Shown here piece by piece: positions 1 to 64,000 of a DNA stretch of 64,000 bases. Position 1 is the stretch's first letter. Each line of letters begins with the position of its first letter. This DNA is from Alphaproteobacteria bacterium (lineage in GTDB: Bacteria > Pseudomonadota > Alphaproteobacteria > Caulobacterales > Aquidulcibacteraceae), in NCBI GenBank assembly GCA_027485915.1, contig JAIXQA010000023.1:1-64000 (forward strand), in the 5' to 3' direction. Position numbers and translations under genes: made by a program. A model generated the notes under the pieces. It searched no databases and was not told the DNA's origin. It saw only the letters and a program-made list of their open reading frames with translations.

Positions 1-615
1 CCCGCTGTCGTACAGGTTCAGGTCAAGGGCAAGCAGTATAGCACGTTTGCCATCGCCCATGACGGCAAACTCCTGATTAATGTCACCTATCAAGGTGCCG
101 TGATGACCGGCAGCGTCGCCGTTGCTTTTGAGCGCGTTGAACTTCGCGCCATCCAAGACTGGGTAGAGACCTTTGTTCGCCAAACAAACCATAGCGGCTT
201 TATTTCGTTTGACTTCTTTGTGGATGAAGCTGGCACAGCCTGGGCGATTGAATGTAATCCGCGCGTCACAAGTGGCGTGCATTTCATCGAGACAGAAGAT
301 CTCGCTCTGGCAATCTTAAATCCGGGCACGCATCCGATCCGCTTCAAACAGACAAAGCTCATGCAGCAATTCTACCCGACGCTGACCGAAGTGCAGGCTG
401 CGATGTTCAAAGGCCCGCATTTTTGGGACCGGTTGAAAGTGTTACGCACCGCGGCCGATGTGACCTGGGATGACCGCGATCCTATGCCCTTTATCACCAT
501 GCCGATCACGGCATTCTCGATCATTGCTATGTCGATCCGGCAGCAACAAACCTTTGGCCAAGTCTCGACCCAAGACATTTCGTGGTTCGAGGGTGAACGT
601 TTGGAGCTCGTCTAA
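1..615 (+). CDS. ATP-grasp family ligase, C-terminal part (cut by window start)
   Basis: The reading frame is open from base 1, so the gene begins upstream of the window. The visible 204 residues contain the end of an ATP-grasp fold: a segment with FDFFVDEAGTAWAIECNPR, where the E-x-N pattern is the usual Mg/ATP-binding Glu and Asn, followed by a C-terminal extension of about 100 residues of unknown role. Family knowledge says ATP-grasp enzymes join a carboxylate to an amine or thiol using ATP; the substrate cannot be read here. It lies 79 bases upstream of crtB on the same strand and could be cotranscribed, but no link to photosynthesis is evident. Confidence 0.75.
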   Translation, partial: PAVVQVQVKGKQYSTFAIAHDGKLLINVTYQGAVMTGSVAVAFERVELRAIQDWVETFVRQTNHSGFISFDFFVDEAGTAWAIECNPRVTSGVHFIETEDLALAILNPGTHPIRFKQTKLMQQFYPTLTEVQAAMFKGPHFWDRLKVLRTAADVTWDDRDPMPFITMPITAFSIIAMSIRQQQTFGQVSTQDISWFEGERLELV

Positions 616-694
616 TGGTTTCTTGCCTAGATCTAAAGTCCATGATTAGCTGCAGGGAGCAGGTCTTGAACCTTAAACAACAGAACGGATCGAC

Positions 695-1789
695 ATGCTG
701 AGTTTCGCGGCTGAAAGTTTGGATATGCCAGAGTCTATGTCTCGGCCGCTGCCCTATGCTACGCCATCCGATCGCGTGGCCTGTCGCGATCTGATCAAAA
801 CAGGCTCGCACTCTTTCTATTCCGCATCGTTGCTGTTGCCCGAGGCGCTGCGTGAAGCTGCCTATGCGCTTTATGGCTTTTGTCGTTTGTCAGATGACGC
901 GGTCGATATCGAAAATGGCCAAGGCGACGCGATTGCGCGCCTGCGTGCCCGCCTCGACGGCGTATATTCAGGTCGGCCACAGACCGAAGCGGCGGATCGC
1001 TGTTTGGCCGATGTCGTCCGCGCCTATGGCATTCCACGCGCTGTGTTTGATGCTTTGTTAGAGGGTTTTGAATGGGATGTTGCGGAGCGCATCTATGAAA
1101 CTCTGGCTGATGTCGAAGACTATGGTGAGCGGGTGGCAGGCTCTGTCGGGGCCATGATGGCCGCCTTGATGGGTGTCCGTGATGCGGCCATGGTGGAGCG
1201 TGCCTGTGACCTTGGCGTTGCCATGCAGCTGACCAATATTGCCCGCGACATTGGCGAAGATGCCCGCCAAGGACGGCTTTATCTCCCACGTGTTTGGTTG
1301 CGTGAAGAAGGCATTGACCCAGAAACTTGGCTTGCCAAGCCTGACTTTTCACCAAGGATTGCCCGCCTAACCGAACGCCTTTTGGCACGAGCTGATGAAC
1401 TGTATCGCCGCGCAGATCAGGCCATTGCAAGACTGCCCGCGACGGTTCGACCCGCGATTTATGCGGCACGCCTTCTCTATGCCGAAATCGGCAAAGTTAT
1501 TCGCGCGCAAGGCTATGATTCCATTTCCAAGCGCGCCAGCACAACAGCCGCGCGCAAGGCTTGGCTCGTTGGCGCGGCGATGCAAAAGGCAGCCCGACCG
1601 GCACCGAAAGGTGAATTAGCGGTTGCACGTGGTGTCGGTAGGCCCTTGGTGGCTGCCATTGTTCAATCCCCACCGGGCTTTGGCCCGGCGAATAGACGCG
1701 GGCCAAGCATGAAAGATGATCTCAATTGGGTCATTGATCTCTTCTCCGACCTTGAAATGCGTGATCGCACCGGGAGCCGAAGCCGATGA
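695..1789 (+). CDS. crtB: Phytoene synthase
   Basis: Condenses two geranylgeranyl diphosphates to 15-cis-phytoene, the first committed carotenoid step. Of 364 residues, the first aspartate-rich motif is SDDAVD near residues 66-71 and the second is RDIGED near residue 185, followed by GRLYLP, all typical of squalene/phytoene synthases. The ATG at 695 was kept; a second ATG at 725 would remove ten residues and is equally possible because neither has a strong ribosome-binding site. The C-terminus (about 40 residues after the fold) runs into a small membrane-protein gene with an ATGA overlap. Substrate should come from CrtE, encoded 1.2 kb downstream. Confidence 0.95.
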   Translation: MLSFAAESLDMPESMSRPLPYATPSDRVACRDLIKTGSHSFYSASLLLPEALREAAYALYGFCRLSDDAVDIENGQGDAIARLRARLDGVYSGRPQTEAADRCLADVVRAYGIPRAVFDALLEGFEWDVAERIYETLADVEDYGERVAGSVGAMMAALMGVRDAAMVERACDLGVAMQLTNIARDIGEDARQGRLYLPRVWLREEGIDPETWLAKPDFSPRIARLTERLLARADELYRRADQAIARLPATVRPAIYAARLLYAEIGKVIRAQGYDSISKRASTTAARKAWLVGAAMQKAARPAPKGELAVARGVGRPLVAAIVQSPPGFGPANRRGPSMKDDLNWVIDLFSDLEMRDRTGSRSR

Positions 1790-1980
1790 ACCCGAATCTG
1801 ATGTTTTTCCTCGAGTTTCTCTTGTTCAGCGGTGTGTTTCTGGTGTTTGCGATCTGGCAAGTGATCTCGCTCTCGCCAAAGCGTATTGCTGCTGAAGAGG
1901 CCAAGAAGCAGGCTGAGGCAGAGAAGGCGGCGCTCAAAGAAATGGCCTCAGAAGAAGCGTCTGGGCATCCGAAAGGGTAG
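1786..1980 (+). CDS. Small membrane protein coupled to crtB
   Basis: A 64-residue protein whose start overlaps the crtB stop as ATGA, which suggests translational coupling. Residues 5-28 form one hydrophobic segment (FFLEFLLFSGVFLVFAIWQV) followed by a charged, Lys/Glu/Ala-rich helix of about 30 residues, so it looks like a single-pass inner-membrane protein with a cytoplasmic tail. I do not recognise a family. Its last 33 bases overlap the end of convergent crtC. A role in anchoring carotenoid enzymes or photocomplex assembly is only inference from position. Confidence 0.6.
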   Translation: MNPNLMFFLEFLLFSGVFLVFAIWQVISLSPKRIAAEEAKKQAEAEKAALKEMASEEASGHPKG

Positions 1981-2910
1981 CATGGCGCGCACGATTGGCA
2001 TTTTCAGCCGGTCTAGATTCAAGGTCTCGTGCATCATCAACACGGTCTCGCCCTCAAGCTGGCTCTCAAGGGCTGATCTCGCATAGAAAGGTGTGTCTTC
2101 TAGGGTCTTGATTACCCGTGCAGGTTCGGGCCCATCTGACCAAGCTTCGCGATCTATCCCCCAGAATGTTCGGCCTAATCGCTGCTGGGCTGTGGGTGTC
2201 GATTGTGAAACACGTCCGTCATGGTCCACTTTCAAATAAGTCGCTTTGCGCGGCCCGGATCGATTTGTGACATCATAAAAGAGCCGTAGGTCGTCCCCGC
2301 GATGGGCCCGGCCCCAATGCCAATCTTGAAAAGCCCGCTCCAAAGGCTCTTGGCCGGAATTGGTGTCGAAATAGCCATCGCCAGACCAAGCGAGATTTGG
2401 GCTATCAAATGTAAGCTCAACTCGAGCCCGTGGCGCCAAAGGCCGCCACTGGTGCCGACCGTGAAGGTCAAGATCAAAACTGGCCCCAGTTTCGACCTGT
2501 GGGATCAGCCGGATTCGACCTTTCAGGCGCGAAGGTATGGGCACGCAAACTTCAAAGATATCCGCCACCAATTCGCTGCCATTATACTGTAGGGAACTGG
2601 GTCCAACGCCGAAATGGTGCGCACTTCGATCTAATTGATCTGCCCGCCGTTCGGTCATGGCCCAACGCCCGCCGGCTCCATCCAATCGATAGAGGGCCAC
2701 ATTCATAGCACAATGGTCGAATGGGTTTTCCCATTTGGACCAGGCATAATAAGGGGAAAATACACTGCCGATGAAGGCAATAAGGGTTACGCCATACTTG
2801 CCATCATCGCTGACCGCATCCAGATACCACCAAATATAGCCGCCATCGCCACCGACAGCGGCGGTAAAATTGGGGCCTTTGAGGCTTTGATCGGAAGAAA
2901 GCTGCACCAT
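1948..2910 (-). CDS. crtC: Carotenoid 1,2-hydratase (hydroxyneurosporene synthase)
   Basis: Adds water across the C-1,2 double bond of acyclic carotenoids such as neurosporene or lycopene, opening the route to methoxylated carotenoids of the spheroidene/spirilloxanthin type. The 320-residue protein starts with the family's typical N-terminal GGYIWWYLDAVSDDGKYG and has the FIGSVFSPYY segment, both characteristic of CrtC. The start lies 98 bases from crtE and the two genes are divergent across a shared control region holding a perfect PpsR operator match. With CrtF two genes away, the 1-hydroxy product can be O-methylated. Its 3' end overlaps the small crtB-linked membrane gene. Confidence 0.92.
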   Translation of the reverse strand: MVQLSSDQSLKGPNFTAAVGGDGGYIWWYLDAVSDDGKYGVTLIAFIGSVFSPYYAWSKWENPFDHCAMNVALYRLDGAGGRWAMTERRADQLDRSAHHFGVGPSSLQYNGSELVADIFEVCVPIPSRLKGRIRLIPQVETGASFDLDLHGRHQWRPLAPRARVELTFDSPNLAWSGDGYFDTNSGQEPLERAFQDWHWGRAHRGDDLRLFYDVTNRSGPRKATYLKVDHDGRVSQSTPTAQQRLGRTFWGIDREAWSDGPEPARVIKTLEDTPFYARSALESQLEGETVLMMHETLNLDRLKMPIVRAMLPFRMPRRFF

Positions 2911-2942
2911 TGAGACGCCAGTTCCATGTAAAACCGTTAAAA

Positions 2943-2986
2943 AGTCAATTGACCTAGACGCTAACCTGTGTCCAAATCATATGACA
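2943..2986. promoter_or_regulatory. PpsR/CrtJ operator in the crtC-crtE divergent control region
   Basis: Bases 2969-2986 read TGTC-N10-GACA, an 8 of 8 match to the PpsR/CrtJ consensus. Exactly 8 bases upstream, 2943-2960 read AGTC-N10-GACG, a degraded second copy (6 of 8). Paired palindromes 8 bases apart are the arrangement on which CrtJ binds cooperatively at Rhodobacter bchC. The site lies 23 bases before the crtE start and 33-76 bases before the crtC start, so it could control both. Promoter elements themselves are not clear. Confidence 0.8.
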
Positions 2987-3008
2987 GATTGAGGTTGGAG
3001 AGCGAGAT

Positions 3009-3878
3009 ATGTCGCATACAGCACGGATTGAGCGGGCATTGGAAGCCGCTGTTGCCATGGCGCAAGCGGATGATGCAGCGCCCGGATTGGCTGCGGCTCT
3101 GCGCTATGCGGTCTTCCCGGGCGGGGCGCGGGTTCGCCCACAACTCTGTCTAGCGGTGTCTGCTGCATGCGGTGGGGCAAACCCAGAGTTGGCCGATGCG
3201 GCCGCCGCCGCGATTGAACTTCTCCATTGCGCTTCCTTGGTGCACGATGACTTGCCGTGTTTTGACGATGCGGATCTGCGTCGCGGCAAGCCAACGGTAC
3301 ATGCGAAATTTGGGGTACCTTTGGCGTTGTTGACGGGTGATGCCTTGATTGTCATGGCATTTGACGTACTTGCACGCGCCGGTGTGCAAGACCCAGCTAG
3401 ACTGCCTGGCTTGATCTCCTGCATCGCACGCGGTGTGGGTGCGCCTTATGGTATCGTGGCGGGACAAGCATGGGAATGCGAAACCTCTGCACCTGTGGAG
3501 GCCTATCATCAAGCCAAAACCGGCGCACTCTTCGTGGCTGCAACCACAGCAGGCGCTTTGGCCGCGGGCGCAGACCCAGCGCCTTGGCGCGCCTTAGGCG
3601 AGGGCTTAGGTGCCGCCTATCAAGTCGCAGATGATCTGTTGGACGCCCTAGGGGATTGTGAAGAATCCGGCAAAACCAGCGGCCGCGACCACGCTTTGCA
3701 GCGGCCGAGTGCGGTGACCTCCTTGGGAGTGCAAGGAGCTGTGGCTCTGTTGGAATCGCATTTGGACCGCGCAGCACAATCCATTCCAGATTGTGCCGGG
3801 GCAAAAGCCTTGCGCGAAACCGTGCGGGTTCAGGCCACGCGATTGGTGCCTAAGCAACTTGCCCGCAGCGCTGCCTAG
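3009..3878 (+). CDS. crtE: Geranylgeranyl diphosphate synthase
   Basis: Makes geranylgeranyl diphosphate from IPP and allylic diphosphates, feeding both phytoene synthesis (CrtB) and the bacteriochlorophyll tail (BchG/BchP). The 289-residue protein has both aspartate-rich motifs of polyprenyl synthases: DDLPCFD at residues 80-86 and DDLLD at 208-212, plus the GG-RVRP substrate motif near residue 38. An SD-like GGAGAG precedes the ATG. It opens the crtE-crtF-bchCXYZ-puf superoperon; crtF follows 6 bases after its stop. The related farnesyl diphosphate synthase IspA cannot be excluded on motifs alone, but the context favours CrtE. Confidence 0.92.
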   Translation: MSHTARIERALEAAVAMAQADDAAPGLAAALRYAVFPGGARVRPQLCLAVSAACGGANPELADAAAAAIELLHCASLVHDDLPCFDDADLRRGKPTVHAKFGVPLALLTGDALIVMAFDVLARAGVQDPARLPGLISCIARGVGAPYGIVAGQAWECETSAPVEAYHQAKTGALFVAATTAGALAAGADPAPWRALGEGLGAAYQVADDLLDALGDCEESGKTSGRDHALQRPSAVTSLGVQGAVALLESHLDRAAQSIPDCAGAKALRETVRVQATRLVPKQLARSAA

Positions 3879-3884
3879 ATTTCC

Positions 3885-5003
3885 ATGATACCGCGTTCCT
3901 GGCTTGATGCTTGGACAGCTTGGCGCAATAGTTTGGTTTCAAATCCAAGCTTTCAGCGCTGGGCCGCCGGCTTTTTTCTGACCCGCCCGATTGCGCATAA
4001 AAGCGCCGATCGGTTGTTCGGTCTAGTCGCTGGCTTTGTTTATTCTCAAGTTTTATTGGCCTGCGTGCAATTGCGCTTGCCGGAACTCTTATCAGATGGT
4101 CCCAAAACGACGCAAGCATTGGCCGAGGCGATGGACTTGCCGCTTGTGTCCGCCGCGCGGCTTTTGACCGCGGCCCAGTCTCTCGATCTGGTGGAATTGG
4201 CGGGTACAGATCGGTTTGCCTTGGGCATGCAAGGGGCTGCCCTACTTGGCAATGCCGGGCTCGGTGATATGATCCGGCACCACGCATTGTTCTATGCCGA
4301 CCTTGCTGACCCTGTTGCACTTTTGAGGCACGGCGGTGGGCAAGGACAGTTAGCATCCTTCTGGCCCTATGCGGCCTATGATCGGCCAGACCAAACACAA
4401 GCTGATGCCATCTCGCCCTATTCGGCACTCATGGGTGCGACCCAGCCCATGATCGCGAGCGACATTCTTGATGCCTACCCGCTGGCGCGCCATCGGGTCT
4501 TGATGGATGTGGGGGGCGGTGAAGGGGCTTTCGCGTCTGCAGCGGCTAATCACGCGTCCCACCTGCAAGTCCGCGTCTTTGACTTGCCCGCCGTGGCAGA
4601 TCGCGCCCGTGCCCTCTTTGCAGCGGGACCCTTGGCACACAGGGCACAAGCGCTCGGCGGCAATTTCCTCGATGGCGTTTTACCAATGGGGGCGGACATC
4701 ATCTCGCTCGTCCGCATCCTGCATGACCATGATGATGCAACCGTGATGAAGCTGTTGCGTGCGGCGCGTGCGGCTCTGCCGGCCAACGGCGTCTTGATGA
4801 TTGCCGAACCCATGTCTGGCTTCCCGGCACCTGACCCAATGGCTGAGGCCTATTTCGGCCTTTACTTAATGGCAATGGGCCGCGGCAAAGCCCGGACGCC
4901 TACCGAAATTAGTACCATGGCTAAGGCGGCTGGCTTTAGCCGCATCGTGAACAAACCAACCAGAACGCCTATGCTCGTCCGTGTCTTAATTGCTTATCCT
5001 TAG
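3885..5003 (+). CDS. crtF: Hydroxyneurosporene/demethylspheroidene O-methyltransferase
   Basis: SAM-dependent methyltransferase that methylates the C-1 hydroxyl of the carotenoids made by CrtC. Of 372 residues, the N-terminal half is a winged-helix dimerisation domain (LLSDGPKTTQALAEAMDLP) and the C-terminal half is a class I methyltransferase with the glycine-rich SAM loop MDVGGGEGAF near residues 206-215 and a downstream LVRILHDHDD segment holding the usual catalytic-base His. It follows crtE by 6 bases and precedes bchC, the gene order of the Rhodobacter superoperon. Confidence 0.93.
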   Translation: MIPRSWLDAWTAWRNSLVSNPSFQRWAAGFFLTRPIAHKSADRLFGLVAGFVYSQVLLACVQLRLPELLSDGPKTTQALAEAMDLPLVSAARLLTAAQSLDLVELAGTDRFALGMQGAALLGNAGLGDMIRHHALFYADLADPVALLRHGGGQGQLASFWPYAAYDRPDQTQADAISPYSALMGATQPMIASDILDAYPLARHRVLMDVGGGEGAFASAAANHASHLQVRVFDLPAVADRARALFAAGPLAHRAQALGGNFLDGVLPMGADIISLVRILHDHDDATVMKLLRAARAALPANGVLMIAEPMSGFPAPDPMAEAYFGLYLMAMGRGKARTPTEISTMAKAAGFSRIVNKPTRTPMLVRVLIAYP

Positions 5004-5078
5004 ACAAGTCCAGCCAAACACGCCATTTTTCGGGCTTTTTGGCGCAAAAACTTTCCCTCAGTGATCATCACGATTCTG

Positions 5079-5122
5079 CGTCAGTTTCAATTGACATATC
5101 TAATCGTCCAATTAGAGTGACA
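5079..5122 (+). promoter_or_regulatory. bchC promoter with tandem PpsR/CrtJ operators
   Basis: Two operator matches CGTC-N10-GACA (7 of 8 each) lie at 5079-5096 and 5105-5122, separated by exactly 8 bases. TTGACA at 5091-5096 is a perfect -35 box inside the first site and TAGAGT at 5113-5118 (16-base spacer) is a plausible -10 inside the second. This matches the published architecture of the Rhodobacter bchC promoter, where paired CrtJ palindromes cover -35 and -10. Bound repressor would block RNA polymerase directly. Confidence 0.8.
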
Positions 5123-5170
5123 CTCTGGAAGAGTGGGTGTGGATAACGCATTCACGAGGGAAATGTTGGC

Positions 5171-6109
5171 ATGGATACTTTGGCCGTTGTTTTGGAGGCT
5201 CCTGAGAAACTCTCGCTGAAAACGCTTGAGCTTAAGGATGCTGGCCGCGACGACGTCATTGTGGATGTCGATTTTAGCGGCATTAGTACCGGTACGGAGC
5301 GCTTGCTCTGGAGTGGGCGGATGCCCCCATTTCCGGGCATGGGCTATCCGCTCGTGCCAGGTTATGAATCAGTTGGCCGCGTGGTGGACGCTGGCGAAGA
5401 TGCAAAATCTCGCATCGGCGAAACAGTTTTCATTCCGGGCTCAACCGGCTTCATCGGCGCGCGGGGCTTGTTTGGCGGTGCCGCACAACGCCTAATCGCC
5501 CCCAGCGCTCGCGTCATTTCAATCGAGGAAAACTTAGCCAGTCGCGGCGTTCTCATCGCCCTTGCGGCTACGGCCCGTCACGCGATTGCCGACGGCGCTT
5601 TGCCCCCTGAGTTGATCATTGGGCATGGTGTTTTGGGCCGGCTTTTGGCCCGTATCGTCGTGGCCGAAGGCTATCCCGCGCCGCTGGTCTGGGAAACTAA
5701 TCCAGACCGTCGCGGCGGCGCTATAGGCTATGGCGTCTGCGATCCTTCCGACGATAACCGGCGCGACTATCGTGTCATCCTCGACGCCAGCGGCGCAGGC
5801 AGTTTGATCGATAGCTGGATTGGCCGACTGGCCCGCGGTGGCGAGATTGTCTTGGCGGGCTTCTATGACCAGCCAATCAGTTTTGCCTTCCCGCCTGCCT
5901 TCATGCGCGAGGCGCGTCTTCGCATTGCCGCAGAATGGACCCCGGCCGACTTGGCCGCAACCTTAGAGCTCGTTGCTGATGGCCGTCTCTCACTTGACGA
6001 CCTGATCACCCACGAAGTCGAAGCCCAAGGTGCCGCCGGTGCCTACAGGACAGCATTTACCGATGCTGCCTGCCTAAAAATGATCTTGGACTGGAGAGGC
6101 TGCGCATGA
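5171..6109 (+). CDS. bchC: 3-hydroxyethyl bacteriochlorophyllide a dehydrogenase
   Basis: Oxidises the C3 hydroxyethyl group to the acetyl group of bacteriochlorophyllide a. The 312-residue protein is an MDR-fold dehydrogenase with the BchC signature [20 protein letters not shown] near the N-terminus and a [11 protein letters not shown] nucleotide-binding loop mid-protein; like other BchC it lacks the zinc-binding Cys/His set. An AGGG-type ribosome-binding site precedes the ATG. The gene has its own promoter with paired PpsR sites and overlaps bchX by 4 bases. Confidence 0.95.
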
Positions 6110-7095
6110 CCGTAACGCTATTGGATAGACGTGCACTGGTAGAAGAAGCTTCGCAGGAGCCTGATCCTGTTCACACAGGTGAAGTCACCAAAGAAACGCA
6201 AGTCATTGCAATCTATGGCAAAGGTGGCAGTGGCAAAAGCTTTGCCCTCTCCAATCTCAGTTATATGATGGCCCAGCAAGGCAAGCGCGTTCTGCTAATC
6301 GGATGCGATCCCAAGTCGGACACGACCTCGCTCCTATTTGGTGGTAAGTCTTGCCCCACCATTATCGAGACCTCTGCCAAGAAGAAGCTCGCTGGCGAAG
6401 AAGTTCGCATCGAAGATGTCTGTTTTGTCCGCGATGGCGTGTTCGCCATGGAATTGGGCGGACCCGAAGTTGGCCGCGGTTGCGGTGGGCGCGGCATCAT
6501 CCACGGCTTTGAACTTCTTGAGAAGCTCGGCTTTCATGACTGGGGCTTTGACTATGTCCTCCTAGATTTCTTGGGCGACGTGGTCTGCGGCGGCTTTGGC
6601 CTGCCGATTGCACGCGACATGTGCCAAAAGGTTATCGTGGTCGGTTCAAACGACCTGCAATCTCTTTATGTCGCCAATAACGTCTGCTCGGCCGTGGAAT
6701 ATTTCCGCAAATTGGGCGGCAATGTCGGTGTCGCTGGCATGCTGATCAATAAGGACGACGGCACTGGCGAGGCGCAGGCCTTTGCAAAAGCTGTTGGCAT
6801 TCCTGTTCTGTCTGCCATTCCAGCCGATGAAGACATTCGCCGGAAATCGGCGAATTATCAGATCATTGGTACGCCTGGCGATACTTGGGGTCCACTGTTT
6901 GAAGAGCTTGCCTCAAATGTGGCTTCGGCCCCGCCTGTGCGTCCAACGCCGCTCACGCAAGACGGCCTCTTAGGACTGTTTGCACCCGACCAAACTGGTG
7001 GTGACTTCGTCCTGCGTCCGGCAACCCAAGCCGATATGCGCGGCGGCGTATTCGCTGAAAAGCCAACGCTGGAGGTGGTCTATGACACGGTGTAA
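6106..7095 (+). CDS. bchX: Chlorophyllide a reductase iron protein, X subunit
   Basis: ATP-dependent electron donor of chlorophyllide a reductase (COR), the nitrogenase-like enzyme that reduces ring B to give the bacteriochlorin. The P-loop GKGGSGKS lies at residues 38-45, and the two cysteines expected to bridge the 4Fe-4S cluster of the homodimer are C126 (in GRGCGGRG) and C161 (in VVCGGFG). Length 329 fits the family, including the N-terminal extension that distinguishes BchX from BchL. The start overlaps bchC as ATGA; bchY begins 6 bases after its stop. Confidence 0.96.
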
Positions 7096-7101
7096 CCAGC
7101 G

Positions 7102-8637
7102 ATGACCGACTATCACGCTTCCTTCCAACCGCCGCTAGACGACGCATCTGCTTCTCCAACACAAGCAGGGCAAGGTTGTCATGCGGGGGCAGAAACGATG
7201 GCTGCGGCTGCGAAAGCAGCGGGCAAGTCGGAGATTCTTGATCTCTACGCGGTTGACTATCCAAAGGGGCCGCATGATCAACCACAGAGCATGTGTCCTG
7301 CGTTTGGTTCACTGCGCGTTGGGCTGCGGATGCGACGCACCGCGACGGTGCTCTCAGGGTCGGCCTGCTGCGTTTATGGCCTAACCTTTACTTCGCACTT
7401 CTATGGTGCGCGCCGCAGCGTTGGCTATGTGCCTTTCAGCTCCGAGACCTTGGTCACGGGCAAGCTGTTTGAAGACATCCGTGATGCGGTGTTCGAACTT
7501 GCAGACCCTGTTCATTACGACACGATTGTCGTGACCAATCTTTGCGTACCCACCGCTTCAGGCGTCCCACTTCAGCTCTTGCCCAAAGAAATCAATGGTG
7601 TCCGCATTATTGGGATCGATGTGCCGGGCTTTGGCATCCCAACCCATGCTGAGGCAAAGGATGTATTAGCAGGTGCCATGTTGCGCTATGCTCGGACAGA
7701 GGCCGAAGCAGGCCCCGTTCAAGCCCCGCAAAACCTTTCAAAGGATCGGCCTACGATCACGCTTCTCGGCGAAATGTTCCCTGCGGATCCCGTTGGCATT
7801 GGCATGATGCTAGAGCCTTTGGGCTTGGCTGCTGGACCAGTGGTGCCGACGCGCGAATGGCGTGAGCTTTATGCCGCATTGGATTGCGCCGCCGTTGCCG
7901 CGATCCATCCCTTTTATACCGCCAGCATTCGAGAGTTTCAGACGGCGGGCCGCAAAATTGTCGGATCCGCGCCAGTTGGTCGTGACGGCACGGCAGCTTG
8001 GCTCGACGCAATCGGCGAGGCCTGTGGCATTGCACAAGCAAAAGTCGACTTCGCGAAAAATCGCTTCCTACCCGCCATTAAGGCCGCTTTGCTGACCGCA
8101 CCCATCAAAGGGCGTCTCACGGTGTCCGGCTATGAGGGCTCGGAACTTTTGGTTGCCCGTTTGTTGATCGAGAGCGGTGCTGAAGTCGCCTATGTCGGCA
8201 CAGCCTGCCCACGTACGCCCTGGTCAGAGCCTGATCGTGAATGGCTCGAAAGCAAAGGCGTGATGGTGCAATATCGCGCGTCGTTGGAGCAAGATATCGC
8301 GGCTGTCGACGCCATTCGGCCAGACTTAGCCATTGGTACGACGCCCGTGGTCCAACATGCCAAGCAATTGTCGATCCCGGCGCTCTACTTTACCAATCTC
8401 ATCTCCGCACGTCCCTTGATGGGGCCAGCTGGCGCAGGTTCACTCGCCACCGTGATCAATGCCGCCTTGGCCAATCGGGCTCGGTTTGAGAAAATGACCG
8501 CCTTCTTTGACGGTGTTGGATCCCATGACACAGCCGGTGTTTGGGAAGATACGCCTGTTGAGCGACCTGAATTCAAAGCCAAATATGCCAAAGCCTTAGC
8601 CGCTTCGCGCGCAGCCGAGGAGGCCGTGGGAACATGA
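7102..8637 (+). CDS. bchY: Chlorophyllide a reductase, Y subunit
   Basis: With BchZ forms the catalytic NifDK-like heterotetramer of COR. The 511-residue protein carries cysteines expected to hold the FeS cluster, C65 in SMCPAFGS and C89/C90 in SACCVYGL, plus a further Cys in VVTNLCVP. The family's C-terminal domain ([21 protein letters not shown]) is present. It sits between bchX (6-base gap) and bchZ (4-base ATGA overlap), consistent with stoichiometric translation of the complex. Confidence 0.96.
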
Positions 8638-10073
8638 CCTTAGTGCTCGATCACGACCGCGCCGGTGGCTATTGGGGGGCTGTCTATGCTTTCACTGCTA
8701 TCAAGGGCCTGCAAGTCATTATCGATGGGCCAGTTGGGTGCGAAAACCTGCCCGTTACCTCGGTGTTGCATTACACAGATGCCTTGCCGCCGCACGAGCT
8801 ACCCATTGTTGTTACGGGTCTTGGCGAAGAAGAATTAGGCCAAACTGGAACCGAGGCTGCCATGAAGCGGGCTTGGAAGGCACTTGACCCCCATCTGCCG
8901 GCCGTCGTGGTGACCGGTTCCATTGCCGAAATGATCGGCGGTGGCGTGACGCCAGAAGGTACGAATATTCAGCGTTTCTTGCCACGTACCATCGATGAAG
9001 ATCAGTGGCAAAGCGCTGACCGGGCCCTCACGTGGTTGTGGACGAATTTTGGCACCAAAAAAGTGCCAAAGCTGAAGCCACGCAAGGAAGGCGCAAAGCC
9101 CAAGGTCAATATCATAGGTCCAGCCTACGGCATGTTCAATTTGCCATCCGATTTGGCAGAAATCCGGCGCTTGATCGAAGGTATTGGGGCCGAGGTCGGA
9201 ATGGTCTTCCCGCTCGGTTCACATCTGGCCGACGTCAAGCGACTGGCAGAAGCCGAAGTCAATGTCTGCATGTATCGCGAATTTGGCCGAAATCTTTGTG
9301 AAGTCCTTGAGCGGCCCTATCTTCAGGCTCCTATCGGCCTCGAATCGACCACGCTTTTTCTGCGCAAATTGGGTGAGCTGACAGGCCTCGATCCTGAGCC
9401 TTTCATCGCCAAGGAAAAGCATACCACCATCAAGCCAATTTGGGATTTGTGGCGTTCGGTTACGCAGGACTTTTTTGGCACGGCCAGCTTCGCCATCGTC
9501 GCGAATGAAACTTATGCTCGTGGTGTCCGCAATTTTCTAGAGACCGATATGGGCCTGCCTTGCACCTTCTCGTTCGGTCGCCGTGCCGGGGTGAAACCAG
9601 ACAACCAGGCTGTTCTGGAAGCGCTGAAAACAAGTCCGCCTTTGATTTTATTCGGCAGCGTGAATGAGCGGATGTATATGGCCGAGCTTGGATCGCGTGC
9701 CTGTTTCATTCCGGCAAGCTTCCCCGGCGCCATCATTCGTCGCCACACTGGCACGCCTTTTATGGGTTATTCAGGTGCGACTTATCTGATCCAAGAAGTC
9801 TGCAACGCTTTGTTCGATGCGCTATTCCATATTCTACCCTTGGCTGGGCAAATGGATAAGGTTGAGGCTACGCCAGCGCGCCGCCACGTCGAACTGTCGT
9901 GGGATGATGATGCCAAGGCCGCCCTTGATGCCATCGTTGATAAACAACCGGTGTTAGTTCGCATTTCAGCCGCTAAGCGTCTGCGCGATAGCGCGGAACG
10001 AGCTGCCCGGCTTGCGGGTGAAACCAATGTTATTCTGGAGCGCGTCAAGCGCACCCAGCAAGAAATGGCGTGA
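8634..10073 (+). CDS. bchZ: Chlorophyllide a reductase, Z subunit
   Basis: Second catalytic subunit of COR, NifK-like. The 479-residue protein has the expected cysteine C36 in [16 protein letters not shown], the [19 protein letters not shown] segment and the C-terminal [20 protein letters not shown] region typical of BchZ. It overlaps bchY by 4 bases and its stop overlaps the possible GTG of the small ORF that precedes pufB. By analogy with Rhodobacter, a puf promoter may lie inside this gene; I could not locate it. Confidence 0.96.
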
Positions 10074-10261
10074 GGGGGATGATGATGTCCTACTGCGCCC
10101 CTGCTGACGACCTAATTTCGCGGGCTACAGCCCGCGGATTGACCCCTTTGGCTCGCCTTGCGCGCGCCTTCCAAGCCGCCGCGACGGGCTCCGCCGCGAC
10201 CGGTCCAGCTGTGGGGACTACCACAGCAATAGCCGTCCCAATCAAAATGGAGGGTAATTAA
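10070..10261 (+). CDS. Small ORF in the pufQ position (uncertain)
   Basis: A reading frame of up to 63 codons exactly fills the bchZ-pufB gap. It begins with a GTG overlapping the bchZ stop, or more likely at one of three consecutive ATGs (10079, 10082, 10085) behind a strong GAGGGGG Shine-Dalgarno. Its TAA stop overlaps the pufB start as TAATG. Coupling at both ends argues for translation. The product is Ala/Thr-rich with no membrane segment, so it is unlike Rhodobacter PufQ, which occupies this place. The same DNA forms two RNA hairpins, so it may instead be a structured leader. Confidence 0.4.
10119..10136 (+). promoter_or_regulatory. RNA hairpin upstream of pufB
   Basis: Perfect inverted repeat CGCGGGCT-AC-AGCCCGCG, effectively a 7-bp GC-rich stem closing a TACA tetraloop, between bchZ and pufB. 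No T-run follows, so it is more likely an mRNA processing or protection element than a terminator. Confidence 0.55.
10208..10227 (+). promoter_or_regulatory. Second RNA hairpin upstream of pufB
   Basis: Perfect 7-bp inverted repeat GCTGTGG / CCACAGC around a 6-base loop, ending 33 bases before the pufB start. It could shield the 5' end of a processed pufBA transcript; no poly-T follows. Confidence 0.5.
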
Positions 10262-10488
10262 TGGCTAGAGACCCAAGTACAGACACATTGACCGGTCTGA
10301 CAGCACAAGAGGCGAAGGAATTCCATCGTCTGTTCATGCTGGGCTTCATCGGTTTCACTGTGATCGCGATCGTCGCACACTTCCTAGTTTGGTCGTGGCG
10401 TCCATGGTTCCCTGGGGTCGGCGGTTACGCCGAACTTCAAGGTGCTGTGGAGCATGCAGCCCAACTGGCACAGACCTTTTTCGGTTAA
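10261..10488 (+). CDS. pufB: Light-harvesting 1 beta polypeptide, C-terminally extended
   Basis: Antenna apoprotein that binds bacteriochlorophyll a and pairs with PufA around the reaction centre. The 75-residue protein has the N-terminal [13 protein letters not shown] segment, one membrane helix (about 24-46), the bacteriochlorophyll-ligand His40 in IVAHF and the terminal WRPWFPG motif. Typical LH1 beta chains end within a few residues of that motif; here about 23 more residues (53-75) follow and look amphipathic. A GGAGG ribosome-binding site lies about 9 bases before the ATG. pufA follows 12 bases after the stop. Confidence 0.95.
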
Positions 10489-10500
10489 GGGAGATAACTC

Positions 10501-10686
10501 ATGTATCGGATTTGGCTTCTGTTTGATCCCCGTCGTGTCCTGGTGGCCCTCACGGTCTTCCTGTTCACGTTGGCGATCTTCATCCACTTCATCTTGCTCA
10601 GCACTGACCGGTTCAACTGGATCGAAGGCCCAAAAGCCTCAGCTCCAGCCGCAGCTTTGCAACATGATGGCTCAGCAAATACCTGA
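10501..10686 (+). CDS. pufA: Light-harvesting 1 alpha polypeptide
   Basis: LH1 alpha apoprotein of 61 residues. It shows the classical [17 protein letters not shown] start, one transmembrane helix, the bacteriochlorophyll-binding His29 in IFIHF, and the FNWIEG segment after the helix. Located 12 bases after pufB behind a GGGAGA ribosome-binding site. Two strong hairpins follow before pufL, as expected where antenna mRNA is kept in excess over reaction-centre mRNA. Confidence 0.96.
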
Positions 10687-10702
10687 GCATAACCAACAGC
10701 GC

Positions 10703-10726
10703 GTGTCTGAAAATCCTTTCGGACAC
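10703..10726 (+). promoter_or_regulatory. pufA-pufL intercistronic hairpin 1
   Basis: Stem GTGTCTGAAA / TTTCGGACAC (10 pairs, one G-T) around the loop ATCC, 16 bases after the pufA stop. In Rhodobacter, hairpins at this place stop 3' to 5' decay and raise pufBA over pufLM mRNA; the same role is inferred here. Confidence 0.75.
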
Positions 10727-10736
10727 GTCCGTGGTG

Positions 10737-10772
10737 GCAGACGTGCAAGGCCCCCCTGCTTTGTTCGTCTGC
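10737..10772 (+). promoter_or_regulatory. pufA-pufL intercistronic hairpin 2
   Basis: Outer stem GCAGACG / CGTCTGC (7 perfect pairs) extended by a six-pair inner stem (two G-T pairs) after one T-T mismatch, with loop CCCCCCTG. It lies 10 bases after hairpin 1, giving a double block to exonucleases or to ribosome-free transcription before pufL. Confidence 0.7.
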
Positions 10773-10840
10773 CCCGCATTTCATTCATCTCACGAATTCT
10801 TTGAAGCAGGCGCTTCTCAGAGCCAAGGAGGACGCGGATC

Positions 10841-11665
10841 ATGGCCTTGCTGAGTTTTGAACGCAAATACCGTGTTCGGGGTGGGACGCTGATTGGCGGC
10901 GACCTCTTCGACTTTTGGGTGGGGCCCTTTTACGTGGGCTTCTTTGGAGTAACCGCAATCTTTTTCGCCGTGCTTGGCACGGCACTGATTGCCTATGGGG
11001 CGTCGTTGGGCCCGACATGGAACCCGTGGCTGATTGATATTCAGCCACCGGCAGAATCGTATGGTCTTAGCCTTGCACCCTTGAAAGAAGGTGGAATCTG
11101 GCAAGTGGTGACTATGTGCGCCATCGGTGCCTTCTGTTCTTGGGCCCTGCGCGAAGTGGAAATCTCGCGCAAGCTCGGTATGGGTTTGCACGTGCCGTTT
11201 GCCTTTAGCGTGGCAATCTTCGCCTATGTGACTTTGGTTGTCATCCGTCCCGTCTTGATGGGCGCTTGGTATCACGGATTCCCTTATGGGATATTCACGC
11301 ATTTGGACTGGGTTTCAAACACCGGCTACAAATACATCAACTTCCACTACAATCCGGCGCATATGGTGGCGGTCACCTTCTTCTTTGTGAACACGTTTGC
11401 ATTGGCGTTGCATGGCTCGCTCATTCTGTCCGCGACCAACCCTGGCAAAGGGGAGGTGGTTAAAACCCCGGAACATGAAGACACATTCTTCCGCGACATT
11501 CTTGGCTACTCCATCGGCACGCTTGGGATCCACCGCTTAGGCCTGTTCTTGGCGCTTTCGGCTGGCTTTTGGAGTGCGGTGTGTATCGTGATCAGCGGTC
11601 CAGTCTGGTCGCTTGGTTGGCCCGAGTGGTGGGACATGTGGCTTAAACTCCCAATCTGGGGCTAA
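10841..11665 (+). CDS. pufL: Photosynthetic reaction centre L subunit
   Basis: Core subunit of the type II reaction centre. The 274-residue, five-helix protein carries the pigment and iron ligands: His154 and His174 (bacteriochlorophylls), His191 and His231 (non-haem iron), one residue beyond Rhodobacter numbering. The start [20 protein letters not shown] is canonical. An AAGGAGG ribosome-binding site lies upstream; pufM starts 18 bases after the stop. Confidence 0.98.
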
Positions 11666-11683
11666 TAGGCAGGAGCACGCAAA

Positions 11684-12616
11684 ATGGCTGGCTATCAAAA
11701 CATCTTTACTCAAGTCCAAGTACGAGGCCCTGTCGAGCTTGGGGTTCCACTCCCTAAGGGAAGCTTGGAACGTGATGGGGAAGGCTTTATTGGCATTTCC
11801 CGTCTATTGGGCATGATTGGCAATGCTCAAATCGGCCCGATCTATTTGGGTTGGACAGGCATCGCCTCTCTCTTCTTTGGCTTCCTCGCCTTTGAAATCA
11901 TCGGTCTCAATATGCTTGCTTCGGTGAACTGGGATCCGATTGAGTTCATCCGGCGTCTGCCTTGGTTGACCCTCAATCCACCGCCACCAGAACAAGGTTT
12001 CAACCTGTTTCCGCCACTTGAACAAGGTGGTTGGTGGGTCATGGCCGGGTTCTTCTTGACCACGTCTTTGATCTTATGGTGGGTTCGCACTTACAACCGT
12101 GCCAAGGCTTTGGGTTTGGGCACGCACGTTGCTTGGGCTTTTGCTTCCGCAATCTGGTTGTTCCTCGTCTTGGGCTTCATCCGTCCTGCGCTGATGGGCA
12201 GCTGGAGTGAAGCCGTGCCTTATGGGATTTTCACCCATTTGGATTGGACCGGGGCATTCTCGATCACTTATGGCAATCTGTTCTATAATCCGTTCCACTG
12301 TCTCTCGATCGTCTTCCTGTATGGGTCGGCACTCTTGTTCGCGATGCATGGGGCAACCATTCTCGCCGTTAGCCGCTATGGCGGTGAGCGGGAGATTGAG
12401 CAGATCACAGATCGGGGTACGGCTTCTGAACGGGCTGCCTTGTTCTGGCGCTGGACCATGGGCTTCAATGCCTCGATGGAATCCATTCACCGCTGGGCAT
12501 GGTGGTTCGCAGTCTTGACCACATTGACGGGCGGCATCGGCATTCTTCTGACCGGTACAGTCGTCAGCGACTGGTATGGTTGGGCAGAAGTGCACAATTA
12601 CGCGCCACCTCGTTAA
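11684..12616 (+). CDS. pufM: Photosynthetic reaction centre M subunit
   Basis: Second core subunit of the reaction centre. The 310-residue protein has His185 and His205 for bacteriochlorophyll and His222 and His269 for iron, all shifted by three from Rhodobacter numbering, with the conserved Glu segment (EREIEQ) in between. AGGAG precedes the ATG by 9 bases. It is the last puf gene: no pufC cytochrome follows, so electrons must reach the special pair from a soluble or separately encoded donor. Confidence 0.98.
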
Positions 12617-12633
12617 GTTAGCAAACCTGATTG

Positions 12634-12657
12634 GGGCCAATGCCAGTGCATTGGCCC
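12634..12657 (+). terminator. Hairpin after pufM
   Basis: Perfect 10-bp inverted repeat GGGCCAATGC / GCATTGGCCC around the loop CAGT, 17 bases after the pufM stop. No poly-T tract follows, so it may protect the 3' end of puf mRNA or terminate partially before dxs. Confidence 0.7.
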
Positions 12658-12772
12658 TAATTGGCCCTTATCGGGACGTCAGGTCAAAACATAAGCCCGG
12701 ATTCTCGGTCAACCCAATCTGGTTGTTCTCTGAGTACTCCATCGCCACTCTCGCCTTAGAAGGAAGCAGGCC

Positions 12773-14698
12773 ATGCGCGATACGCCGCTCTTGGATAAAA
12801 TCCACACCCCGGCAGACATGCGGTTTCTTGAGCGAGAGCAATTGACCCAATTGGCTGGTGAAGTCCGCGATACCATGATTGACGCGGTGTCGGTGACTGG
12901 CGGCCACCTTGGTGCAGGCTTGGGGGTAGTAGAACTGACCGTGGCGCTTCACCATGTCTTTGATACGCCGCAAGACATTCTAATCTGGGATGTTGGTCAT
13001 CAGGCCTATCCCCACAAAATTCTGACCGGTCGTCGAGATCGCATCCGCACGCTGCGTCAAGCCAATGGCTTATCTGGATTCACCAAAAGGTCTGAAAGCG
13101 TCTATGATCCATTTGGGGCCGCACATGCCGCGACATCGATTTCCGCAGCGCTGGGCTTCTGCGTGGCACGTGATCTGAAGGGCGAGAACAACCATGTGAT
13201 CGCAGTGATTGGTGATGGGTCAATGACCGCCGGCATGGCCTATGAGGCCATGAATATAGCGGCCTCCTCCACCAAGCGCCTCATTGTGATTTTGAACGAC
13301 AATGATATGTCGATCGCCCCACCGGTTGGGGCGATGAGCAATTATTTCGCGCGGCTTTTATCTGGAAGGTCCTTCCTGTCCTTGCGCAAAGCCGCCAAGA
13401 AAATGATTGAAGTTTGGCCGCTGCCATTGGCGGATGCCGCCCGCAAAGCCGATGAATATGCTCGCGGCATGGTTCAAGGTGGCACTTTCTTTGAGGAACT
13501 GGGTTTCCACTATATCGGCGTTGTCGATGGTCATGACCTTGATACGCTCGTTCCTATTTTGCGCAATGCCAGTGAGATCGACCACAAGCCTGTCCTGGTT
13601 CACGTCCGCACACAAAAGGGCAAGGGCTATGCGCCGGCAGAAAGTGCAGCCGACAAATATCATGGCGTCTCGAAATTCAATGTTATCACAGGCGAACAGC
13701 AGAAGGCTCCAGCTGGTCCGCCGTCCTATACCAAAGTGTTTGGCGATTCCTTGGTGCATGAAGCACGCAAGGATTCCCGTGTAGTTGCGATTACAGCTGC
13801 TATGCCAACGGGCACCGGCCTTGATGTGTTTGGAGCGGCTTTCCCAGATCGCATGTTTGACGTTGGGATAGCAGAACAGCATGCGGTGACATTTGCAGCT
13901 GGCCTTGCAGCAGATGGGATGAAGCCATTTGCAGCAATCTATTCGACCTTCTTGCAGCGCGGTTATGATCAAGTCGTGCACGACGTTGCAATCCAGAAAC
14001 TGCCTGTGCGCTTTGCGATCGATCGTGCAGGTCTGGTTGGGGCGGATGGGGCTACGCACGCGGGCTCGTTTGACATTGGCTTTTTAGGTGCACTCCCTGG
14101 TTTTGTATTGATGGGTGCAGCAGATGAAGTGGAGCTGGCGCGGATGGTTGCAACTTGCGCTGCCTATGACGAAGGTCCCTCGGGTGTGCGCTATCCTCGC
14201 GGTGAAGCTTTAGGCCTTGCCATGCCGGCAGATCCAGCACCCCTTGAAATTGGCAAGGGCAGGATTGTCCGCGAAGGAACAAAGATTGCGCTTTTGTCCT
14301 TTGGGGCGCGTTTGAGCGACACATTACGGGCAGCGGATCGCCTCAATGCCATGGGCTTGTCTACAACAGTTGCGGATGCGCGGTTCGCAAAGCCAATTGA
14401 CGAGGACTTGGTGCGTCGCCTAGCACGAGAGCATGAGGTGGTGCTGACGATTGAAGAAGGTGCCGCGGGCGGCTTTGGTGCATTCGTGCTCCACTTCCTC
14501 GCTAAGGAGGGGGCCTTAGACAAGGGCCTGCGAATTCGAACGCTAATTTTACCGGATCGATTCCAAGATCAAGCGAGCCCAAGCGCCATGATTGCCGAAG
14601 CTGGTCTTGATAGCCTTGGTATTCTGACTGCTGCTCTTGCAGCCCTTGGCCTGGATGAAGCCGCGCGGCATGCGGCATCTGACTTGGTGCGTGCGTAG
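12773..14698 (+). CDS. dxs: 1-deoxy-D-xylulose-5-phosphate synthase
   Basis: Thiamine-diphosphate enzyme making DXP from pyruvate and glyceraldehyde 3-phosphate, the entry step of the MEP isoprenoid pathway. The 641-residue protein has the catalytic His region ([13 protein letters not shown]), the ThDP/Mg motif [15 protein letters not shown]...NDND around residues 147-177, and the transketolase pyrimidine domain ([18 protein letters not shown]). AGGAAG precedes the ATG. It sits directly after pufM, so isoprenoid precursor supply can be coexpressed with pigment genes. An inverted repeat at the stop closes the unit. Confidence 0.96.
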
Positions 14699-14710
14699 AA
14701 CGCACCAAGT
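14682..14710 (+). terminator. Hairpin overlapping the dxs stop codon
   Basis: Perfect 11-bp inverted repeat ACTTGGTGCGT / ACGCACCAAGT with a 7-base loop that contains the dxs stop codon. It probably ends the photosynthesis superoperon; the following run is only weakly T-rich. Confidence 0.6.
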
Positions 14711-14820
14711 GTGCCACCAAGTTTATCAAATAGCTTGATCTTGATCGACTATTTGGCCAAAGCACTCGACGATCCGCCCTGCCTTCTATACAGTAAAAGG
14801 CCTAAGAATGGGGAACGTGG

Positions 14821-16818
14821 GTGCCGGACATTTTCCTATCCTATAACCGAGAGGACCAAGCGAAGGCGCGGCTGTTTGCCGATGCCTTTTCCGCTGAGGG
14901 TTTCAAAGTTTGGTGGGACACAACCCTGCGTGCTGGCGAAGCCTATGATGAAGTGACCGAGCGGGCGCTGCGGGAAGCGGGTGCCGTCGTGGTGCTTTGG
15001 TCAAAAAAATCCGCAGCCTCACGATGGGTGCGGGCAGAAGCCACTGTGGCGCATCGACAGAAGACCCTTGTGCCCGCCATGATTGAGGCGTGCGAGCGCC
15101 CGATTATGTTTGAGCTCACCCAAACGGCTGAACTAAGCCATTGGTCGGGTGACCGAACCGATGCCGCTTGGCGCGCTTTTCTTGCTGATGTGCAACAGCA
15201 CCTAGCGAACCGATCAAGCGTCGACCAAGGTACGATCACGTCCCAAACTCGAGATGAGCCCAGCATTCAGGAAGTCTATAAGGCCGCCAAGTCAAAGCAG
15301 AGCCTCAATCGCCGGACCCTGATTGGCGGCGGCGCAGCCGGCATCAGCCTCGTCGGAACCGGCCTCATTTGGTGGTTAAACCGTCAAGACCAATCGGGAG
15401 GTTTGGTTGGCCCCGCTGCCGCGGCTGACAATCGCGTCGCAGTGCTGCCATTCAAAAATCTCAGCGGGGATCCAAAGCAAGATTATTTTGCTGATGGGCT
15501 TTCCGCTGAGGTCCGCGCCGAGCTGGCGCGAAATGCTGCCTTGCAGGTAGCGGCGCAAACGTCATCTTCTGCTTTCAAGGATCGGGCGCAGACAGCAAAG
15601 GAAATGGCAGACAAGCTGGGCGTCGCTTATCTGCTCGAAGGCAATGCGCGTAAGGCTGAGTCACTTGTGCGCGTGAATGCGGAGTTGATCGATGGCAGAA
15701 CGGGCTTTAGCCTTTGGGCTGAAACTTTCGAACGTCCGATTGACAATGTGTTTGCGGTTCAAAGCGAGATTGCCGCCTCGGTTACGACTGCCCTGGTTGA
15801 CCGGGTTGCCCGCAAAGCCATTGAAAGAAAGTCAGAAACTGGTACGAGGCGAATAAGTTCAGGCGGTACGCAAAACGTGGCGGCGTTTGAGCATAAGCTC
15901 AAAGGCCGCGCCTTGTTCGAGTCTGCATTAGGCGGGCAAACCGACCTAGATGCCTTGGCGGAGTTTGAGGCGGCCCTCGCCCTAGATCCAAATTATGCGG
16001 CGGCCCATGCATGGCGTTCGCGCACCCTCTCTGTTTTGTATGGCCAGTCCCTTACGTCAATGTCCGCTGAAAAGATGCGCTTGGACGCGATCAAAGCCGC
16101 ACGGAGCGCTGTCGCGATCGCGCCCGAGTTTGCGGATGGCTATTCCGCTTTGGGTTTCAGTCTGTTCAATGTTGGACTGGACGTAAAGGCAGCCAAAACT
16201 GTCTTTGAGAGGTCGGTTCAGTTTGGGCGCGGCGATGGCGATGTTCTAACAGGATTTGCCGTGTTTTGTGCGCGCACTGGTCGCTTTGATGAAGCTGTTG
16301 CTACCATCGCCCGTGCCATGACGTTAGACCCTCTAAACCCAACGGTGTTTCGTTCTGCAGGAACGATTGAGCTCTTGGCCCGCCGCTACGAGTCAGCCCT
16401 GCCATTCTTCGACCGAGCTTTGGGCATCAATCCGAAAATGAGTGTTGCCCCCAGCCTTCGTGGAACTGCCCTCATGCTTCTCGGTCGTCGAGCGGAGGCA
16501 CGGCAGGCCTATGAGGCTGAGCCCAATCGCGTTTTTGCGTTGCCCGGTCTCGCAATTCTGGACCGTCAAGCAGGCCAAATGGCTGCAGCACAAGCAAATT
16601 TCGAGAGGCTAATCCGTGAGGCTGGCGATTCAGGTCTTTATCAGCAAGCACAAGTTCTCGCCATGTGGGGTGATGCAGACCGCGCGGTGGCACAACTGGA
16701 GCGGGCCTTTCAAGTGAAAGACGCGGGTTTGGCAAATCTGTTTACCGACCCGCTTTTGGACAAGTTAAAAGGTAATGCAGCCTATCAGCGCTTGGTTAAA
16801 GTCATCGGATTTGAATGA
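14821..16818 (+). CDS. TIR domain, membrane anchor, TolB-like domain and TPR repeats
   Basis: A 665-residue protein starting at GTG behind GGGGAA. Residues 1-128 are a TIR domain (DIFLSYNREDQAKA, WWDTTLRAGE, then SRWVRAEA with Glu73 at the position of the catalytic Glu of TIR NADases). A hydrophobic segment at about 166-186 should anchor it in the inner membrane. Residues 203-330 resemble the TolB-like domain seen beside adenylate cyclases and TPR proteins (RVAVLPFKNLSGD, AYLLEGNARK), and about 345-660 are TPR-like helices. Such proteins may sense or signal, or hydrolyse NAD; which applies here is unknown. It stands alone after dxs. Confidence 0.85.
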   Translation: MPDIFLSYNREDQAKARLFADAFSAEGFKVWWDTTLRAGEAYDEVTERALREAGAVVVLWSKKSAASRWVRAEATVAHRQKTLVPAMIEACERPIMFELTQTAELSHWSGDRTDAAWRAFLADVQQHLANRSSVDQGTITSQTRDEPSIQEVYKAAKSKQSLNRRTLIGGGAAGISLVGTGLIWWLNRQDQSGGLVGPAAAADNRVAVLPFKNLSGDPKQDYFADGLSAEVRAELARNAALQVAAQTSSSAFKDRAQTAKEMADKLGVAYLLEGNARKAESLVRVNAELIDGRTGFSLWAETFERPIDNVFAVQSEIAASVTTALVDRVARKAIERKSETGTRRISSGGTQNVAAFEHKLKGRALFESALGGQTDLDALAEFEAALALDPNYAAAHAWRSRTLSVLYGQSLTSMSAEKMRLDAIKAARSAVAIAPEFADGYSALGFSLFNVGLDVKAAKTVFERSVQFGRGDGDVLTGFAVFCARTGRFDEAVATIARAMTLDPLNPTVFRSAGTIELLARRYESALPFFDRALGINPKMSVAPSLRGTALMLLGRRAEARQAYEAEPNRVFALPGLAILDRQAGQMAAAQANFERLIREAGDSGLYQQAQVLAMWGDADRAVAQLERAFQVKDAGLANLFTDPLLDKLKGNAAYQRLVKVIGFE

Positions 16819-17266
16819 CGCTTTGGGGGCATAAGCGTTAATTGGCGGTCAATCGCTTAGCTGCCCAAACCCACTCACTATGCATCGCTACCCGAGTATA
16901 GACGCCCGGATAGCCGCGATGACCATGACAAGCATCTCAGCTTTCTTCGCTGGGCTAACTATCTAGATTCCTGCGGCCTAGCTCCCGCGGGCACAAGACA
17001 CTTAAGTTCATCCGTTCGGGCACCTCTAGTTTCTTCGCACAGAGCTCTGTTGGCATAGGCTGTAACGCCACTTTCTGTAGAGTGGGCAAGACGCTATCTC
17101 CATCGCTTGACTTGGCGCGATCGAAACAAATTGCGAAGCCCCGGTAAATTTGTCTGGCGCAGGCGGTTTGTTCTTTCTTTGCAAAGGGCCTGACTAACCA
17201 TTTTAGTCATTGCCAAATCTGCGGGTCAGCATAAGCTCAAGTTCCATTTGTTTGGGAGGGTCTAAA
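16819..17266. other. Intergenic region without recognised gene
   Basis: About 450 bases between the TIR-TPR gene and the small lipoprotein. I see no convincing ORF, RNA gene, repeat or operator. The last 50 bases should contain the lipoprotein promoter and its GGGAGGG ribosome-binding site. Confidence 0.5.
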
Positions 17267-17551
17267 ATGCTGAAATTGAAACTCGTCGCGCTTGCCGCTG
17301 TTGCCGGCATCGCTTTAGCTGGCTGCAGCCAACAAAAGCCTGCTGAACCTGCTTCAGATGCTGCAGCCACCAATGAGGTTGCGCCTGTCGCGGATGCTGC
17401 TGCTGATGCCGCCATGAACGCAACTGATGCGGCTGCAGCCATGCCAACCGAAACTATGAATGCGGTTGATGCTGCTGCGCCTGCTGAGATGCCACCCGCG
17501 GCAGACGACCGCGCAAACCCCGATCGCCGGGCACCAGAGGCTCCTAAATAG
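17267..17551 (+). CDS. Small Ala-rich lipoprotein
   Basis: A 94-residue protein with a lipoprotein signal peptide: Lys-rich start, hydrophobic core and lipobox LAGC (Cys20 or near). The mature part is low-complexity, rich in Ala, Asp, Pro and Met, and resembles the many small alanine-rich lipoproteins of alphaproteobacteria with no known function. The ATG at 17267 is chosen because a strong GGGAGGG lies before it; the frame is open further upstream but would bury the signal peptide. A terminator follows. Confidence 0.75.
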   Translation: MLKLKLVALAAVAGIALAGCSQQKPAEPASDAAATNEVAPVADAAADAAMNATDAAAAMPTETMNAVDAAAPAEMPPAADDRANPDRRAPEAPK

Positions 17552-17576
17552 AAGTGTCGCCTGAAGTCATACGATG

Positions 17577-17614
17577 GGGCGGGCACAGTGCAGCGATGTA
17601 GGTGCCCGCCCTTT
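17577..17614 (+). terminator. Rho-independent terminator
   Basis: Perfect 10-bp GC-rich stem GGGCGGGCAC / GTGCCCGCCC with a 15-base loop followed by TTT, 25 bases after the lipoprotein stop. It lies between convergent genes and may serve both. Confidence 0.75.
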
Positions 17615-17630
17615 GCATTCCTGCCCACGA

Positions 17631-18707
17631 TTAGCGGAGCTGGATGACCTCTTTGGGTGCCGCCATCGCCCGTCGAATCCAGCCTAGATGCGATGACACG
17701 CGTGTGTAAACGCCGGGATTTCCGGGAATGGCACAACCTATTCCCCAACTGACAATACCAACTTGCACCGCGATGGTACGCTGGCTCGCATAGTGGTAAA
17801 CCTTGGTATTCAAAGGCCCACCACTATCACCTTGGCAGGCATCGCGTCCTGGGCCAATTGCGCAAATCACACTGGCATTGATCCGGTTCGGGCTCTTAAG
17901 TGCTTGGGCGCAAAACTCATTTGGCATGCGTTTAAGTTGAAAGCCCAAGAGACTTTTTGAATTGCGTCCATCCGGCCCTACAGAAGTTACGCCCCATCCC
18001 ATGGTGATGAGGTCCTCTTCGGGCTTTAGACGAGGCCCTTCTTGCAAGCTCCCATGTAAGGCGATGGGCTCAATACCAAGCTCGCGAAGCGGTGTAGGCT
18101 CATCCCGCGTATCGACAAAATGCACGAGCGCAATGTCGTTGAGCTTTGTCTTCGGGTCATAATCTTGATGAACAATGGCGCGATCAATTTTGAAGGCGAC
18201 ACCTTCAGAGACTGAGAGATCGCCAACCCCGAGCCGGACGGTCAGTCCATAGCGCTGCATCTCGTCACGCTTAATGCAATGAGCCGCTGTCAGGACCCAG
18301 TTTGGCGCAATCAGAGACCCGCCGCAGAGGTGATTAAGCTCCCAAAGAGGATATTTACGAAGGGTCGCGGCACTATATTCTGAGGCGGGGATGTTGGTTG
18401 ATAGCTGGGCCTGCCAAGGCGCTTGGTCCTTATTGAGAAAAACCCCCCCAATACCGCGTCGAACGCAGTTTCTTTTGCTCCCGTCGAGAAACCAAGTGCA
18501 TCCTTCAAGAACATCTAAATTGTCAAAGGGTGCCACTTCGAAGTCATTATCCGCTCCGCCTTGAACATTTTCCGGTAAAATGAGCGGCGCATCTTGGTCG
18601 ATTATCTGGGCAAAGGCTGTTGAGCTACTCGCCACAACGGCCAAGCCAGCTGCACCTAATAGACGCACAAAAAGAGCTGAGGCTTTTATGGACATAAAGT
18701 TACTCAC
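17631..18707 (-). CDS. Secreted trypsin-like serine protease (S1 family)
   Basis: A 358-residue chymotrypsin-fold protease exported by a signal peptide (about residues 1-33, ending AFA). The catalytic triad is visible: His143 in LTAAHC, Asp191 in NDIALV and Ser295 in GDSGGPL. Cysteine pairs around His143 and Ser295 fit the usual S1 disulfides, so it should act in the periplasm or outside. About 90 residues precede the protease domain and could be a propeptide. The target is unknown. It is divergent from the SLOG-SLATT gene across 213 bases. Confidence 0.9.
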   Translation of the reverse strand: MSNFMSIKASALFVRLLGAAGLAVVASSSTAFAQIIDQDAPLILPENVQGGADNDFEVAPFDNLDVLEGCTWFLDGSKRNCVRRGIGGVFLNKDQAPWQAQLSTNIPASEYSAATLRKYPLWELNHLCGGSLIAPNWVLTAAHCIKRDEMQRYGLTVRLGVGDLSVSEGVAFKIDRAIVHQDYDPKTKLNDIALVHFVDTRDEPTPLRELGIEPIALHGSLQEGPRLKPEEDLITMGWGVTSVGPDGRNSKSLLGFQLKRMPNEFCAQALKSPNRINASVICAIGPGRDACQGDSGGPLNTKVYHYASQRTIAVQVGIVSWGIGCAIPGNPGVYTRVSSHLGWIRRAMAAPKEVIQLR

Positions 18708-18920
18708 GGGCGATTGAATGGTCGTAGACTATTGATCACGGCGCTGGAAAAGCAAGATGCAAAAGGCCTAAATCGGTCTGACTAAGCCCTCGACGAGAGC
18801 ATTAGGCTCCTGTAACGCTGGAGTGAGGGTTTTATTCTAGGTTGGATGTCGAAGTGGTTCGAATGGATGTTTTAGTTTGGCGACACAGCAGCCCCGGAGC
18901 ACATATAGCAAGAGGCAGTT

Positions 18921-20975
18921 ATGTCTCGGACGCAAATTGGCTGGCTTGTTTCAATGGCTAAAACTGCGGCATTTTCGGCCCCTCCGGCGCCCTCTATCCG
19001 CCTTTGTATTGGCGTTACCGGTCATCGCGAAGCCAATCCTGCATTTTCTGTCAATCGCAAAGCAATTGAAGAAGCCCTATGTCAAGCGTTCGATTTGTTT
19101 GATGGTGTGGTCGCCGAGGAGCGTGCTGCCAACCCTTCAAAGGTCGTTGCAGCAACCCGGATGCATTCGCTTTTGGTAGATGGGTTGGACCAGATTGCTG
19201 CTCGCCAAGCTAAGGACCGCGATTGGGAATTGGTGGCACCTCTGCCATTTGGCCGTAAGCTCAACACCGCGATTAATGCGCATCCAGCAAATGTTGAGGA
19301 GGCTCGCTTTTTGCTCTGTGGCGATGGGGCCTGCTCCAAGCCAACTCAAGATCGGGCGGCGACGATAAATGGCCTAGTTGATGGGGCCCGACTGTTTGAA
19401 TTGGCGGACCGAGATGCTCTGATCGAGCCCCTTTTTCTTGCGAAGCTTTCGGCTCCAACCGATGTTAATGCCGCACAAGCATACTCATTTGCCGCCTCCG
19501 AACGTGTCGCCTTGGCTGCGCAAGTGATGATTGAGCAATCGGATATGGTGGTAGGCGTTTGGGACGGAGCCAGTACCAGCTTTGTTGGCGGTACCGGTCA
19601 TACGATTGCACTGGCTCTATCAATGGGCACCCCTGTCTTGTGGATTGATGCGCGCAACCCTAGAAGTTGGCGTATCCTACAAGTTCCAGAGCATTTGGCG
19701 GCCTTACCGCATCTGCCCGGTGAGGCCAATCAACCCACCAAAGAGTTGCGTGCGCTGGTTGAGTCTGTAATGCGTCCAACTCCAGGTAAGGCCAAGTCTG
19801 TAAAAGGCGATCATGAAGAAGGCCTTCGGGCACTCGATTCAGAGAAGTGGCGACCTAAGAGCCAATTTCTGTGGCATGGGTATCGCCGTGTGGAGGCGCT
19901 ATTCGGTTCGGACCGTATCGGTGACCGCTTCCGCAATCTGACGGTCACTTATGAAACCCCTGATGCGATTTTGACTGGCAGCGGCCATTCACAAACTGAA
20001 GCCGCTCGAAATCTGTTGCAGCAAGACCCCCACTTTGCCTCAAAAATTTCGACCGACATCCTAAAACGTCTATCTTGGGCCGATGGAATCTCGTCGCATT
20101 TGTCGGACGCTTATCGGGGCGGCATGGTTCTGAACTTTTTGTTCGGTGCCTTTGCCGTTGTGGGTGGCATTGCCTACCTGCCGATAGCATCAAGTGAGCA
20201 GAAATGGATTTTTGCTGGTTTTGAACTTGTACTACTGGCCGGCATTCTGGCAATCACTTGGGTGGGGCAGAAACGGCGCTGGCATCGACGTTGGTTTGAG
20301 ACGCGGCGTGTTGCCGAATACCTGCGCCACGCAACGATTCTGCTGACCCTCGGTGTAGCCCGCCCTAGCGGCCGGTGGCCGCGCGGCATACAAACATCCT
20401 GGCCTGAATGGTATGTCCGCCATGGGTTGCGCGATGTCGGGCTTCCGCAGGTGACCATAACCTCAGCTTACTTGCGGATCGCGCTTGCTGACCTCGTCCT
20501 GCGCCACGTCACGTCGCAAAGCGCCTATCATCGGCAAAAAGCGAAACGTCTGCACAAAACACACCATCGCCTAGACCAGTTGTCCGAGACCCTCTTCACT
20601 CTCGCTGTTGTTTCAGTTTCACTTTATCTGGGCCTAAAACTCGCCGGTACGGCACATGTGATTGATAAGGAAGTTGCAAGCCATTTTTCAAAGCTATTCA
20701 CCTTTCTCGGTGTCTTTTTACCAACCTTCGGCGGCGCGATCGCGTCAATCCGATACTTCGGTGACTTTGAGCGCTTCTCAGCGATTTCAGAAGTCACAGC
20801 CGAGAAGCTGGATGTGATCGCTGAAAGAGGCGCAATTTTACTTGCTGGGCCTGAGGAGTTGATCTCTTACGCACAAGTCGCGGAACTCGCCCATGCGACT
20901 GATGATGTGGTAGTGAGCGAGATTGAGAATTGGCAATCTGTCTTTGGTGGGAAAAGCATCACAGTACCGGTCTAA
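18921..20975 (+). CDS. SLOG-type nucleotide sensor fused to SLATT-like membrane domain
   Basis: A 684-residue protein in two halves. Residues about 25-285 look like a SLOG Rossmann domain: GVTGHR at 31-36, then SDMVVGVWDG and the nucleotide-binding FVGGTGHTIALAL at about 221-232. Residues about 395-640 hold two pairs of membrane helices (402-423, 429-448, 557-576, 591-611) with an intervening basic helical stretch (RRWHRRWFETRRVAEYLRH), the layout of SLATT/DUF4231 domains. Known theory (Burroughs and Aravind) proposes SLATT proteins as pore-forming effectors triggered by SLOG-bound nucleotides. No nucleotide synthetase is adjacent. Confidence 0.7.
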   Translation: MSRTQIGWLVSMAKTAAFSAPPAPSIRLCIGVTGHREANPAFSVNRKAIEEALCQAFDLFDGVVAEERAANPSKVVAATRMHSLLVDGLDQIAARQAKDRDWELVAPLPFGRKLNTAINAHPANVEEARFLLCGDGACSKPTQDRAATINGLVDGARLFELADRDALIEPLFLAKLSAPTDVNAAQAYSFAASERVALAAQVMIEQSDMVVGVWDGASTSFVGGTGHTIALALSMGTPVLWIDARNPRSWRILQVPEHLAALPHLPGEANQPTKELRALVESVMRPTPGKAKSVKGDHEEGLRALDSEKWRPKSQFLWHGYRRVEALFGSDRIGDRFRNLTVTYETPDAILTGSGHSQTEAARNLLQQDPHFASKISTDILKRLSWADGISSHLSDAYRGGMVLNFLFGAFAVVGGIAYLPIASSEQKWIFAGFELVLLAGILAITWVGQKRRWHRRWFETRRVAEYLRHATILLTLGVARPSGRWPRGIQTSWPEWYVRHGLRDVGLPQVTITSAYLRIALADLVLRHVTSQSAYHRQKAKRLHKTHHRLDQLSETLFTLAVVSVSLYLGLKLAGTAHVIDKEVASHFSKLFTFLGVFLPTFGGAIASIRYFGDFERFSAISEVTAEKLDVIAERGAILLAGPEELISYAQVAELAHATDDVVVSEIENWQSVFGGKSITVPV

Positions 20976-21190
20976 TAAATACGTGGTTTTCACCGATTTT
21001 CAGAGCTTATTTCTCCTGTTTGAGTTCAAATATTTTAATATCAATGCTTTAGCATGGTTCGGATTGATAAGTTCCAATCAAAGCTTTTTACTTGATGTTT
21101 ATGGTTTTGCCTTAAGTGTGGCGTTCGTGGAGAAAGGCATCTCGTTCAGAAGATGCCGTCTCACGTGCGCATGTCAGAAGGAAGAGTCCG

Positions 21191-21361
21191 TTGAAAAAGT
21201 TTATGCAAAAGTTTCGGAAGGGCGAATCTGGGGCGACGGCCATTGAATATGGTCTGATCGCAGCTTTGATCGCCGTCGTGCTGATCACCTCTTTGGGGCG
21301 TCTCGGCAACAATATTAGCCTCCGCTTCAACAGCATCGGCACAGCGGTCGGTAGCCGCTAA
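21191..21361 (+). CDS. Flp/Fap-type pilin
   Basis: A 56-residue type IVb pilin. It has the short basic leader ending in Gly, then ATAIEYGLIAALIAVVLI, with Glu five residues after the cleavage Gly as required by TadV-type prepilin peptidases. TTG at 21191 is chosen because AAGGAAG lies 6-7 bases upstream and the leader has normal length; the open frame further upstream (to 21116) would be abnormally long. No tad assembly genes are beside it. A strong terminator follows. Confidence 0.85.
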   Translation: MKKFMQKFRKGESGATAIEYGLIAALIAVVLITSLGRLGNNISLRFNSIGTAVGSR

Positions 21362-21402
21362 ATATGGCTCGAGCCAATCGGCTTGTGATCCACAAAAAAT
21401 AA

Positions 21403-21428
21403 AAAACGGGGCCGATGGGCCCCGTTTT
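21403..21428. terminator. Bidirectional terminator
   Basis: Perfect 11-bp stem AAAACGGGGCC / GGCCCCGTTTT with loop GATG; T-run on one strand and A-run on the other, so it can end both the pilin transcript and the converging TonB-receptor transcript. Confidence 0.9.
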
Positions 21429-21459
21429 CGTTTGTGCTATGTTCCTATGCCTCCAGGCT

Positions 21460-24441
21460 TTAGAATTCATATTCGAGACTGAGCGTAAAGGCCCGACCAC
21501 GTGGGTCAGCCACCCGTGGGTCCCATGAGCTGCCGCTGCCCAAGTCTGAGTCATAGTTCAAGGTGAATGGTGGATCTTCGTTCAACAAATTCTTGATGCC
21601 ACCGGTGATCACCATGTTTTTGATCCCGCGATAGGTTACCGTGGTGTTATAGGTGGTATAGCTTTTTACGCGTTGTTGATAATTGGCTGGAACGACGACG
21701 CCCGATGCAATGCCCAGATAGCTGGCATTATCCAAATAGCTTGGACGATAGGATTGCGACAATGTCGCCGCCCAATCACCGCGGCTCAGAGTGACATAGG
21801 CATTATGCCGCCAAGACAGGGTTAGGTCTTGAAAACGCGTCCATCTATCTACTTCGTTCGCACCATAGGCGGCTGATGGCAGTAGCTTCGACTGGCGGTT
21901 GATGATGTGCGTGCCGTCGAGAGCTGCGCTCCACTTGGTGCCTAGGATCTCGCCGCTGTTACGCAAACCGATTTCCAGCCCCTCCATCAAACTGCCACCA
22001 GCATTCAGGATCCGACGATCGATGACAGCAATTCGGCCCGACACGGGGTCCCGAACGAACTTGCTTTCGAAGTCGGCATAGTTTTGTTGCAGCTGGGTGC
22101 GGGTCAGAGAGGCAATTGTACCGGTCCGCTCAATCCGCCACCAATCCACCGTAGCAGAGGCATTCTTGGCGAACTTCAGCACGAAGCCCACCGAGAGATT
22201 CTCAGCTTCTTCAGGGCCAAGGCTCAAGTTGCCGCCAGTCAGTTCCCGAACAGGGCCAAGATCCAAGATATTGCCGCAGCCTGGCAAGGTCGAAACAACC
22301 AAGGTCGGGCAAGTCTTTGGATCAACCACTGCGGAACCCAAAGCTAAGTCTGCAGCTGTCACCCCATTATAGATTTGGTTGAATGAAGGCACACGGAAAC
22401 CTGTGCTGTACGAACCGCGGAAGGTTAGCATCTCAAACGGGCTATATCGGAACGAATATTTTGGATTGGTTGTCCGGCCAAACCCATCATATTCGTCGAC
22501 CCGACCAGCGATGGTGAATTCGAGATTGTCCAAAACCGGCAAGAAGATTTCGGCAAACATCGCCTTCACGTCGCGGCTAACATTGGCCAGCGCATTGGCA
22601 TCATCAAACGGCGCACCCAAAATGTTAGCCCGCTCTGCCGCAACCCGCCGGTCGCCGTTAAAGGCATATTCTTCAGTTCGGAAATCGACGCCAATAGCCG
22701 CATAGGCTTTGCCGCCCGGGAGCTCAAAGAGCGGACCAGACATCGAACCATCAAACTGGGTCACAGTAAACTTACCGCCAAACAGTCTGACTCCGCGCGC
22801 AGAGGCGGTCTCCAATGCTGCCAAGGCTGCGGCCGATTGCTGCTCGCCGGGCAAAAGGAATGGATTCAGGACGCCAGAGTTGAAGACATTGACGATGCCA
22901 TTGTTCCGTTGAACACCATTCACCGTGAAGGCATTGCGGTAATAATAGCCGCTACCCAATGTCGATTCTGCTTCACTGGTCGCCTGGGAAGCGCCCACGC
23001 GATAGTTCCAGTCCCAAAATGGCAATGGACCATCGGCACCTACAAAGTAGCGGCTGGTCTTGGTATTTGTGCTCACTTCACGACGGCCGCATTCAATGCA
23101 ACGCCAGCGCATGGCGATCGGCAAGTTCAAAGCCCGACGGGCAGCCAAGGCCGTATCTGTTGGGAAAGCTGCGACCAAGGCATTTGCGATACGGTCGTAA
23201 ACCGCCGCATTGACGCCAGGGATCCGGAAGTAAGCAAAGTTCAGTGAAGTCGAATCCGGACCCGAAATAGCTGTCGCGTTTGGTGTCAACTGGATATGCG
23301 AGAAGCGGTTGTCCGTCGTCGCGTCAGAAGCGGTAAATTCACCGACAATCTCATGTTTACCGAAACGATAAACTGCGCGAACAAGACCGTTCAAAGTCTC
23401 CTGCTGTTGCTGGATACTCGCTTGTTCACCAGAGTCCCATGAACAAGCCAAACTGGCTGTTACGGAGTTGGTTGGCGAGAACCAGATTTGCTCTGCATAA
23501 TCGTCCATATCTTTAATGGCGGAACAACCAAGGCCTCCTGGCAAAGCCAAAGGATTGACGCCATTGGTATAACGCAGTGTGGTGGAGCCCGGGACAAGTG
23601 GTGCAGTTGCGGTGGTGCCCAACAAAGTCCCGTTTGGTGTGAACGGTGACGTGGCTGACGTCGTCAGCGGGAAAATCGTCCCAAAAGGTGTGCCGCGTGT
23701 GTCGGGTGAAAGACCACGGTTGATCTGGAACGTATCAATAAAGTCGCGTTCACTAGCCAGCAATTCGTCATTTTTGCGATAGCTGACGGCTCCCATAATG
23801 TTGAAGTTCTGTGTCGAGATATCCCCATAACCGCCCATCAAGGAGGCCTGATAAATATTGCCGCCACCTGCTTCGGTCACATCTGTAAAGATGCGAGCGT
23901 TTAGGCCCTGAAAGTCAGTCTTGGTTATAAAATTCATGACGCCGCCAATGGCATCTGTTCCATAGATGGCCGAAGCCCCGTCCTTAAGAACATCGACGCG
24001 TTGCATAGCTGCAATCGGCAATTGGTTGATATCAACCGCGCCGCCATTGATCCCGTGCGCCGCAACGCGGCGGCCGTTGAGCAAGATCAGGGTACCTGCA
24101 GAGCCTTGACCACGTAAGTTGGCGAACGAACCGCCACGTGCGCCGCGGTTTTCTGTAACGTCCGCGTTGGATGCGAGATTGTCGATCCCTGCGACGTTGG
24201 CGGTAAGATAGGCAATCAATTGCTCAGGACTGGAGATGCCTTCGCGCTTCAAATCTTCCCGGCCGACAATCTGAAGCGGTAAGGCACTGGTCTCAACTTG
24301 GCGGCGAATACTGGACCCTGTGACAATAATCGTCTCGACCGGTTTGGCTTCAGGTGCTGGCGTGCTTGTGGCCGTCTGTGCCAAGGCGGGCCCTGCCAAG
24401 CATGTTATCAAGCCGACTTGTGCCCAATTGCGAAGTTTCAT
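21460..24441 (-). CDS. TonB-dependent outer-membrane receptor
   Basis: A 993-residue receptor importing a ligand across the outer membrane. The signal peptide ends ALAQ near residue 22; a TonB box-like ETIIVTGSSIRR follows; the plug domain runs to about 170 (LRGQGSAGTLILLNGRRV, DGASAIYGTDAIGGVMNF); the rest is a beta barrel ending in the aromatic LEYEF. The large extracellular loops contain several Cys residues (one CIECGRR cluster) that may be disulfide-linked. The substrate cannot be read; long receptors of this class often take peptides or oligosaccharides. Transcribed alone toward the bidirectional terminator. Confidence 0.93.
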   Translation of the reverse strand: MKLRNWAQVGLITCLAGPALAQTATSTPAPEAKPVETIIVTGSSIRRQVETSALPLQIVGREDLKREGISSPEQLIAYLTANVAGIDNLASNADVTENRGARGGSFANLRGQGSAGTLILLNGRRVAAHGINGGAVDINQLPIAAMQRVDVLKDGASAIYGTDAIGGVMNFITKTDFQGLNARIFTDVTEAGGGNIYQASLMGGYGDISTQNFNIMGAVSYRKNDELLASERDFIDTFQINRGLSPDTRGTPFGTIFPLTTSATSPFTPNGTLLGTTATAPLVPGSTTLRYTNGVNPLALPGGLGCSAIKDMDDYAEQIWFSPTNSVTASLACSWDSGEQASIQQQQETLNGLVRAVYRFGKHEIVGEFTASDATTDNRFSHIQLTPNATAISGPDSTSLNFAYFRIPGVNAAVYDRIANALVAAFPTDTALAARRALNLPIAMRWRCIECGRREVSTNTKTSRYFVGADGPLPFWDWNYRVGASQATSEAESTLGSGYYYRNAFTVNGVQRNNGIVNVFNSGVLNPFLLPGEQQSAAALAALETASARGVRLFGGKFTVTQFDGSMSGPLFELPGGKAYAAIGVDFRTEEYAFNGDRRVAAERANILGAPFDDANALANVSRDVKAMFAEIFLPVLDNLEFTIAGRVDEYDGFGRTTNPKYSFRYSPFEMLTFRGSYSTGFRVPSFNQIYNGVTAADLALGSAVVDPKTCPTLVVSTLPGCGNILDLGPVRELTGGNLSLGPEEAENLSVGFVLKFAKNASATVDWWRIERTGTIASLTRTQLQQNYADFESKFVRDPVSGRIAVIDRRILNAGGSLMEGLEIGLRNSGEILGTKWSAALDGTHIINRQSKLLPSAAYGANEVDRWTRFQDLTLSWRHNAYVTLSRGDWAATLSQSYRPSYLDNASYLGIASGVVVPANYQQRVKSYTTYNTTVTYRGIKNMVITGGIKNLLNEDPPFTLNYDSDLGSGSSWDPRVADPRGRAFTLSLEYEF

Positions 24442-24727
24442 GGCGTATTCTCCTAACGCTCAACGCGAAAACATCAAAAATGAGGGAATTTCGGCCACGA
24501 CCGCTTTGCCTGTAACTGCCGATGCCCCCATCAGAAAGGATATACTAATCTCGTGTTGCGCAGCGGCGCAAGCACTGGGGCGAACTCATCGGAGTCATTC
24601 CGGTGCGCAATCGGCCAAACTTCAGTGACATGCGGTCATGAGACATAAATTTCTCAAGAATGAGTGCAAAAATGACACATGCCATGCTTCAGTTGTGGGC
24701 ATCTATCCACTTGAAGCCGTTGGTGTT

Positions 24728-25522
24728 CTAGATTGCGGTGCCAATGACATGCCCGATTCCGGCTGTTAGGGCCATGGCTAACGCCCCCCAGAACGTTACG
24801 CGGACAACTGCTGGTAAGGGCTTAGCCCCGCCGGTTGCGGCCCCAAGTCCGCCCAACAGGCCTAGAAATGCCAGCGCGCCAATTGAAACGGCTGGAATGA
24901 TCATCGAGGATGGGACTAGGATGATGGTCGCCAAAGGCAGAGCTGCCCCAACACTAAAGGTGGCCGCAGAGGTCAGGGCGGCCTGGATTGGCTTGGCGGT
25001 GGTGTGTTCGCTAATCCCCAATTCATCGCGGGTATGAGCTGCCAAAGCATCATGGGCGGTCATTTGGACGGCAACCTGCTGGGCCAACTCCTTTTCCAGC
25101 CCTCGAGCGACATAAATTGCCGTCAGTTCCGCAAGTTCATGGTCGGGTGTATCAATCAGCTCTTGCCGCTCTTTCGATATGTCCGCCGCTTCGCTATCGG
25201 CTTGAGAGCTGACGGAAACATACTCGCCCGCCGCCATGGACATCGCACCAGCCACGAGGCCTGCTACGCCAGTAAGAAGGATTGAGTCTCGGGTTGCTGC
25301 AGCTGCCGCAACGCCAACGATCAGGCTGGCGGTTGAAACAATTCCATCATTGGCACCTAGAACGGCTGCGCGAAGCCAACCAATCCGAGCAATGGCGTGA
25401 CGTTCGATATGTCCATGATAACGTGCCATTGGCTTCTCATCCTTGTTCAGGCGATTGTGAAAATCTGTTTGCGCTAGTTTTTTGGCCTCGTCGAGCAAAG
25501 TTAGCCACAATGGCCGCGGCAT
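24728..25522 (-). CDS. VIT1/CCC1 family membrane transporter
   Basis: A 264-residue protein of the vacuolar iron transporter family, which moves Fe2+ or Mn2+ across membranes. WLRAAVLGANDGIVSTASLIVGVA and SMAAGEYVSVSSQ are signature segments of the first membrane helices; a charged cytoplasmic loop of about 70 residues (DHELAELTAIYVARGL) separates them from the last three helices, as usual. The start at 25522 has AGGA 4 bases away; an internal ATG at 25429 would give a length (233) closer to the family and is a real alternative. Confidence 0.88.
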   Translation of the reverse strand: MPRPLWLTLLDEAKKLAQTDFHNRLNKDEKPMARYHGHIERHAIARIGWLRAAVLGANDGIVSTASLIVGVAAAAATRDSILLTGVAGLVAGAMSMAAGEYVSVSSQADSEAADISKERQELIDTPDHELAELTAIYVARGLEKELAQQVAVQMTAHDALAAHTRDELGISEHTTAKPIQAALTSAATFSVGAALPLATIILVPSSMIIPAVSIGALAFLGLLGGLGAATGGAKPLPAVVRVTFWGALAMALTAGIGHVIGTAI

Positions 25523-25604
25523 TTAGTCCTAACCAGGGTGAGGGTTTCATTCTCAACGCATTGGTGTCTAAACTGGTGGTCTCAAGTTCTGAAGGCCGCA
25601 CCGT

Positions 25605-26180
25605 ATGATACCAATACATTTAGACCCAGCACAGACCCGGATAGGCCTTGTCGGGCGCGGTACATTGGCTGTGCGGCGATTGGGCTGGTTTCAGGGTTTA
25701 GGTTCGACGCCTTTTATTTTCTCCGATCGACCTGAGCCAGAATTTGCCTCCGCCGCGGGCGAGGCGTTGATCTCCCGACTTCCCAATTCCGATGATCTGG
25801 CGAACTTGCAGGTCTTGTGGATAGCCGACCTAGAACCCGCCGAGGCAGAGGTTCTAGGCGCGGCAGCACGCGCGGCCAAAGTCCTTCTCAACACTGAAGA
25901 CGTGCTTCCATTGTGCGATTTCCATACGCCGGCGATTGTTCGTCGTGGACGCTTGGTCTTGAGCGCAGGAACGGGGGGCGGAAGTCCAGCTGCTGCCTCA
26001 TATGTGCGCGAGCGCCTCACCGCAGCCTTCCCAGACGCTTGGGCAGACATGCTTGAAACCTTAACGGCTGAACGTCTGATCCAAAAGCAGGCCGGGGCCA
26101 GCATGGCTGAGATGCGCCAAGCGGCCTTTGAAAAGCTGGTGGCTACTTTCGGGCCGCCTGATCCGTCCGCTCCAAGCTAA
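25605..26180 (+). CDS. Precorrin-2 dehydrogenase-like protein (CysG-N/Met8 domain)
   Basis: A 191-residue protein resembling the NAD-dependent precorrin-2 dehydrogenase/ferrochelatase half of siroheme synthase. Supporting segments are the N-terminal Rossmann start (GLVGRGTLAVRRLGW), LLNTEDVLPLCDFHTPAIVRRG and LSAGTGGGSPAAASYVRERL, which parallel the D-LCDFH-PAIV and S-TGG-SP motifs of CysG. The glycine-rich loop is less regular than usual (GRGTLAVRR in place of GGG-VA-RK). No uroporphyrinogen methyltransferase is adjacent. Its end overlaps the convergent VOC gene by 4 bases. Confidence 0.75.
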   Translation: MIPIHLDPAQTRIGLVGRGTLAVRRLGWFQGLGSTPFIFSDRPEPEFASAAGEALISRLPNSDDLANLQVLWIADLEPAEAEVLGAAARAAKVLLNTEDVLPLCDFHTPAIVRRGRLVLSAGTGGGSPAAASYVRERLTAAFPDAWADMLETLTAERLIQKQAGASMAEMRQAAFEKLVATFGPPDPSAPS

Positions 26181-27214
26181 GGCAAGACTTCAAAGGCCTC
26201 GACGATCCCGCCGTTGGGGGATTGGACCCAAGCGGTTTTCACCCGTCCGTAAGGCTGCAGGCGGCTGGCTTGATCGCTAGTTGTAACCTGAATGCCTTTT
26301 TCTCGTACCTTGAGGGCCCAAGCATCCAGATTGGCCACGGGCAATCGTAGAGCGACAATCCCGCGATTGGCGAAACTTGCACGTGGGGCATGATCGACGC
26401 CTTCAAGACCATCAAAGCGCATTAATTCAACACGGCCATCTTCGCTTTGGCTTTCCCACAGAATCCCGGATCGACGTGGGATTTGGGTCGACAAATTTAC
26501 TGGCAAACCGAAATTCGTTGCGACCGGCGTCATATCCTCATAACTTCCGATGAACCATGCGCCAAACCCTAGACCCTCTTGGAAGAAAGCCCGCTCCGCT
26601 TCAAAATCCTTCACCATGGTCATCACATTGAACACGCGGCTGATACCCTTTATCGTCTCCCAGCCTTCCAGCTTCGGTACCAACCGCTCATAGATCGACA
26701 CATTCACGCCATCTGGCCCGCGGATCACCACATTGCGCAATTGAACGCCGCCAAAGCTAAATTCTTGCGGGCTATTATAGGCGGTCCATCCCCTCGCGAT
26801 TGCTTTGTTATAAATTGTCGTTGCGTCGCGAGAGCGGGTCATCAAAGAGAACCAGCCCCCGGGGTCCCAAGCCTGTGCAGCGGGCCTAATTGGCACCGAG
26901 GTGACACCTTTCAAAGTTACAAGCCGGACCCAACCTTTGCCATCGCCCTCGTTCATCAGCAATACCTCAGTCCCGGTAACGCTGGGCGGCAGTTTCCAAG
27001 CCTTCAAAATATTGGGATCGATGCGACCACGTGATGCAACTTTCCAGCCCGCGTCCTCGGTGAAGAAGGTGACCCAAGGTGCCGGGTCCGAGACATGGAC
27101 CAGAACTTCTTGCCAGCCCTTGCCAATTTCAGGCTGCACAGGCTTGGCGGGTGCTGGAAAAGGTGAAACCCAGAAGGTCACAATCGACAAAATGGCAAAG
27201 AGGATCGTCCGCAT
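26177..27214 (-). CDS. Exported protein with two VOC (glyoxalase-like) modules
   Basis: A 345-residue protein with an N-terminal signal peptide (hydrophobic residues 3-22, ending PAKP). Two vicinal-oxygen-chelate type repeats are visible: one around residues 35-175 (EVLVHVSDPAPWVTFF) and another from about 190 (RVFNVMTMVKDFEAERAFF) to the end (WVQSPNGGIVEAFE). VOC proteins bind metals and act as lyases, dioxygenases or resistance proteins; the metal ligands are not obvious and no substrate can be assigned. Transcribed alone. Confidence 0.7.
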   Translation of the reverse strand: MRTILFAILSIVTFWVSPFPAPAKPVQPEIGKGWQEVLVHVSDPAPWVTFFTEDAGWKVASRGRIDPNILKAWKLPPSVTGTEVLLMNEGDGKGWVRLVTLKGVTSVPIRPAAQAWDPGGWFSLMTRSRDATTIYNKAIARGWTAYNSPQEFSFGGVQLRNVVIRGPDGVNVSIYERLVPKLEGWETIKGISRVFNVMTMVKDFEAERAFFQEGLGFGAWFIGSYEDMTPVATNFGLPVNLSTQIPRRSGILWESQSEDGRVELMRFDGLEGVDHAPRASFANRGIVALRLPVANLDAWALKVREKGIQVTTSDQASRLQPYGRVKTAWVQSPNGGIVEAFEVLP

Positions 27215-27277
27215 CGCTTCACTCTAACGAGGCTTTCTGTGAAGTCGAGCGTGGATTTTGCTGCCTAGGCGGATCGC

Positions 27278-28336
27278 CTATTGGGGCCGATTTATCAGGA
27301 TGGTTGCGCGTGCCAAGGCTACAAAGTGCGACACGCCTTTAGGGGCAGCCAGATAGACGTCTTCCCAGTCGGGATGGAATTTATTCTTAAACCGCCGAAC
27401 ACCCTGAAAATTATATAGCTTCTCGCCATGCTCGTACATAAGCTTGGCCAGATTGGTCACAAAGGGTGAGCGGCTGCACGGTTCCACACCTGCCAAAGGC
27501 GATGTGTTTAAGTCAAAAGCCTGGTAGCCTTTGGCTTTGGCCCACAAGAACAGCTCAGCGAACAAATAATCCATTACGCCATTGGGTGCATCTTCGCCAT
27601 AGCGCATCAGATCAACGCCAATTCGGGACTTGTCTGCGGTGGGCCAGAGAGAAGCAAAGGCAGCGATGTGACCGTCGGCGGCACGCACCGTCGCCAGTGG
27701 CAAACGATCGATATAATGCACATCAAAACGACCAAGCCCAAAGCCTTTTTCGCCCCCTGCTTGGTGCACCAGCCATTGATCCGAGATGGTCTGCAAGCGG
27801 GCCAGATTGGCACGCACGGCACCTGGCTCCTCAATGTGAACACTAAACTGGTTCTTGATGTGCCGGTTGCGATGGGTACGAATGACTTGCCTCTGCTTCC
27901 CCTCTAGCGAAAACGTAGTGAGGTCCAAAACCGCGCGTTCACCGGTCTTTACCTTCTGCAGGTCGAGCGCCTCGACAATGGGGTCAAAGGCTGGGCCAAT
28001 GCCGTAGAATGCAGGTTTTGCACCGCGCTTGCGGGCTAGGGTGATGAAACGCTGTGCGAGGTCGACGGCTTCTTCGGCCTCCCCGACTGGTGCCCCAAAT
28101 GCGAGCCAAGTCCGGCCCTTTGGCGCAAAGCTCAAAAAGCTGCGACCGGAAGGGGAAAACAACAAGCGTTTGTCGCCCAACAGAGCAGCATTGGATTGCG
28201 GGTCGCAATACGTCGCACGCGACAAAATGAGATCAGCGCGTGCCAAATCGCCTTCGTGCACCTCCAACTTTGGTTTGTTCAAACCAAAGCGGCGGGGAAG
28301 CAATCGCGGAGTGGCAAGTTCAGCTGTCATACTCAT
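27278..28336 (-). CDS. MprF-type aminoacyl-phosphatidylglycerol synthase C-terminal domain protein
   Basis: A 352-residue protein of the DUF2156/LPG-synthase C family, the GNAT-fold part of MprF that transfers an amino acid from tRNA to phosphatidylglycerol. Signature segments are LLFSPSGRSFLSF, GVMDYLFAELFLWAKAKGY, FDLNTSPLAGV and the terminal YNFQGVRRFKNKFHPDWEDVYLA. The flippase membrane part of full MprF is missing, as in other stand-alone members that often work with a separate membrane protein. Whether it modifies lipids or another acceptor is unknown. It is divergent from msrA. Confidence 0.82.
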   Translation of the reverse strand: MSMTAELATPRLLPRRFGLNKPKLEVHEGDLARADLILSRATYCDPQSNAALLGDKRLLFSPSGRSFLSFAPKGRTWLAFGAPVGEAEEAVDLAQRFITLARKRGAKPAFYGIGPAFDPIVEALDLQKVKTGERAVLDLTTFSLEGKQRQVIRTHRNRHIKNQFSVHIEEPGAVRANLARLQTISDQWLVHQAGGEKGFGLGRFDVHYIDRLPLATVRAADGHIAAFASLWPTADKSRIGVDLMRYGEDAPNGVMDYLFAELFLWAKAKGYQAFDLNTSPLAGVEPCSRSPFVTNLAKLMYEHGEKLYNFQGVRRFKNKFHPDWEDVYLAAPKGVSHFVALARATILINRPQ

Positions 28337-28450
28337 CCTAGTAGGTGTGGCAGAATGTGATTAATCAAAGACTGACACGAAACCCGAAAGACGCATCTGG
28401 CGTAAACAATCTTGAGACCTATATCTAGGAAAGCTCTGGAGCAACTTATT

Positions 28451-29107
28451 ATGCTATTTTCCAAACAGAAGAAATTACAAATCCCAGCGGCTCACGAAGC
28501 TTTGAAGGGCAGGCTTACACCGTTAGATGTGCCCGCCCGCCACTTTGTCAATGGTCGGCCCTTGAAGGGCCCCTGGCCGGAGCATCTAAAAACTGTTACT
28601 TTTGGGCTTGGTTGTTTCTGGGGGGCAGAGCGCAAGTTCTGGCAAACGCCCGGCGTTTACAGCACTTCAGTCGGTTATAGCGCTGGTTTCACGCCAAACC
28701 CAACTTATGAAGAGGTTTGCACGGGCATGACAGGCCATAATGAAGTGGTTCTAGTGGTTTATGACCCGAGTGAGATCACCCTCGAAGGCTTGTTGAAAGT
28801 ATTTTTCGAAAGTCACGACCCCACTCAGGGCATGCGTCAAGGTGGCGATATTGGGACGCAATATCGTTCTGGAATCTATGTGCATGATGTGCAGGACTTG
28901 ACCGTTGCCGAAGCTGCTCGCGCCCAGTATGCAGCCGCATTGGCAAAATCGGGTTATGGGCCGATTACGACCGAAGTGATGCGGGCACCGGAATTCTATT
29001 ATGCTGAGGACTATCACCAACAATATCTGGCTAAGAACCCTGGAGGTTATTGCGGGATTGGTGGAACCGGTGTGGCTTGCTCCATCGGCACCGGTATTGA
29101 AGCTTAA
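28451..29107 (+). CDS. msrA: Peptide-methionine (S)-S-oxide reductase
   Basis: Reduces the S-form of methionine sulfoxide in proteins or free methionine. The active-site [10 protein letters not shown] has the catalytic Cys at residue 55, and the end of the protein carries further cysteines ([14 protein letters not shown]) able to resolve the sulfenic acid. ATG 28451 is chosen because GGAG lies 9 bases upstream; the frame is open to a TTG at 28412. Length 218 is normal. A FAD oxidase gene follows 15 bases later. Confidence 0.94.
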
Positions 29108-29122
29108 AGGGAAGAAGGCATC

Positions 29123-30223
29123 GTGACCGACACAGATGTGATTGTTGTCGGTGCCGGTGCGGTCGGCCTTGCGGTTGGTCGCGCGCTTGCTAGCCGAGGT
29201 AAAAGTGTAATCGTCCTCGAAAAGAATAGTCGGTTTGGCGAGGAGACCTCATCCCGAAATTCCGAAGTTATTCATGCGGGCATGTATTATCCAACAGGCT
29301 CTTTGAAGGCCCGCCTTTGTGTGGCGGGTAAGCACGCCATGTATGCTTTCTGCGGCGAGCGTGGGATTTCAGCCCGTGCGCTAGGCAAGTTGATTGTCGC
29401 CCCCGCAGCCACAGATGTTGCAGCCTTGCAGGTGATCCATGATCGCGGTCTAGCGAATGATATTCCGGACCTTGAGATCATTGGGCCTGATCGGATCAGG
29501 CAGATGGAGCCCGAGATTGTTGCCGAAGCGGCTATCTGGTCGCCATCTAGCGGCATCGTTGATAGCCATTCTTACATGTTAGCTCTCTTAGGCGTGATTG
29601 AAGATCATGGTGGTGCGCTTGCGCGCAACGCACCATTCCTAGGTGCCACACCGATCCTCGGAGGTTTTGAGGTCCGCGTCGGTGGCGAAGAACCGATGAC
29701 CCTGACAACGCGCCAACTTATCTTGTCGGCGGGGCTTTGGTCCACTCAGGCTGGTCATGCGGTTGATGGACTCGACCAGGCCTTTGTTCCAGAAACAAAA
29801 TTCGCGAAAGGCAATTATTTCACCTATGGTGCAAAGGCCCCCTTCACGCATTTGATCTACCCAATGCCCTCAGCTGGAGGTCTTGGAATTCATGTAACGC
29901 CAGATATGAGCGGTCATGCCCGCTTTGGTCCGGACGTCCAGCCGGTAGACACGTTGGATTATCGTGTGGATGAGAGCAGAAAGGCGATCTTTGCTGAGTC
30001 GATCCGCGCCTACTGGCCAAATTTGGATGAAAGCCTCATGCAGGCCGATTATACCGGTATCCGGCCGAAAGTTGGCAATGCGCTCACACAATTTGAGGAT
30101 TTCCGCATCCTCGACCAGTCAAGCCACGGCTTGGAAGGCTTGGTCTGCTTATTCGGGATCGATTCCCCGGGGCTTACCTCTTCTTTCGCTATTGGCGAAG
30201 AAGTTGCCCATCGATTAGCTTAA
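29123..30223 (+). CDS. FAD-dependent L-2-hydroxyglutarate oxidase/dehydrogenase-like protein
   Basis: A 366-residue DAO-fold flavoprotein that starts at GTG behind GGGAAGAAGG. The N-terminal dinucleotide-binding motif is VIVVGAGAVGLAVGRAL, followed by EETSSRNSEVIHAGMYYP, the pattern of L-2-hydroxyglutarate dehydrogenases (LhgO/L2HGDH). The C-terminal DYTGIRPKV and GIDSPGLTSSFAIGEEVA segments complete the FAD site. It probably oxidises L-2-hydroxyglutarate or a related hydroxy acid to the keto acid as metabolite repair. It lies 15 bases after msrA and may share its transcript. Confidence 0.87.
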   Translation: MTDTDVIVVGAGAVGLAVGRALASRGKSVIVLEKNSRFGEETSSRNSEVIHAGMYYPTGSLKARLCVAGKHAMYAFCGERGISARALGKLIVAPAATDVAALQVIHDRGLANDIPDLEIIGPDRIRQMEPEIVAEAAIWSPSSGIVDSHSYMLALLGVIEDHGGALARNAPFLGATPILGGFEVRVGGEEPMTLTTRQLILSAGLWSTQAGHAVDGLDQAFVPETKFAKGNYFTYGAKAPFTHLIYPMPSAGGLGIHVTPDMSGHARFGPDVQPVDTLDYRVDESRKAIFAESIRAYWPNLDESLMQADYTGIRPKVGNALTQFEDFRILDQSSHGLEGLVCLFGIDSPGLTSSFAIGEEVAHRLA

Positions 30224-30281
30224 CTCACTTGGCTCTGCGATGCGGGAGAGCTAGCCTTGCGCTCCCGCCCGCTGGTAGCAA

Positions 30282-31367
30282 TTACAAGCCAAGCGCTTCT
30301 TTCACGGCTTGGTGCATGATTTGTCCGCCACGAACATTAAGGCCTAAGGCGAAACCTGGATCTTCTGCCAAAGCTTGGTCGACGCCTTTGTTGGCCAAAG
30401 CCAACATATAAGGTGCAGTCACGCCATTGAGAGCATAGGTTGAAGTCAGTGGCGCGGCCCCTGGCATATTGGCTACGCAATAATGGACCACACCGTCGAT
30501 GACATAAGTCGGCTCAGCGTGGGTTGTAGCATGCGAGGTTTCGAAGCAACCGCCTTGGTCAATCGAAATATCGACCAACACCGAGCCGTCTTTCATGCGA
30601 GACAGCATGTCTTTGGTAACAAGCTTCGGTGCGGAGGCACCGGGGATCAAAACCGCCCCAATAACGAGATCTGCCTCGATACAGGCCTCTTCAACTGCGT
30701 CAGGGGTGGACATCAATGTTGTCACCATGCCACCAAACTGGCGATCAATGGCAACCAACGCTGCCTTTGAGCGGTCGAAGACTGTTACATCCGCACGCAT
30801 GCCATGCGCAATCTCGCATGCATTGAGGCCGGCCACGCCGCCGCCCAAAATGACGACCTTGGCCGGAGCGACACCCGGAACCCCGCCCATCAATTTGCCA
30901 AGACCACCTTGTGGCTTCAAAAGACAATGTGCGCCAACCTGGGTTGCCATCCGGCCTGCCACTTCCGACATCGGGGCCAAAAGGGGAAGGCCACCATCAC
31001 GCCCAACAACGGTTTCATAGGCAATCGCAGTACATCCTGACGCCATGAGCGCTTTGGCTTGTTCTGGATCTGGGGCCAAGTGAAGGTAGGTGAACAAGAT
31101 ATGGTGTGGCTTCAAGCGCGCGCACTCTATCGGTTGCGGCTCTTTGACTTTCACAATCATGGTGGCTGCTGCAAACACGGCATCCGCATCCGGGAGAATT
31201 TTAGCGCCCACTTTTTCATAAGCTTCGTTAGAAACACCAATGCCAGCGCCTGCATTCGACTCGACGAACACCTCATGCCCAGCAGCTACGAGCTGTGCCA
31301 CGGTACCGGGCGTTGCGCCAACGCGGTTTTCTTGAGGCTTAATTTCCTTAGGCACGCCAATTTTCAT
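30282..31367 (-). CDS. ald: Alanine dehydrogenase
   Basis: NAD-dependent interconversion of L-alanine and pyruvate plus ammonia. The start MKIGVPKEIKPQENRVG at 31367 is the family's canonical N-terminus and has AGGAGACAGAC before it; the frame extends upstream without motif support. The NAD-binding loop is VVILGGGVAGLNACEIA and the substrate region includes KVKEPQ and THAEPT. Length 361 is normal. It is divergent from an Lrp/AsnC-type regulator across 110 bases containing nested inverted repeats, so alanine- or pyruvate-responsive control is likely. Confidence 0.95.
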   Translation of the reverse strand: MKIGVPKEIKPQENRVGATPGTVAQLVAAGHEVFVESNAGAGIGVSNEAYEKVGAKILPDADAVFAAATMIVKVKEPQPIECARLKPHHILFTYLHLAPDPEQAKALMASGCTAIAYETVVGRDGGLPLLAPMSEVAGRMATQVGAHCLLKPQGGLGKLMGGVPGVAPAKVVILGGGVAGLNACEIAHGMRADVTVFDRSKAALVAIDRQFGGMVTTLMSTPDAVEEACIEADLVIGAVLIPGASAPKLVTKDMLSRMKDGSVLVDISIDQGGCFETSHATTHAEPTYVIDGVVHYCVANMPGAAPLTSTYALNGVTAPYMLALANKGVDQALAEDPGFALGLNVRGGQIMHQAVKEALGL

Positions 31368-31403
31368 GTCTGTCTCCTGTGATAGGCAAAGATAACACGC
31401 TTT

Positions 31404-31462
31404 GAATGGCGTTTCCGCGCAAACTTGCCCAGCCATTCTAAATTTGCTAGTGGAAAACGCCA
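31404..31462. promoter_or_regulatory. Nested inverted repeats between ald and its Lrp-type regulator
   Basis: Two inverted repeats interlock: GAATGGC (31404-31410) with GCCATTC (31432-31438), and TGGCGTTTCC (31407-31416) with GGAAAACGCCA (31452-31462). Centres lie between the divergent start codons, the usual place for an Lrp/AsnC operator. Confidence 0.55.
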
Positions 31463-31477
31463 ACAAAAAGGCTATTC

Positions 31478-31951
31478 ATGATGGAAATCGCTACGCTCGA
31501 TGATAAGGACCGCGCTTTGCTCCGCTTATTGCAGCGAGATGGGCGCGCCAGCATCGCAGCTTTGGCCGATAAAATTGCCTTGTCGGAAAGTGCCTGTCGT
31601 CGTCGTCTCGACGTATTAGAGAAATCAGGCGTGTTGGAGGGGTATCGGGCGCAGCTGAACGCAGCACGGCTGGGCTTTAGCCTGACGGTATTTGTTTCTA
31701 TCGCTTTGGGGGCCCAAACTGACCGTGATCTTGCTGCTTTTGAAAGCGCGGTACGCGCCGCACCCGAAGTTCTGGAGTGTTGGTTGATGACGGGAGATTC
31801 TGACTATCTGCTCCGCGTCGCAGCCAGGGATGTGGCAGACCTTGAACGTATTCATCGCGAAGTGCTGACTAGGCTACCCAGTGTGGTTAGGGTCAATACA
31901 GCCATCGCTATGCGCGCGGTGTCGCCATTAAGAGGGTTGCCAATCCGATGA
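31478..31951 (+). CDS. Lrp/AsnC family transcription regulator
   Basis: A 157-residue regulator: N-terminal helix-turn-helix (ALADKIALSESACRRRLDVLEKSGV, about residues 25-50) and C-terminal RAM ligand-binding domain ending in LPSVVRVNTAIAMRAV. Divergent pairing with ald suggests it is the local alanine-dehydrogenase activator (the AldR/AldB type arrangement). Start at ATGATG 31478; the second ATG is equally good. Its stop overlaps the next gene's start by 4 bases (ATGA). Confidence 0.9.
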   Translation: MMEIATLDDKDRALLRLLQRDGRASIAALADKIALSESACRRRLDVLEKSGVLEGYRAQLNAARLGFSLTVFVSIALGAQTDRDLAAFESAVRAAPEVLECWLMTGDSDYLLRVAARDVADLERIHREVLTRLPSVVRVNTAIAMRAVSPLRGLPIR

Positions 31952-32829
31952 AGCTGTTCAAACAACATTTAGGCCTTACTGCATTTTTGGCTTTATCGGC
32001 CTGCGCAAGTGGTGTGCCGCTTTCCTCCGGTAAACCTTTTGACTTAACTCCGCCAAAGAACGTAGTGGCCGATGGCATTTTTTACAGTCAACGTGCATGG
32101 CCGGGCGTGGTGCCAATGCAGGTTGCAATCATTGAAATTGATCTGAAAGCGCAAGGACTATCCCTAGCCGTTTCGGGCGGCAGCCCGTCGGAAAGTTCGG
32201 AATTTCTTTCCAAAACGACCTCGACTTATCTGCGGGAGTCTGGGGCAGTCGCTGCAATCAATGGCGGCTATTTTGGTCCGGTGGTCGCGACAGAAGGTCA
32301 GGGTCAGGATGCGCAAGGATTTGCAAAGTCTAACGGCCGTTTGATTTCGCCTGCGGCTACACCCGAAACCGCAGGTGTTGCAAAGGCCGTGGTCTGTTTT
32401 GACCGCAAACAAGTACAGATCTTGGCAGCCTTGGCTTGCCCTGGGCGCTTCGAAAATGGGTTGGCGGCGGGCCCGCTCTTGGTTCAAGAAGACGTGCTCA
32501 AAGTTGATCCAAAGAATTTAACGCGGCATCCCCGCTCCGCCCTTGGTATAAATGCCGAAGCGGACCGTCTCTGGCTTGTGACGATCGATGGCCGCCAAAA
32601 GGGATATAGTGACGGGGCAAGTTTCGCCGAAACCGCCTTGGTTTTGCAAGCTTTGGGGGCTGCTGATGCCATCAATCTTGATGGTGGCGGGTCAACTACA
32701 CTGGTTTACCGCGACCCAGTCCGTGGACCACAACTCCTAAACCGACCAATCCAAGGCGGCATTCCGGGTACGGAGAGACCGGTTGCCACTCACATCGGTG
32801 TATTCCTTAAAGCGAAGCCAAAGAGCTGA
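31948..32829 (+). CDS. Phosphodiester glycosidase-domain lipoprotein
   Basis: A 293-residue protein with a lipoprotein signal (LSACAS, Cys near residue 19). The body matches the NAGPA/DUF2233 phosphodiester glycosidase domain, seen in AAINGGYF, the RSALGINAEADRLWLVTIDG segment and the terminal INLDGGGSTTLV. Family members cleave or rearrange sugar phosphodiesters at the envelope; the substrate is unknown. The start overlaps the Lrp-type gene as ATGA, so the two may be cotranscribed. Confidence 0.83.
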   Translation: MKLFKQHLGLTAFLALSACASGVPLSSGKPFDLTPPKNVVADGIFYSQRAWPGVVPMQVAIIEIDLKAQGLSLAVSGGSPSESSEFLSKTTSTYLRESGAVAAINGGYFGPVVATEGQGQDAQGFAKSNGRLISPAATPETAGVAKAVVCFDRKQVQILAALACPGRFENGLAAGPLLVQEDVLKVDPKNLTRHPRSALGINAEADRLWLVTIDGRQKGYSDGASFAETALVLQALGAADAINLDGGGSTTLVYRDPVRGPQLLNRPIQGGIPGTERPVATHIGVFLKAKPKS

Positions 32830-32837
32830 TTGTTGCG

Positions 32838-33941
32838 TTAGTTTCCGGCCTTAAGGCCCCGCTGGGTTACTAGATAGGTCGCAAATGTCCCTAGCCAATG
32901 CCCGCCTTCGTAGTGCTCACCTGTCACAGCGGGTAAGGCAATATCTGAGTGGGTCTTGGCTGCAGCCATAAGGGCCATTTTGCGCTTATCCTGCACGGGT
33001 AGGCCGGCCGCCATGCCTTCCAGCATCCACGCACGAGATAGGTTGAGACCATCAGTATGGGCAAGTTTCCCATCGGTCCGATCCGTCACAATGCCCACAG
33101 GCAGCCAATCTGCTGTAGCCGTTTTTGGAATGTCTGGTAGGGCTATGCTTAACCATTTAGCATAGGCTTGTGGTTCCAGAACGCGGCGCATGAGGTCTGC
33201 TTCCCCCAAACAGGCGGACACGAAATCTTCGCCGCCTGGCTCAAATCGCAACGGGCAGTCGCGGTCTTTGCCAAAATAGGTCATCGCGCGCTCATCGATG
33301 AGGGCTATGAAAGCGGTGTCGCCAACCTCAACCGCCCAGTCGCGGGCAAGACCCAATGCAAAGGCAGTTTGCGAATGTTCTCCAACACGCATTGGGGTGC
33401 GAAGTTTCGGTAGCCAGCTCTTAAGCTGACTGGCGGCTCGCTGCTCCAGCGGCGCAAAATCGGCCGCCCAAGTCGCAACGCTGGGGTCTTGCTTTGCCCA
33501 CTGACGCAACTCTGCTCCCAATTGCAGCATCCATGCCAAGCCATAGGGGCGCTCAAACCCGGCTCGACCTGGCGCATTCATATAGGCAAGCTCTGCTTCC
33601 AAATTGGCTCTGGTCAGGCTTTTGGCCAAGGCTTGTCGAGCCGCAGGCGTGTAAGATGCTTCCGGATAAAGCCGTGCGAGCCGAGCTAAGAGCCAATGTC
33701 CGTGCACCGAAGAATGATGGTCGAAACAGCCGTAAAAGGCAGGCGTCAATTGGCTTGGCGTCCGCGCATCCTCCGCGGAATTCAGCACATGGGCGATTTT
33801 ATTGGGATATTCCGTGTGAATGCAGGAAAGCGCGAGCTTCGCGAACCGGCTTGTCGCCTCTTCAAAGCCGGACGCTTTAGCGGTCGATGAGTCCATTGTG
33901 GCAATCAACAGGGCGAGGATCAAAAAAGGAGAACGGCGCAT
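32838..33941 (-). CDS. Exported DUF2891-family protein
   Basis: A 367-residue protein with a signal peptide (residues 1-23). FYGCFDHHSSVHGHWLLARL and RPYGLAWMLQLGAEL are recognisable DUF2891 segments; the family is all-helical, resembling an alpha/alpha toroid, and has no assigned reaction. A conserved FEPGGEDFVSACLGEADLM segment lies in the second half. It is convergent with the NAGPA gene (8-base gap) and 38 bases downstream of the PstS-like gene on the same strand. Confidence 0.8.
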   Translation of the reverse strand: MRRSPFLILALLIATMDSSTAKASGFEEATSRFAKLALSCIHTEYPNKIAHVLNSAEDARTPSQLTPAFYGCFDHHSSVHGHWLLARLARLYPEASYTPAARQALAKSLTRANLEAELAYMNAPGRAGFERPYGLAWMLQLGAELRQWAKQDPSVATWAADFAPLEQRAASQLKSWLPKLRTPMRVGEHSQTAFALGLARDWAVEVGDTAFIALIDERAMTYFGKDRDCPLRFEPGGEDFVSACLGEADLMRRVLEPQAYAKWLSIALPDIPKTATADWLPVGIVTDRTDGKLAHTDGLNLSRAWMLEGMAAGLPVQDKRKMALMAAAKTHSDIALPAVTGEHYEGGHWLGTFATYLVTQRGLKAGN

Positions 33942-33979
33942 GCGCTTGTGTGCAACAGCGTGCCTTCAGAGGCAAGCAC

Positions 33980-35035
33980 CTATTTCTCTGGTGCACGCAT
34001 CGCGGGGAGGGTCTTAGCAACTTGGAAATTGGCCGCGCGCTCATCAGGATGAAGCGGCACCATGCCTCGACCCCGCAGATAACCCCGCAAACCCGCAGCA
34101 TGGTCAGACAGAAGCTCCATCGCAAACTCCTGAAGTCCTGGCACGACGCCGACATTGGCTTTCTTCACATAGAAATAAAGGGATCGCGACGCAGCATATT
34201 CTCCAGAGATAATCGCCTCCGCTGACGGTTCCACGCCATTCAAAGGCGCTGCCTGTAGGCGGTCCATGTTTTCTTCAAAGGAAGAGAAGCCGAAAACGCC
34301 AAATTGTTCCGGTGATCGTGACAACGCTTGAACAATCAAACTGTCGTTTTCGCCAGAATCTTTCCAAGCGCCATCTTCGCGGAGGGTTAGCGCCTTTTTC
34401 TGGAATTCTTTGTCATCTTTTTCCTTCAATGTCTTCATTTCAGGCACTTGTTCCGCACCCTTGGCCATGACAAGTTCAGCAAAGGCGTCGCGGGTACCCG
34501 AGGTTGGCGGCGGGCCCATCACGTCAATCTTAATGGCCGGCAAATTTGGGTTGATTTCATTCCACTTTGTATAAGGATTTGGAATAAATGCCTTTTTAAC
34601 AGGATCAAAAATCTCCTTCGCCAAAGCTTTGTAGACTTCCTGCTTCGTCAAAGTCACGGGTGTCGCAGACTTTGAGTTGGCAATAACGATCCCATCATAG
34701 CCAATCTTGATTTCAACTACCTCTATAACGCCATTCTTTTGACAGGTCTCGAACTCACCCTTTTTGATGCGTCGAGAGGCGTTTGAGATATCGGGAAAAC
34801 TCGGGCCTAAGCCGCGACAAAAGATGGCAAAGCCACCGCCAGTGCCGGTTGATTCCACACGTGGGGTCTTGAAGCGGCCGCGGGCTGAGAATTGCTCCGC
34901 GGCAGCCGCGGAGAATGGAAATAAGGTTGAGGACCCCACAACAGCAACACGGTCGCGGCCGCCGCCTTGGTTGCAGCCTGACAGTATCAGGGTGCCAATT
35001 GCCAGAACAGTCAGGCTGAGGTGCTTGAAGCTCAT
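33980..35035 (-). CDS. PstS-like phosphate-binding lipoprotein
   Basis: A 351-residue periplasmic binding protein of the PstS type. The signal peptide ends in the lipobox LSGC (Cys near 21). VGSSTLFPFS, ESTGTGGGFAIFC and the SRRIKKGEFETC / IGYDGIVIANS segments match the phosphate-binding regions of PstS. No pstCAB or phoU genes are adjacent, so it could serve transport encoded elsewhere or act as a sensor or adhesin, as stand-alone PstS homologues sometimes do. Confidence 0.85.
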   Translation of the reverse strand: MSFKHLSLTVLAIGTLILSGCNQGGGRDRVAVVGSSTLFPFSAAAAEQFSARGRFKTPRVESTGTGGGFAIFCRGLGPSFPDISNASRRIKKGEFETCQKNGVIEVVEIKIGYDGIVIANSKSATPVTLTKQEVYKALAKEIFDPVKKAFIPNPYTKWNEINPNLPAIKIDVMGPPPTSGTRDAFAELVMAKGAEQVPEMKTLKEKDDKEFQKKALTLREDGAWKDSGENDSLIVQALSRSPEQFGVFGFSSFEENMDRLQAAPLNGVEPSAEAIISGEYAASRSLYFYVKKANVGVVPGLQEFAMELLSDHAAGLRGYLRGRGMVPLHPDERAANFQVAKTLPAMRAPEK

Positions 35036-35162
35036 TTCAACATTCCAAACTAGGCGAGGGCGCTAGAGGCGCGCTTTGAGGTTTTACCGTGCGTTAGTCC
35101 GCCGATATGACATCCACGCTTCAGTATTATGACAAAATGACGACAAAGGCGTACGGCTGCGA

Positions 35163-37811
35163 CTAGATCATTTTTTTTAGGGCATAAACAAAGTCCAACG
35201 CTTCGCGTGGGGTTAGCTGATCGGGGTCCAAGTCTATCAAAGCCTGTTCGAGAGCATTTGGTGTTGTTGAAACTTCCGGAACAGGGCTAGTCGCGGCAAA
35301 AAGAGGCAGGTCGTCTAGGGCGCCCGGACCCCCATTGTTCTGGGCTTTTTCGAGTTTGCTCAAAACCGACTTCGCGCGTGCCACTGCGCTCGGCGGCAGG
35401 CCTGCAAGCTTGGCCACTTGTACGCCATAAGAACGATCAGCAGCACCATCGACAACTTCATGCAAGAAGACGAGATCGCCCTTCCATTCTTTGGCGCGCA
35501 AACTTGCGTTGCCGCAGGCGGGCAATCGTTCTCCTAGAGCAGTGAGTTCATGATAATGTGTAGCAAATAGTGCACGACATTGGTTGGAATCGTGCAGGTG
35601 CTCTGCCACGGCCCATGCGATCGCTAAACCGTCATAGGTTGAGGTGCCGCGCCCAATCTCATCGAGAATTACAAAGGCTCGAGGTCCGGCACGGTTCAAG
35701 ATGGTTGCTGTCTCGACCATCTCGACCATGAAAGTGGACCGCCCTTTGGAAAGGTCATCGGAAGCTCCGACACGGGAGAAAATACGGTCGACGAGACCCA
35801 TGTGGAGGGATTCTGCTGGCACAAAGCTGCCTGCCTGAGCTAAGATCGCCAATAGAGCGTTCTGCCGCAAATAGGTGGACTTACCGGCCATATTCGGCCC
35901 AGTGATAAGCGTAAGGCGTGGCGCTGTTGCGCCTGAGGCATCGAGGCGGCACTGGTTGGACGTAAAGACTTCGCCGGACCTCCGTAGTGCTGCCTCAACT
36001 ACTGGATGACGCCCGCCACGCACCATAAAGCCGAGCCCACCATCCAGTACGGGTCGGGTCGCGTCCACTTCGACTGCCCACTCTGCAAGTCCAGCGGCTA
36101 CATCTAAGGTCGCCAGTGCATCGCCGACAGCCCGTAACGCGTCGCTTTGACGTACCACATCGGCAAGGGCCTCGTTCCAAAGCTCTAATTCCCGTGCGAG
36201 CGCCTGCTCCGATGCCCGCGCTATTTGCCCATCTAGCTCCATCAATCGCTGATTGGTAAATCGGATCGCACTGGCAGTCGTTTGACGATGGATGAAGAGG
36301 GCGTTGAGCGGTGGGCTCATCAGAGCTTCGGCTTGTTTGGGCGTTGCCTCAATAAAGAAGCCCAAAACAGCATTATTCCGGATCTTGAGCGGAAGGCCCG
36401 CTTGTTCAGAAACTTCGGCCTGCAGATTGGCCACCACTTGCCGCGCATTGGTCGAAAGCAGACGAATTTCATCCAAAACAGGATCAAACCCGGTCGCGAC
36501 AAATCCACCATCGCGTGTCAGTAGCCCTGGTTCTGGAATAATCATCGCCATTAGTCGGTATGCGAGTGCCGCCAAAGCCGGCTGATGGATTAGACCAATA
36601 TCCCTCTGTGCAATAGCAAGTTCTTCAGGAATTTCTGAAGGTAAGCGTGCACTGATCTGGTCACCTTCAATCAAAGCAAGGGCTAGCGCGCGCAGATCGC
36701 GCGGTCCCCCGCGGCCCAATTCAAGACGAGACAAAGCACGGTTGACATCGGGGATTTGGCTGAGTGTGTCGCGTAGTTCGCGTCGTTGCTCACTGGCGCT
36801 GATGAGATATTCGATCGCGTCAAGACGATCCTTAATTATGGCCAAATCTAACAACGGCCGGCCAATCCGTTCGACTAAAAGTCTTCCACCGGCGGCAGTG
36901 CGTGTGCGATCAATCGCGTCTAGCAGCGAGCCTTCCCGTGTACCTCGTTGCGACCGATCTAGTTCTAAACTGATCCGCGTCGTCGCATCGATTGCCATGA
37001 TACCCGAGGTTTCGACCCGCTTTGGTGGCGTCAAACGCGGGCCGAGCCCGGCCTGAGTAAGGCTGATGTAATCATATACTAGGCCTAGGGCAGTTAGCTC
37101 GGCTTTTCCGAAACTGCCAAACCCGTCCAGCGTTTGCACGCCAAAGCCCAGCTCCAGGGTGCGCGCGGCTGACTTCGCGTCTGCCGTCTTGGCAGGGCGA
37201 GGCGTGACTGAACCTGAAACAGCGGCGATGGCCTTTGCCCCGGCTCTATCCAAATCGCCGTCTACAATCACTAACTCGCCAATCGATAAGGCAGAGGCTT
37301 CATCGATCAGGCGCTGAATCGGTGCTTCCATCACAGCAAATTCACCAGTGGAAACATCTGCCCATGCCAAGGCAGCTTCAAGCCCGCCTGCCGCAAAGGC
37401 CACGGCTGCCAAGCGGTTGGCGGTGCGGGGGTCTAGCAGCGACTCCTCCGTCAATGTTCCCGGGGTAATGATGCGGACGACGTCGCGGCGAACAACCGAT
37501 TTAGAACCACGCTTGCGCGCTTCTGCTGCATCTTCGGTTTGGTCACAAATCGCGATTTTAAAGCCCTTTTTGACTAGTTTCGCGATATAAGTATCCGCAG
37601 AATGAGCAGGCACCCCCGCCATGGCGATATCTTCGCCTAAGTGCTGACCTCGCTTGGTCAGCGCGATATCAAGGGCCGCCGCAGCAGTTTTGGCATCTTC
37701 AAAGAAGAGTTCATAGAAATCACCCATGCGGAAGAAAAGCAGCGCATCGCGATGCTGCTCTTTGGCAGCTAGGTATTGCGCCATGACGGGTGTGGTTCCT
37801 GAGGCTGTCAT
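35163..37811 (-). CDS. mutS: DNA mismatch repair protein MutS
   Basis: Binds mismatches and starts repair. The 882-residue protein begins with the mismatch-binding domain containing the MGDFYELFFEDA motif (Phe-X-Glu wedge), and ends with the ATPase: Walker A GPNMAGKSTYLRQ, the STFMVEMVETA signature, Walker B FVILDEIGRGTSTYDG, and the ATHYHEL segment. Length fits MutS1 rather than MutS2. It is divergent from maeB across 133 bases, a neighbour pair that is common in alphaproteobacteria. Confidence 0.98.
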   Translation of the reverse strand: MTASGTTPVMAQYLAAKEQHRDALLFFRMGDFYELFFEDAKTAAAALDIALTKRGQHLGEDIAMAGVPAHSADTYIAKLVKKGFKIAICDQTEDAAEARKRGSKSVVRRDVVRIITPGTLTEESLLDPRTANRLAAVAFAAGGLEAALAWADVSTGEFAVMEAPIQRLIDEASALSIGELVIVDGDLDRAGAKAIAAVSGSVTPRPAKTADAKSAARTLELGFGVQTLDGFGSFGKAELTALGLVYDYISLTQAGLGPRLTPPKRVETSGIMAIDATTRISLELDRSQRGTREGSLLDAIDRTRTAAGGRLLVERIGRPLLDLAIIKDRLDAIEYLISASEQRRELRDTLSQIPDVNRALSRLELGRGGPRDLRALALALIEGDQISARLPSEIPEELAIAQRDIGLIHQPALAALAYRLMAMIIPEPGLLTRDGGFVATGFDPVLDEIRLLSTNARQVVANLQAEVSEQAGLPLKIRNNAVLGFFIEATPKQAEALMSPPLNALFIHRQTTASAIRFTNQRLMELDGQIARASEQALARELELWNEALADVVRQSDALRAVGDALATLDVAAGLAEWAVEVDATRPVLDGGLGFMVRGGRHPVVEAALRRSGEVFTSNQCRLDASGATAPRLTLITGPNMAGKSTYLRQNALLAILAQAGSFVPAESLHMGLVDRIFSRVGASDDLSKGRSTFMVEMVETATILNRAGPRAFVILDEIGRGTSTYDGLAIAWAVAEHLHDSNQCRALFATHYHELTALGERLPACGNASLRAKEWKGDLVFLHEVVDGAADRSYGVQVAKLAGLPPSAVARAKSVLSKLEKAQNNGGPGALDDLPLFAATSPVPEVSTTPNALEQALIDLDPDQLTPREALDFVYALKKMI

Positions 37812-37944
37812 CAGACGGGTTTAGCTGCGGATTCTTCTGCTGGCAAAGTGTCAAAGACTGTTTTCAAAGAAGACACACGTTGATCGAATGCTCGGCCCGG
37901 TCTAGCAAGGATCAAATAGGACAGCGTAGGACGAAAAACATCTG

Positions 37945-40230
37945 ATGAGCAGCGAGCGCAAGACTTTCACAGACCAAGAAGCCCTCGATTTTCACAGCCT
38001 GCCTACGCCGGGGAAGATTTCGGTCGTTGCCTCTAAGCCGATGGCAACGCAGCGCGACCTGTCGCTTGCTTATTCCCCTGGCGTTGCGGTTCCAGTCCTC
38101 GCGATCTCAAAGGACCCCGACACTGCCTATGACTATACTTCTAAAGGAAATTTGGTCGCGGTCATTTCAAACGGTACTGCCATTCTGGGTTTAGGCAATT
38201 TGGGTGCATTGGCCTCCAAGCCGGTGATGGAGGGCAAGTCTGTCTTGTTCAAGCGCTTTGCGGACATCGATTCCATAGACATCGAGCTCGATTCGATGGA
38301 CTCAGAAGAGATTATTACAACGGTTCGCAACATCTCTTGTACGTTTGGCGGCATCAATCTGGAAGATATCAAAAGCCCTGAATGTTTCATCATTGAGAGC
38401 CGTCTGAAAGAATTATGCGACATCCCAGTCTTTCATGATGACCAGCATGGTACAGCGATCATTGCCGCTGCAGGCCTCATCAACGCTTGCGAGATTACAG
38501 GCCGTGACTTTAAGGATTTAAAAGTAGTCGTGTCTGGGGCTGGTGCGGCTGGCCTCTCGTGTATTTCCTTGATCAAGACCTTGGGCGTGCCTCATCAAAA
38601 CGTCATTGTGTGTGACCGTGACGGTGTCGTTTATCGCGGCCGTGAAAAGGGTATGGACCAGTTTAAGTCTGCGCATGCTGTCGACACGCCACTTCGGACT
38701 TTGGAAGAAGCCATGAAGGGCGCGGATTGCTTCTTGGGTCTTTCGGCAAAGGGCGCTGTGAACAAGGCGATGGTGGCGAGCATGGCACCAAACCCCATCA
38801 TATTTGCGATGGCTAATCCCGACCCCGAGATCCGTCCCGAAGAGATTTTGGAAGTGCGAACCGACGCAATTATCGCCACAGGTCGGTCGGATTATGCTAA
38901 TCAAGTCAACAATGTTCTGGGCTTCCCCTATATCTTCCGCGGGGCACTGGATGTTCGCGCGCGGACCATCAATGAAGAGATGAAGTTGGCAGCGGCGCGT
39001 GCCTTGGCTGAACTCGCTCGTGAAGATGTGCCCGATGAAGTTATGGCTGCCTATCATGGTCGACAACTAAAGTTTGGCCCAGGCTACATTATTCCAACTC
39101 CTTTCGACCCTCGCCTGATAGCTGCCATTCCCCCCGCCGTAGCACAGGCGGCAATGGATACCGGTGTTGCGCGTAAGCCGATTGAAGATATGGGCGCTTA
39201 TCGCGATCGATTGGCCCAACGACTCGACCCAACCGCTTCGCTGCTACAAAGTTTGCAAGAAACGGTTCGTGCCAATCCGAAAACCATCGTGTTCGCGGAA
39301 GGCGAGGACCCTGCCGTTATCCGCGCAGCCTATCAGTTCGAACAATTGGAAATGGGGAAAGCCATTCTGATTGGTCGCGAAGAGCAGGTTCGCCGGAATA
39401 AATCTTTGGTCGGTGTACCAGAGGATTCAGGCCTTCAGATCTTCAATGCCCGCCTTTCTGACCGCAATGTCGACTACACAGACTATCTATATCGCCGCCT
39501 CCAGCGTCGTGGCTATTTGTTGCGCGACTGTCAGCGCATGATCAATCAGGATCGGAACGTCTTTGCCGCAACGATGGTGGCCATGGGTGACGCGGACGGG
39601 ATGGTAACGGGCACCACGCGGACAACTGACCAAGCACTAAGTGAAGTAATGCTTGCAATTGACGCCCCGCCTCGGACCAAGCCGATTGGTCTTTCGGTTC
39701 TGATTTCTAAGGGCCGAACCATTTTTGTCGCCGATACCAATGTTACGGAAATGCCCAATGCCGAAGATTTAGCCCGCATAGCCATCCAAGCCGCCGGCGC
39801 TGCCAAGCGCTTAGGCTTTGCTCCACGCGTCGCCTTCGTTGCGTATTCCACTTTTGGCCGACCTATGGGTGAGCGATCTGAGAAGTGCCGGGAAGCAACA
39901 GCCATTCTCGACCGGATGGAAGAGATTGACTTCGAGTATGAGGGCGAAATGTCGGTTGGCGTAGCGCTCAGCGCTGATTCCCACCGGCTCTATCCATTTT
40001 CTAGATTGTCGGGCCCAGCTAATGTCTTGGTCATGCCTGCCATACACTCTGCCCGGATTTCAACGGATCTAGTGGAGTTCTTGGGCGGAGCGACTGTATT
40101 GGGGCCGATGATCGTTGGTCTGCGTCACCCAGTGCAAATCTGCTCTTTGTCGGCACCTGTCTCTGAAATTGTGACTTTGGCTACTTTGGCTGCCTATGAC
40201 GTGAACCCGATCGCTGGTGGCAAGCGCTAA
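37945..40230 (+). CDS. maeB: NADP-dependent malic enzyme with phosphotransacetylase-like domain
   Basis: Oxidative decarboxylation of malate to pyruvate with NADP+. The 761-residue protein has the malic-enzyme half (residues 1-430; SLAYSPGVAVP, PVFHDDQHGTAIIAAAGL, VVSGAGAAGLSCI for NADP binding) fused to a phosphotransacetylase-like half (PKTIVFAEGEDPAVIRAA) that is regulatory in characterised MaeB enzymes. Length is typical. No odd features. In a phototroph it may supply NADPH and pyruvate, but that is inference. Confidence 0.96.
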   Translation: MSSERKTFTDQEALDFHSLPTPGKISVVASKPMATQRDLSLAYSPGVAVPVLAISKDPDTAYDYTSKGNLVAVISNGTAILGLGNLGALASKPVMEGKSVLFKRFADIDSIDIELDSMDSEEIITTVRNISCTFGGINLEDIKSPECFIIESRLKELCDIPVFHDDQHGTAIIAAAGLINACEITGRDFKDLKVVVSGAGAAGLSCISLIKTLGVPHQNVIVCDRDGVVYRGREKGMDQFKSAHAVDTPLRTLEEAMKGADCFLGLSAKGAVNKAMVASMAPNPIIFAMANPDPEIRPEEILEVRTDAIIATGRSDYANQVNNVLGFPYIFRGALDVRARTINEEMKLAAARALAELAREDVPDEVMAAYHGRQLKFGPGYIIPTPFDPRLIAAIPPAVAQAAMDTGVARKPIEDMGAYRDRLAQRLDPTASLLQSLQETVRANPKTIVFAEGEDPAVIRAAYQFEQLEMGKAILIGREEQVRRNKSLVGVPEDSGLQIFNARLSDRNVDYTDYLYRRLQRRGYLLRDCQRMINQDRNVFAATMVAMGDADGMVTGTTRTTDQALSEVMLAIDAPPRTKPIGLSVLISKGRTIFVADTNVTEMPNAEDLARIAIQAAGAAKRLGFAPRVAFVAYSTFGRPMGERSEKCREATAILDRMEEIDFEYEGEMSVGVALSADSHRLYPFSRLSGPANVLVMPAIHSARISTDLVEFLGGATVLGPMIVGLRHPVQICSLSAPVSEIVTLATLAAYDVNPIAGGKR

Positions 40231-40239
40231 GGGTCGCCA

Positions 40240-41418
40240 TTACCAGGGTTGGGAATAGGATTGTCTCGGGGCAAGCCCTGTTTCGAATTCAAGCAGAATG
40301 TCGCGGAATTCTTCCGACGTGGGCGAATCTGCGGCGCCCCCCTTGAAGCGGTAGCTCCAGAAGGACGAGATGTGCGAAATCATACCCATCGAGTGACCAA
40401 GATCCAGGAAGAAAATTGGGGCTTCCAGCAAGAACCTGCGGAAGGCCGCCGTATTGCCGCGATGAACTAGGTCTGCAAAGGCGTCATCGTAAAGTGCTAA
40501 CACTTTACTGCAATTTCTGGCAGCTTCGCGGATCCGCTTGCGAATGGAAGCCTTCAGCGTTCGAATTTCCTCGCGGGTGGCGGCATCATTCCGACCAGAT
40601 GGTTTTATGTGTTCCATTTCCTGCGTCACACGGATCAGGCTCTGGATCATTTCAGAGAATTGCCATTTGTAGTAAATGAAGCCTTTCCAACTGAAGATGC
40701 CTTGGGTGAACTGATCGCCATGTAGGCCCAAAGTCTCTCGCAGCGGGTCTAAGCGCGTGTCTGCATTTGCAGATAGGAGCGCATCAGCCAGTTTGCCAAC
40801 CATGCCAGCACTTTCCCCGCCATTCTTCGTGCGAAAGGCCATTCGGATCAGTGGAGCCATCTCGGCGCTTGTGAAGCTTTGCATCCGACTGGAGTCAGCG
40901 GGGGATATTGAGAAGTAGCACTCCGCAGGTTGGTGATGATTTCTACGCAATTGCTCCCGAACTAGGAACGGATCGAGTGATGGAAGCTCGTTCAACATAC
41001 TCAGAACCAGAAAGTCTCTTTCCAGTTCCAGTTCACGGTAACCAACCAAGTCACAGATTGCTTGCCGAAAGCCTTTTTGGTTCACAAAAATCGAGCGCCC
41101 GCCCAGCTCAAGATCGTCAAAGTCGAGCGGGAAAATAATCTTGGTGGCAACTGAAGTTGAGTTTGGCAGAAGATAGGCCTCATCCCGCCGTAGCCGATGC
41201 TTGACTAGAATGGAGCGATTGAGCAGATCGTCCGTGAATAAAGGTGCTTTTTTCCGCATCGGGTCGTTTGCGTAACGCTTTGCGACTAGATTCAGATTAA
41301 GCACTCTACTGGTTGACGCGGAAGTCGCCAGTGCAGCTAGGTTACGTACTCCAGACATCGACCGGCCTGTTCCAAATGCGCACTTCGGCGGTAACTGAAG
41401 CATTCTCAGTAGTAACAC
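40240..41418 (-). CDS. Conserved-looking protein of unknown function
   Basis: A 392-residue protein that I do not recognise. It is predicted mainly alpha-helical and soluble, without signal peptide or membrane segment, and rich in Arg/Leu, with an SMGMISHISSFWSYRF motif and a long basic helix (REEIRTLKASIRKRIREAARN) in the C-terminal half. The start is uncertain: MSGVRNLAALATSAS at 41358, 20 codons inside, is a plausible alternative. It converges with maeB (9-base gap). Base composition looks like the neighbours, giving no sign of transfer. Confidence 0.6.
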   Translation of the reverse strand: MLLLRMLQLPPKCAFGTGRSMSGVRNLAALATSASTSRVLNLNLVAKRYANDPMRKKAPLFTDDLLNRSILVKHRLRRDEAYLLPNSTSVATKIIFPLDFDDLELGGRSIFVNQKGFRQAICDLVGYRELELERDFLVLSMLNELPSLDPFLVREQLRRNHHQPAECYFSISPADSSRMQSFTSAEMAPLIRMAFRTKNGGESAGMVGKLADALLSANADTRLDPLRETLGLHGDQFTQGIFSWKGFIYYKWQFSEMIQSLIRVTQEMEHIKPSGRNDAATREEIRTLKASIRKRIREAARNCSKVLALYDDAFADLVHRGNTAAFRRFLLEAPIFFLDLGHSMGMISHISSFWSYRFKGGAADSPTSEEFRDILLEFETGLAPRQSYSQPW

Positions 41419-41625
41419 GGAATGAAGGGGTAGCTAATTCAATTGATAAAATTATCGGGAAGCCGCCATTCAGTAAGGGTTTATTCGGATTTGTGCAGTG
41501 AGAAACAGTGAAAAATCAGCATTTTGGTTAATGAGCGCATCAAAACAACAGATTGATTGGGTTCGACTATAACACTGGAGCCCGCCTAAATATATCTAAC
41601 TGTTTCGAACTCTGGGCTTCAATGC

Positions 41626-42867
41626 CTATTGCTTCAGGCGTGCGCCGGACTGCAACGAGTTTGACTGATTGCCAACCCCAACGGGAACTGGGACACCAGA
41701 GCCTATATAATCTGAATTGATGACCAGCCGAGAGTTCCCAGTCAAGCGCACGTTCTGAGCAATCACGACGCTCCATTTTGAGTCTTCCGCGACGCTGCCT
41801 GCTGAATCGATTTCCAAATTAGCATTAGCCAAATAGATGGCACCCAAAAGCTTGTCCACATTGGGGGAAGAAACGACCATGTTCGACTGATTTGAGAAAT
41901 CTGACGCCACGAGAAAACCTGCCCAAGGACCGGTTGCTCGCCCAGTTAAGTCCAGCCTTGCGGCATCCTCAGCAACAAGAGCGCCTCGTTCAAACAATAG
42001 GGCCACATCCTTGCCTCTCAGCGCTGCAGCGCCCTCGACCCTAAGACCATTGCAGAAATAATGATCACCTGGCCTCAAGCTTAGAGTCGCTTGATCGGTT
42101 ACGACAAGGTGCCACTTATGCACCCCGGCTGACAGGTTGAACGTTCCGCGCGCATCAAGAACTATTTTGTCGTTGTCATTTCTACTCGGGCAGTTGGCTC
42201 TCGCCGTGATTTGACGGCTTTGAAATGGGTTTGATATCATCAGGGCACCGGCATTCACAGCGGGAGAGAAGCCGGTACCAAATACTCGAAACCTTGTAGC
42301 AATTGCTCCTGCTGAAACGCGTCCCAATTCTGCTGATCGAATTGTCCCGTTTGAATGGACAAGGCAGTTGTTAGCTTGGATATGGGCGTTGCCATTCACC
42401 GAAATAGCAGAGTCGCCAGCGCGGTCGCGCAGGCCCAACACGCAAAGTGGCTGTTGATTCAGAGACTCGGCTGTGGCTCTGACGCGAATAGTAAATCCGC
42501 CCGGGGGAACCAAATTGCCAAAAAATGAGTCTCTATGGGCAAGTCCAATTACCTCGACCGTATTTTTGTCGCCTTGTCGCGTCGTAAAATTAATCTTAAG
42601 CCGTGGCGATAAGTCTGTGACTTGCTGATTTGCAAAGTTAATTGCATACGCGCTGATGCTCTCGGACGACATGGATAGTGACGCCTGACGGGCAGCGGCA
42701 AGCGCAGCTGCGTCTACAGCTGACTGCATACGGCTTCGTTCTGCGGTCAGCGCGACCATTTCTACAGATATAGCAACGATCATTGCTAGCGGCACAGCCA
42801 CTAAGCCTGTGATAACCGCTAACTGACCACGCTCGCTTCCGCGCGTAAGCGATGATTGAAGAGTCAA
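41626..42867 (-). CDS. TadG-like protein, copy 2
   Basis: A 413-residue protein. Residues 12-45 (ERGQLAVITGLVAVPLAMIV then ALTAERSRMQSAVDAAALAAAR) match the N-terminal TadG/TadE pilus-assembly helix, which anchors in the inner membrane. The remainder, about 340 residues, is a periplasmic beta-rich part with repeated Asn/Ser/Gly motifs (VHSNG, TGFSPAVNAGAL, RPGDHYFCNGLRVEG, YLANANLEIDSAGSVAEDSKWSVV). It is clearly paralogous over its length to the next gene upstream. Which pilus or surface structure it serves is unknown. Confidence 0.8.
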   Translation of the reverse strand: MTLQSSLTRGSERGQLAVITGLVAVPLAMIVAISVEMVALTAERSRMQSAVDAAALAAARQASLSMSSESISAYAINFANQQVTDLSPRLKINFTTRQGDKNTVEVIGLAHRDSFFGNLVPPGGFTIRVRATAESLNQQPLCVLGLRDRAGDSAISVNGNAHIQANNCLVHSNGTIRSAELGRVSAGAIATRFRVFGTGFSPAVNAGALMISNPFQSRQITARANCPSRNDNDKIVLDARGTFNLSAGVHKWHLVVTDQATLSLRPGDHYFCNGLRVEGAAALRGKDVALLFERGALVAEDAARLDLTGRATGPWAGFLVASDFSNQSNMVVSSPNVDKLLGAIYLANANLEIDSAGSVAEDSKWSVVIAQNVRLTGNSRLVINSDYIGSGVPVPVGVGNQSNSLQSGARLKQ

Positions 42868-42923
42868 GCTCGTTCAGCCCTTGTTGAGCGTGCGAGAACT
42901 CACAAGTGCACTGAATGGAGATA

Positions 42924-42937
42924 TTACTATATAGTAA
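42924..42937. promoter_or_regulatory. Palindrome upstream of TadG-like copy 2
   Basis: Perfect 14-base palindrome TTACTATATAGTAA, 57-70 bases before the start codon on the minus strand, in an AT-rich stretch that could also supply a -10 box. The paralogue has a related TTAC...GTAA repeat at the matching place. Confidence 0.5.
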
Positions 42938-43082
42938 CAAAATTGCTGATTGTTTAACCGCGTCGAAAATTCAGCGGCGAACCCAGATTGTCAGACAGGA
43001 ATTCCGCGCGCGCTACCCAGAAATTCGAAAGCCCGACCTTATATTGGCACAGGGCTCGTTAGATTTCTCAAAAGTTTACCGG

Positions 43083-44339
43083 CTATTGCCTAAGTCGGGT
43101 CCCGTTGCCATTAGCTTTTTTGTCACCCACACCAATCGGCACTGGCACGCCTGACCCTGCATAGTCGGTGTTGATAACTAGTCGGGCATTTCTATCGAGC
43201 AAGATGTCTTTAGCTACTACGACGCTCCACTTTGAGTCTTCAGCAACCGCACCAGCGGCATTGATAATCAGGGTCGCGTTAGGCAAATAGATGGTACCCA
43301 GAAGCCGATCCACAAGGCTGGATGAAATTTCCATGTCCTCGTCGTTATCGCGCGTGGTGACGATGACAAAGCCAGCCCAGTCGCCCGTCGTGCGGCCGGT
43401 GAGCGAGATGGTGGAGCTTTCCGTGGCATGAAATGTTTCATCCTCATCAAAGACCAAAACCACATTGTCACCCTTTAGGGTTCCACTTCCTTGAACTCTA
43501 AGCTCACTGCAGAAATAATGCTCGCCCGCGCCAAGCGTTAGCACGCCGCTTCCCGATACTTGAATGGCTCGCTTGTGGATACCTGCTGGCAGTGTCACAC
43601 TAGAAGTTCCATTGACGATCAGATTTGCCTGGTACAGACCATTGCATGCGAAGGGGCGTTTAATCACCCGAGTTCTAAAGGGATCAGCCACCCTGAGGGC
43701 CCCGCTATTTGCTGCTGGGGAAAACCCCGTTCCAGTAGCGGTGCGCGAGGCTTGAATCGTTCCTGCGGCAACGGCACCCTTCCCTCGTGTTAGCATATTG
43801 CCATTTGAGTGAACCAAACAATTGGTGGCCTGCACACTACTGTTCAATAAAGCACTCAACCCCGAAGGCTCATCCTCTTCATCTTCGTTTTCCGGTAATG
43901 CCAATACACATAAGGGGGCCTGGTTGAGCGCTTCAGCCACAGCATTAACTTCAATCTTGAAGCCCCCAGGGGGAACCATGTTTCCAAAGAAGGAGCCGCG
44001 CAGACCAACCCCAGATACCTGAAAGCCGGTGGCATTTTGGCTGGCAGTAAAGCTCATTGCGATGCGCGGGGCGAGGTCTATAACTTGATTCATCGCAAAG
44101 TTTTCGGCAAAGCCATTTGCGTTCCGGGCACTACCGCCAGCTACAGACAGCTCGCGGGCACCAGCTAGTGCTGCAGCATCTACCGCCGCCTGCATCCGAG
44201 CTTTTTCACTTGTCAGAGATACCATTTCAATGGTGATGACGACGATCATTCCCAAAGGAATCGCGATCAAGCCTGTGACCACGGCTAAATTGCCGCGCCC
44301 GCCGCGCCGACCAGTCTTTTGTCCCTTCGAAAACAACAC
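43083..44339 (-). CDS. TadG-like protein, copy 1
   Basis: A 418-residue paralogue of the neighbouring gene. The TadG-type N-terminus is RGNLAVVTGLIAIPLGMIVV followed by TSEKARMQAAVDAAALAGAREL. The periplasmic part shares CLVHSNG, GTGFSPAANSGAL, GEHYFCSELRVQGSG, GTIYLPNATLIINAAGAVAEDSKWSVVVAKDI and a near-identical VPVPIGVGDK end. A poly-acidic PENEDEEDEP stretch near residue 145 is peculiar to this copy. Tandem duplication with divergence is the simplest reading. It lies 215 bases from copy 2, so each may have its own promoter. Confidence 0.8.
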   Translation of the reverse strand: MLFSKGQKTGRRGGRGNLAVVTGLIAIPLGMIVVITIEMVSLTSEKARMQAAVDAAALAGARELSVAGGSARNANGFAENFAMNQVIDLAPRIAMSFTASQNATGFQVSGVGLRGSFFGNMVPPGGFKIEVNAVAEALNQAPLCVLALPENEDEEDEPSGLSALLNSSVQATNCLVHSNGNMLTRGKGAVAAGTIQASRTATGTGFSPAANSGALRVADPFRTRVIKRPFACNGLYQANLIVNGTSSVTLPAGIHKRAIQVSGSGVLTLGAGEHYFCSELRVQGSGTLKGDNVVLVFDEDETFHATESSTISLTGRTTGDWAGFVIVTTRDNDEDMEISSSLVDRLLGTIYLPNATLIINAAGAVAEDSKWSVVVAKDILLDRNARLVINTDYAGSGVPVPIGVGDKKANGNGTRLRQ

Positions 44340-44704
44340 AGCTTTCCATTACCCTTGTGTAGTAATGGATAGATAATCAGAAACTGGTGTATCAAAGGTT
44401 TATGCTGGCACAGAATTGAGTGAAGATAGCGGGAAAGCGCCGCTTTTATCTGTTTTGACATTTGAATTATTGGCCCCATCACCAAGTACGATCTCAATCG
44501 CCCTATCGACCTCTTGTGGGCCTTAGCCAAACGTTGTCTGAGCGCGAAGGGGTCTGCCCAAACCCTTTTTGAGTAGGAGAGTAGGCGATAGTTTTTCGCA
44601 CATCTGATGATGCCCTTTGCGGTGCCCCTTCGATGGCTTGGTCACTAAGCTATGCGAGTGCCAGAATCTGGGCATCGCCAAACCTAAATGATCTCGAATA
44701 ATCG
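44340..44704. other. Divergent control region between TadG-like copy 1 and the GH13 operon
   Basis: About 365 bases without a supported gene. Bases 44346-44368 contain a 7-bp inverted repeat CCATTAC / GTAATGG with a 9-base gap, right upstream of the TadG-like gene. The promoter of the GH13-PhyH-ADH operon must lie here, but I could not pick clear -35/-10 boxes. Confidence 0.45.
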
Positions 44705-46312
44705 ATGCAAACCTCTGATCCTTCTTGGTGGCGCGGCGCGACGCTCTACCAAATCTATCCGCGCAGCTTTGCCGATTCGAACGGCGATGGTATAGGGGAT
44801 TTGCCGGGTTTGACAGCAAAGCTCGACTATGTCGCAGATCTAGGGGTAGACGGCATTTGGCTGTCGCCCTTCTTTGCATCGCCGCAGCGTGACTTTGGTT
44901 ATGATGTTAGTGACCACTACGCCATCGATCCCATGTTCGGCACAATGGCGGACTTTGATGCGCTGATCGCAGAAGCACATGCTTTGGGGCTGCGGGTCGT
45001 TATTGATCAAGTTTGGTCCCACACCGCCATTGAACACGCGTGGTTTCAAGAAAGCCGCCAAAATCGGACAAATCCCAAAGCGGACTGGTATGTCTGGGCC
45101 GATCCGCTGCTTGACGGGTCATGTCCGACAAACTGGCAAAGCTGGATGGGCGGCGCTACGTGGACATGGGAGCCGCGCCGCGGGCAATATTACTTGCACA
45201 ACTTCCTGCCCCAGATGCCGGACTTGAACTTTCATTGCCCCCAAGTTCAAGAGGCGATCCTAGATATTGGACGGTTCTGGCTCGATCGCGGGGTCGATGG
45301 CTTCCGGCTTGATACCGTCAATTATTACTTCCACGACAAAAGCCTTAGAAACAACCCACCAAAGCCCGGAGATAGTCCGGCCACCATGCAGCGGCACGTT
45401 TATAACATCTGTCGGCCTGAAAACCTGCCTTTTTTGAAGGAGATACGGGCGCTTCTTGACGACTTTCCTGGCAGCTTTGTCGTTGGCGAGATTGGGTCAG
45501 ATGACAATCTTGCGCGGATGATCGAGTACACCGCTGGTACAGATCATCTGCATACGGCCTACTCCTTTCAACTGTTAAGTGATCGTGCTGATCCGGCACA
45601 TTTTCGAGATGCGATGCAACCTTGGACGCATGGGGCGGGCGCGCGCGCCTGGCCATCTTGGGCATTGAGCAATCACGACTGTGAGCGTGTGGCGAGTCGC
45701 TGGAAACTAGATGCCCCAACGCATCAAGTAGCTGAGTTCGCCCTTGCACTCATTGTGTCGCTGCGTGGCACGATCTTTGTGTATCAAGGTGAAGAATTGG
45801 GCTTGTCCCAAGCCGAACTTGCGTTTGAAGATTTGCGAGATCCCCTAGGCATAGCTAATTGGCCAGCAAATAAAGGTCGCGATGGTTGCCGGACGATAAT
45901 GCCATGGGCACATGGTCAGGCACTCATGGGGTTCTCCAGCACGACGCCTTGGTTGCCGATTGTGGAAGCGCATCGAGATCACAGCGTGGACCTACAATCA
46001 CAAAATCCTACGTCTGTACTCGCCTTCGCTAAGCACGCTATTGCCCTTCGTAGGGCTAGTTCTGCTTTGCGGCTGGGTGACTTTCAGGTCATTTATGAGG
46101 ACTTAGCATGCCTGATTTTCTCTCGGACCGCCGGTGAATCAACGTGTCTTGCCGGCTTTAATTTCTCGTCTGAAACGCAGTCGATCTCCAATTTTCATAG
46201 AGGTTACCTGCGGCCCGATTTAACGGTTGGAGCCGTCCAAATTGATCCAGACAGAATTATACTCGGTCCAGTTTCGGCGTTTATCGTCTCCCCGCAACTG
46301 CCTTTTGAATAA
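44705..46312 (+). CDS. GH13 alpha-glucosidase
   Basis: A 535-residue glycoside hydrolase of family 13, oligo-1,6-glucosidase/alpha-glucosidase type. It begins WWRGATLYQIYPRSFADSNGDGIGDLPG, typical of the group. The conserved regions are I (VVIDQVWSHT), II with the nucleophile Asp (GFRLDTVNYY), III with the acid/base Glu (VVGEIGSDDN) and IV (ALSNHDCERV). No signal peptide, so it should act on imported oligosaccharides in the cytoplasm. It opens a tight operon: the next start is 3 bases beyond its stop. Confidence 0.93.
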   Translation: MQTSDPSWWRGATLYQIYPRSFADSNGDGIGDLPGLTAKLDYVADLGVDGIWLSPFFASPQRDFGYDVSDHYAIDPMFGTMADFDALIAEAHALGLRVVIDQVWSHTAIEHAWFQESRQNRTNPKADWYVWADPLLDGSCPTNWQSWMGGATWTWEPRRGQYYLHNFLPQMPDLNFHCPQVQEAILDIGRFWLDRGVDGFRLDTVNYYFHDKSLRNNPPKPGDSPATMQRHVYNICRPENLPFLKEIRALLDDFPGSFVVGEIGSDDNLARMIEYTAGTDHLHTAYSFQLLSDRADPAHFRDAMQPWTHGAGARAWPSWALSNHDCERVASRWKLDAPTHQVAEFALALIVSLRGTIFVYQGEELGLSQAELAFEDLRDPLGIANWPANKGRDGCRTIMPWAHGQALMGFSSTTPWLPIVEAHRDHSVDLQSQNPTSVLAFAKHAIALRRASSALRLGDFQVIYEDLACLIFSRTAGESTCLAGFNFSSETQSISNFHRGYLRPDLTVGAVQIDPDRIILGPVSAFIVSPQLPFE

Positions 46313-46314
46313 GG

Positions 46315-47148
46315 ATGCTTCCCATGAGCCTCGTCCTCGATCCAGATCTTGATCGCACCTATGACCTAAGGCCAGAGCACATTCGCCAGTTCGAGCGAGA
46401 CGGCTATATTCATTTGAAGTCCGTTTTATCTCGGGAAGTATTGGCCGCCTATGGTCGCGAAATAACGCGGCTGACCATTGCCCTAAACACCCAAACCAAG
46501 CCGTTAGCGGAACGAACGACCTATGATCGAGCTTTCTTGCAAGTCATGAATCTTTGGGAACAAAGCGAGCGGGTTAAGGCCTTTGTTCTAGGCAAGACCC
46601 TAGGTCGGATTGCCACAGAACTGATGGGCGTCCGCGGCGTGCGCTTATATCATGATCAGTCACTCTATAAAGAGCCAGGTGGTGGCATTACACCCGCCCA
46701 TGCCGACCAATACTATTGGCCACTTTCAACTGATCGAACGATCACGGCTTGGATTCCCTTGCAGGATGTTCCGACCGAAATGGGTCCTTTGAGCTTTTAT
46801 GCTGGAAGCCAACATGAGGCATTTGGGCGGGATTTGGGAATTTCCGATGAGAGCGAGGCCGCAATTACGGCAATGATGGAAGCTCGACGTTTCCCCTTGA
46901 TCCAGAACCCCTATGACCTTGGGGACGTTAGCTTCCACTTAGGTTGGACTTTCCATAAGGCCGGACCAAACGTATCAAGCCAACCGCGCAGTGTCATGAC
47001 CATGATTTACATGGATGTTGACATGGTGCTGCAAGAGCCAACCAATGGGATTCAGGAAGGAGATTGGGTACAATGGTGCCCTGGAGCGCGCATTGGTGAA
47101 ATCATCCAAACGCCAAAAAATCCAGTAATTTATGAGCATAGCGCATGA
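46315..47148 (+). CDS. Phytanoyl-CoA dioxygenase (PhyH) family Fe(II)/2-oxoglutarate oxygenase
   Basis: A 277-residue oxygenase. The iron triad is visible as His129-x-Asp131 (PAHADQYYW) and His214 (WTFHKAGPN), with Arg225 placed to bind 2-oxoglutarate (SQPRSVMT). PhyH proteins hydroxylate or oxidatively demethylate small molecules and some modified sugars or sulfonates. The start may be 46315 or 46324. It sits between a glucosidase and a zinc dehydrogenase, overlapping the latter by 4 bases (ATGA), which suggests action on a sugar released by the operon's glycosidases. Confidence 0.87.
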   Translation: MLPMSLVLDPDLDRTYDLRPEHIRQFERDGYIHLKSVLSREVLAAYGREITRLTIALNTQTKPLAERTTYDRAFLQVMNLWEQSERVKAFVLGKTLGRIATELMGVRGVRLYHDQSLYKEPGGGITPAHADQYYWPLSTDRTITAWIPLQDVPTEMGPLSFYAGSQHEAFGRDLGISDESEAAITAMMEARRFPLIQNPYDLGDVSFHLGWTFHKAGPNVSSQPRSVMTMIYMDVDMVLQEPTNGIQEGDWVQWCPGARIGEIIQTPKNPVIYEHSA

Positions 47149-48293
47149 CGTCTTCAAGCAATGTTGCCAGCCGAACTGGTCTTGCTGCCATTACAAATGG
47201 CCATGGCGGATTCGTTCTGGACTTTATAAAAATCCGTGCACCGATTGGTGACGAAGTGCGGGTAGCGCTTGGTGCTTCTGGCATATGTCACACCGATTAT
47301 GCTTCCTTGTCTTGGGACGGTCCGCTGGTAGTTGGTCATGAGGGTGCTGGTTGGGTGGAGGCCATAGGCCCCGACGTTCATGACTTAAAGATTGGCGATC
47401 CTGTTCTACTAAATTGGGCCATTCCTTGTGGACATTGCAAGCGGTGTGACACCGGCCACGCTAATATCTGCGAGCGCTCGCACGGAATTGATCCCGAGAC
47501 TTTAGGTACAAGCCGGGCCGGTCATGATCATACAATCTGGAATGGAAGCGCGATCCAGCGTTCGTTCAATCTAGGCACATTCTCCGAGTTCACCTTGGTC
47601 CGCCGTTCTGCCTTAACGCCAATCTTGTCAGGAATTCCGGTCGAGCAGGCGTGCATATTGGGCTGTGGCGTCATGACAGGTGTTGGCTCGGTCTTGAATA
47701 TTGCGCAGCCTAGTCCCGGCGACATAGTTGCGATTGTTGGTTGTGGAGGTGTCGGCCTATCGGTTGTTCAGGGCGCTCGACTGGCCGGGGCATCCAGAAT
47801 TATCGCCATTGACGTGCGACAAGATAGCTTAGACCGCGCCAAAGTAATGGGTGCAACCGACCTGCTACTCGCCGACGCTTCTGACACAAATCATGATCAG
47901 CTTTCGTCTCAGATTAAGTCTATGACAAATGGTCGCGGCGTCGATTTTGCTTTTGAGGCGACGGGTGTCGCTGCGTTGGCATTTTTGCCGCTACGACTGG
48001 TTCGCAATGGCGGGATGGCGGTTCAAGTAAGCGGTGCCCAGGGGGCGGTAGAAGTCCCCATGCCCTTATTCTGGTGGGACAAACGCTACGTAACGCCCCT
48101 TTACGGTGGTTGTAACCCAGAGCGCGATTTCCCGCGGTTGATGCGTTGGGCAGTGGAGGGTGCGCTCGATTTGTCTTCCATGATTTCGAAGACCTATCAC
48201 CTCGAGAATCTGGCAATGGCAATCGATGATATGCTAGCTGGACGCACAGCGAAGGGGGTCGTAATTTTCGAGAATGGTAGAGCCCATGTTTAG
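47145..48293 (+). CDS. Zinc-dependent alcohol dehydrogenase, class III-like
   Basis: A 382-residue medium-chain dehydrogenase. Catalytic zinc ligands Cys48 (GICHTDYA) and His65/Glu66 (GHEGAGW) and all four structural-zinc cysteines (95, 98, 101, 109) are present; the NAD loop is VGCGGVGLSV. The overall pattern is nearest to glutathione- or mycothiol-dependent formaldehyde dehydrogenases and aryl-alcohol dehydrogenases, so the substrate may be an alcohol, an aldehyde or an S-hydroxymethyl thiol. It overlaps PhyH by 4 bases and the esterase by 20. Confidence 0.88.
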   Translation: MTSSSNVASRTGLAAITNGHGGFVLDFIKIRAPIGDEVRVALGASGICHTDYASLSWDGPLVVGHEGAGWVEAIGPDVHDLKIGDPVLLNWAIPCGHCKRCDTGHANICERSHGIDPETLGTSRAGHDHTIWNGSAIQRSFNLGTFSEFTLVRRSALTPILSGIPVEQACILGCGVMTGVGSVLNIAQPSPGDIVAIVGCGGVGLSVVQGARLAGASRIIAIDVRQDSLDRAKVMGATDLLLADASDTNHDQLSSQIKSMTNGRGVDFAFEATGVAALAFLPLRLVRNGGMAVQVSGAQGAVEVPMPLFWWDKRYVTPLYGGCNPERDFPRLMRWAVEGALDLSSMISKTYHLENLAMAIDDMLAGRTAKGVVIFENGRAHV

Positions 48294-49071
48294 GACTTTT
48301 GAGCACGCGGACCTATCGATCGACACAATCGGTCTGTCACACGTCACAGTCAAAAGCCAAGCCTTAGGTAGAAGGGCCGATGTAACGGTCTTCATCCCAG
48401 ACGAAGTGGGAAAGGGGGCCAAACTGCCGATCGTTACGCTTCTTCACGGTGTTTTTGGTTCACATTGGGCTTGGGCCTTTAAGGGCAAAGCGCACCTTAC
48501 CGCTCGGGCCCTAATGGCGCAAAAGCTGATCCCACCTATGGTTATTCTAATGCCCTCAGATGGACTTTGGGGAGATGGTTCGGGATATATTCCGCATACA
48601 GACGCTGATTATGAGAGATGGATCGTCGAAGAAGTCCCGGCCATTGCCTGTCAGTTAACTTCCGCTTGTAGTCCTGCTTCGCCCTACTTTCTCGCCGGAC
48701 TTTCAATGGGTGGTTTTGCAGCGTTGCGGCTTGGCGCCAAGTATCCCAAACAATTTAAAGCGATCAGCGCACACTCCTCGGCAACTAATTTGGGACAGTT
48801 GGCTAAGTTTATCGAGGAAGATACTACTGGTTGGAGTTCGTACCCTATCGACCGCGATGTGTTCACGGCTATGCAAGCCGCTGGAGAGTCTTTGCCACCT
48901 ATCCGGTTTGATTGTGGCACGGACGACCCGCTTTTAGATGCGAATCGAGTTCTCCACCATGCAATGACGAGCGCGGGCTTCGCTCACATCTATGAAGAGC
49001 TTCCTGGCGGTCATTCTTGGGACTATTGGGCGTCTAATTTGCATCGTTCGCTCTTATTTTTTGCCAATTGA
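48274..49071 (+). CDS. Esterase D / S-formylglutathione hydrolase-like alpha/beta hydrolase
   Basis: A 265-residue hydrolase of the putative esterase family (PF00756). The nucleophile elbow is GLSMGGFAA, Asp is in FDCGTDDPLL and the catalytic His in LPGGHSWDYW. Members include S-formylglutathione hydrolases and acyl or feruloyl esterases. No signal peptide is visible. It overlaps the dehydrogenase gene by 20 bases. The dehydrogenase-esterase pair is what a thiol-dependent formaldehyde oxidation route uses, but deacylation of sugar esters is an alternative. Confidence 0.85.
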   Translation: MVEPMFRTFEHADLSIDTIGLSHVTVKSQALGRRADVTVFIPDEVGKGAKLPIVTLLHGVFGSHWAWAFKGKAHLTARALMAQKLIPPMVILMPSDGLWGDGSGYIPHTDADYERWIVEEVPAIACQLTSACSPASPYFLAGLSMGGFAALRLGAKYPKQFKAISAHSSATNLGQLAKFIEEDTTGWSSYPIDRDVFTAMQAAGESLPPIRFDCGTDDPLLDANRVLHHAMTSAGFAHIYEELPGGHSWDYWASNLHRSLLFFAN

Positions 49072-49091
49072 AGCACGAAGGTCAGACGCGC

Positions 49092-51299
49092 ATGCTAGCC
49101 CCAAAACGTCTCGCCCGATGGCTCTTTACCCTTGCCATTCTCTTGTTCTTCACGCCAGCAGCCGCATTAGAGAAGCACCCGTTGCGTTATGTTGACCCAT
49201 TCATCGGCACGGATGGTACTGGCCACGTCTTTCCGGGTGCTGTTGTACCTTTTGGAATGGTTGCTCCGGGGCCTGATATGGAAGACAGGGGGTGGAGCTA
49301 TTCCAGCGGCTATCAGTACCAAGCGCGCTCCATTCTTGGTTTTTCCAACACCCACATCAGTGGGGCGGGAATTGGCGAGTTGGGTGACGTTTTATTGCAG
49401 CCTTCCTCAGGCACTAAATGGACTCTCGGAACGACAAGTTTTCGAAGCTCCTTTGACAAGTCGACCGAGAAAGCAAGCCCCGGCTTTTATGCGGTAACAT
49501 TAAGGGATCACGGCGTTCGAGTTGAACTGACAGCTGGCCAGCGGGTGGCAATCCAGCGATACCGTTTTGAGAGGACAGGCAAGGCGCAAGTCCTACTCGA
49601 CCTTCAGCACGGCATTTTGTTTGGAGATGGCCCTCGGGTCTTGAAGTCAGACGTCGAAAAGGATCCCACCCATGGCGAAATCAGCGGCACGATATGGTCG
49701 AGAAACTGGGTCGAACGTGAGGCTTCTTTCGTTGTTCGATTTGATCGTCCGATCGCCAACATCATCAGTTTGCCCTCTCGGCCAGGTGATCAGGCCCCGC
49801 GCTTTATCCTTGAGTTCGAGCTTGGCCAAGCCAAGACCTTAGAGGCGCGCGTTGCTTTATCCACTGTCGATATCGCTGGGGCACGGGCCAATTTGGCCGC
49901 TTTCGGTGAGCCAAGCTTTGAGAGTGTCGTGCGATCCGCCCGCAGCCAATGGAACGCTTTGCTGCGTCGGATAGAGATTCAAGGCAGCGACAAAGAGAAG
50001 CGAATTTTCTATTCTGCTTTGTACAGAACACTCATTCATCCTAGCGACATTGCCGATGTCGATGGGCGTGTACGCGGCCCTACCGGGGAGATAATCAGGT
50101 CGAAGTCGGGCCACTATTACAGTACCCTATCCCTTTGGGACACATTTCGCGGCGTCCACCCACTGTTCACACTGATTGTGCCAGAGCGGGTGGATGGGAT
50201 GGTTCAGACTTTACTGGAGCACCATCGTGTACAAGGTTACTTGCCACTTTGGACTGCCTGGGGGCGCGAGACTTGGACCATGATTGGCAATCCTGCATTA
50301 CCTGTCATTGCTGATGCGGTGGTTAAAGGCTTTGAAGGCTTCGACCGGAATGAAGCGCTTGCCGCGATGATCTCCACGTCAACCCAGCCAAGACCAAACG
50401 CACCTCCTTGGGCGCAGCGCGATTGGCTCGCCTACGAGAAGTTTGGCTATATACCTTATGATCTAGACGAGGGTGAGGCGGTTTCGAAAACACTAGAGTA
50501 TGGTATTGGTGATGACGCTGTCGCGCGCGTTGCGCGGTACTTGGGCCAAATTGAATTGGCTCAACGATTTGAGGCTCGGGCTGCAGGTTATCGTCTTTTG
50601 TTTGATCCCTCCACCAAGACGATGCGAGCACGAAACCAAATGGGAGGTTGGCGAACCCCATTTGACCCCTTAGTGCCAACGTCACCAATGAATAATCCCG
50701 GCGACTATACCGAAGCCAATGCTTGGCAATATACCGCTACGCCTGCTTTGCATGATGTTGAAGGATTCAGAGCGCTGGTTGGTGGACCAAGTGGTTTGGC
50801 TCATTGGTTAGACCGTTTTTTTTCAATTCCCTCCCTCGGCGATAATAAGCACTTAGGTCAAGAAGCCTTGATCGGGCAGTATGCACATGGCAACGAGCCA
50901 AGCCACCATATCGCCTGGCTCTATGCGTATAGCGACGCGCCGGAACGCGGCTACACAATGATAGATAAGATCGCACGAACGTTCTATTCTGATCGCCCAG
51001 ACGGCATTATTGGCAATGACGATTGTGGGCAGATGAGCGCCTGGTACGTCTTCGCGAAACTGGGCTTCTATCCAGTTGAAGTGGCGAGTGGGCATTTTAC
51101 TTTGGGCCGTCCCTTAGTGTCACAAGCGAAGCTTCATCTGGCCAACGGAAAAGTGCTTCTCATTGAGCAGACCGCTGGTTCCAACGTGTTGCTGAATGGT
51201 CAAACGCTTCAAGGACCGACGCTGGCCTACCAGAGCATGCTGGCAGGAGGCAGACTATCCTTTCCTCGCCGTGCTAATCAGGCGCCGATGGTTAAGTGA
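49092..51299 (+). CDS. GH92 family exo-alpha-mannosidase, exported
   Basis: A glycoside hydrolase family 92 protein of 735 residues, a Ca-dependent inverting alpha-mannosidase. ATG 49092 gives a good signal peptide (LARWLFTLAILLFFTPAAA); a TTG eight codons earlier overlaps the esterase stop but would spoil it. Signature segments are VDPFIGTDGTGHVFPGAVVPFGM, the sheet-rich N-terminal domain, then the (alpha/alpha)6 part with SLWDTFRGVHPLF and GNDDCGQMSAWYVFAKLGFYPV. It is the last gene of the five-gene operon and should act in the periplasm, unlike the cytoplasmic GH13. Confidence 0.93.
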   Translation: MLAPKRLARWLFTLAILLFFTPAAALEKHPLRYVDPFIGTDGTGHVFPGAVVPFGMVAPGPDMEDRGWSYSSGYQYQARSILGFSNTHISGAGIGELGDVLLQPSSGTKWTLGTTSFRSSFDKSTEKASPGFYAVTLRDHGVRVELTAGQRVAIQRYRFERTGKAQVLLDLQHGILFGDGPRVLKSDVEKDPTHGEISGTIWSRNWVEREASFVVRFDRPIANIISLPSRPGDQAPRFILEFELGQAKTLEARVALSTVDIAGARANLAAFGEPSFESVVRSARSQWNALLRRIEIQGSDKEKRIFYSALYRTLIHPSDIADVDGRVRGPTGEIIRSKSGHYYSTLSLWDTFRGVHPLFTLIVPERVDGMVQTLLEHHRVQGYLPLWTAWGRETWTMIGNPALPVIADAVVKGFEGFDRNEALAAMISTSTQPRPNAPPWAQRDWLAYEKFGYIPYDLDEGEAVSKTLEYGIGDDAVARVARYLGQIELAQRFEARAAGYRLLFDPSTKTMRARNQMGGWRTPFDPLVPTSPMNNPGDYTEANAWQYTATPALHDVEGFRALVGGPSGLAHWLDRFFSIPSLGDNKHLGQEALIGQYAHGNEPSHHIAWLYAYSDAPERGYTMIDKIARTFYSDRPDGIIGNDDCGQMSAWYVFAKLGFYPVEVASGHFTLGRPLVSQAKLHLANGKVLLIEQTAGSNVLLNGQTLQGPTLAYQSMLAGGRLSFPRRANQAPMVK

Positions 51300-51901
51300 G
51301 TTAGCGCAGCCGCGAGTGCAAGAAGGAGAAAGACCGAAAGGCGCGGGCCCAGATAAAGGCTCATCATCCGTTGGGTTGGGAATGAAAAGGTTATGGGTGT
51401 TCCCAGAATTTTTTCGGGATGTGCCGAAATGAAGGCTGGATCAGAAGCAAGGCGCATCATATCGCGGCGGCTGCGATACCGCATTAGGCCAAATAGGGTC
51501 CAGCCCGGGTCGGTAGGTGTATTCCATGCATCAATATAGCCACCGACTTTGCGCCCCACAATTGCCGGATGGCCACCCCGTCCCAGAAGCACAGGCATGA
51601 AACGTTCCGAATAGCGTTTTAGAAGCTCAACCCCCCGCACCTTTTGCCCAGTTCGCGGATCCTCTACGTCACCCATTTCGGCTTTGACGAGATTGAGCAT
51701 CAGAAACTCACCCCCATCATCTTGCTCGAGAAACGCTTTAAGCGTTGCCCGACTATTACCGGTTTCCTCGAGGCGTTCGCCAACAGAATCGAGAAAGGCT
51801 TCAATCTCATGTAACTTCACTGGTCCGTTCCAATTGTCGTACCAAAGCCGGAAGAGAATGTAGAGCACAAGGGCGGTGCCCCAGATGATCCAAGGAGACA
51901 T
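51278..51901 (-). CDS. Membrane-anchored protein with DUF1330-like domain
   Basis: A 207-residue protein with one hydrophobic helix at each end (residues 4-19 and about 188-205) and a soluble ferredoxin-like middle (GEFLMLNLVKAEMG, GGYIDAWNTPTDPGWTLFGLMRY, SDPAFISAHPEKI) that resembles DUF1330/EthD-type dimeric alpha-beta barrels. The function is not known. Its 3' end overlaps the GH92 gene by 22 bases on the opposite strand, and it lies 8 bases downstream of the Cys-rich protein gene, with which it probably forms an operon next to a TetR gene. Confidence 0.7.
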   Translation of the reverse strand: MSPWIIWGTALVLYILFRLWYDNWNGPVKLHEIEAFLDSVGERLEETGNSRATLKAFLEQDDGGEFLMLNLVKAEMGDVEDPRTGQKVRGVELLKRYSERFMPVLLGRGGHPAIVGRKVGGYIDAWNTPTDPGWTLFGLMRYRSRRDMMRLASDPAFISAHPEKILGTPITFSFPTQRMMSLYLGPRLSVFLLLALAAALTHLTIGA

Positions 51902-51909
51902 GCTCGCTC

Positions 51910-52239
51910 CTATGATTTTGGTGATTGCGGTGAGGCGGTAGACCGGGTTGGTGCGGCAGGTCGGGCTGGAAGCGGCTTTTGTCCAGTTCGGGAGCCACGC
52001 TCAGCGGCCACAGCCTGTAGGCTTGATTGGCAGGCTAGCGACGTTTTCGCGAAATTTGCTTTGAGGCAGGCGCGAACGCCTGCCCGATCGCGAGCCGATG
52101 CTTCTCGTGGGCATAGTCGCATCACATCCGAGATACAGGTGCTGCGTACCTTGTCCCGCTCCTTGTCGCTAACGACAGCTCCGCCAGAGCTTCCGGCGGT
52201 TAGGAATACGGCAAATGCTGCGATGCTACCAATCACCAT
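51910..52239 (-). CDS. Exported small cysteine-containing protein
   Basis: A 109-residue protein with signal peptide (MVIGSIAAFAVFLTAG). The mature part has four cysteines in the pattern STCISDVMRLCP ... RACLKANFAKTSLACQ, probably two disulfides, followed by a Pro/Ser/Thr-rich tail. ATG 52239 is chosen because GGAG lies 9 bases upstream; the longer frame begins with a GTG inside the TetR operator. The gene is divergent from the tetR-like gene and followed by the membrane protein, so all three may be one regulated unit. Confidence 0.7.
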   Translation of the reverse strand: MVIGSIAAFAVFLTAGSSGGAVVSDKERDKVRSTCISDVMRLCPREASARDRAGVRACLKANFAKTSLACQSSLQAVAAERGSRTGQKPLPARPAAPTRSTASPQSPKS

Positions 52240-52260
52240 CTTGTTAAACTCCGAGATATT

Positions 52261-52283
52261 TATTGACACATATCATGTCAATA
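52261..52283. promoter_or_regulatory. Candidate TetR-type operator
   Basis: Perfect inverted repeat TATTGACA-N7-TGTCAATA, flanked by further imperfect symmetry (GATATT / AATATC). It lies 22 bases before the Cys-rich gene and 70 bases before the tetR-like gene, placed to repress both. Confidence 0.75.
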
Positions 52284-52352
52284 TCACACCATCAAGCAAG
52301 TTGGCTGGTGGTTTGTCTTGCCATTTTGGCCATTTGAGGCAAGAGATTGGAC

Positions 52353-52970
52353 ATGGCCACTGCAACCATCCTAACCTTACCACTACCCTCCGATCTGCCA
52401 GGCGACGGCCGACGAGCCCGCAGTCAGACCAGTCGCGATAAAATTGTCGCAGCTGTCTTGCGCTTGATTGAGGGGGGAGACCTTTCGCCAAGCGCAGCGC
52501 GCGTTGCCGAGGTAGCCGGTGTGGGTCTTCGCTCAGTATTCCGCCATTTCGATGATATGGATACTTTGTACCAAGAGGTGAGCGAACGTGTAGCAGCCGA
52601 AGTCATGCCCCTCTTGCGCGAGGAAGTGATTGGGACGACTTGGAAAGAGCGGCTTTTGCGTATTGTCGAGCGTCGTACTTCTATATTTGAACGAATTCAT
52701 CCCTTTCGGCTGTCGGCCAGTTTCAAGCGATTTCGTTCGACCTTTTTGACTGAGGAATATCGCCGTACGTTGGACCTTGAGGCGGCCACCGTGGAGGCTT
52801 TGTTGCCGGAGCACATTCTCGCTGACCACTTGTCTACTCGCAGCATTAAGGTGGTTTTGAGTTTTCAAAACTGGCATGCTTTGCGTTTTGAGCAAGACTT
52901 GTCGATTGAAGAATCGCGCGCAGTTGTAACTCGCTTACTTGGAGATGTCCTTTCCAGTCTAGCAGACTAA
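52353..52970 (+). CDS. TetR family transcription regulator
   Basis: A 205-residue regulator with an N-terminal helix-turn-helix (SPSAARVAEVAGVGLRSVFRHF, about residues 45-67) and an all-helical ligand domain whose ligand cannot be read. ATG 52353 is preferred to a TTG six bases earlier. A perfect inverted repeat in the divergent promoter region is the likely operator, so it probably controls itself and the two-gene unit on the other strand. It converges with idi across 33 bases and marks the border of photosynthesis block 2. Confidence 0.88.
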   Translation: MATATILTLPLPSDLPGDGRRARSQTSRDKIVAAVLRLIEGGDLSPSAARVAEVAGVGLRSVFRHFDDMDTLYQEVSERVAAEVMPLLREEVIGTTWKERLLRIVERRTSIFERIHPFRLSASFKRFRSTFLTEEYRRTLDLEAATVEALLPEHILADHLSTRSIKVVLSFQNWHALRFEQDLSIEESRAVVTRLLGDVLSSLAD

Positions 52971-53003
52971 ATTGACTCTTTGATACATTGTGATGAAGGT
53001 CTC

Positions 53004-53597
53004 TTAGAGCCCGAGTTCAGTCCAGCGGCTCAAATAGATTTTGAACCAAGGCGCGTAGTTTTGAGGGTTGGCCAGAGCATCCGCTTTTAGTTCTTGTACA
53101 TCGACCCAACGGACTTCTGCAACTTCGTCAGGAGCTAAATCGAACGCAAGGTTTTGTTCCGCCACATCGGCTCTAAAAACCTGGACGCGCTCATGCTCAA
53201 TCAAATTGTTGGAGACTTCAGCATAATATTCGATCACTTGGGCCGGCCTTAAGACTAGATCGGCTCCGAGTTCCTCAAAGAGCCTGCGCCGCGCGCTAAC
53301 TTCGGGGGCCTCATTCCAGTGTGGATGCGTGCAGCAGCTATTCGCCCAAAGACCGCCGCAATGATATTTGCTTGCCGCCCGTTTCTGAATGAGCAAATTA
53401 GGGCCACAGAAGACGAAGATGGAAACAGCCAGATGCAGAGTTCCGTCCTCATGTGCTTTCATCTTTTCGATCGGAAACAAAAGTCCGTCGCTTCCAATTG
53501 CTGGAATGATTGGCTGTTGAGATGATGCGAGCAATTCTTTAGACAGAAGCGGCTCAGTTAGGGTCGCTACGAGATGATTCACTTCGACGACTCCCAT
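53004..53597 (-). CDS. idi: Isopentenyl-diphosphate delta-isomerase (type I)
   Basis: Interconverts IPP and DMAPP, balancing precursors for CrtE. The 197-residue Nudix-fold enzyme has the catalytic Cys in NSCCTHPHW (residues 87-95; Cys89 at the usual place), the Nudix-like ARRRLFEELGADL helix and IEHERVQVF with the metal/acid Glu residues. The start MGVVEVNHL at 53597 overlaps the puhE stop by 19 bases; the frame is open further up into puhE. idi is also found beside puh genes in Rhodobacter. Confidence 0.92.
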   Translation of the reverse strand: MGVVEVNHLVATLTEPLLSKELLASSQQPIIPAIGSDGLLFPIEKMKAHEDGTLHLAVSIFVFCGPNLLIQKRAASKYHCGGLWANSCCTHPHWNEAPEVSARRRLFEELGADLVLRPAQVIEYYAEVSNNLIEHERVQVFRADVAEQNLAFDLAPDEVAEVRWVDVQELKADALANPQNYAPWFKIYLSRWTELGL

Positions 53598-54415
53598 GCT
53601 GTTGGACTTAAATTCTTGTCCGCTATCGGCTGTGTCTTTGATTTCTTTGTACCTTTGCTCGGTGATGCCCAGCGCCACAATGCTGCATCTTGAACCGGCA
53701 GGACCATAAAGAAATGCTCCAATAAAGCTAAGGCGGTCAAGGTGAATAGCAAGACAAAGCCGGTTGCCATCGCAGAGCCTTCAGCGGCGTGGTCCGCACG
53801 CGTCATCAGCCAAGCGCATAAGATAAGCGAGCCGATGACGGAAACCGGCATCAAGGCATTCATCGATCGCTTCGGCAAATAGGATTTGAGATGTTCTAAG
53901 TGGGCGGGAAAAAACTCATCCGTCAGGTTTGGCACGCCCAAGAATATATTAAGCTTCGCACTGATCCTCATCGCGAATAAAATGCCAAATGTCCAAGCCG
54001 CAACTGGATTGGGCTGGCCCCAGGTTAAGCCAATTAGTGCAAGAAGGGTCAGGAAAATGGCGATCTCGTGGTGGATAACAGTTAGTGTAGCGTATTTGAA
54101 GCGCGTCCAGCCTTTTGCATCCGCAGGACAAGCCGCTGGCCGAGGACCCGTAATCTTGCCCATTAAGAAGCTCGCCTCATGCCAACCCCAGATAAAGAGC
54201 GCGCAGCCTGCTCCAAAATAAGCTGCCGAGCTTGTGTCTTTATCGGCAGTCACGATCACACCGCCAATTGCTAAGGCGAGGACCAGAGCGAACAAGCTGA
54301 GCGCGGTGCCGTAGTCCTTGGGCGGCAATCGAACGAGCAAGAGGATGATGCCGGTGCTAAACCACCAAGCAAACACCGTCGAGATAATCGGCACAGCCAA
54401 GGTTGCAAGGTCCAT
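53579..54415 (-). CDS. puhE: Photosynthetic complex assembly protein PuhE
   Basis: A 278-residue integral membrane protein of the PuhE/DUF3623 family, needed for normal reaction-centre and LH1 assembly. About seven hydrophobic helices are seen; signatures are FAWWFSTGIILLLVRLP at the N-terminus, FGAGCALFIWGWHEASFLMG, and KLNIFLGVPNLTDEFFPAHL mid-protein. ATG 54415 is chosen over a GTG four codons upstream. It follows puhC by 43 bases and overlaps idi at its 3' end. Confidence 0.92.
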   Translation of the reverse strand: MDLATLAVPIISTVFAWWFSTGIILLLVRLPPKDYGTALSLFALVLALAIGGVIVTADKDTSSAAYFGAGCALFIWGWHEASFLMGKITGPRPAACPADAKGWTRFKYATLTVIHHEIAIFLTLLALIGLTWGQPNPVAAWTFGILFAMRISAKLNIFLGVPNLTDEFFPAHLEHLKSYLPKRSMNALMPVSVIGSLILCAWLMTRADHAAEGSAMATGFVLLFTLTALALLEHFFMVLPVQDAALWRWASPSKGTKKSKTQPIADKNLSPTAWESSK

Positions 54416-54458
54416 CAGCGGCACCACAGCTTGTTGAAATGGTTGCTGTCCGCGGACA

Positions 54459-54920
54459 TCAGCGGGCTTCAGGTACAGTCAGAAATCGGGCGAAGGCCCC
54501 TTCGTTTGTGGGACCAAAGGCGCGCAAATCAATCTCTTTCCCAGTTGTAGGGTCAGACATTGTCAAGCGCTTGTTGGGATACAAGGAGAGGTTGAAAGGA
54601 ACCTCCGCACCAATCTTTCGCAACTTACGGTCGCGCACAAAGCCGCGCATAACAGCCCGCACGAAGGCGTCTTCGCCAGGTGCGATCACGTCCAGTGTTG
54701 CTCCATTGTCCGCATTGAGCACGATGACGGAGCCATCTGGCTCATCGCGGAAACGCATCTTTAGGACTTGGTTAGGAACGGGAGTCGAAACGACAGCGTT
54801 AACCGGCGGATTGAGATTCTGATACCGTCCGACTGCGGCAGCGATCAGCGATAATGCGATCAAGCTGCCAGCAGCATACAAAGCCCCTTTTGGAAATGGT
54901 TCATGGTCAATCGCGCTCAT
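54459..54920 (-). CDS. puhC: Photosynthetic complex assembly protein PuhC
   Basis: A 153-residue protein with one N-terminal membrane helix (about residues 12-31, YAAGSLIALSLIAAAVG) and a periplasmic domain with the PuhC-type segments LKMRFRDEPDGSVIVLNADNG, FVRAVMRGFVRDRK and FNLSLYPNKRLTMSDPTTGKEIDLRAFGP. PuhC supports reorganisation of reaction centre and LH1 in Rhodobacter. It is separated from puhB by an 82-base gap holding a very strong hairpin. Confidence 0.93.
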   Translation of the reverse strand: MSAIDHEPFPKGALYAAGSLIALSLIAAAVGRYQNLNPPVNAVVSTPVPNQVLKMRFRDEPDGSVIVLNADNGATLDVIAPGEDAFVRAVMRGFVRDRKLRKIGAEVPFNLSLYPNKRLTMSDPTTGKEIDLRAFGPTNEGAFARFLTVPEAR

Positions 54921-54959
54921 GTGGGAATTCCTTCAGTTAGACTTGTTGGCGCTTGAGGC

Positions 54960-54999
54960 TGTATTGGCCCACCCTTTGATTGGTGGGTGGGCCAATACA
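54960..54999 (-). promoter_or_regulatory. puhB-puhC intercistronic hairpin
   Basis: Perfect 15-bp inverted repeat (54960-54974 with 54985-54999), stem TGTATTGGCCCACCC, loop of 10 bases, 3 bases after the puhB stop on the transcribed minus strand. Without a following U-run it should stabilise puhAB mRNA or reduce readthrough into puhC rather than terminate fully. Confidence 0.8.
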
Positions 55000-55002
55000 A
55001 AG

Positions 55003-55671
55003 TTAGGCAAGGGCGTGTTCCGCTCCGACACCAGCACCACCCGTAGATTGGGGCTGTTCATCGACGCGTGGCGCGGTCGCATGGGTTTGTTCATGCGCGA
55101 TGCGAAGGGCCTCGGCTAGCACAGCCGCCGGTTTCGTCGCGTCCCGCAAGCAACGCAAAGAAGGCTGAGGCTGCGCGATAAACCCTGGACGAGCATGCGG
55201 CCACAACAAAACAATGGAAATTTTGTTAGGCTTTACCAATTGCAAGGCCACATCGCCGCTGCCATCTGTCATTTGGTTCACAGCAGCGCCTTCAATGATC
55301 CTGTAAGGGATATTGATTGCTTTGGTCAGAGCTGCACCAAATCGCATCACGACTCGACGATTGGTCAAGGTATAGACCGTGGTCTTGCTATTCAGATAGG
55401 CCAGACCAACTAACAGGCCCAAACCAACGAGGCCAATCGGAGCGACCCATACTGCCGCAAGAAGCGACGTCCCGAGATCTTGACCACGCGATGTGCCGTC
55501 TACAACCCGCCATGCCATTAGCAAGACAAAATAGGCTGCAACCCAATCGACCCGGAAAACGCGCCGTGCCATAAGGGTCCAGTCAGGTTCGCCCTGCCAG
55601 AGGATGTTTTCACCCTGTGGCAGCTCGCTTGGCAGGCCGCGAATTGGCTCAAAGTCGTGCTCGACGCTCAT
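55003..55671 (-). CDS. puhB: Photosynthetic complex assembly protein PuhB
   Basis: A 222-residue protein with the PuhB-type N-terminus FEPIRGLPSELPQGENILWQG, three membrane helices (about 45-65, 75-93) and a PH-like domain (YTLTNRRVVMRFGAALTKAINIPY). PuhB promotes reaction-centre assembly. The ATG overlaps the puhA stop (ATGA, 55668-55671). The C-terminal 35 residues are low complexity. A strong hairpin follows the stop. Confidence 0.93.
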   Translation of the reverse strand: MSVEHDFEPIRGLPSELPQGENILWQGEPDWTLMARRVFRVDWVAAYFVLLMAWRVVDGTSRGQDLGTSLLAAVWVAPIGLVGLGLLVGLAYLNSKTTVYTLTNRRVVMRFGAALTKAINIPYRIIEGAAVNQMTDGSGDVALQLVKPNKISIVLLWPHARPGFIAQPQPSLRCLRDATKPAAVLAEALRIAHEQTHATAPRVDEQPQSTGGAGVGAEHALA

Positions 55672-56450
55672 ATCGCGGGCTCCGACCGTGCGGGTGTAGA
55701 GTAGAGATAGCCGGCACCGAAGTAGCCAACAATCTTTTCTTCTTCAAGCAAGGTCACTTGGTCTGGCTTCGCTAGCGCGGGTGCTCCAGCGACTTGGCTA
55801 CCCAAAACAGCGTCTAAGCGGACACGGCTTAGGTTCTTTTGTACGACGCACATGGTCATGGGGACAAGTACATGTTTCGCTGGGCCGCCGTCGGCGGTCA
55901 CGTCGACTTCCAAATAGCGCACCAGGAATTCAGCGCGATCTACCCAGATATCTTTAATTACGCCACCGGCAGCCCCGTCGAGGCCGACTAGGGGCATGCC
56001 GCGCAAATCTGGGTCCTTTTTGTCGATCGAGTAGTCGGTTGCCAGGCGCAATGGCGCGAGCCTCGTTGTGCCATGATTGGTCATGTCTGGCTTATCGGCC
56101 CGCATTGCATAAGAGCCAGGACCGATACCGGAGGTCAAAGGATTGCCATCGGGCTCAATCGGTGATCCGGACCATGCGGCTGTCCGCTTATACTGGGTTG
56201 CATGGGTGTCGCGCGAATTGTCCGGCTTCACGAGTTTGCTGCCGTCTGGCAAATTATAAGTCTTGGGCAAAGCACGGAAGAACACGCCTGGGGTTGGCTC
56301 TAAGACGCCAGAGACGTCATGCTCAAGCGGGAATCCCTCGCGCCGACCTTCGCGCAAGAGATAAAGGACCAACATGAGGAAAAAACCAAAGAATACATAG
56401 AGAACAATCTCTGTGACATCCACAGTCCCCGCGAAATAATGGTTATACAT
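55668..56450 (-). CDS. puhA: Photosynthetic reaction centre H subunit
   Basis: The 260-residue H subunit that caps the cytoplasmic side of the reaction centre and guides protons to the secondary quinone. One N-terminal membrane helix (DVTEIVLYVFFGFFLMLVLYLL), then the globular part with GFPLEHDVSG, LVGLDGAAGGVIKDIWVDRAEFLVRYLEV and a terminal GAGYLYSTPARSEP. Length and segments are canonical. Starts 18 bases after the lhaA stop and overlaps puhB by 4 bases. Confidence 0.97.
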   Translation of the reverse strand: MYNHYFAGTVDVTEIVLYVFFGFFLMLVLYLLREGRREGFPLEHDVSGVLEPTPGVFFRALPKTYNLPDGSKLVKPDNSRDTHATQYKRTAAWSGSPIEPDGNPLTSGIGPGSYAMRADKPDMTNHGTTRLAPLRLATDYSIDKKDPDLRGMPLVGLDGAAGGVIKDIWVDRAEFLVRYLEVDVTADGGPAKHVLVPMTMCVVQKNLSRVRLDAVLGSQVAGAPALAKPDQVTLLEEEKIVGYFGAGYLYSTPARSEPAI

Positions 56451-56468
56451 GTCACTTCTCCATCTTAG

Positions 56469-57935
56469 TTAGAGGGTCGGGAATTCGGCGAGCCCAAAAC
56501 GGCGCTCTCCATTTTTTGCGATTTCCTGTACTTCACGAATTTTCGATGGGCCTGGCGCATGCTTGGCGAGCGGACCGATCGCAACGAGTGCTGCAAACAG
56601 CAGCCCGATTTCCAAATGGTAGACGATGCCATAGCTTGTCACTTGGCCGCTAAAAGCCGGCCCAAAAGCGCCAGAACTCGATATCTGTGCGCCGAGATCG
56701 CGAATGCCCCCGCCCAGCGCAATGCCTAGTCCGGCAGCGGTCGCCTGAACGCCACCCCATGCTCCAAGCGCTAAGCCCGATTGCTGGCCGTCGCGGGCCA
56801 ATGCCATGGCCGCAGTCAGTGTTCCAACCGAAAAGAGTCCGCCACCAAGACCAATGCCCATTACTCCTAAGCAGAATAGAGGTGTCAAAGAGACTGCGCC
56901 GGCCAAAATTACACCGGCGAAAGCAACGATACCGATCAACGCACCGTACCCCGCGAGTCGGTGGGCTTCGCCATCTCGGCTGAGTTGCTGCGCGGCGAAA
57001 GCAAATCCAGTTAAGGTGCCGGCGGCCCAAAGGGCAGTCAATGCAGTTGTCGAGCCCACATTCATCCCGAGAACTTCAGCGCCGTAAGGCTCAAGCAACA
57101 CATCCTGCATCGCAAAGGCCCCGGCCCCGAGCCCAGTTGAAACCAAGAGCCGAAGGGTGCGACCTTGTTGCATGAGCAGCTTCCATTGCTCACCAAAAAC
57201 AGGCCTATGACGATCGGGCGCGGTGAGTTCTGGATTTCGAACTTCCTGTTTCCACACAGCAACCGTGTTCAAGATCATCGAAACTAATGCAGCGCCTTGA
57301 ATGACCTGAATTAATCGAATGGCGTCAAAATCAACCAGCAAGCTACCCAATACTAAAGATGAGATTAGCATCCCAACCAAGAGCATCACATAAAGGAGTG
57401 CGACCACTCGAGGTCGCGCCTCATCGGATGCAAGGTCTGTTGCCAAGGCCAGGCCGGCTGTCTGAGTGGTATGCATCCCTGCCCCCACAAGCAGAAACGC
57501 AAAAGCCGCCGAAATTTGCCCAATGATGACGGGCCCTTGCCCATCGCCCGACAAGATCAATAGGGCAAACGGCATGATGGCTAGGCCACCAAACTGCGCC
57601 AAGGTGCCCATAAACACAAAAGGTGAGCGGCGCCAGCCGAGGTAGGATTTATGTGTATCAGATCTAAAGCCAATCAGAGCACGCAACGGTGCAAAAAGGA
57701 GAGGCAATGACACCATGAGCGCCACTAAAGTCCCACTGACGCCCATCTCGATAATCATCACTCGGTTCAAAGTCCCAGTCAGTAAGACGGCCGCCATACC
57801 AGTGGTGATTTGAAACAGTGACAGACGCAGAATTCGACCAATAGGCAAGTCTTCGCTGGCGGAGTCGGCAAATGGCAGCATGTTAACGATAAGACTGCGC
57901 CAAGCAGCGGCATTCTTCTGGGCTTGAGGCGTCAT
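56469..57935 (-). CDS. lhaA: LH1 assembly protein LhaA (PucC-type MFS)
   Basis: A 488-residue, 12-helix membrane protein of the BCD/PucC family that helps insert LH1 apoproteins or bacteriochlorophyll. Signatures: RILRLSLFQITTGMAAVLLTGTLNRVMI and APLRALIGFRSDTHKSYLGWRRSPFVF. ATG 57935 overlaps the bchF stop as ATGA and is preferred to an upstream codon. In most PGCs bchNBHLM separate bchF from lhaA; here they are directly joined. Confidence 0.94.
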   Translation of the reverse strand: MTPQAQKNAAAWRSLIVNMLPFADSASEDLPIGRILRLSLFQITTGMAAVLLTGTLNRVMIIEMGVSGTLVALMVSLPLLFAPLRALIGFRSDTHKSYLGWRRSPFVFMGTLAQFGGLAIMPFALLILSGDGQGPVIIGQISAAFAFLLVGAGMHTTQTAGLALATDLASDEARPRVVALLYVMLLVGMLISSLVLGSLLVDFDAIRLIQVIQGAALVSMILNTVAVWKQEVRNPELTAPDRHRPVFGEQWKLLMQQGRTLRLLVSTGLGAGAFAMQDVLLEPYGAEVLGMNVGSTTALTALWAAGTLTGFAFAAQQLSRDGEAHRLAGYGALIGIVAFAGVILAGAVSLTPLFCLGVMGIGLGGGLFSVGTLTAAMALARDGQQSGLALGAWGGVQATAAGLGIALGGGIRDLGAQISSSGAFGPAFSGQVTSYGIVYHLEIGLLFAALVAIGPLAKHAPGPSKIREVQEIAKNGERRFGLAEFPTL

Positions 57936-58456
57936 GATTGCTGCCCCGCCCAATGATGGGATACCGAAGCTTTGTCAGGTTTCTGGCCTTCTAAGCGGGC
58001 TATGCGCAACTTCCAAAGAAATTGTGCCGCATTGATCACATAGGTGCCGTAGGCTGCAACAGCGATGTAGATTTGTTGCTGTGGGGTCCACCAGCCTTTC
58101 AAAAGGGCGACCACATACAGCGTTTGAAGTGTTAGGACCAACATGGAGAAAACATCTTCCCAGAAGAAGGCCTCTACAAACAGCCATTCCCCAAAGACGA
58201 CCTTCTCCCAGATCGAGCCGGTGATCATGATGATGTAAAGGAGGAAGGTTTTGGCCAGGATTGAGATTGTTGCGGCTTCGTAGCCGTTACCCGTCGTCAA
58301 ATAATAGGCGACAAGGCCCAAACTAATTAAGAATACCAAAAATTGTAGTGGAGCTAAAACAGCCTGTACCATAGTCCATGGTGTGGCATCACGTCGCGCC
58401 CTTTGTTCGGGTGAATAGAGAGGCTTCTTTGACGATTTAGACCGTTCTGCGGCCAT
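57932..58456 (-). CDS. bchF: 3-vinyl bacteriochlorophyllide hydratase
   Basis: Hydrates the C3 vinyl group to hydroxyethyl, the step before BchC. The 174-residue membrane protein matches BchF: YSPEQRARRDATPWTMVQAVLAPLQFLVFL, KTFLLYIIMITGSIWEKVVFG, EWLFVEAFFWEDVFSMLVLTLQTLYV and AQFLWKLRIARLE. ATG 58456 is chosen because the family is about 160-175 residues and the open frame upstream (to 58753) has no family similarity. A 7 of 8 PpsR site lies 15 bases before the start. It overlaps lhaA by 4 bases. Confidence 0.95.
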   Translation of the reverse strand: MAAERSKSSKKPLYSPEQRARRDATPWTMVQAVLAPLQFLVFLISLGLVAYYLTTGNGYEAATISILAKTFLLYIIMITGSIWEKVVFGEWLFVEAFFWEDVFSMLVLTLQTLYVVALLKGWWTPQQQIYIAVAAYGTYVINAAQFLWKLRIARLEGQKPDKASVSHHWAGQQS

Positions 58457-58470
58457 TGGTGGTGGTGAAT

Positions 58471-58488
58471 TGACAGGTAGATTGGACA
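58471..58488 (-). promoter_or_regulatory. PpsR/CrtJ-type operator at bchF
   Basis: Plus strand TGAC-N10-GACA, 7 of 8 to the PpsR consensus, 15 bases upstream of the bchF start codon; a bound repressor would block transcription start or early elongation of the bchF-lhaA-puh operon. Confidence 0.6.
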
Positions 58489-58708
58489 AAATGCAGTCCA
58501 CTCCCGCTTGGTCTGCACTAAGAAATGCCCCGCATTGCCCCCCTGAACCCCCTACACCATACTCTATCGCAAGCATAGCCTCACCCTCGCAACTGGCATG
58601 CGAAGATGTTGATTTTGAAGGGATATGCAAGGATTGCATCCAAAGATTCCTGTGGCCCGCTGCAGAAAATGCCCGCACCAGCCCGCAGTTTCGCATGCCC
58701 CCTTTGAT

Positions 58709-58726
58709 TGTCAAGTTATTTGGACG
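58709..58726 (-). promoter_or_regulatory. Second PpsR/CrtJ-type operator upstream of bchF
   Basis: TGTC-N10-GACG, 7 of 8, i.e. CGTC-N10-GACA on the minus strand as in the bchC sites. On that strand it ends in a TTGACA -35-like hexamer, but no good -10 follows at 16-18 bases. Confidence 0.5.
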
Positions 58727-58972
58727 CCTAATAAAAATGACACTTTTTGACATTTGGGGACAAAAAAATTAATTTGGCTATGGCTCATATTGAATCTTCG
58801 TGTAAGTTGATGAAACCAGAGGTCAGCGGAAGCCCAATCAAAAAGGCACCTGCACTGGTTTAAGATGACCTGGTGATTGATTTCCTCGTAAGGCGGGAAC
58901 CACCAACAGGGGGCAGCGCGTAGCTGGACGCGCACGAGACGGTGTGACTCCGAAAGTTATCTGGAGAAGCAA

Positions 58973-59857
58973 ATGTCCAATCAAGACACCTTGGAGCACC
59001 TGGATCCCAGAAGCCATGGCCAAGAGGGCCAATCACAAAGTGCATCGCCCCAGCACAATGGTGACAAATCGACTGACGTGAAGATCATGGAGCTGTTGGC
59101 TCAAATGGTAGAAGGGGATATCATCCCTCGTCTCATGTTAGCCCACAAAACCCACCGCGCACAAAACCAAAGCCAAGCCACCGGAAGGGCACTTGGCCAT
59201 ACGGCTGTGATTGATCTCGCCCATGTGCTGCTTACCCATGAGGTGGATGATGTGGAGTTGATACTTCACGCCTATATGAATTCGGGCATGCGTTTGGACG
59301 AAGTTTACGTCGACCTCATGGCACCTGCTGCCCGCCACTTAGGTGACATGTGGGCCAATGATACGGCGACTTTCTCCGATGTCACCATCGGTCTCGGGCG
59401 GATGCAAACGCTTTTAAACCGCTTAAGCGATTCCCATCGTAATGACGAAGTGGTCCGCGATGACCTTGCCTCCGGCCTTTTTGTCACTCCAGCTGGCGAA
59501 ATGCATAGCTTTGGCATCCGCATGGTGGACGAATTATTCAGGCGCGCCGGATGGAGAACCCTGTGTGAGCCAAATTCGCGCATCAATGATGTGTTAGCCA
59601 TGGTAGGCAGCGAAAGCTTCCATATACTCGGAATTGGCGTTTCTTCCGAGGGACAAGTGCCTTTTGTAAAGGAATTGATCCGGCAGGTACGTAAAGTCTC
59701 ACACAATCGCCATATTCTCGTGTTGGTTGGCGGCAGCTACATTGTTGGGCGGCCCGATCTGGCAGCGAGCATTGGGGCTGATTTCTCTGCTAGTGACGGT
59801 AGAGAAGCTATCGCAATCGCCGAAACAGTCATATACGAGCACACCCACAGGCATTAG
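58973..59857 (+). CDS. ppaA: B12-dependent photosynthesis antirepressor PpaA/AerR
   Basis: A 294-residue regulator that binds cobalamin and relieves PpsR/CrtJ repression. Residues about 75-150 form the helical cap (YVDLMAPAARHLGDMWANDTATFSDVTIGLGRMQ); the C-terminal Rossmann part holds the E-x-H-x-x-G variant of the B12 motif, with His178 (PAGEMHSFG) as probable lower ligand, then GIGVSSEGQVPF and LVGGSYIVGRP. GGAG precedes the ATG. It lies 35 bases upstream of ppsR, the classical pair. Confidence 0.93.
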   Translation: MSNQDTLEHLDPRSHGQEGQSQSASPQHNGDKSTDVKIMELLAQMVEGDIIPRLMLAHKTHRAQNQSQATGRALGHTAVIDLAHVLLTHEVDDVELILHAYMNSGMRLDEVYVDLMAPAARHLGDMWANDTATFSDVTIGLGRMQTLLNRLSDSHRNDEVVRDDLASGLFVTPAGEMHSFGIRMVDELFRRAGWRTLCEPNSRINDVLAMVGSESFHILGIGVSSEGQVPFVKELIRQVRKVSHNRHILVLVGGSYIVGRPDLAASIGADFSASDGREAIAIAETVIYEHTHRH

Positions 59858-59892
59858 CCGTCTATGCTAGTTTCAAGGTTTTCAACGCGCAC

Positions 59893-61323
59893 ATGGAACA
59901 TCGCCCTCCCAATCAAAACTTCGGTCCATTGCTGCAGCCCGCTGCACTCGGTGACTTAGAAGCTTCGATTGCGGTGAAGGTACTGGCGGCTGGTGGTGAT
60001 GTAGCCATTGTGCTTGACCGTGATGGCGTCATTTGTGATCTGGCGGTCGGCAATTCAGACCTCCAGTTGGATGATTTTGAAAGCTGGGTTAATAAGCCGT
60101 GGTCAGACACCGTGACCCAGGACAGCCGTCCTAAGGTCGAGGAAATGCTGCGGGATGCCGCCTCCGACAAAGCAATTCGCTGGCGTGAACTGAACCATCC
60201 ATCTCGTCGTGGCGATTCTGTGGCTCTGCGCTATGTTGCCGTCGGCACTGGCGATGATGGTCGGATTATAGCCATAGGCCGCGATCATCGTGCTGCCTCT
60301 GTGTTGCAGCAGCGTTTGCTACAAGCTCAGCAATCCATGGAGCGCGATTATGCGCGTATGCGCACGTCTGAATCGCGTTATCGGATGCTGTTCCAATCAA
60401 CGAGCGAAGCTGTGTTGATTATTGACGGATCGACACGTCGCGTTGCAGAAGCCAATCCGGCAGCGGACAGGCTAATCGGTGGCGATGGATCCCTCGTTGG
60501 CAAGCCGTTTTCACGTCTTTTTGCTGTGCAGAGCCAAGAAGATGCGGCCTCTCTTCTTTCGGTTGCGCAAGCATCCACAAGCCGTGCTGCGCCGCAGACC
60601 AATCTGACCTCCAATGGACGGCAACTGAATGTAACGGCTTCCCTGTTCCGGCAGGACAGAAGCATGCATTTTCTAGTTCGAGTTGTTCCAATTGAGCGGT
60701 CAGAGCCTATTATCGTTGATAGCAGTCATCGGATGCTGGCCGCTATCAATCTTCTTCCCGACGGGCTTGTCGTCACCGACCGAGATTTGAACATTCTTAC
60801 GGAGAATTCGGCGTTTTTGGATCTCGTCCATTTACCGACGCCTGAGCAAGCAAATGGAGAGTCCCTGACCCGCTTTTTGGGTCGGCCCGGCGTCGACCGA
60901 AACATCTTGCTTGAGAACCTCGTGAAATACGGTGTCGTTAGGAATTTCCCAACAGTCTTGCAAACCCAGTTTGGTGAGTTGGAGGACGTGGAAGTTTGCG
61001 CCGTTTCCGTGCCCGAGGGTGATGAGGGATTCTATGGCTTCAGCATTCGCCGAGTCAGCCGACGTGAGATGGAGCGCGGACAACAGCCATTGGAATTGGT
61101 TCGCTCGCCTGCAGATATGAGCGAATTGGTGGGGCGGGTGTCTTTAAAAGAGATTGTCCGCGATACAACCGACTTTGTGGAGCGGCTATGTATTGAAGCG
61201 GCCCTCGATTTGACGGGCAATAATCGGGCCTCCGCCGCGGAGATTTTGGGAGTCAGCCGGCAAAGCCTTTATTCCAAGCTCCATCGTTTTGGCATCGGTA
61301 ATTTTGAAGACGATCCTCAGTAG
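59893..61323 (+). CDS. ppsR: Photosynthesis gene repressor PpsR/CrtJ
   Basis: A 476-residue aerobic repressor of bch, crt and antenna genes. Domain order: N-terminal PAS-like domain (about 20-130), coiled linker (135-155), PAS (160-265), PAS (280-385), and a Fis-type helix-turn-helix at the C-terminus (NNRASAAEILGVSRQSLYSKLHRFG, about 443-467). Cysteines are only at 48, 369 and 433; Cys433 sits just before the HTH like the redox Cys424 of Rhodobacter PpsR, but no cysteine exists near the position of its partner Cys251. It should recognise the TGTC-N10-GACA sites described in this window. Confidence 0.94.
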   Translation: MEHRPPNQNFGPLLQPAALGDLEASIAVKVLAAGGDVAIVLDRDGVICDLAVGNSDLQLDDFESWVNKPWSDTVTQDSRPKVEEMLRDAASDKAIRWRELNHPSRRGDSVALRYVAVGTGDDGRIIAIGRDHRAASVLQQRLLQAQQSMERDYARMRTSESRYRMLFQSTSEAVLIIDGSTRRVAEANPAADRLIGGDGSLVGKPFSRLFAVQSQEDAASLLSVAQASTSRAAPQTNLTSNGRQLNVTASLFRQDRSMHFLVRVVPIERSEPIIVDSSHRMLAAINLLPDGLVVTDRDLNILTENSAFLDLVHLPTPEQANGESLTRFLGRPGVDRNILLENLVKYGVVRNFPTVLQTQFGELEDVEVCAVSVPEGDEGFYGFSIRRVSRREMERGQQPLELVRSPADMSELVGRVSLKEIVRDTTDFVERLCIEAALDLTGNNRASAAEILGVSRQSLYSKLHRFGIGNFEDDPQ

Positions 61324-61457
61324 GGTGGGTCCCGTTCGTCAATTGCATCTGCACGTTGCTTGGCAAACCAGCACTTGGGGGCGGGCTTGAGCACGCATTC
61401 CTCGAGATTGGCATTGAAATTAAAGTGATTTTTCTATGAGTTGTCCAATTTCTTGAG

Positions 61458-61498
61458 TGTCGATTTTAATTGACACTTCTAAGTGTCCAACATAGTCT
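61458..61498 (+). promoter_or_regulatory. bchG promoter with perfect PpsR operator
   Basis: Bases 61458-61475 are TGTC-N10-GACA, 8 of 8. Their end forms TTGACA (61470-61475), followed after 17 bases by TAGTCT (61493-61498), a reasonable -10. A second TGTC half-site begins at 61484, exactly 8 bases after the first palindrome, though its other half is lost. Transcription would begin at about 61504-61506, on the bchG start codon. Confidence 0.78.
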
Positions 61499-61504
61499 CG
61501 ATCT

Positions 61505-62419
61505 ATGAATGAGACAGCTGCATCCTTGGCACGATCCAATTTGCCGGCGCCTAAAGCGGTACTGGAGCTGGTTAAGCCCATTACGTGGTTCGCGCCTATG
61601 TGGGCATTTATGTGTGGGGTCGTTTCCTCAGGTGCGCCCTTTTTGGAGAAGTGGCCCTTGGCTTTCGCAGGCGCAATCCTGGCCGGGCCAATGATTTGCG
61701 CCACTAGCCAAGCAGTGAACGATTGGTTTGATCGCCATGTAGACGCGATTAACGAGCCAAACCGCCCCATACCGTCCGGCCGAATTCCGGGCCGGTGGGG
61801 TCTATGGATCGCCGTGATCTGGACAGTTGTGTCTTTGTTGTTCGCTTCAACCCTTGGGCTATGGGTTCTGGCGGCAGCGTCGCTTGGTATTGTCCTTGCT
61901 TGGGCCTATAGCGCGCCGCCGTTCCGCCTTAAACAAAGTGGCTGGTGGGGTCCCGCGTCAGTTGGCTTTTCTTATGAGGGCCTGACTTGGTTTACCGGTG
62001 CCGCCGTCGTTACACAGAGCTTGCCGGACGCGAAAATATTGCTGCTTGCAGGACTCTATGCCGCCGGTGCGCACGGCATAATGACTTTGAATGACTTCAA
62101 GGCTGTAGAGGGTGACCGTCAACTCGGGCTTCGCTCCTTGCCTGTTGTGATGGGGGTCGATGGTGCCGCGCGCTTTGCTTGCTTAGTCATGGCGTTGCCG
62201 CAAAGCTTCGTAATTGGCTTACTGGTCTACTGGGGATTATTTCCGTATGCTGCGGGAGTTCTGATCGCCCTATTGGCGCAATTTGTACTGATGCGCCGAC
62301 TTCTGCGTGACCCCCTTAAACATACACCGTGGTATAATGCTACTGGAACCAGCCTATATGTGCTGGGCATGCTGGTCAGCGCCATCGGTGTCGGCTCCCT
62401 GCTTGGAGGACATGCATGA
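61505..62419 (+). CDS. bchG: Bacteriochlorophyll synthase (prenyltransferase)
   Basis: Esterifies bacteriochlorophyllide a with geranylgeranyl diphosphate. The 304-residue UbiA-family membrane protein has AVLELVKPITWFAPMWAFMCGVVSSG at the N-terminus and the diphosphate-binding NDWFDRHVDAINEPNRPIPSG (about residues 75-95), with a second motif NDFKAVEGDRQLGLRSLP. The ATG has no Shine-Dalgarno and lies at the predicted transcription start, so it may be translated from a leaderless mRNA. It overlaps the next gene by 4 bases. Confidence 0.96.
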   Translation: MNETAASLARSNLPAPKAVLELVKPITWFAPMWAFMCGVVSSGAPFLEKWPLAFAGAILAGPMICATSQAVNDWFDRHVDAINEPNRPIPSGRIPGRWGLWIAVIWTVVSLLFASTLGLWVLAAASLGIVLAWAYSAPPFRLKQSGWWGPASVGFSYEGLTWFTGAAVVTQSLPDAKILLLAGLYAAGAHGIMTLNDFKAVEGDRQLGLRSLPVVMGVDGAARFACLVMALPQSFVIGLLVYWGLFPYAAGVLIALLAQFVLMRRLLRDPLKHTPWYNATGTSLYVLGMLVSAIGVGSLLGGHA

Positions 62420-63804
62420 CCAACACACTCCTGAAACCCCTAGGATGGCTCGGCATTGCTCGACTTGGGCTCGTTCAAAGTGCGCTAGGGGCCGTTGTTG
62501 CGCTAACAACCTCAACGCTCAATCGTGTGATGGTAGTGGAAATGGCCATGCCCGCCATGTTGCCAGCCGCCCTTGTCGGTCTGCACTTTGCTGTGCAGAT
62601 TACACGTCCCCAATGGGGTTATGGATCTGACCTTGGCAGCCGTCGAACGCCATGGATTATCGGTGGTATGGCTTGCCTCTGTCTTGGGGCCCTAGGGGCC
62701 ACAGATGCGGCTTTGATAATGGCAAGTACCCCAGCGCTTGGCATCCTCATCTCTATTCTAGCTTATTTGATGATTGGGATGGGTGTAGGTGCATCGGGAA
62801 CATCGCTCCTAGCGCTTTTGGCAACGCGGGTGGCACCAGAGCGGCGTCCTGCAGCCGCGTCTATCACATGGATCATGATGATTCTTGGGATTGTTATTTC
62901 ATCCATCATCGTCGGACAGCTAATTTCTCCTTTCAGTGCTCAAGCCCTAGCCTTTGCTGCAACAGGCGTAGCCGGATGCGCCTTCCTGGTAACGTTGGCG
63001 GCGGTCCACGGCGTCGAACTGCCAGAAGGGACCAAGGCGCATGCTCTTGAACCGGGGGAAGACGGTCCCCCGCCGGTCCCGTTTAGGCAGGCACTCAAGG
63101 AAATCTGGGACGAGCCTTTGGCACGGAACTTTTCCATCTTCGTCTTTGTTTCGATGCTGGCCTATAGTGCGCAAGACCTGATCTTAGAGCCTTTCGCAGG
63201 CTTAGTCTTTTACATGACGCCAGGCCAGTCGACACAGATGTCTGGCATGCAGAACATGGGCGTGCTGTTAGGCATGATCCTTACGGGCGCGATTGGCGGG
63301 CGTAGCACACGTTCGGGCAAAAGCTGGATGTCGGCGTGGGCTGTCTTTGGCTGCGTTGGTTCAGCACTTGCGCTAATGGCCCTCGCCGCGGCGGCAGAAG
63401 TCGGCCCGGGTTGGCCACTGAAGCCGACAGTCTTTGCGCTAGGTTTTGCTAACGGAGTTTTCGCGGTCGCCGCAATAGGCTCCATGATGGGACTTGCCGG
63501 CAGTGGTCAGAAGTCACGTGTAGGCATCCGGATGGGGATTTGGGGTGCCGCTCAGGCCATTGCCTTTGGCCTTGGAGGGTTCTTCGGAGCAATGGGAGTG
63601 GATGGGCTCCGCGCCATCTTGCCCGAGACTGGCGACGCCTTCCTTGTCGTTTTCTTAGTCGAAGGTGCCTTGTTTTTGGTCTCCGCCTATCTCGCTAGCC
63701 GGCTCGATCGTTCCAAGCAGACGGTTTTAGCGCGGGTGGATGGGGTAGATGGCCCTGCTTCCGCATCTCTCATGGGGCGTGGCTCCCCTCTGACGCAAGG
63801 ATAA
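62416..63804 (+). CDS. BCD/PucC-family MFS protein (Bch2/orf428 type)
   Basis: A 462-residue, 12-helix membrane protein of the bacteriochlorophyll delivery (PucC/LhaA) family, the orf428/bch2 gene that lies between bchG and bchP in purple bacteria. Signatures: RLGLVQSALGAVVALTTSTLNRVMVVE and RPQWGYGSDLGSRRTPWIIGG. It is a paralogue of LhaA in this window. A role in handing bacteriochlorophyll from BchG/BchP to apoproteins is inferred. Start overlaps bchG (ATGA); bchP starts 5 bases after its stop. Confidence 0.92.
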   Translation: MTNTLLKPLGWLGIARLGLVQSALGAVVALTTSTLNRVMVVEMAMPAMLPAALVGLHFAVQITRPQWGYGSDLGSRRTPWIIGGMACLCLGALGATDAALIMASTPALGILISILAYLMIGMGVGASGTSLLALLATRVAPERRPAAASITWIMMILGIVISSIIVGQLISPFSAQALAFAATGVAGCAFLVTLAAVHGVELPEGTKAHALEPGEDGPPPVPFRQALKEIWDEPLARNFSIFVFVSMLAYSAQDLILEPFAGLVFYMTPGQSTQMSGMQNMGVLLGMILTGAIGGRSTRSGKSWMSAWAVFGCVGSALALMALAAAAEVGPGWPLKPTVFALGFANGVFAVAAIGSMMGLAGSGQKSRVGIRMGIWGAAQAIAFGLGGFFGAMGVDGLRAILPETGDAFLVVFLVEGALFLVSAYLASRLDRSKQTVLARVDGVDGPASASLMGRGSPLTQG

Positions 63805-63808
63805 AATT

Positions 63809-64000
63809 ATGACGCAAACAGCTGATTTTGATGTCATCGTAGTCGGTGGAGGGCCGTCAGGTGCCACAGCCGCCACCGATCTTGCGGTCAAAGGGCATCG
63901 CGTTCTCCTGCTCGACAAAGCTGGGCGTATCAAGCCTTGCGGCGGTGCAATTCCTCCCCGACTCATGCGCGACTTTGACATACCGGCCCACCTCCTCTGC
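63809..64000 (+). CDS. bchP: Geranylgeranyl diphosphate/bacteriochlorophyll reductase, N-terminal part
   Basis: Cut by the window end; 64 residues are visible. They contain the FAD-binding VVGGGPSGATAATDLA at residues 11-26, a LLDKAG acidic end of the second strand, and KPCGGAIPPRL, a signature of geranylgeranyl reductases. BchP reduces the geranylgeranyl tail of bacteriochlorophyll to phytyl. It follows orf428 by a few bases in the conserved bchG-orf428-bchP order. Confidence 0.93.
   Translation, partial: MTQTADFDVIVVGGGPSGATAATDLAVKGHRVLLLDKAGRIKPCGGAIPPRLMRDFDIPAHLLC

Follow-up and report, generated by a model that had tools for sequence, protein, structure and literature searches.

Methyl ethers can shield algal and microbial glycans from glycosidases. 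In Chlorella, methylation of the N-glycans leads to resistance to jack bean mannosidase (excerpts of PMC6344472). Among the literature matches listed, as excerpted, the only route found by which a hexose loses a methyl ether as glycans are used runs through a cytochrome P450. This closest described system is the 6-O-methyl-D-galactose module of Flavobacteriia, which comprises a P450, a ferredoxin, a reductase, an alcohol dehydrogenase (ADH) and an esterase (EST). In porphyran-eating marine bacteria, FoADH (PDB 8H2A) and ZoADH (8H2B) flank the P450 that demethylates 6-O-methyl-galactose, and an ADH knockout has a phenotype on this methyl sugar (excerpts of PMC10033563). According to the same excerpts, both dehydrogenases favour aromatic and furan aldehydes rather than formaldehyde and are inactive with formaldehyde plus glutathione, mycothiol or bacillithiol; a role of the ADH in NADH regeneration was considered, and doubted (PMC10033563). 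A different chemistry is found in the PhyH family of Fe(II)/2-oxoglutarate enzymes, where FJS and PHYHD1 O-demethylate 2'-O-methyl nucleosides with release of formaldehyde, and the active bacterial enzymes include one from Sphingomonas (excerpts of PMC12709175).

Here we analyse a locus that has a PhyH dioxygenase in place of the P450, with homologous ADH and EST, in a glycan-degradation setting. An initial annotation had stated that no locus with this set was described. Among the matches listed, as excerpted, we also found none, and none of those on PhyH and carbohydrates described a relevant locus. A sister locus in which a P450 serves as the oxygenase has, however, been described (PMC10033563).

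A five-gene operon with glycoside hydrolases and a PhyH dioxygenase

The window (the whole stretch of DNA analysed, 64,000 nucleotides) comes from a freshwater-type Alphaproteobacterium, whereas the described porphyran degraders with the P450 module are marine. Its open reading frames include a five-gene operon on the + strand, at 44705–51299, in which GH13, PhyH, ADH, EST and GH92 follow one another head to tail (Table 1). The operon is real and lies where the initial annotation had located it, and all five family labels given there were confirmed by Pfam. The spacing of 3 bases and overlaps of 4 and 20 needed one correction: the overlaps are right (PhyH/ADH 4, ADH/EST 20, EST/GH92 4 bases), and the gap between GH13 and PhyH is 2 bases. 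Two starts are uncertain, with a further in-frame ATG at 48286 for EST, and either the TTG at 49068 or an ATG at 49092 for GH92. Because relatives keep the same gene order in the same surroundings, and PhyH recurs with GH13 and/or GH92, the arrangement is more than chance. Counts from a promoter and terminator scan were near the shuffled mean (6 versus 5.5; 10 versus 8.3).

Table 1. Features of the operon, in positions of the window.
Feature	Position	Strand	Length or basis
GH13 alpha-glucosidase-like enzyme	44705..46312	+	535 aa
PhyH-family Fe(II)/2-oxoglutarate dioxygenase, proposed sugar O-demethylase	46315..47148	+	Pfam, invariant ligands, AlphaFold model
Predicted iron ligands HAD (H129-x-D131), two of three	46699..46707	+	Invariant in alignments A1 and A2; coordinates from residue numbers
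H214, third predicted iron ligand	46954..46956	+	Invariant in A1 and A2
R225, predicted 2-oxoglutarate carboxylate ligand	46987..46989	+	Invariant in A1 and A2; role from fold family
FoADH/ZoADH-type zinc alcohol dehydrogenase (ADH)	47145..48293	+	382 aa; PDB matches 8h2a/8h2b
PF00756 esterase (EST), alpha/beta hydrolase, ADH partner	48274..49071	+	265 aa; Pfam Esterase
GH92 alpha-mannosidase-family enzyme	49068..51299	+	Pfam, TIGR01180

The outer genes encode glycoside hydrolases of other families than the GH2/GH16 enzymes and sulfatases that accompany the P450 module. The GH13 catalytic domain (Alpha-amylase, 398.8 bits) and its closest solved relatives, the alpha-glucosidase 3wy1 (611 bits) and QsGH13 7voh (543 bits), fit a GH13 alpha-glucosidase, and the FRLD, GE and NHD residues sit at what we take to be the usual catalytic places. 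No signal peptide was seen by eye, and the enzyme is hence predicted to be cytoplasmic. GH92 matches Glyco_hydro_92 (462.8 bits) and GH92N (202 bits), passes the curated family score (TIGR01180, 527.6 bits; cut-off 249.55) and has 7zgm as its closest solved structure (587 bits); its YTEANAW, HGNEPSHH and GNDDCGQMSAW stretches align with solved family members. It is a putative alpha-mannosidase, the linkage not being fixed by sequence alone, and a hydrophobic, signal-like segment seen by eye at its N-terminus predicts export.

PhyH scores 93.6 bits against PF05721, over the gathering cut-off of 22. Its H129, D131, H214 and R225, corresponding to the iron triad HxD...H and the 2-oxoglutarate Arg, are invariant in 38 aligned sequences. 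The two alignments cover 35 of the best 80 PhyH loci and leave aside L086 (in-frame stop at the chosen end), L109 and the second PhyH of L021; A2 also omits P0008 and L108. The AlphaFold model (pLDDT 91.8) supports a double-stranded beta-helix fold. To our knowledge, no activity has been assigned to this PhyH clade. PHYHD1, although it too takes a methyl ether off a sugar hydroxyl to give formaldehyde (excerpts of PMC12709175), is distant from the window PhyH (family-profile E 5.4e-6, not the best match; fold Z 20.7), and the locus has no nucleoside setting.

The closest solved folds are SnoK (Z 28.1), SnoN (27.8) and MysH (26.5), at about 19–27% identity. SnoK and SnoN perform carbocyclisation and epimerisation in nogalamycin biosynthesis, and all three belong to biosynthetic pathways without a glycan-degradation operon. 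EvdO2 and AviO1, which presumably act on sugar substrates, are also among the structural and profile matches. Such neighbours would suit a PhyH that hydroxylates, epimerises or ring-opens the sugar itself, making alpha-glycosides with an unusual sugar degradable. We consider this quite unlikely, as it leaves unexplained why PhyH and the P450 O-demethylase are interchanged beside the same ADH and EST.

Kinship of the ADH and esterase, and the formaldehyde question

The ADH (ADH_N 73.2 bits, ADH_zinc_N 72.4 bits) retains the catalytic and structural zinc Cys residues, and its nearest solved relatives are FoADH (8h2a, 388 bits) and ZoADH (8h2b, 386 bits), the next PDB match reaching 181 bits. EST (Pfam Esterase, 71.9 bits) is 46–47% identical to the esterase of a Microscilla P450 locus, 48–49% to that of Emticicia and 39% to that of Catenovulum. 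The Microscilla locus, on pSD15, is built similarly to the described module, and we judged through it that a homologous esterase stands beside the ADH in the same order. It encodes a FAD oxidoreductase, a 2Fe-2S protein, a P450 and an AraC regulator on one strand and ADH–EST on the other; the P450 matches 6g5o (666 bits), which we take to be the Zobellia porphyran demethylase. On the Emticicia plasmid pEMTOL04, AraC is followed by PhyH–ADH–EST, and a search of this plasmid record found no Microscilla-type P450; neither did a search of the window genome at E<=1e-60. The Emticicia ADH groups with the P450-linked ADH of Microscilla (support 96/91). This tree excludes matches shorter than about 300 residues and holds 37 of the 38 ADH-bearing loci (L025, with its ADH split over two frames, is out); its root is unsure because the window genome's own FrmA and L086 form long branches.

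The initial annotation had described the ADH as class III-like and EST as esterase D-like, and the pair as converting formaldehyde to formate, which is not supported if a glutathione-type conversion is meant. The labels are only superficially right. The locus shares with the FrmA/FghA pathway a zinc ADH paired with a PF00756-type esterase, but both proteins fall far below the curated cut-offs. The ADH scores 213.7 bits against class III ADH (TIGR02818; cut-off 543.95) and 251.1 bits against its best NCBIfam model, NDMA-dependent ADH (TIGR03989; cut-off 440), and EST scores 34.8 bits against S-formylglutathione hydrolase (TIGR02821; cut-off 281.7). In the column of the FrmA glutathione-binding Arg, presumably human Arg115 in number and role, Arg occurs in 0/45 module ADHs; the window ADH has His, and the genome's own FrmA has Arg. 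This FrmA is one half of a canonical FrmA/FghA pair encoded at another site of the genome (598.1 and 385.4 bits, both over cut-offs).

The complete scheme, in which PhyH releases formaldehyde and ADH and EST serve as glutathione-type formaldehyde dehydrogenase and S-formylglutathione hydrolase, would draw on these distant likenesses, on the adjacency of ADH and EST, which resembles that of FrmA and FghA, and on the presence of EST in all 38 ADH-bearing loci. Some genomes may also have no other glutathione route, since canonical FrmA was not found in 7/21 ADH-bearing and 5/21 ADH-less genomes. We nonetheless regard the scheme as very unlikely, given the missing Arg, the complete canonical pair in the window genome and the inactivity of FoADH and ZoADH with thiols and formaldehyde (excerpts of PMC10033563). 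On the same evidence, with the low scores, we rejected housekeeping formaldehyde detoxification by ADH–EST. A role of the ADH as a substitute for FrmA was likewise rejected: at E<=1e-120, and in genomes of unstated completeness, FrmA is present in 14/21 ADH-bearing genomes, hand-chosen from the 38 ADH loci, and in 16/21 ADH-less ones, no clear difference.

The aldehyde preference of FoADH and ZoADH suggests that the substrate of the helper pair may not derive from formaldehyde. PhyH enzymes are versatile, and this one could remove another O-alkyl or ether group (lactyl, ethyl or glyceryl ether), with ADH–EST processing the released aldehyde or ester. This appears unlikely to us, because the same ADH–EST pair accompanies a P450 with a proven methyl-ether substrate and the knockout phenotype was seen on that methyl sugar (excerpts of PMC10033563).

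Alternation of PhyH with P450 and a proposed demethylation route

Among 398 Pseudomonadota genomes, the ADH was found in six, three with PhyH, three with the P450 and none with both; neither oxygenase was found in the remaining genomes of this sample at the thresholds used. The six represent five genera, so that independent cases are few. G245 and G293, two of the three genomes with the P450, carry it 21–23 kb from the ADH rather than next to it. On plasmids, all three ADH records carry PhyH or P450 on the same record, and the ADH occurs in one of four PhyH records, the others being two from Priestia (42% identity) and one from Streptomyces (33%). Because ADH and EST are shared, and the ADH genomes of the 398-genome sample have PhyH or P450 but never both, PhyH probably replaces the P450 as a sugar O-demethylase.

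We therefore favour, with a probability of about 0.6, a reading of the operon as a methylated-glycan utilisation module. The exported GH92 would trim alpha-mannosides, and the cytoplasmic GH13 would cleave alpha-glucosidic linkages in the imported oligosaccharide. PhyH would hydroxylate the methyl ether carbon of an O-methylated hexose, which could be a free sugar or the terminal residue of a short alpha-glycoside; collapse of the hemiacetal would give the free sugar and formaldehyde, while 2-oxoglutarate would be converted to succinate and CO2. ADH and EST would be the auxiliary pair known from the P450 6-O-methyl-galactose demethylase, acting on a product that the two chemistries share. Oxidative O-demethylation tied to glycan breakdown, as first suggested for this locus, gains comparative support, whereas the glutathione-type formaldehyde step does not. 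A candidate substrate is an O-methylated alpha-gluco- or mannoside, for example a methyl-capped mannose of algal N-glycans; we know of no methylated alpha-glucan that is common in freshwater.

P450 and Fe/2-oxoglutarate chemistries yield the same hemiacetal and formaldehyde, and NADH is consumed by the P450 only. That ADH–EST is kept with PhyH therefore counts against NADH regeneration, and the role of the pair should lie with a shared, methyl-derived product. The locus would offer a second system for working out what FoADH, ZoADH and their esterase do, and a dioxygenase route without redox partners would extend the use of methyl-sugar carbon to bacteria of fresh water and soil.

A more specific version is conceivable, though we think it rather doubtful. 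PhyH might found a family of Fe/2-oxoglutarate sugar O-demethylases, distributed over proteobacteria of fresh water and soil. Its members would give access to alpha-glycans capped by methyl groups, such as green-algal N-glycans with their 3-O-methyl-mannose caps, or alpha-glucans bearing methyl groups. ADH–EST would then take over the product of the oxygenase instead of free formaldehyde. The ADH would oxidise this hemiacetal, an O-hydroxymethyl sugar, and EST would hydrolyse the resulting O-formyl ester to sugar and formate with no formaldehyde escaping. If true, this route would also account for the role of FoADH and ZoADH beside the P450.

Occurrence and gene content of PhyH loci

The survey of PhyH loci used the best 80 from a scan of species genomes, covering alpha-, beta- and gammaproteobacteria, and counts were taken from a tblastn table with bit thresholds set by hand. 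GH13 and/or GH92 stand beside PhyH in 75 of the 80. The gene set proposed for a search in other genomes thus recurs, but ADH–EST is missing in about half of the loci: 42 show no ADH and 37 no EST, some on cut contigs. Where the ADH is present, EST always is (38/38), and the ADH lies directly 3' of PhyH in 33 of the 38 (offset about 0.8–0.9 kb). Full flanks were available for 48 loci, 21 of them without ADH, and at E<=1e-70 no ADH was found elsewhere in these 21 genomes; this search had no positive control of its own, though the same query found ADHs in the 398-genome scan. The strict pairing of the 398-genome sample consequently fails more widely, and an obligatory ADH–EST partnership for PhyH was rejected. 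Mapped on the PhyH tree, the ADH label switches about 10 times, with at least five of the switches forced by well-supported branches, which indicates repeated loss or gain. This tree has a row for each of the 80 loci; 22 rows, most on cut contigs, have no ADH label, and Emticicia and Priestia are long branches.

The patchy presence of ADH–EST and its frequent changes on the tree are what one would expect if this were an ordinary alpha-glucan or mannan operon and PhyH, ADH and EST served unrelated functions in it as bystanders. We judge this highly improbable, because the genes overlap in the window and the ADH keeps its place directly behind PhyH across three proteobacterial classes and likewise in Emticicia (Bacteroidota).

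The clusters of neighbouring genes from a first look seem to include antisense ORFs (c9), and the tblastn table was used for the counts instead; the structural model of the unnamed c15 protein was poor (pLDDT 64). AraC, MFS and TonB-receptor genes adjoin PhyH in some loci.

Operon layout and genomic setting

The initial annotation had described a head-to-tail operon of GH13, PhyH, a zinc alcohol dehydrogenase (ADH), a PF00756 esterase (EST) and GH92. Both the layout and the five family assignments were borne out, the latter by Pfam: all genes lie on one strand, with a 2-base gap between GH13 and PhyH followed by overlaps of 4, 20 and 4 bases. Start codons are uncertain by 24 bases for GH92 and 12 bases for EST, and a simple scan for promoter and terminator signals was uninformative. 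Judged by eye, GH92, unlike GH13, has a hydrophobic, signal-like segment at its N-terminus; on these grounds GH92 is predicted to be exported and GH13 to be cytoplasmic. The predicted gene content downstream of the operon (see table) fits a bloom-associated aerobic phototroph.

The window genome belongs near Aquidulcibacter, Hyphomonadaceae UKL13-1 and Ca. Phycosocius; the main text of two genome papers on this lineage does not contain the word phytanoyl. PhyH was found in 7/8 other genomes of the genus, and near relatives carry the operon in the same surroundings, between regions labelled by eye as malic-enzyme/Tad-type and photosynthesis-type. Scanning a species-genome collection yielded 124 confirmed relatives, and the best 80 of these loci were kept (62–89% identity; almost all carry an alpha-, beta- or gammaproteobacterial label). 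Neighbours were counted by tblastn with hand-set thresholds. GH13 and/or GH92 accompanied PhyH in 75 of the 80 loci: 54 had GH92, 43 had the window-type GH13 and 67 had at least one of three GH13 types. Other neighbours were two AraC types (31 and 23), two MFS sugar-type transporters (11 and 9), a cyclomaltodextrinase-like GH13 (8) and a TonB receptor (5). EST was present in 43 loci. ADH was present in 38, all of which also had EST (38/38); the other five EST loci lacked ADH. Offsets placed ADH directly after PhyH in 33 of the 38. Among the 48 loci whose sequence extends ≥ 8 kb downstream and ≥ 5 kb upstream from the start of PhyH, the counts were 27 for ADH, 29 for EST and 46 for GH13 or GH92. 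Judged by gene content, this neighbourhood is a catabolic setting.

A near-identical locus is held by L041 and L048, which are assigned to MAGs of Candidatus Planktophila (Actinomycetota) and Janthinobacterium. The MAGs have similar sample names and are neighbours in the PhyH tree; the likeness probably reflects mis-binning rather than transfer between phyla.

PhyH as a candidate sugar O-demethylase

On our best reading of the sequence data, a strong inference, PhyH is probably a sugar O-demethylase within a glycan-utilisation operon. It would O-demethylate a sugar of the imported or degraded glycan in a 2-oxoglutarate-dependent reaction. Residues H129, D131, H214 and R225 are invariant among 38 aligned sequences, and the structural model (pLDDT 91.8) is closest in fold to SnoK (Z 28.1), then SnoN and MysH, with PHYHD1 at Z 20.7. 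FJS, PHYHD1 and further PhyH-family enzymes are reported to strip 2'-O-methyl groups from free nucleosides, releasing formaldehyde (PMC12709175). Because PHYHD1 is distant from the window's PhyH, these enzymes set a precedent for the reaction and do not make the window's PhyH a member of their group.

A second, different PhyH-family dioxygenase occurs in six of the best 80 loci (L021, L039, L043, L059, L081 and L086), where it perhaps serves a second methyl position. The window genome has a further PhyH-family gene; in the 20 kb surrounding it (L126), none of the query proteins, window PhyH included, gave a match at E ≤ 1e-8.

Coordinates of the operon and of other features
Feature	Sequence	Position	Strand	Score or identity
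Five-gene operon	window	44705-51299	+	
ORFs resembling isopentenyl-diphosphate isomerase and reaction-centre H/assembly genes (by eye)	window	53004-56450		
Second PhyH-family dioxygenase	L021	7315-8088		142.6 bits
Further PhyH-family gene, window genome	G000:C3	99911-100516		69.8 bits
PhyH, Priestia megaterium plasmid	L108	9974-10810		42% to window PhyH
c15 family	L059	12694-13644		
c15 family	L065	10803-11711		
c15 family	L056/L057	10656-11693		
c10 esterase (PF00756)	L069	10785-11798		

The ADH–EST pair and its oxygenase partners

PhyH had been proposed to release formaldehyde that ADH and EST convert to formate. ADH scored 213.7 bits against TIGR02818, the model for glutathione formaldehyde dehydrogenase (FrmA; cut-off 543.95), and EST 34.8 bits against TIGR02821, that for S-formylglutathione hydrolase (FghA; cut-off 281.7). 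At C42 the window genome carries an adjacent canonical FrmA/FghA pair, at 598.1 and 385.4 bits, both over the cut-offs. Where the genome's own FrmA has the glutathione Arg (Arg115 of the human enzyme), the 45 module ADHs have His (32), Ser (6), Gln (5), Leu (1) or Ala (1). Because of the low scores, the canonical pair and the missing Arg, the glutathione form of this step is unlikely; oxidative sugar O-demethylation in a glycan operon is the part of the proposal that gains support.

The best PDB matches of ADH are 8h2a (388 bits) and 8h2b (386 bits), the next reaching 181 bits. These are FoADH and ZoADH, whose genes adjoin a P450 that demethylates porphyran-derived 6-O-methyl-D-galactose and usually have an esterase gene nearby; a ZoADH knockout is described as growing poorly on 6-O-methyl-galactose, and both enzymes as inactive on formaldehyde, whether no thiol was added or glutathione, mycothiol or bacillithiol was present (PMC10033563).

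ADH occurs on 3 of 72,556 plasmid records (E ≤ 1e-60). On Microscilla pSD15, genes for an FAD oxidoreductase, a 2Fe-2S protein, P450 and AraC share one strand, and ADH–EST lies on the other; its ADH–EST is homologous to the window's, but the oxygenase is P450 in pSD15 and PhyH in the window. This P450 matches 6g5o, the Zobellia demethylase, at 666 bits. Emticicia pEMTOL04 carries AraC followed by PhyH–ADH–EST (PhyH 59% identical to the window's), and a search of that plasmid found no Microscilla-type P450. Catenovulum has AraC with ADH–EST; on that replicon, at a distance of about 207 kb, lies the P450 (80% identity). Window EST is 46–47%, 48–49% and 39% identical to those of Microscilla, Emticicia and Catenovulum, respectively. 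Since the PhyH-linked Emticicia ADH groups with the P450-linked Microscilla ADH (support 96/91, in a tree with an unsure root and FrmA as a long branch), one oxygenase has apparently been swapped for the other next to a related ADH.

An even sample of 398 Pseudomonadota genomes, drawn separately for ADH, PhyH and P450 (the three draws being equal in size and alike in the genome handles listed), was searched at cut-offs of 1e-70, 1e-30 and 1e-60, respectively. ADH was found in six genomes of five genera, PhyH in three and P450 in three, all of them ADH-bearing. No genome had both oxygenases, and outside the six none of the three proteins was found at these cut-offs. EST adjoins ADH in the window genus and in four further genomes examined there (L119–L122). 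In genome G426, ADH–EST comes immediately after P450, ferredoxin and reductase; P450 lies about 21 kb from ADH in G245 and about 23 kb in G293. The G293 and Catenovulum P450 matches are each listed with one TAA; the Catenovulum gene carries a normal cytochrome P450 annotation.

The P450 uses NADH and a 2-oxoglutarate enzyme does not. That ADH–EST is kept beside PhyH therefore argues against a role in regenerating NADH, which PMC10033563 discusses among others for ADH and doubts. It points to a role with a product common to PhyH and P450, whether hemiacetal, formaldehyde or an adduct. More boldly, ADH would oxidise a hydroxymethyl sugar to a formyl ester, which EST would hydrolyse; such interception would fit the pairing but sits uneasily with the reportedly narrow, aromatic-preferring FoADH pocket (PMC10033563).

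PhyH is found on four plasmid records (E ≤ 1e-30). On two from Priestia and one from Streptomyces no FoADH-type ADH was found, which counts against a strict PhyH–ADH link. Moreover, ADH was not found at E ≤ 1e-70 in 21/21 genomes whose full-flank PhyH locus lacks it, ruling out that ADH–EST is obligatory for PhyH, and its presence changes about 10 times on the PhyH tree; that the 398 genomes show so clean a pairing thus rests on few cases. Canonical FrmA does not explain where ADH is present, occurring in 14/21 ADH-bearing vs 16/21 ADH-less genomes.

The Priestia PhyH lies on two plasmids, beside AraC in the one whose surroundings were read. A family of about 300 aa (c15) follows PhyH in 8 of the best 80 loci, none of the eight with ADH or EST, and may replace that pair. 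The member scanned (L059) had no Pfam or NCBIfam match; its sequence, by eye, and a weak model (pLDDT 64) hint at a TIM-barrel isomerase-like fold.

Candidate substrates

The glycosidase families suggest alpha-mannosides as the target of GH92 and alpha-glucosides as that of GH13. Chlorella vulgaris N-glycans are reported to end in 3-O-methyl and 3,6-di-O-methyl mannose, methylation shielding them from jack bean mannosidase; the introduction to that paper also cites Botryococcus glycopeptides with methyl-hexose (PMC6344472). Ca. Phycosocius bacilliformis, described as a Botryococcus ectosymbiont (PMC5946039), bears the operon (L020). Methyl-capped mannose of algal N-glycans is a fitting candidate. 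Methylated alpha-glucan may be a more general target, since there are loci with GH13 enzymes but without GH92: 22 of the best 80 lack both window-type GH13 and GH92, and many of these have the GH13c type.

L069 and 21 other loci (22/80 of the best) have a second PF00756 esterase (c10), whose N-terminus looks leader-like by eye, sometimes where EST is missing; the same glycan may thus carry an acyl decoration.
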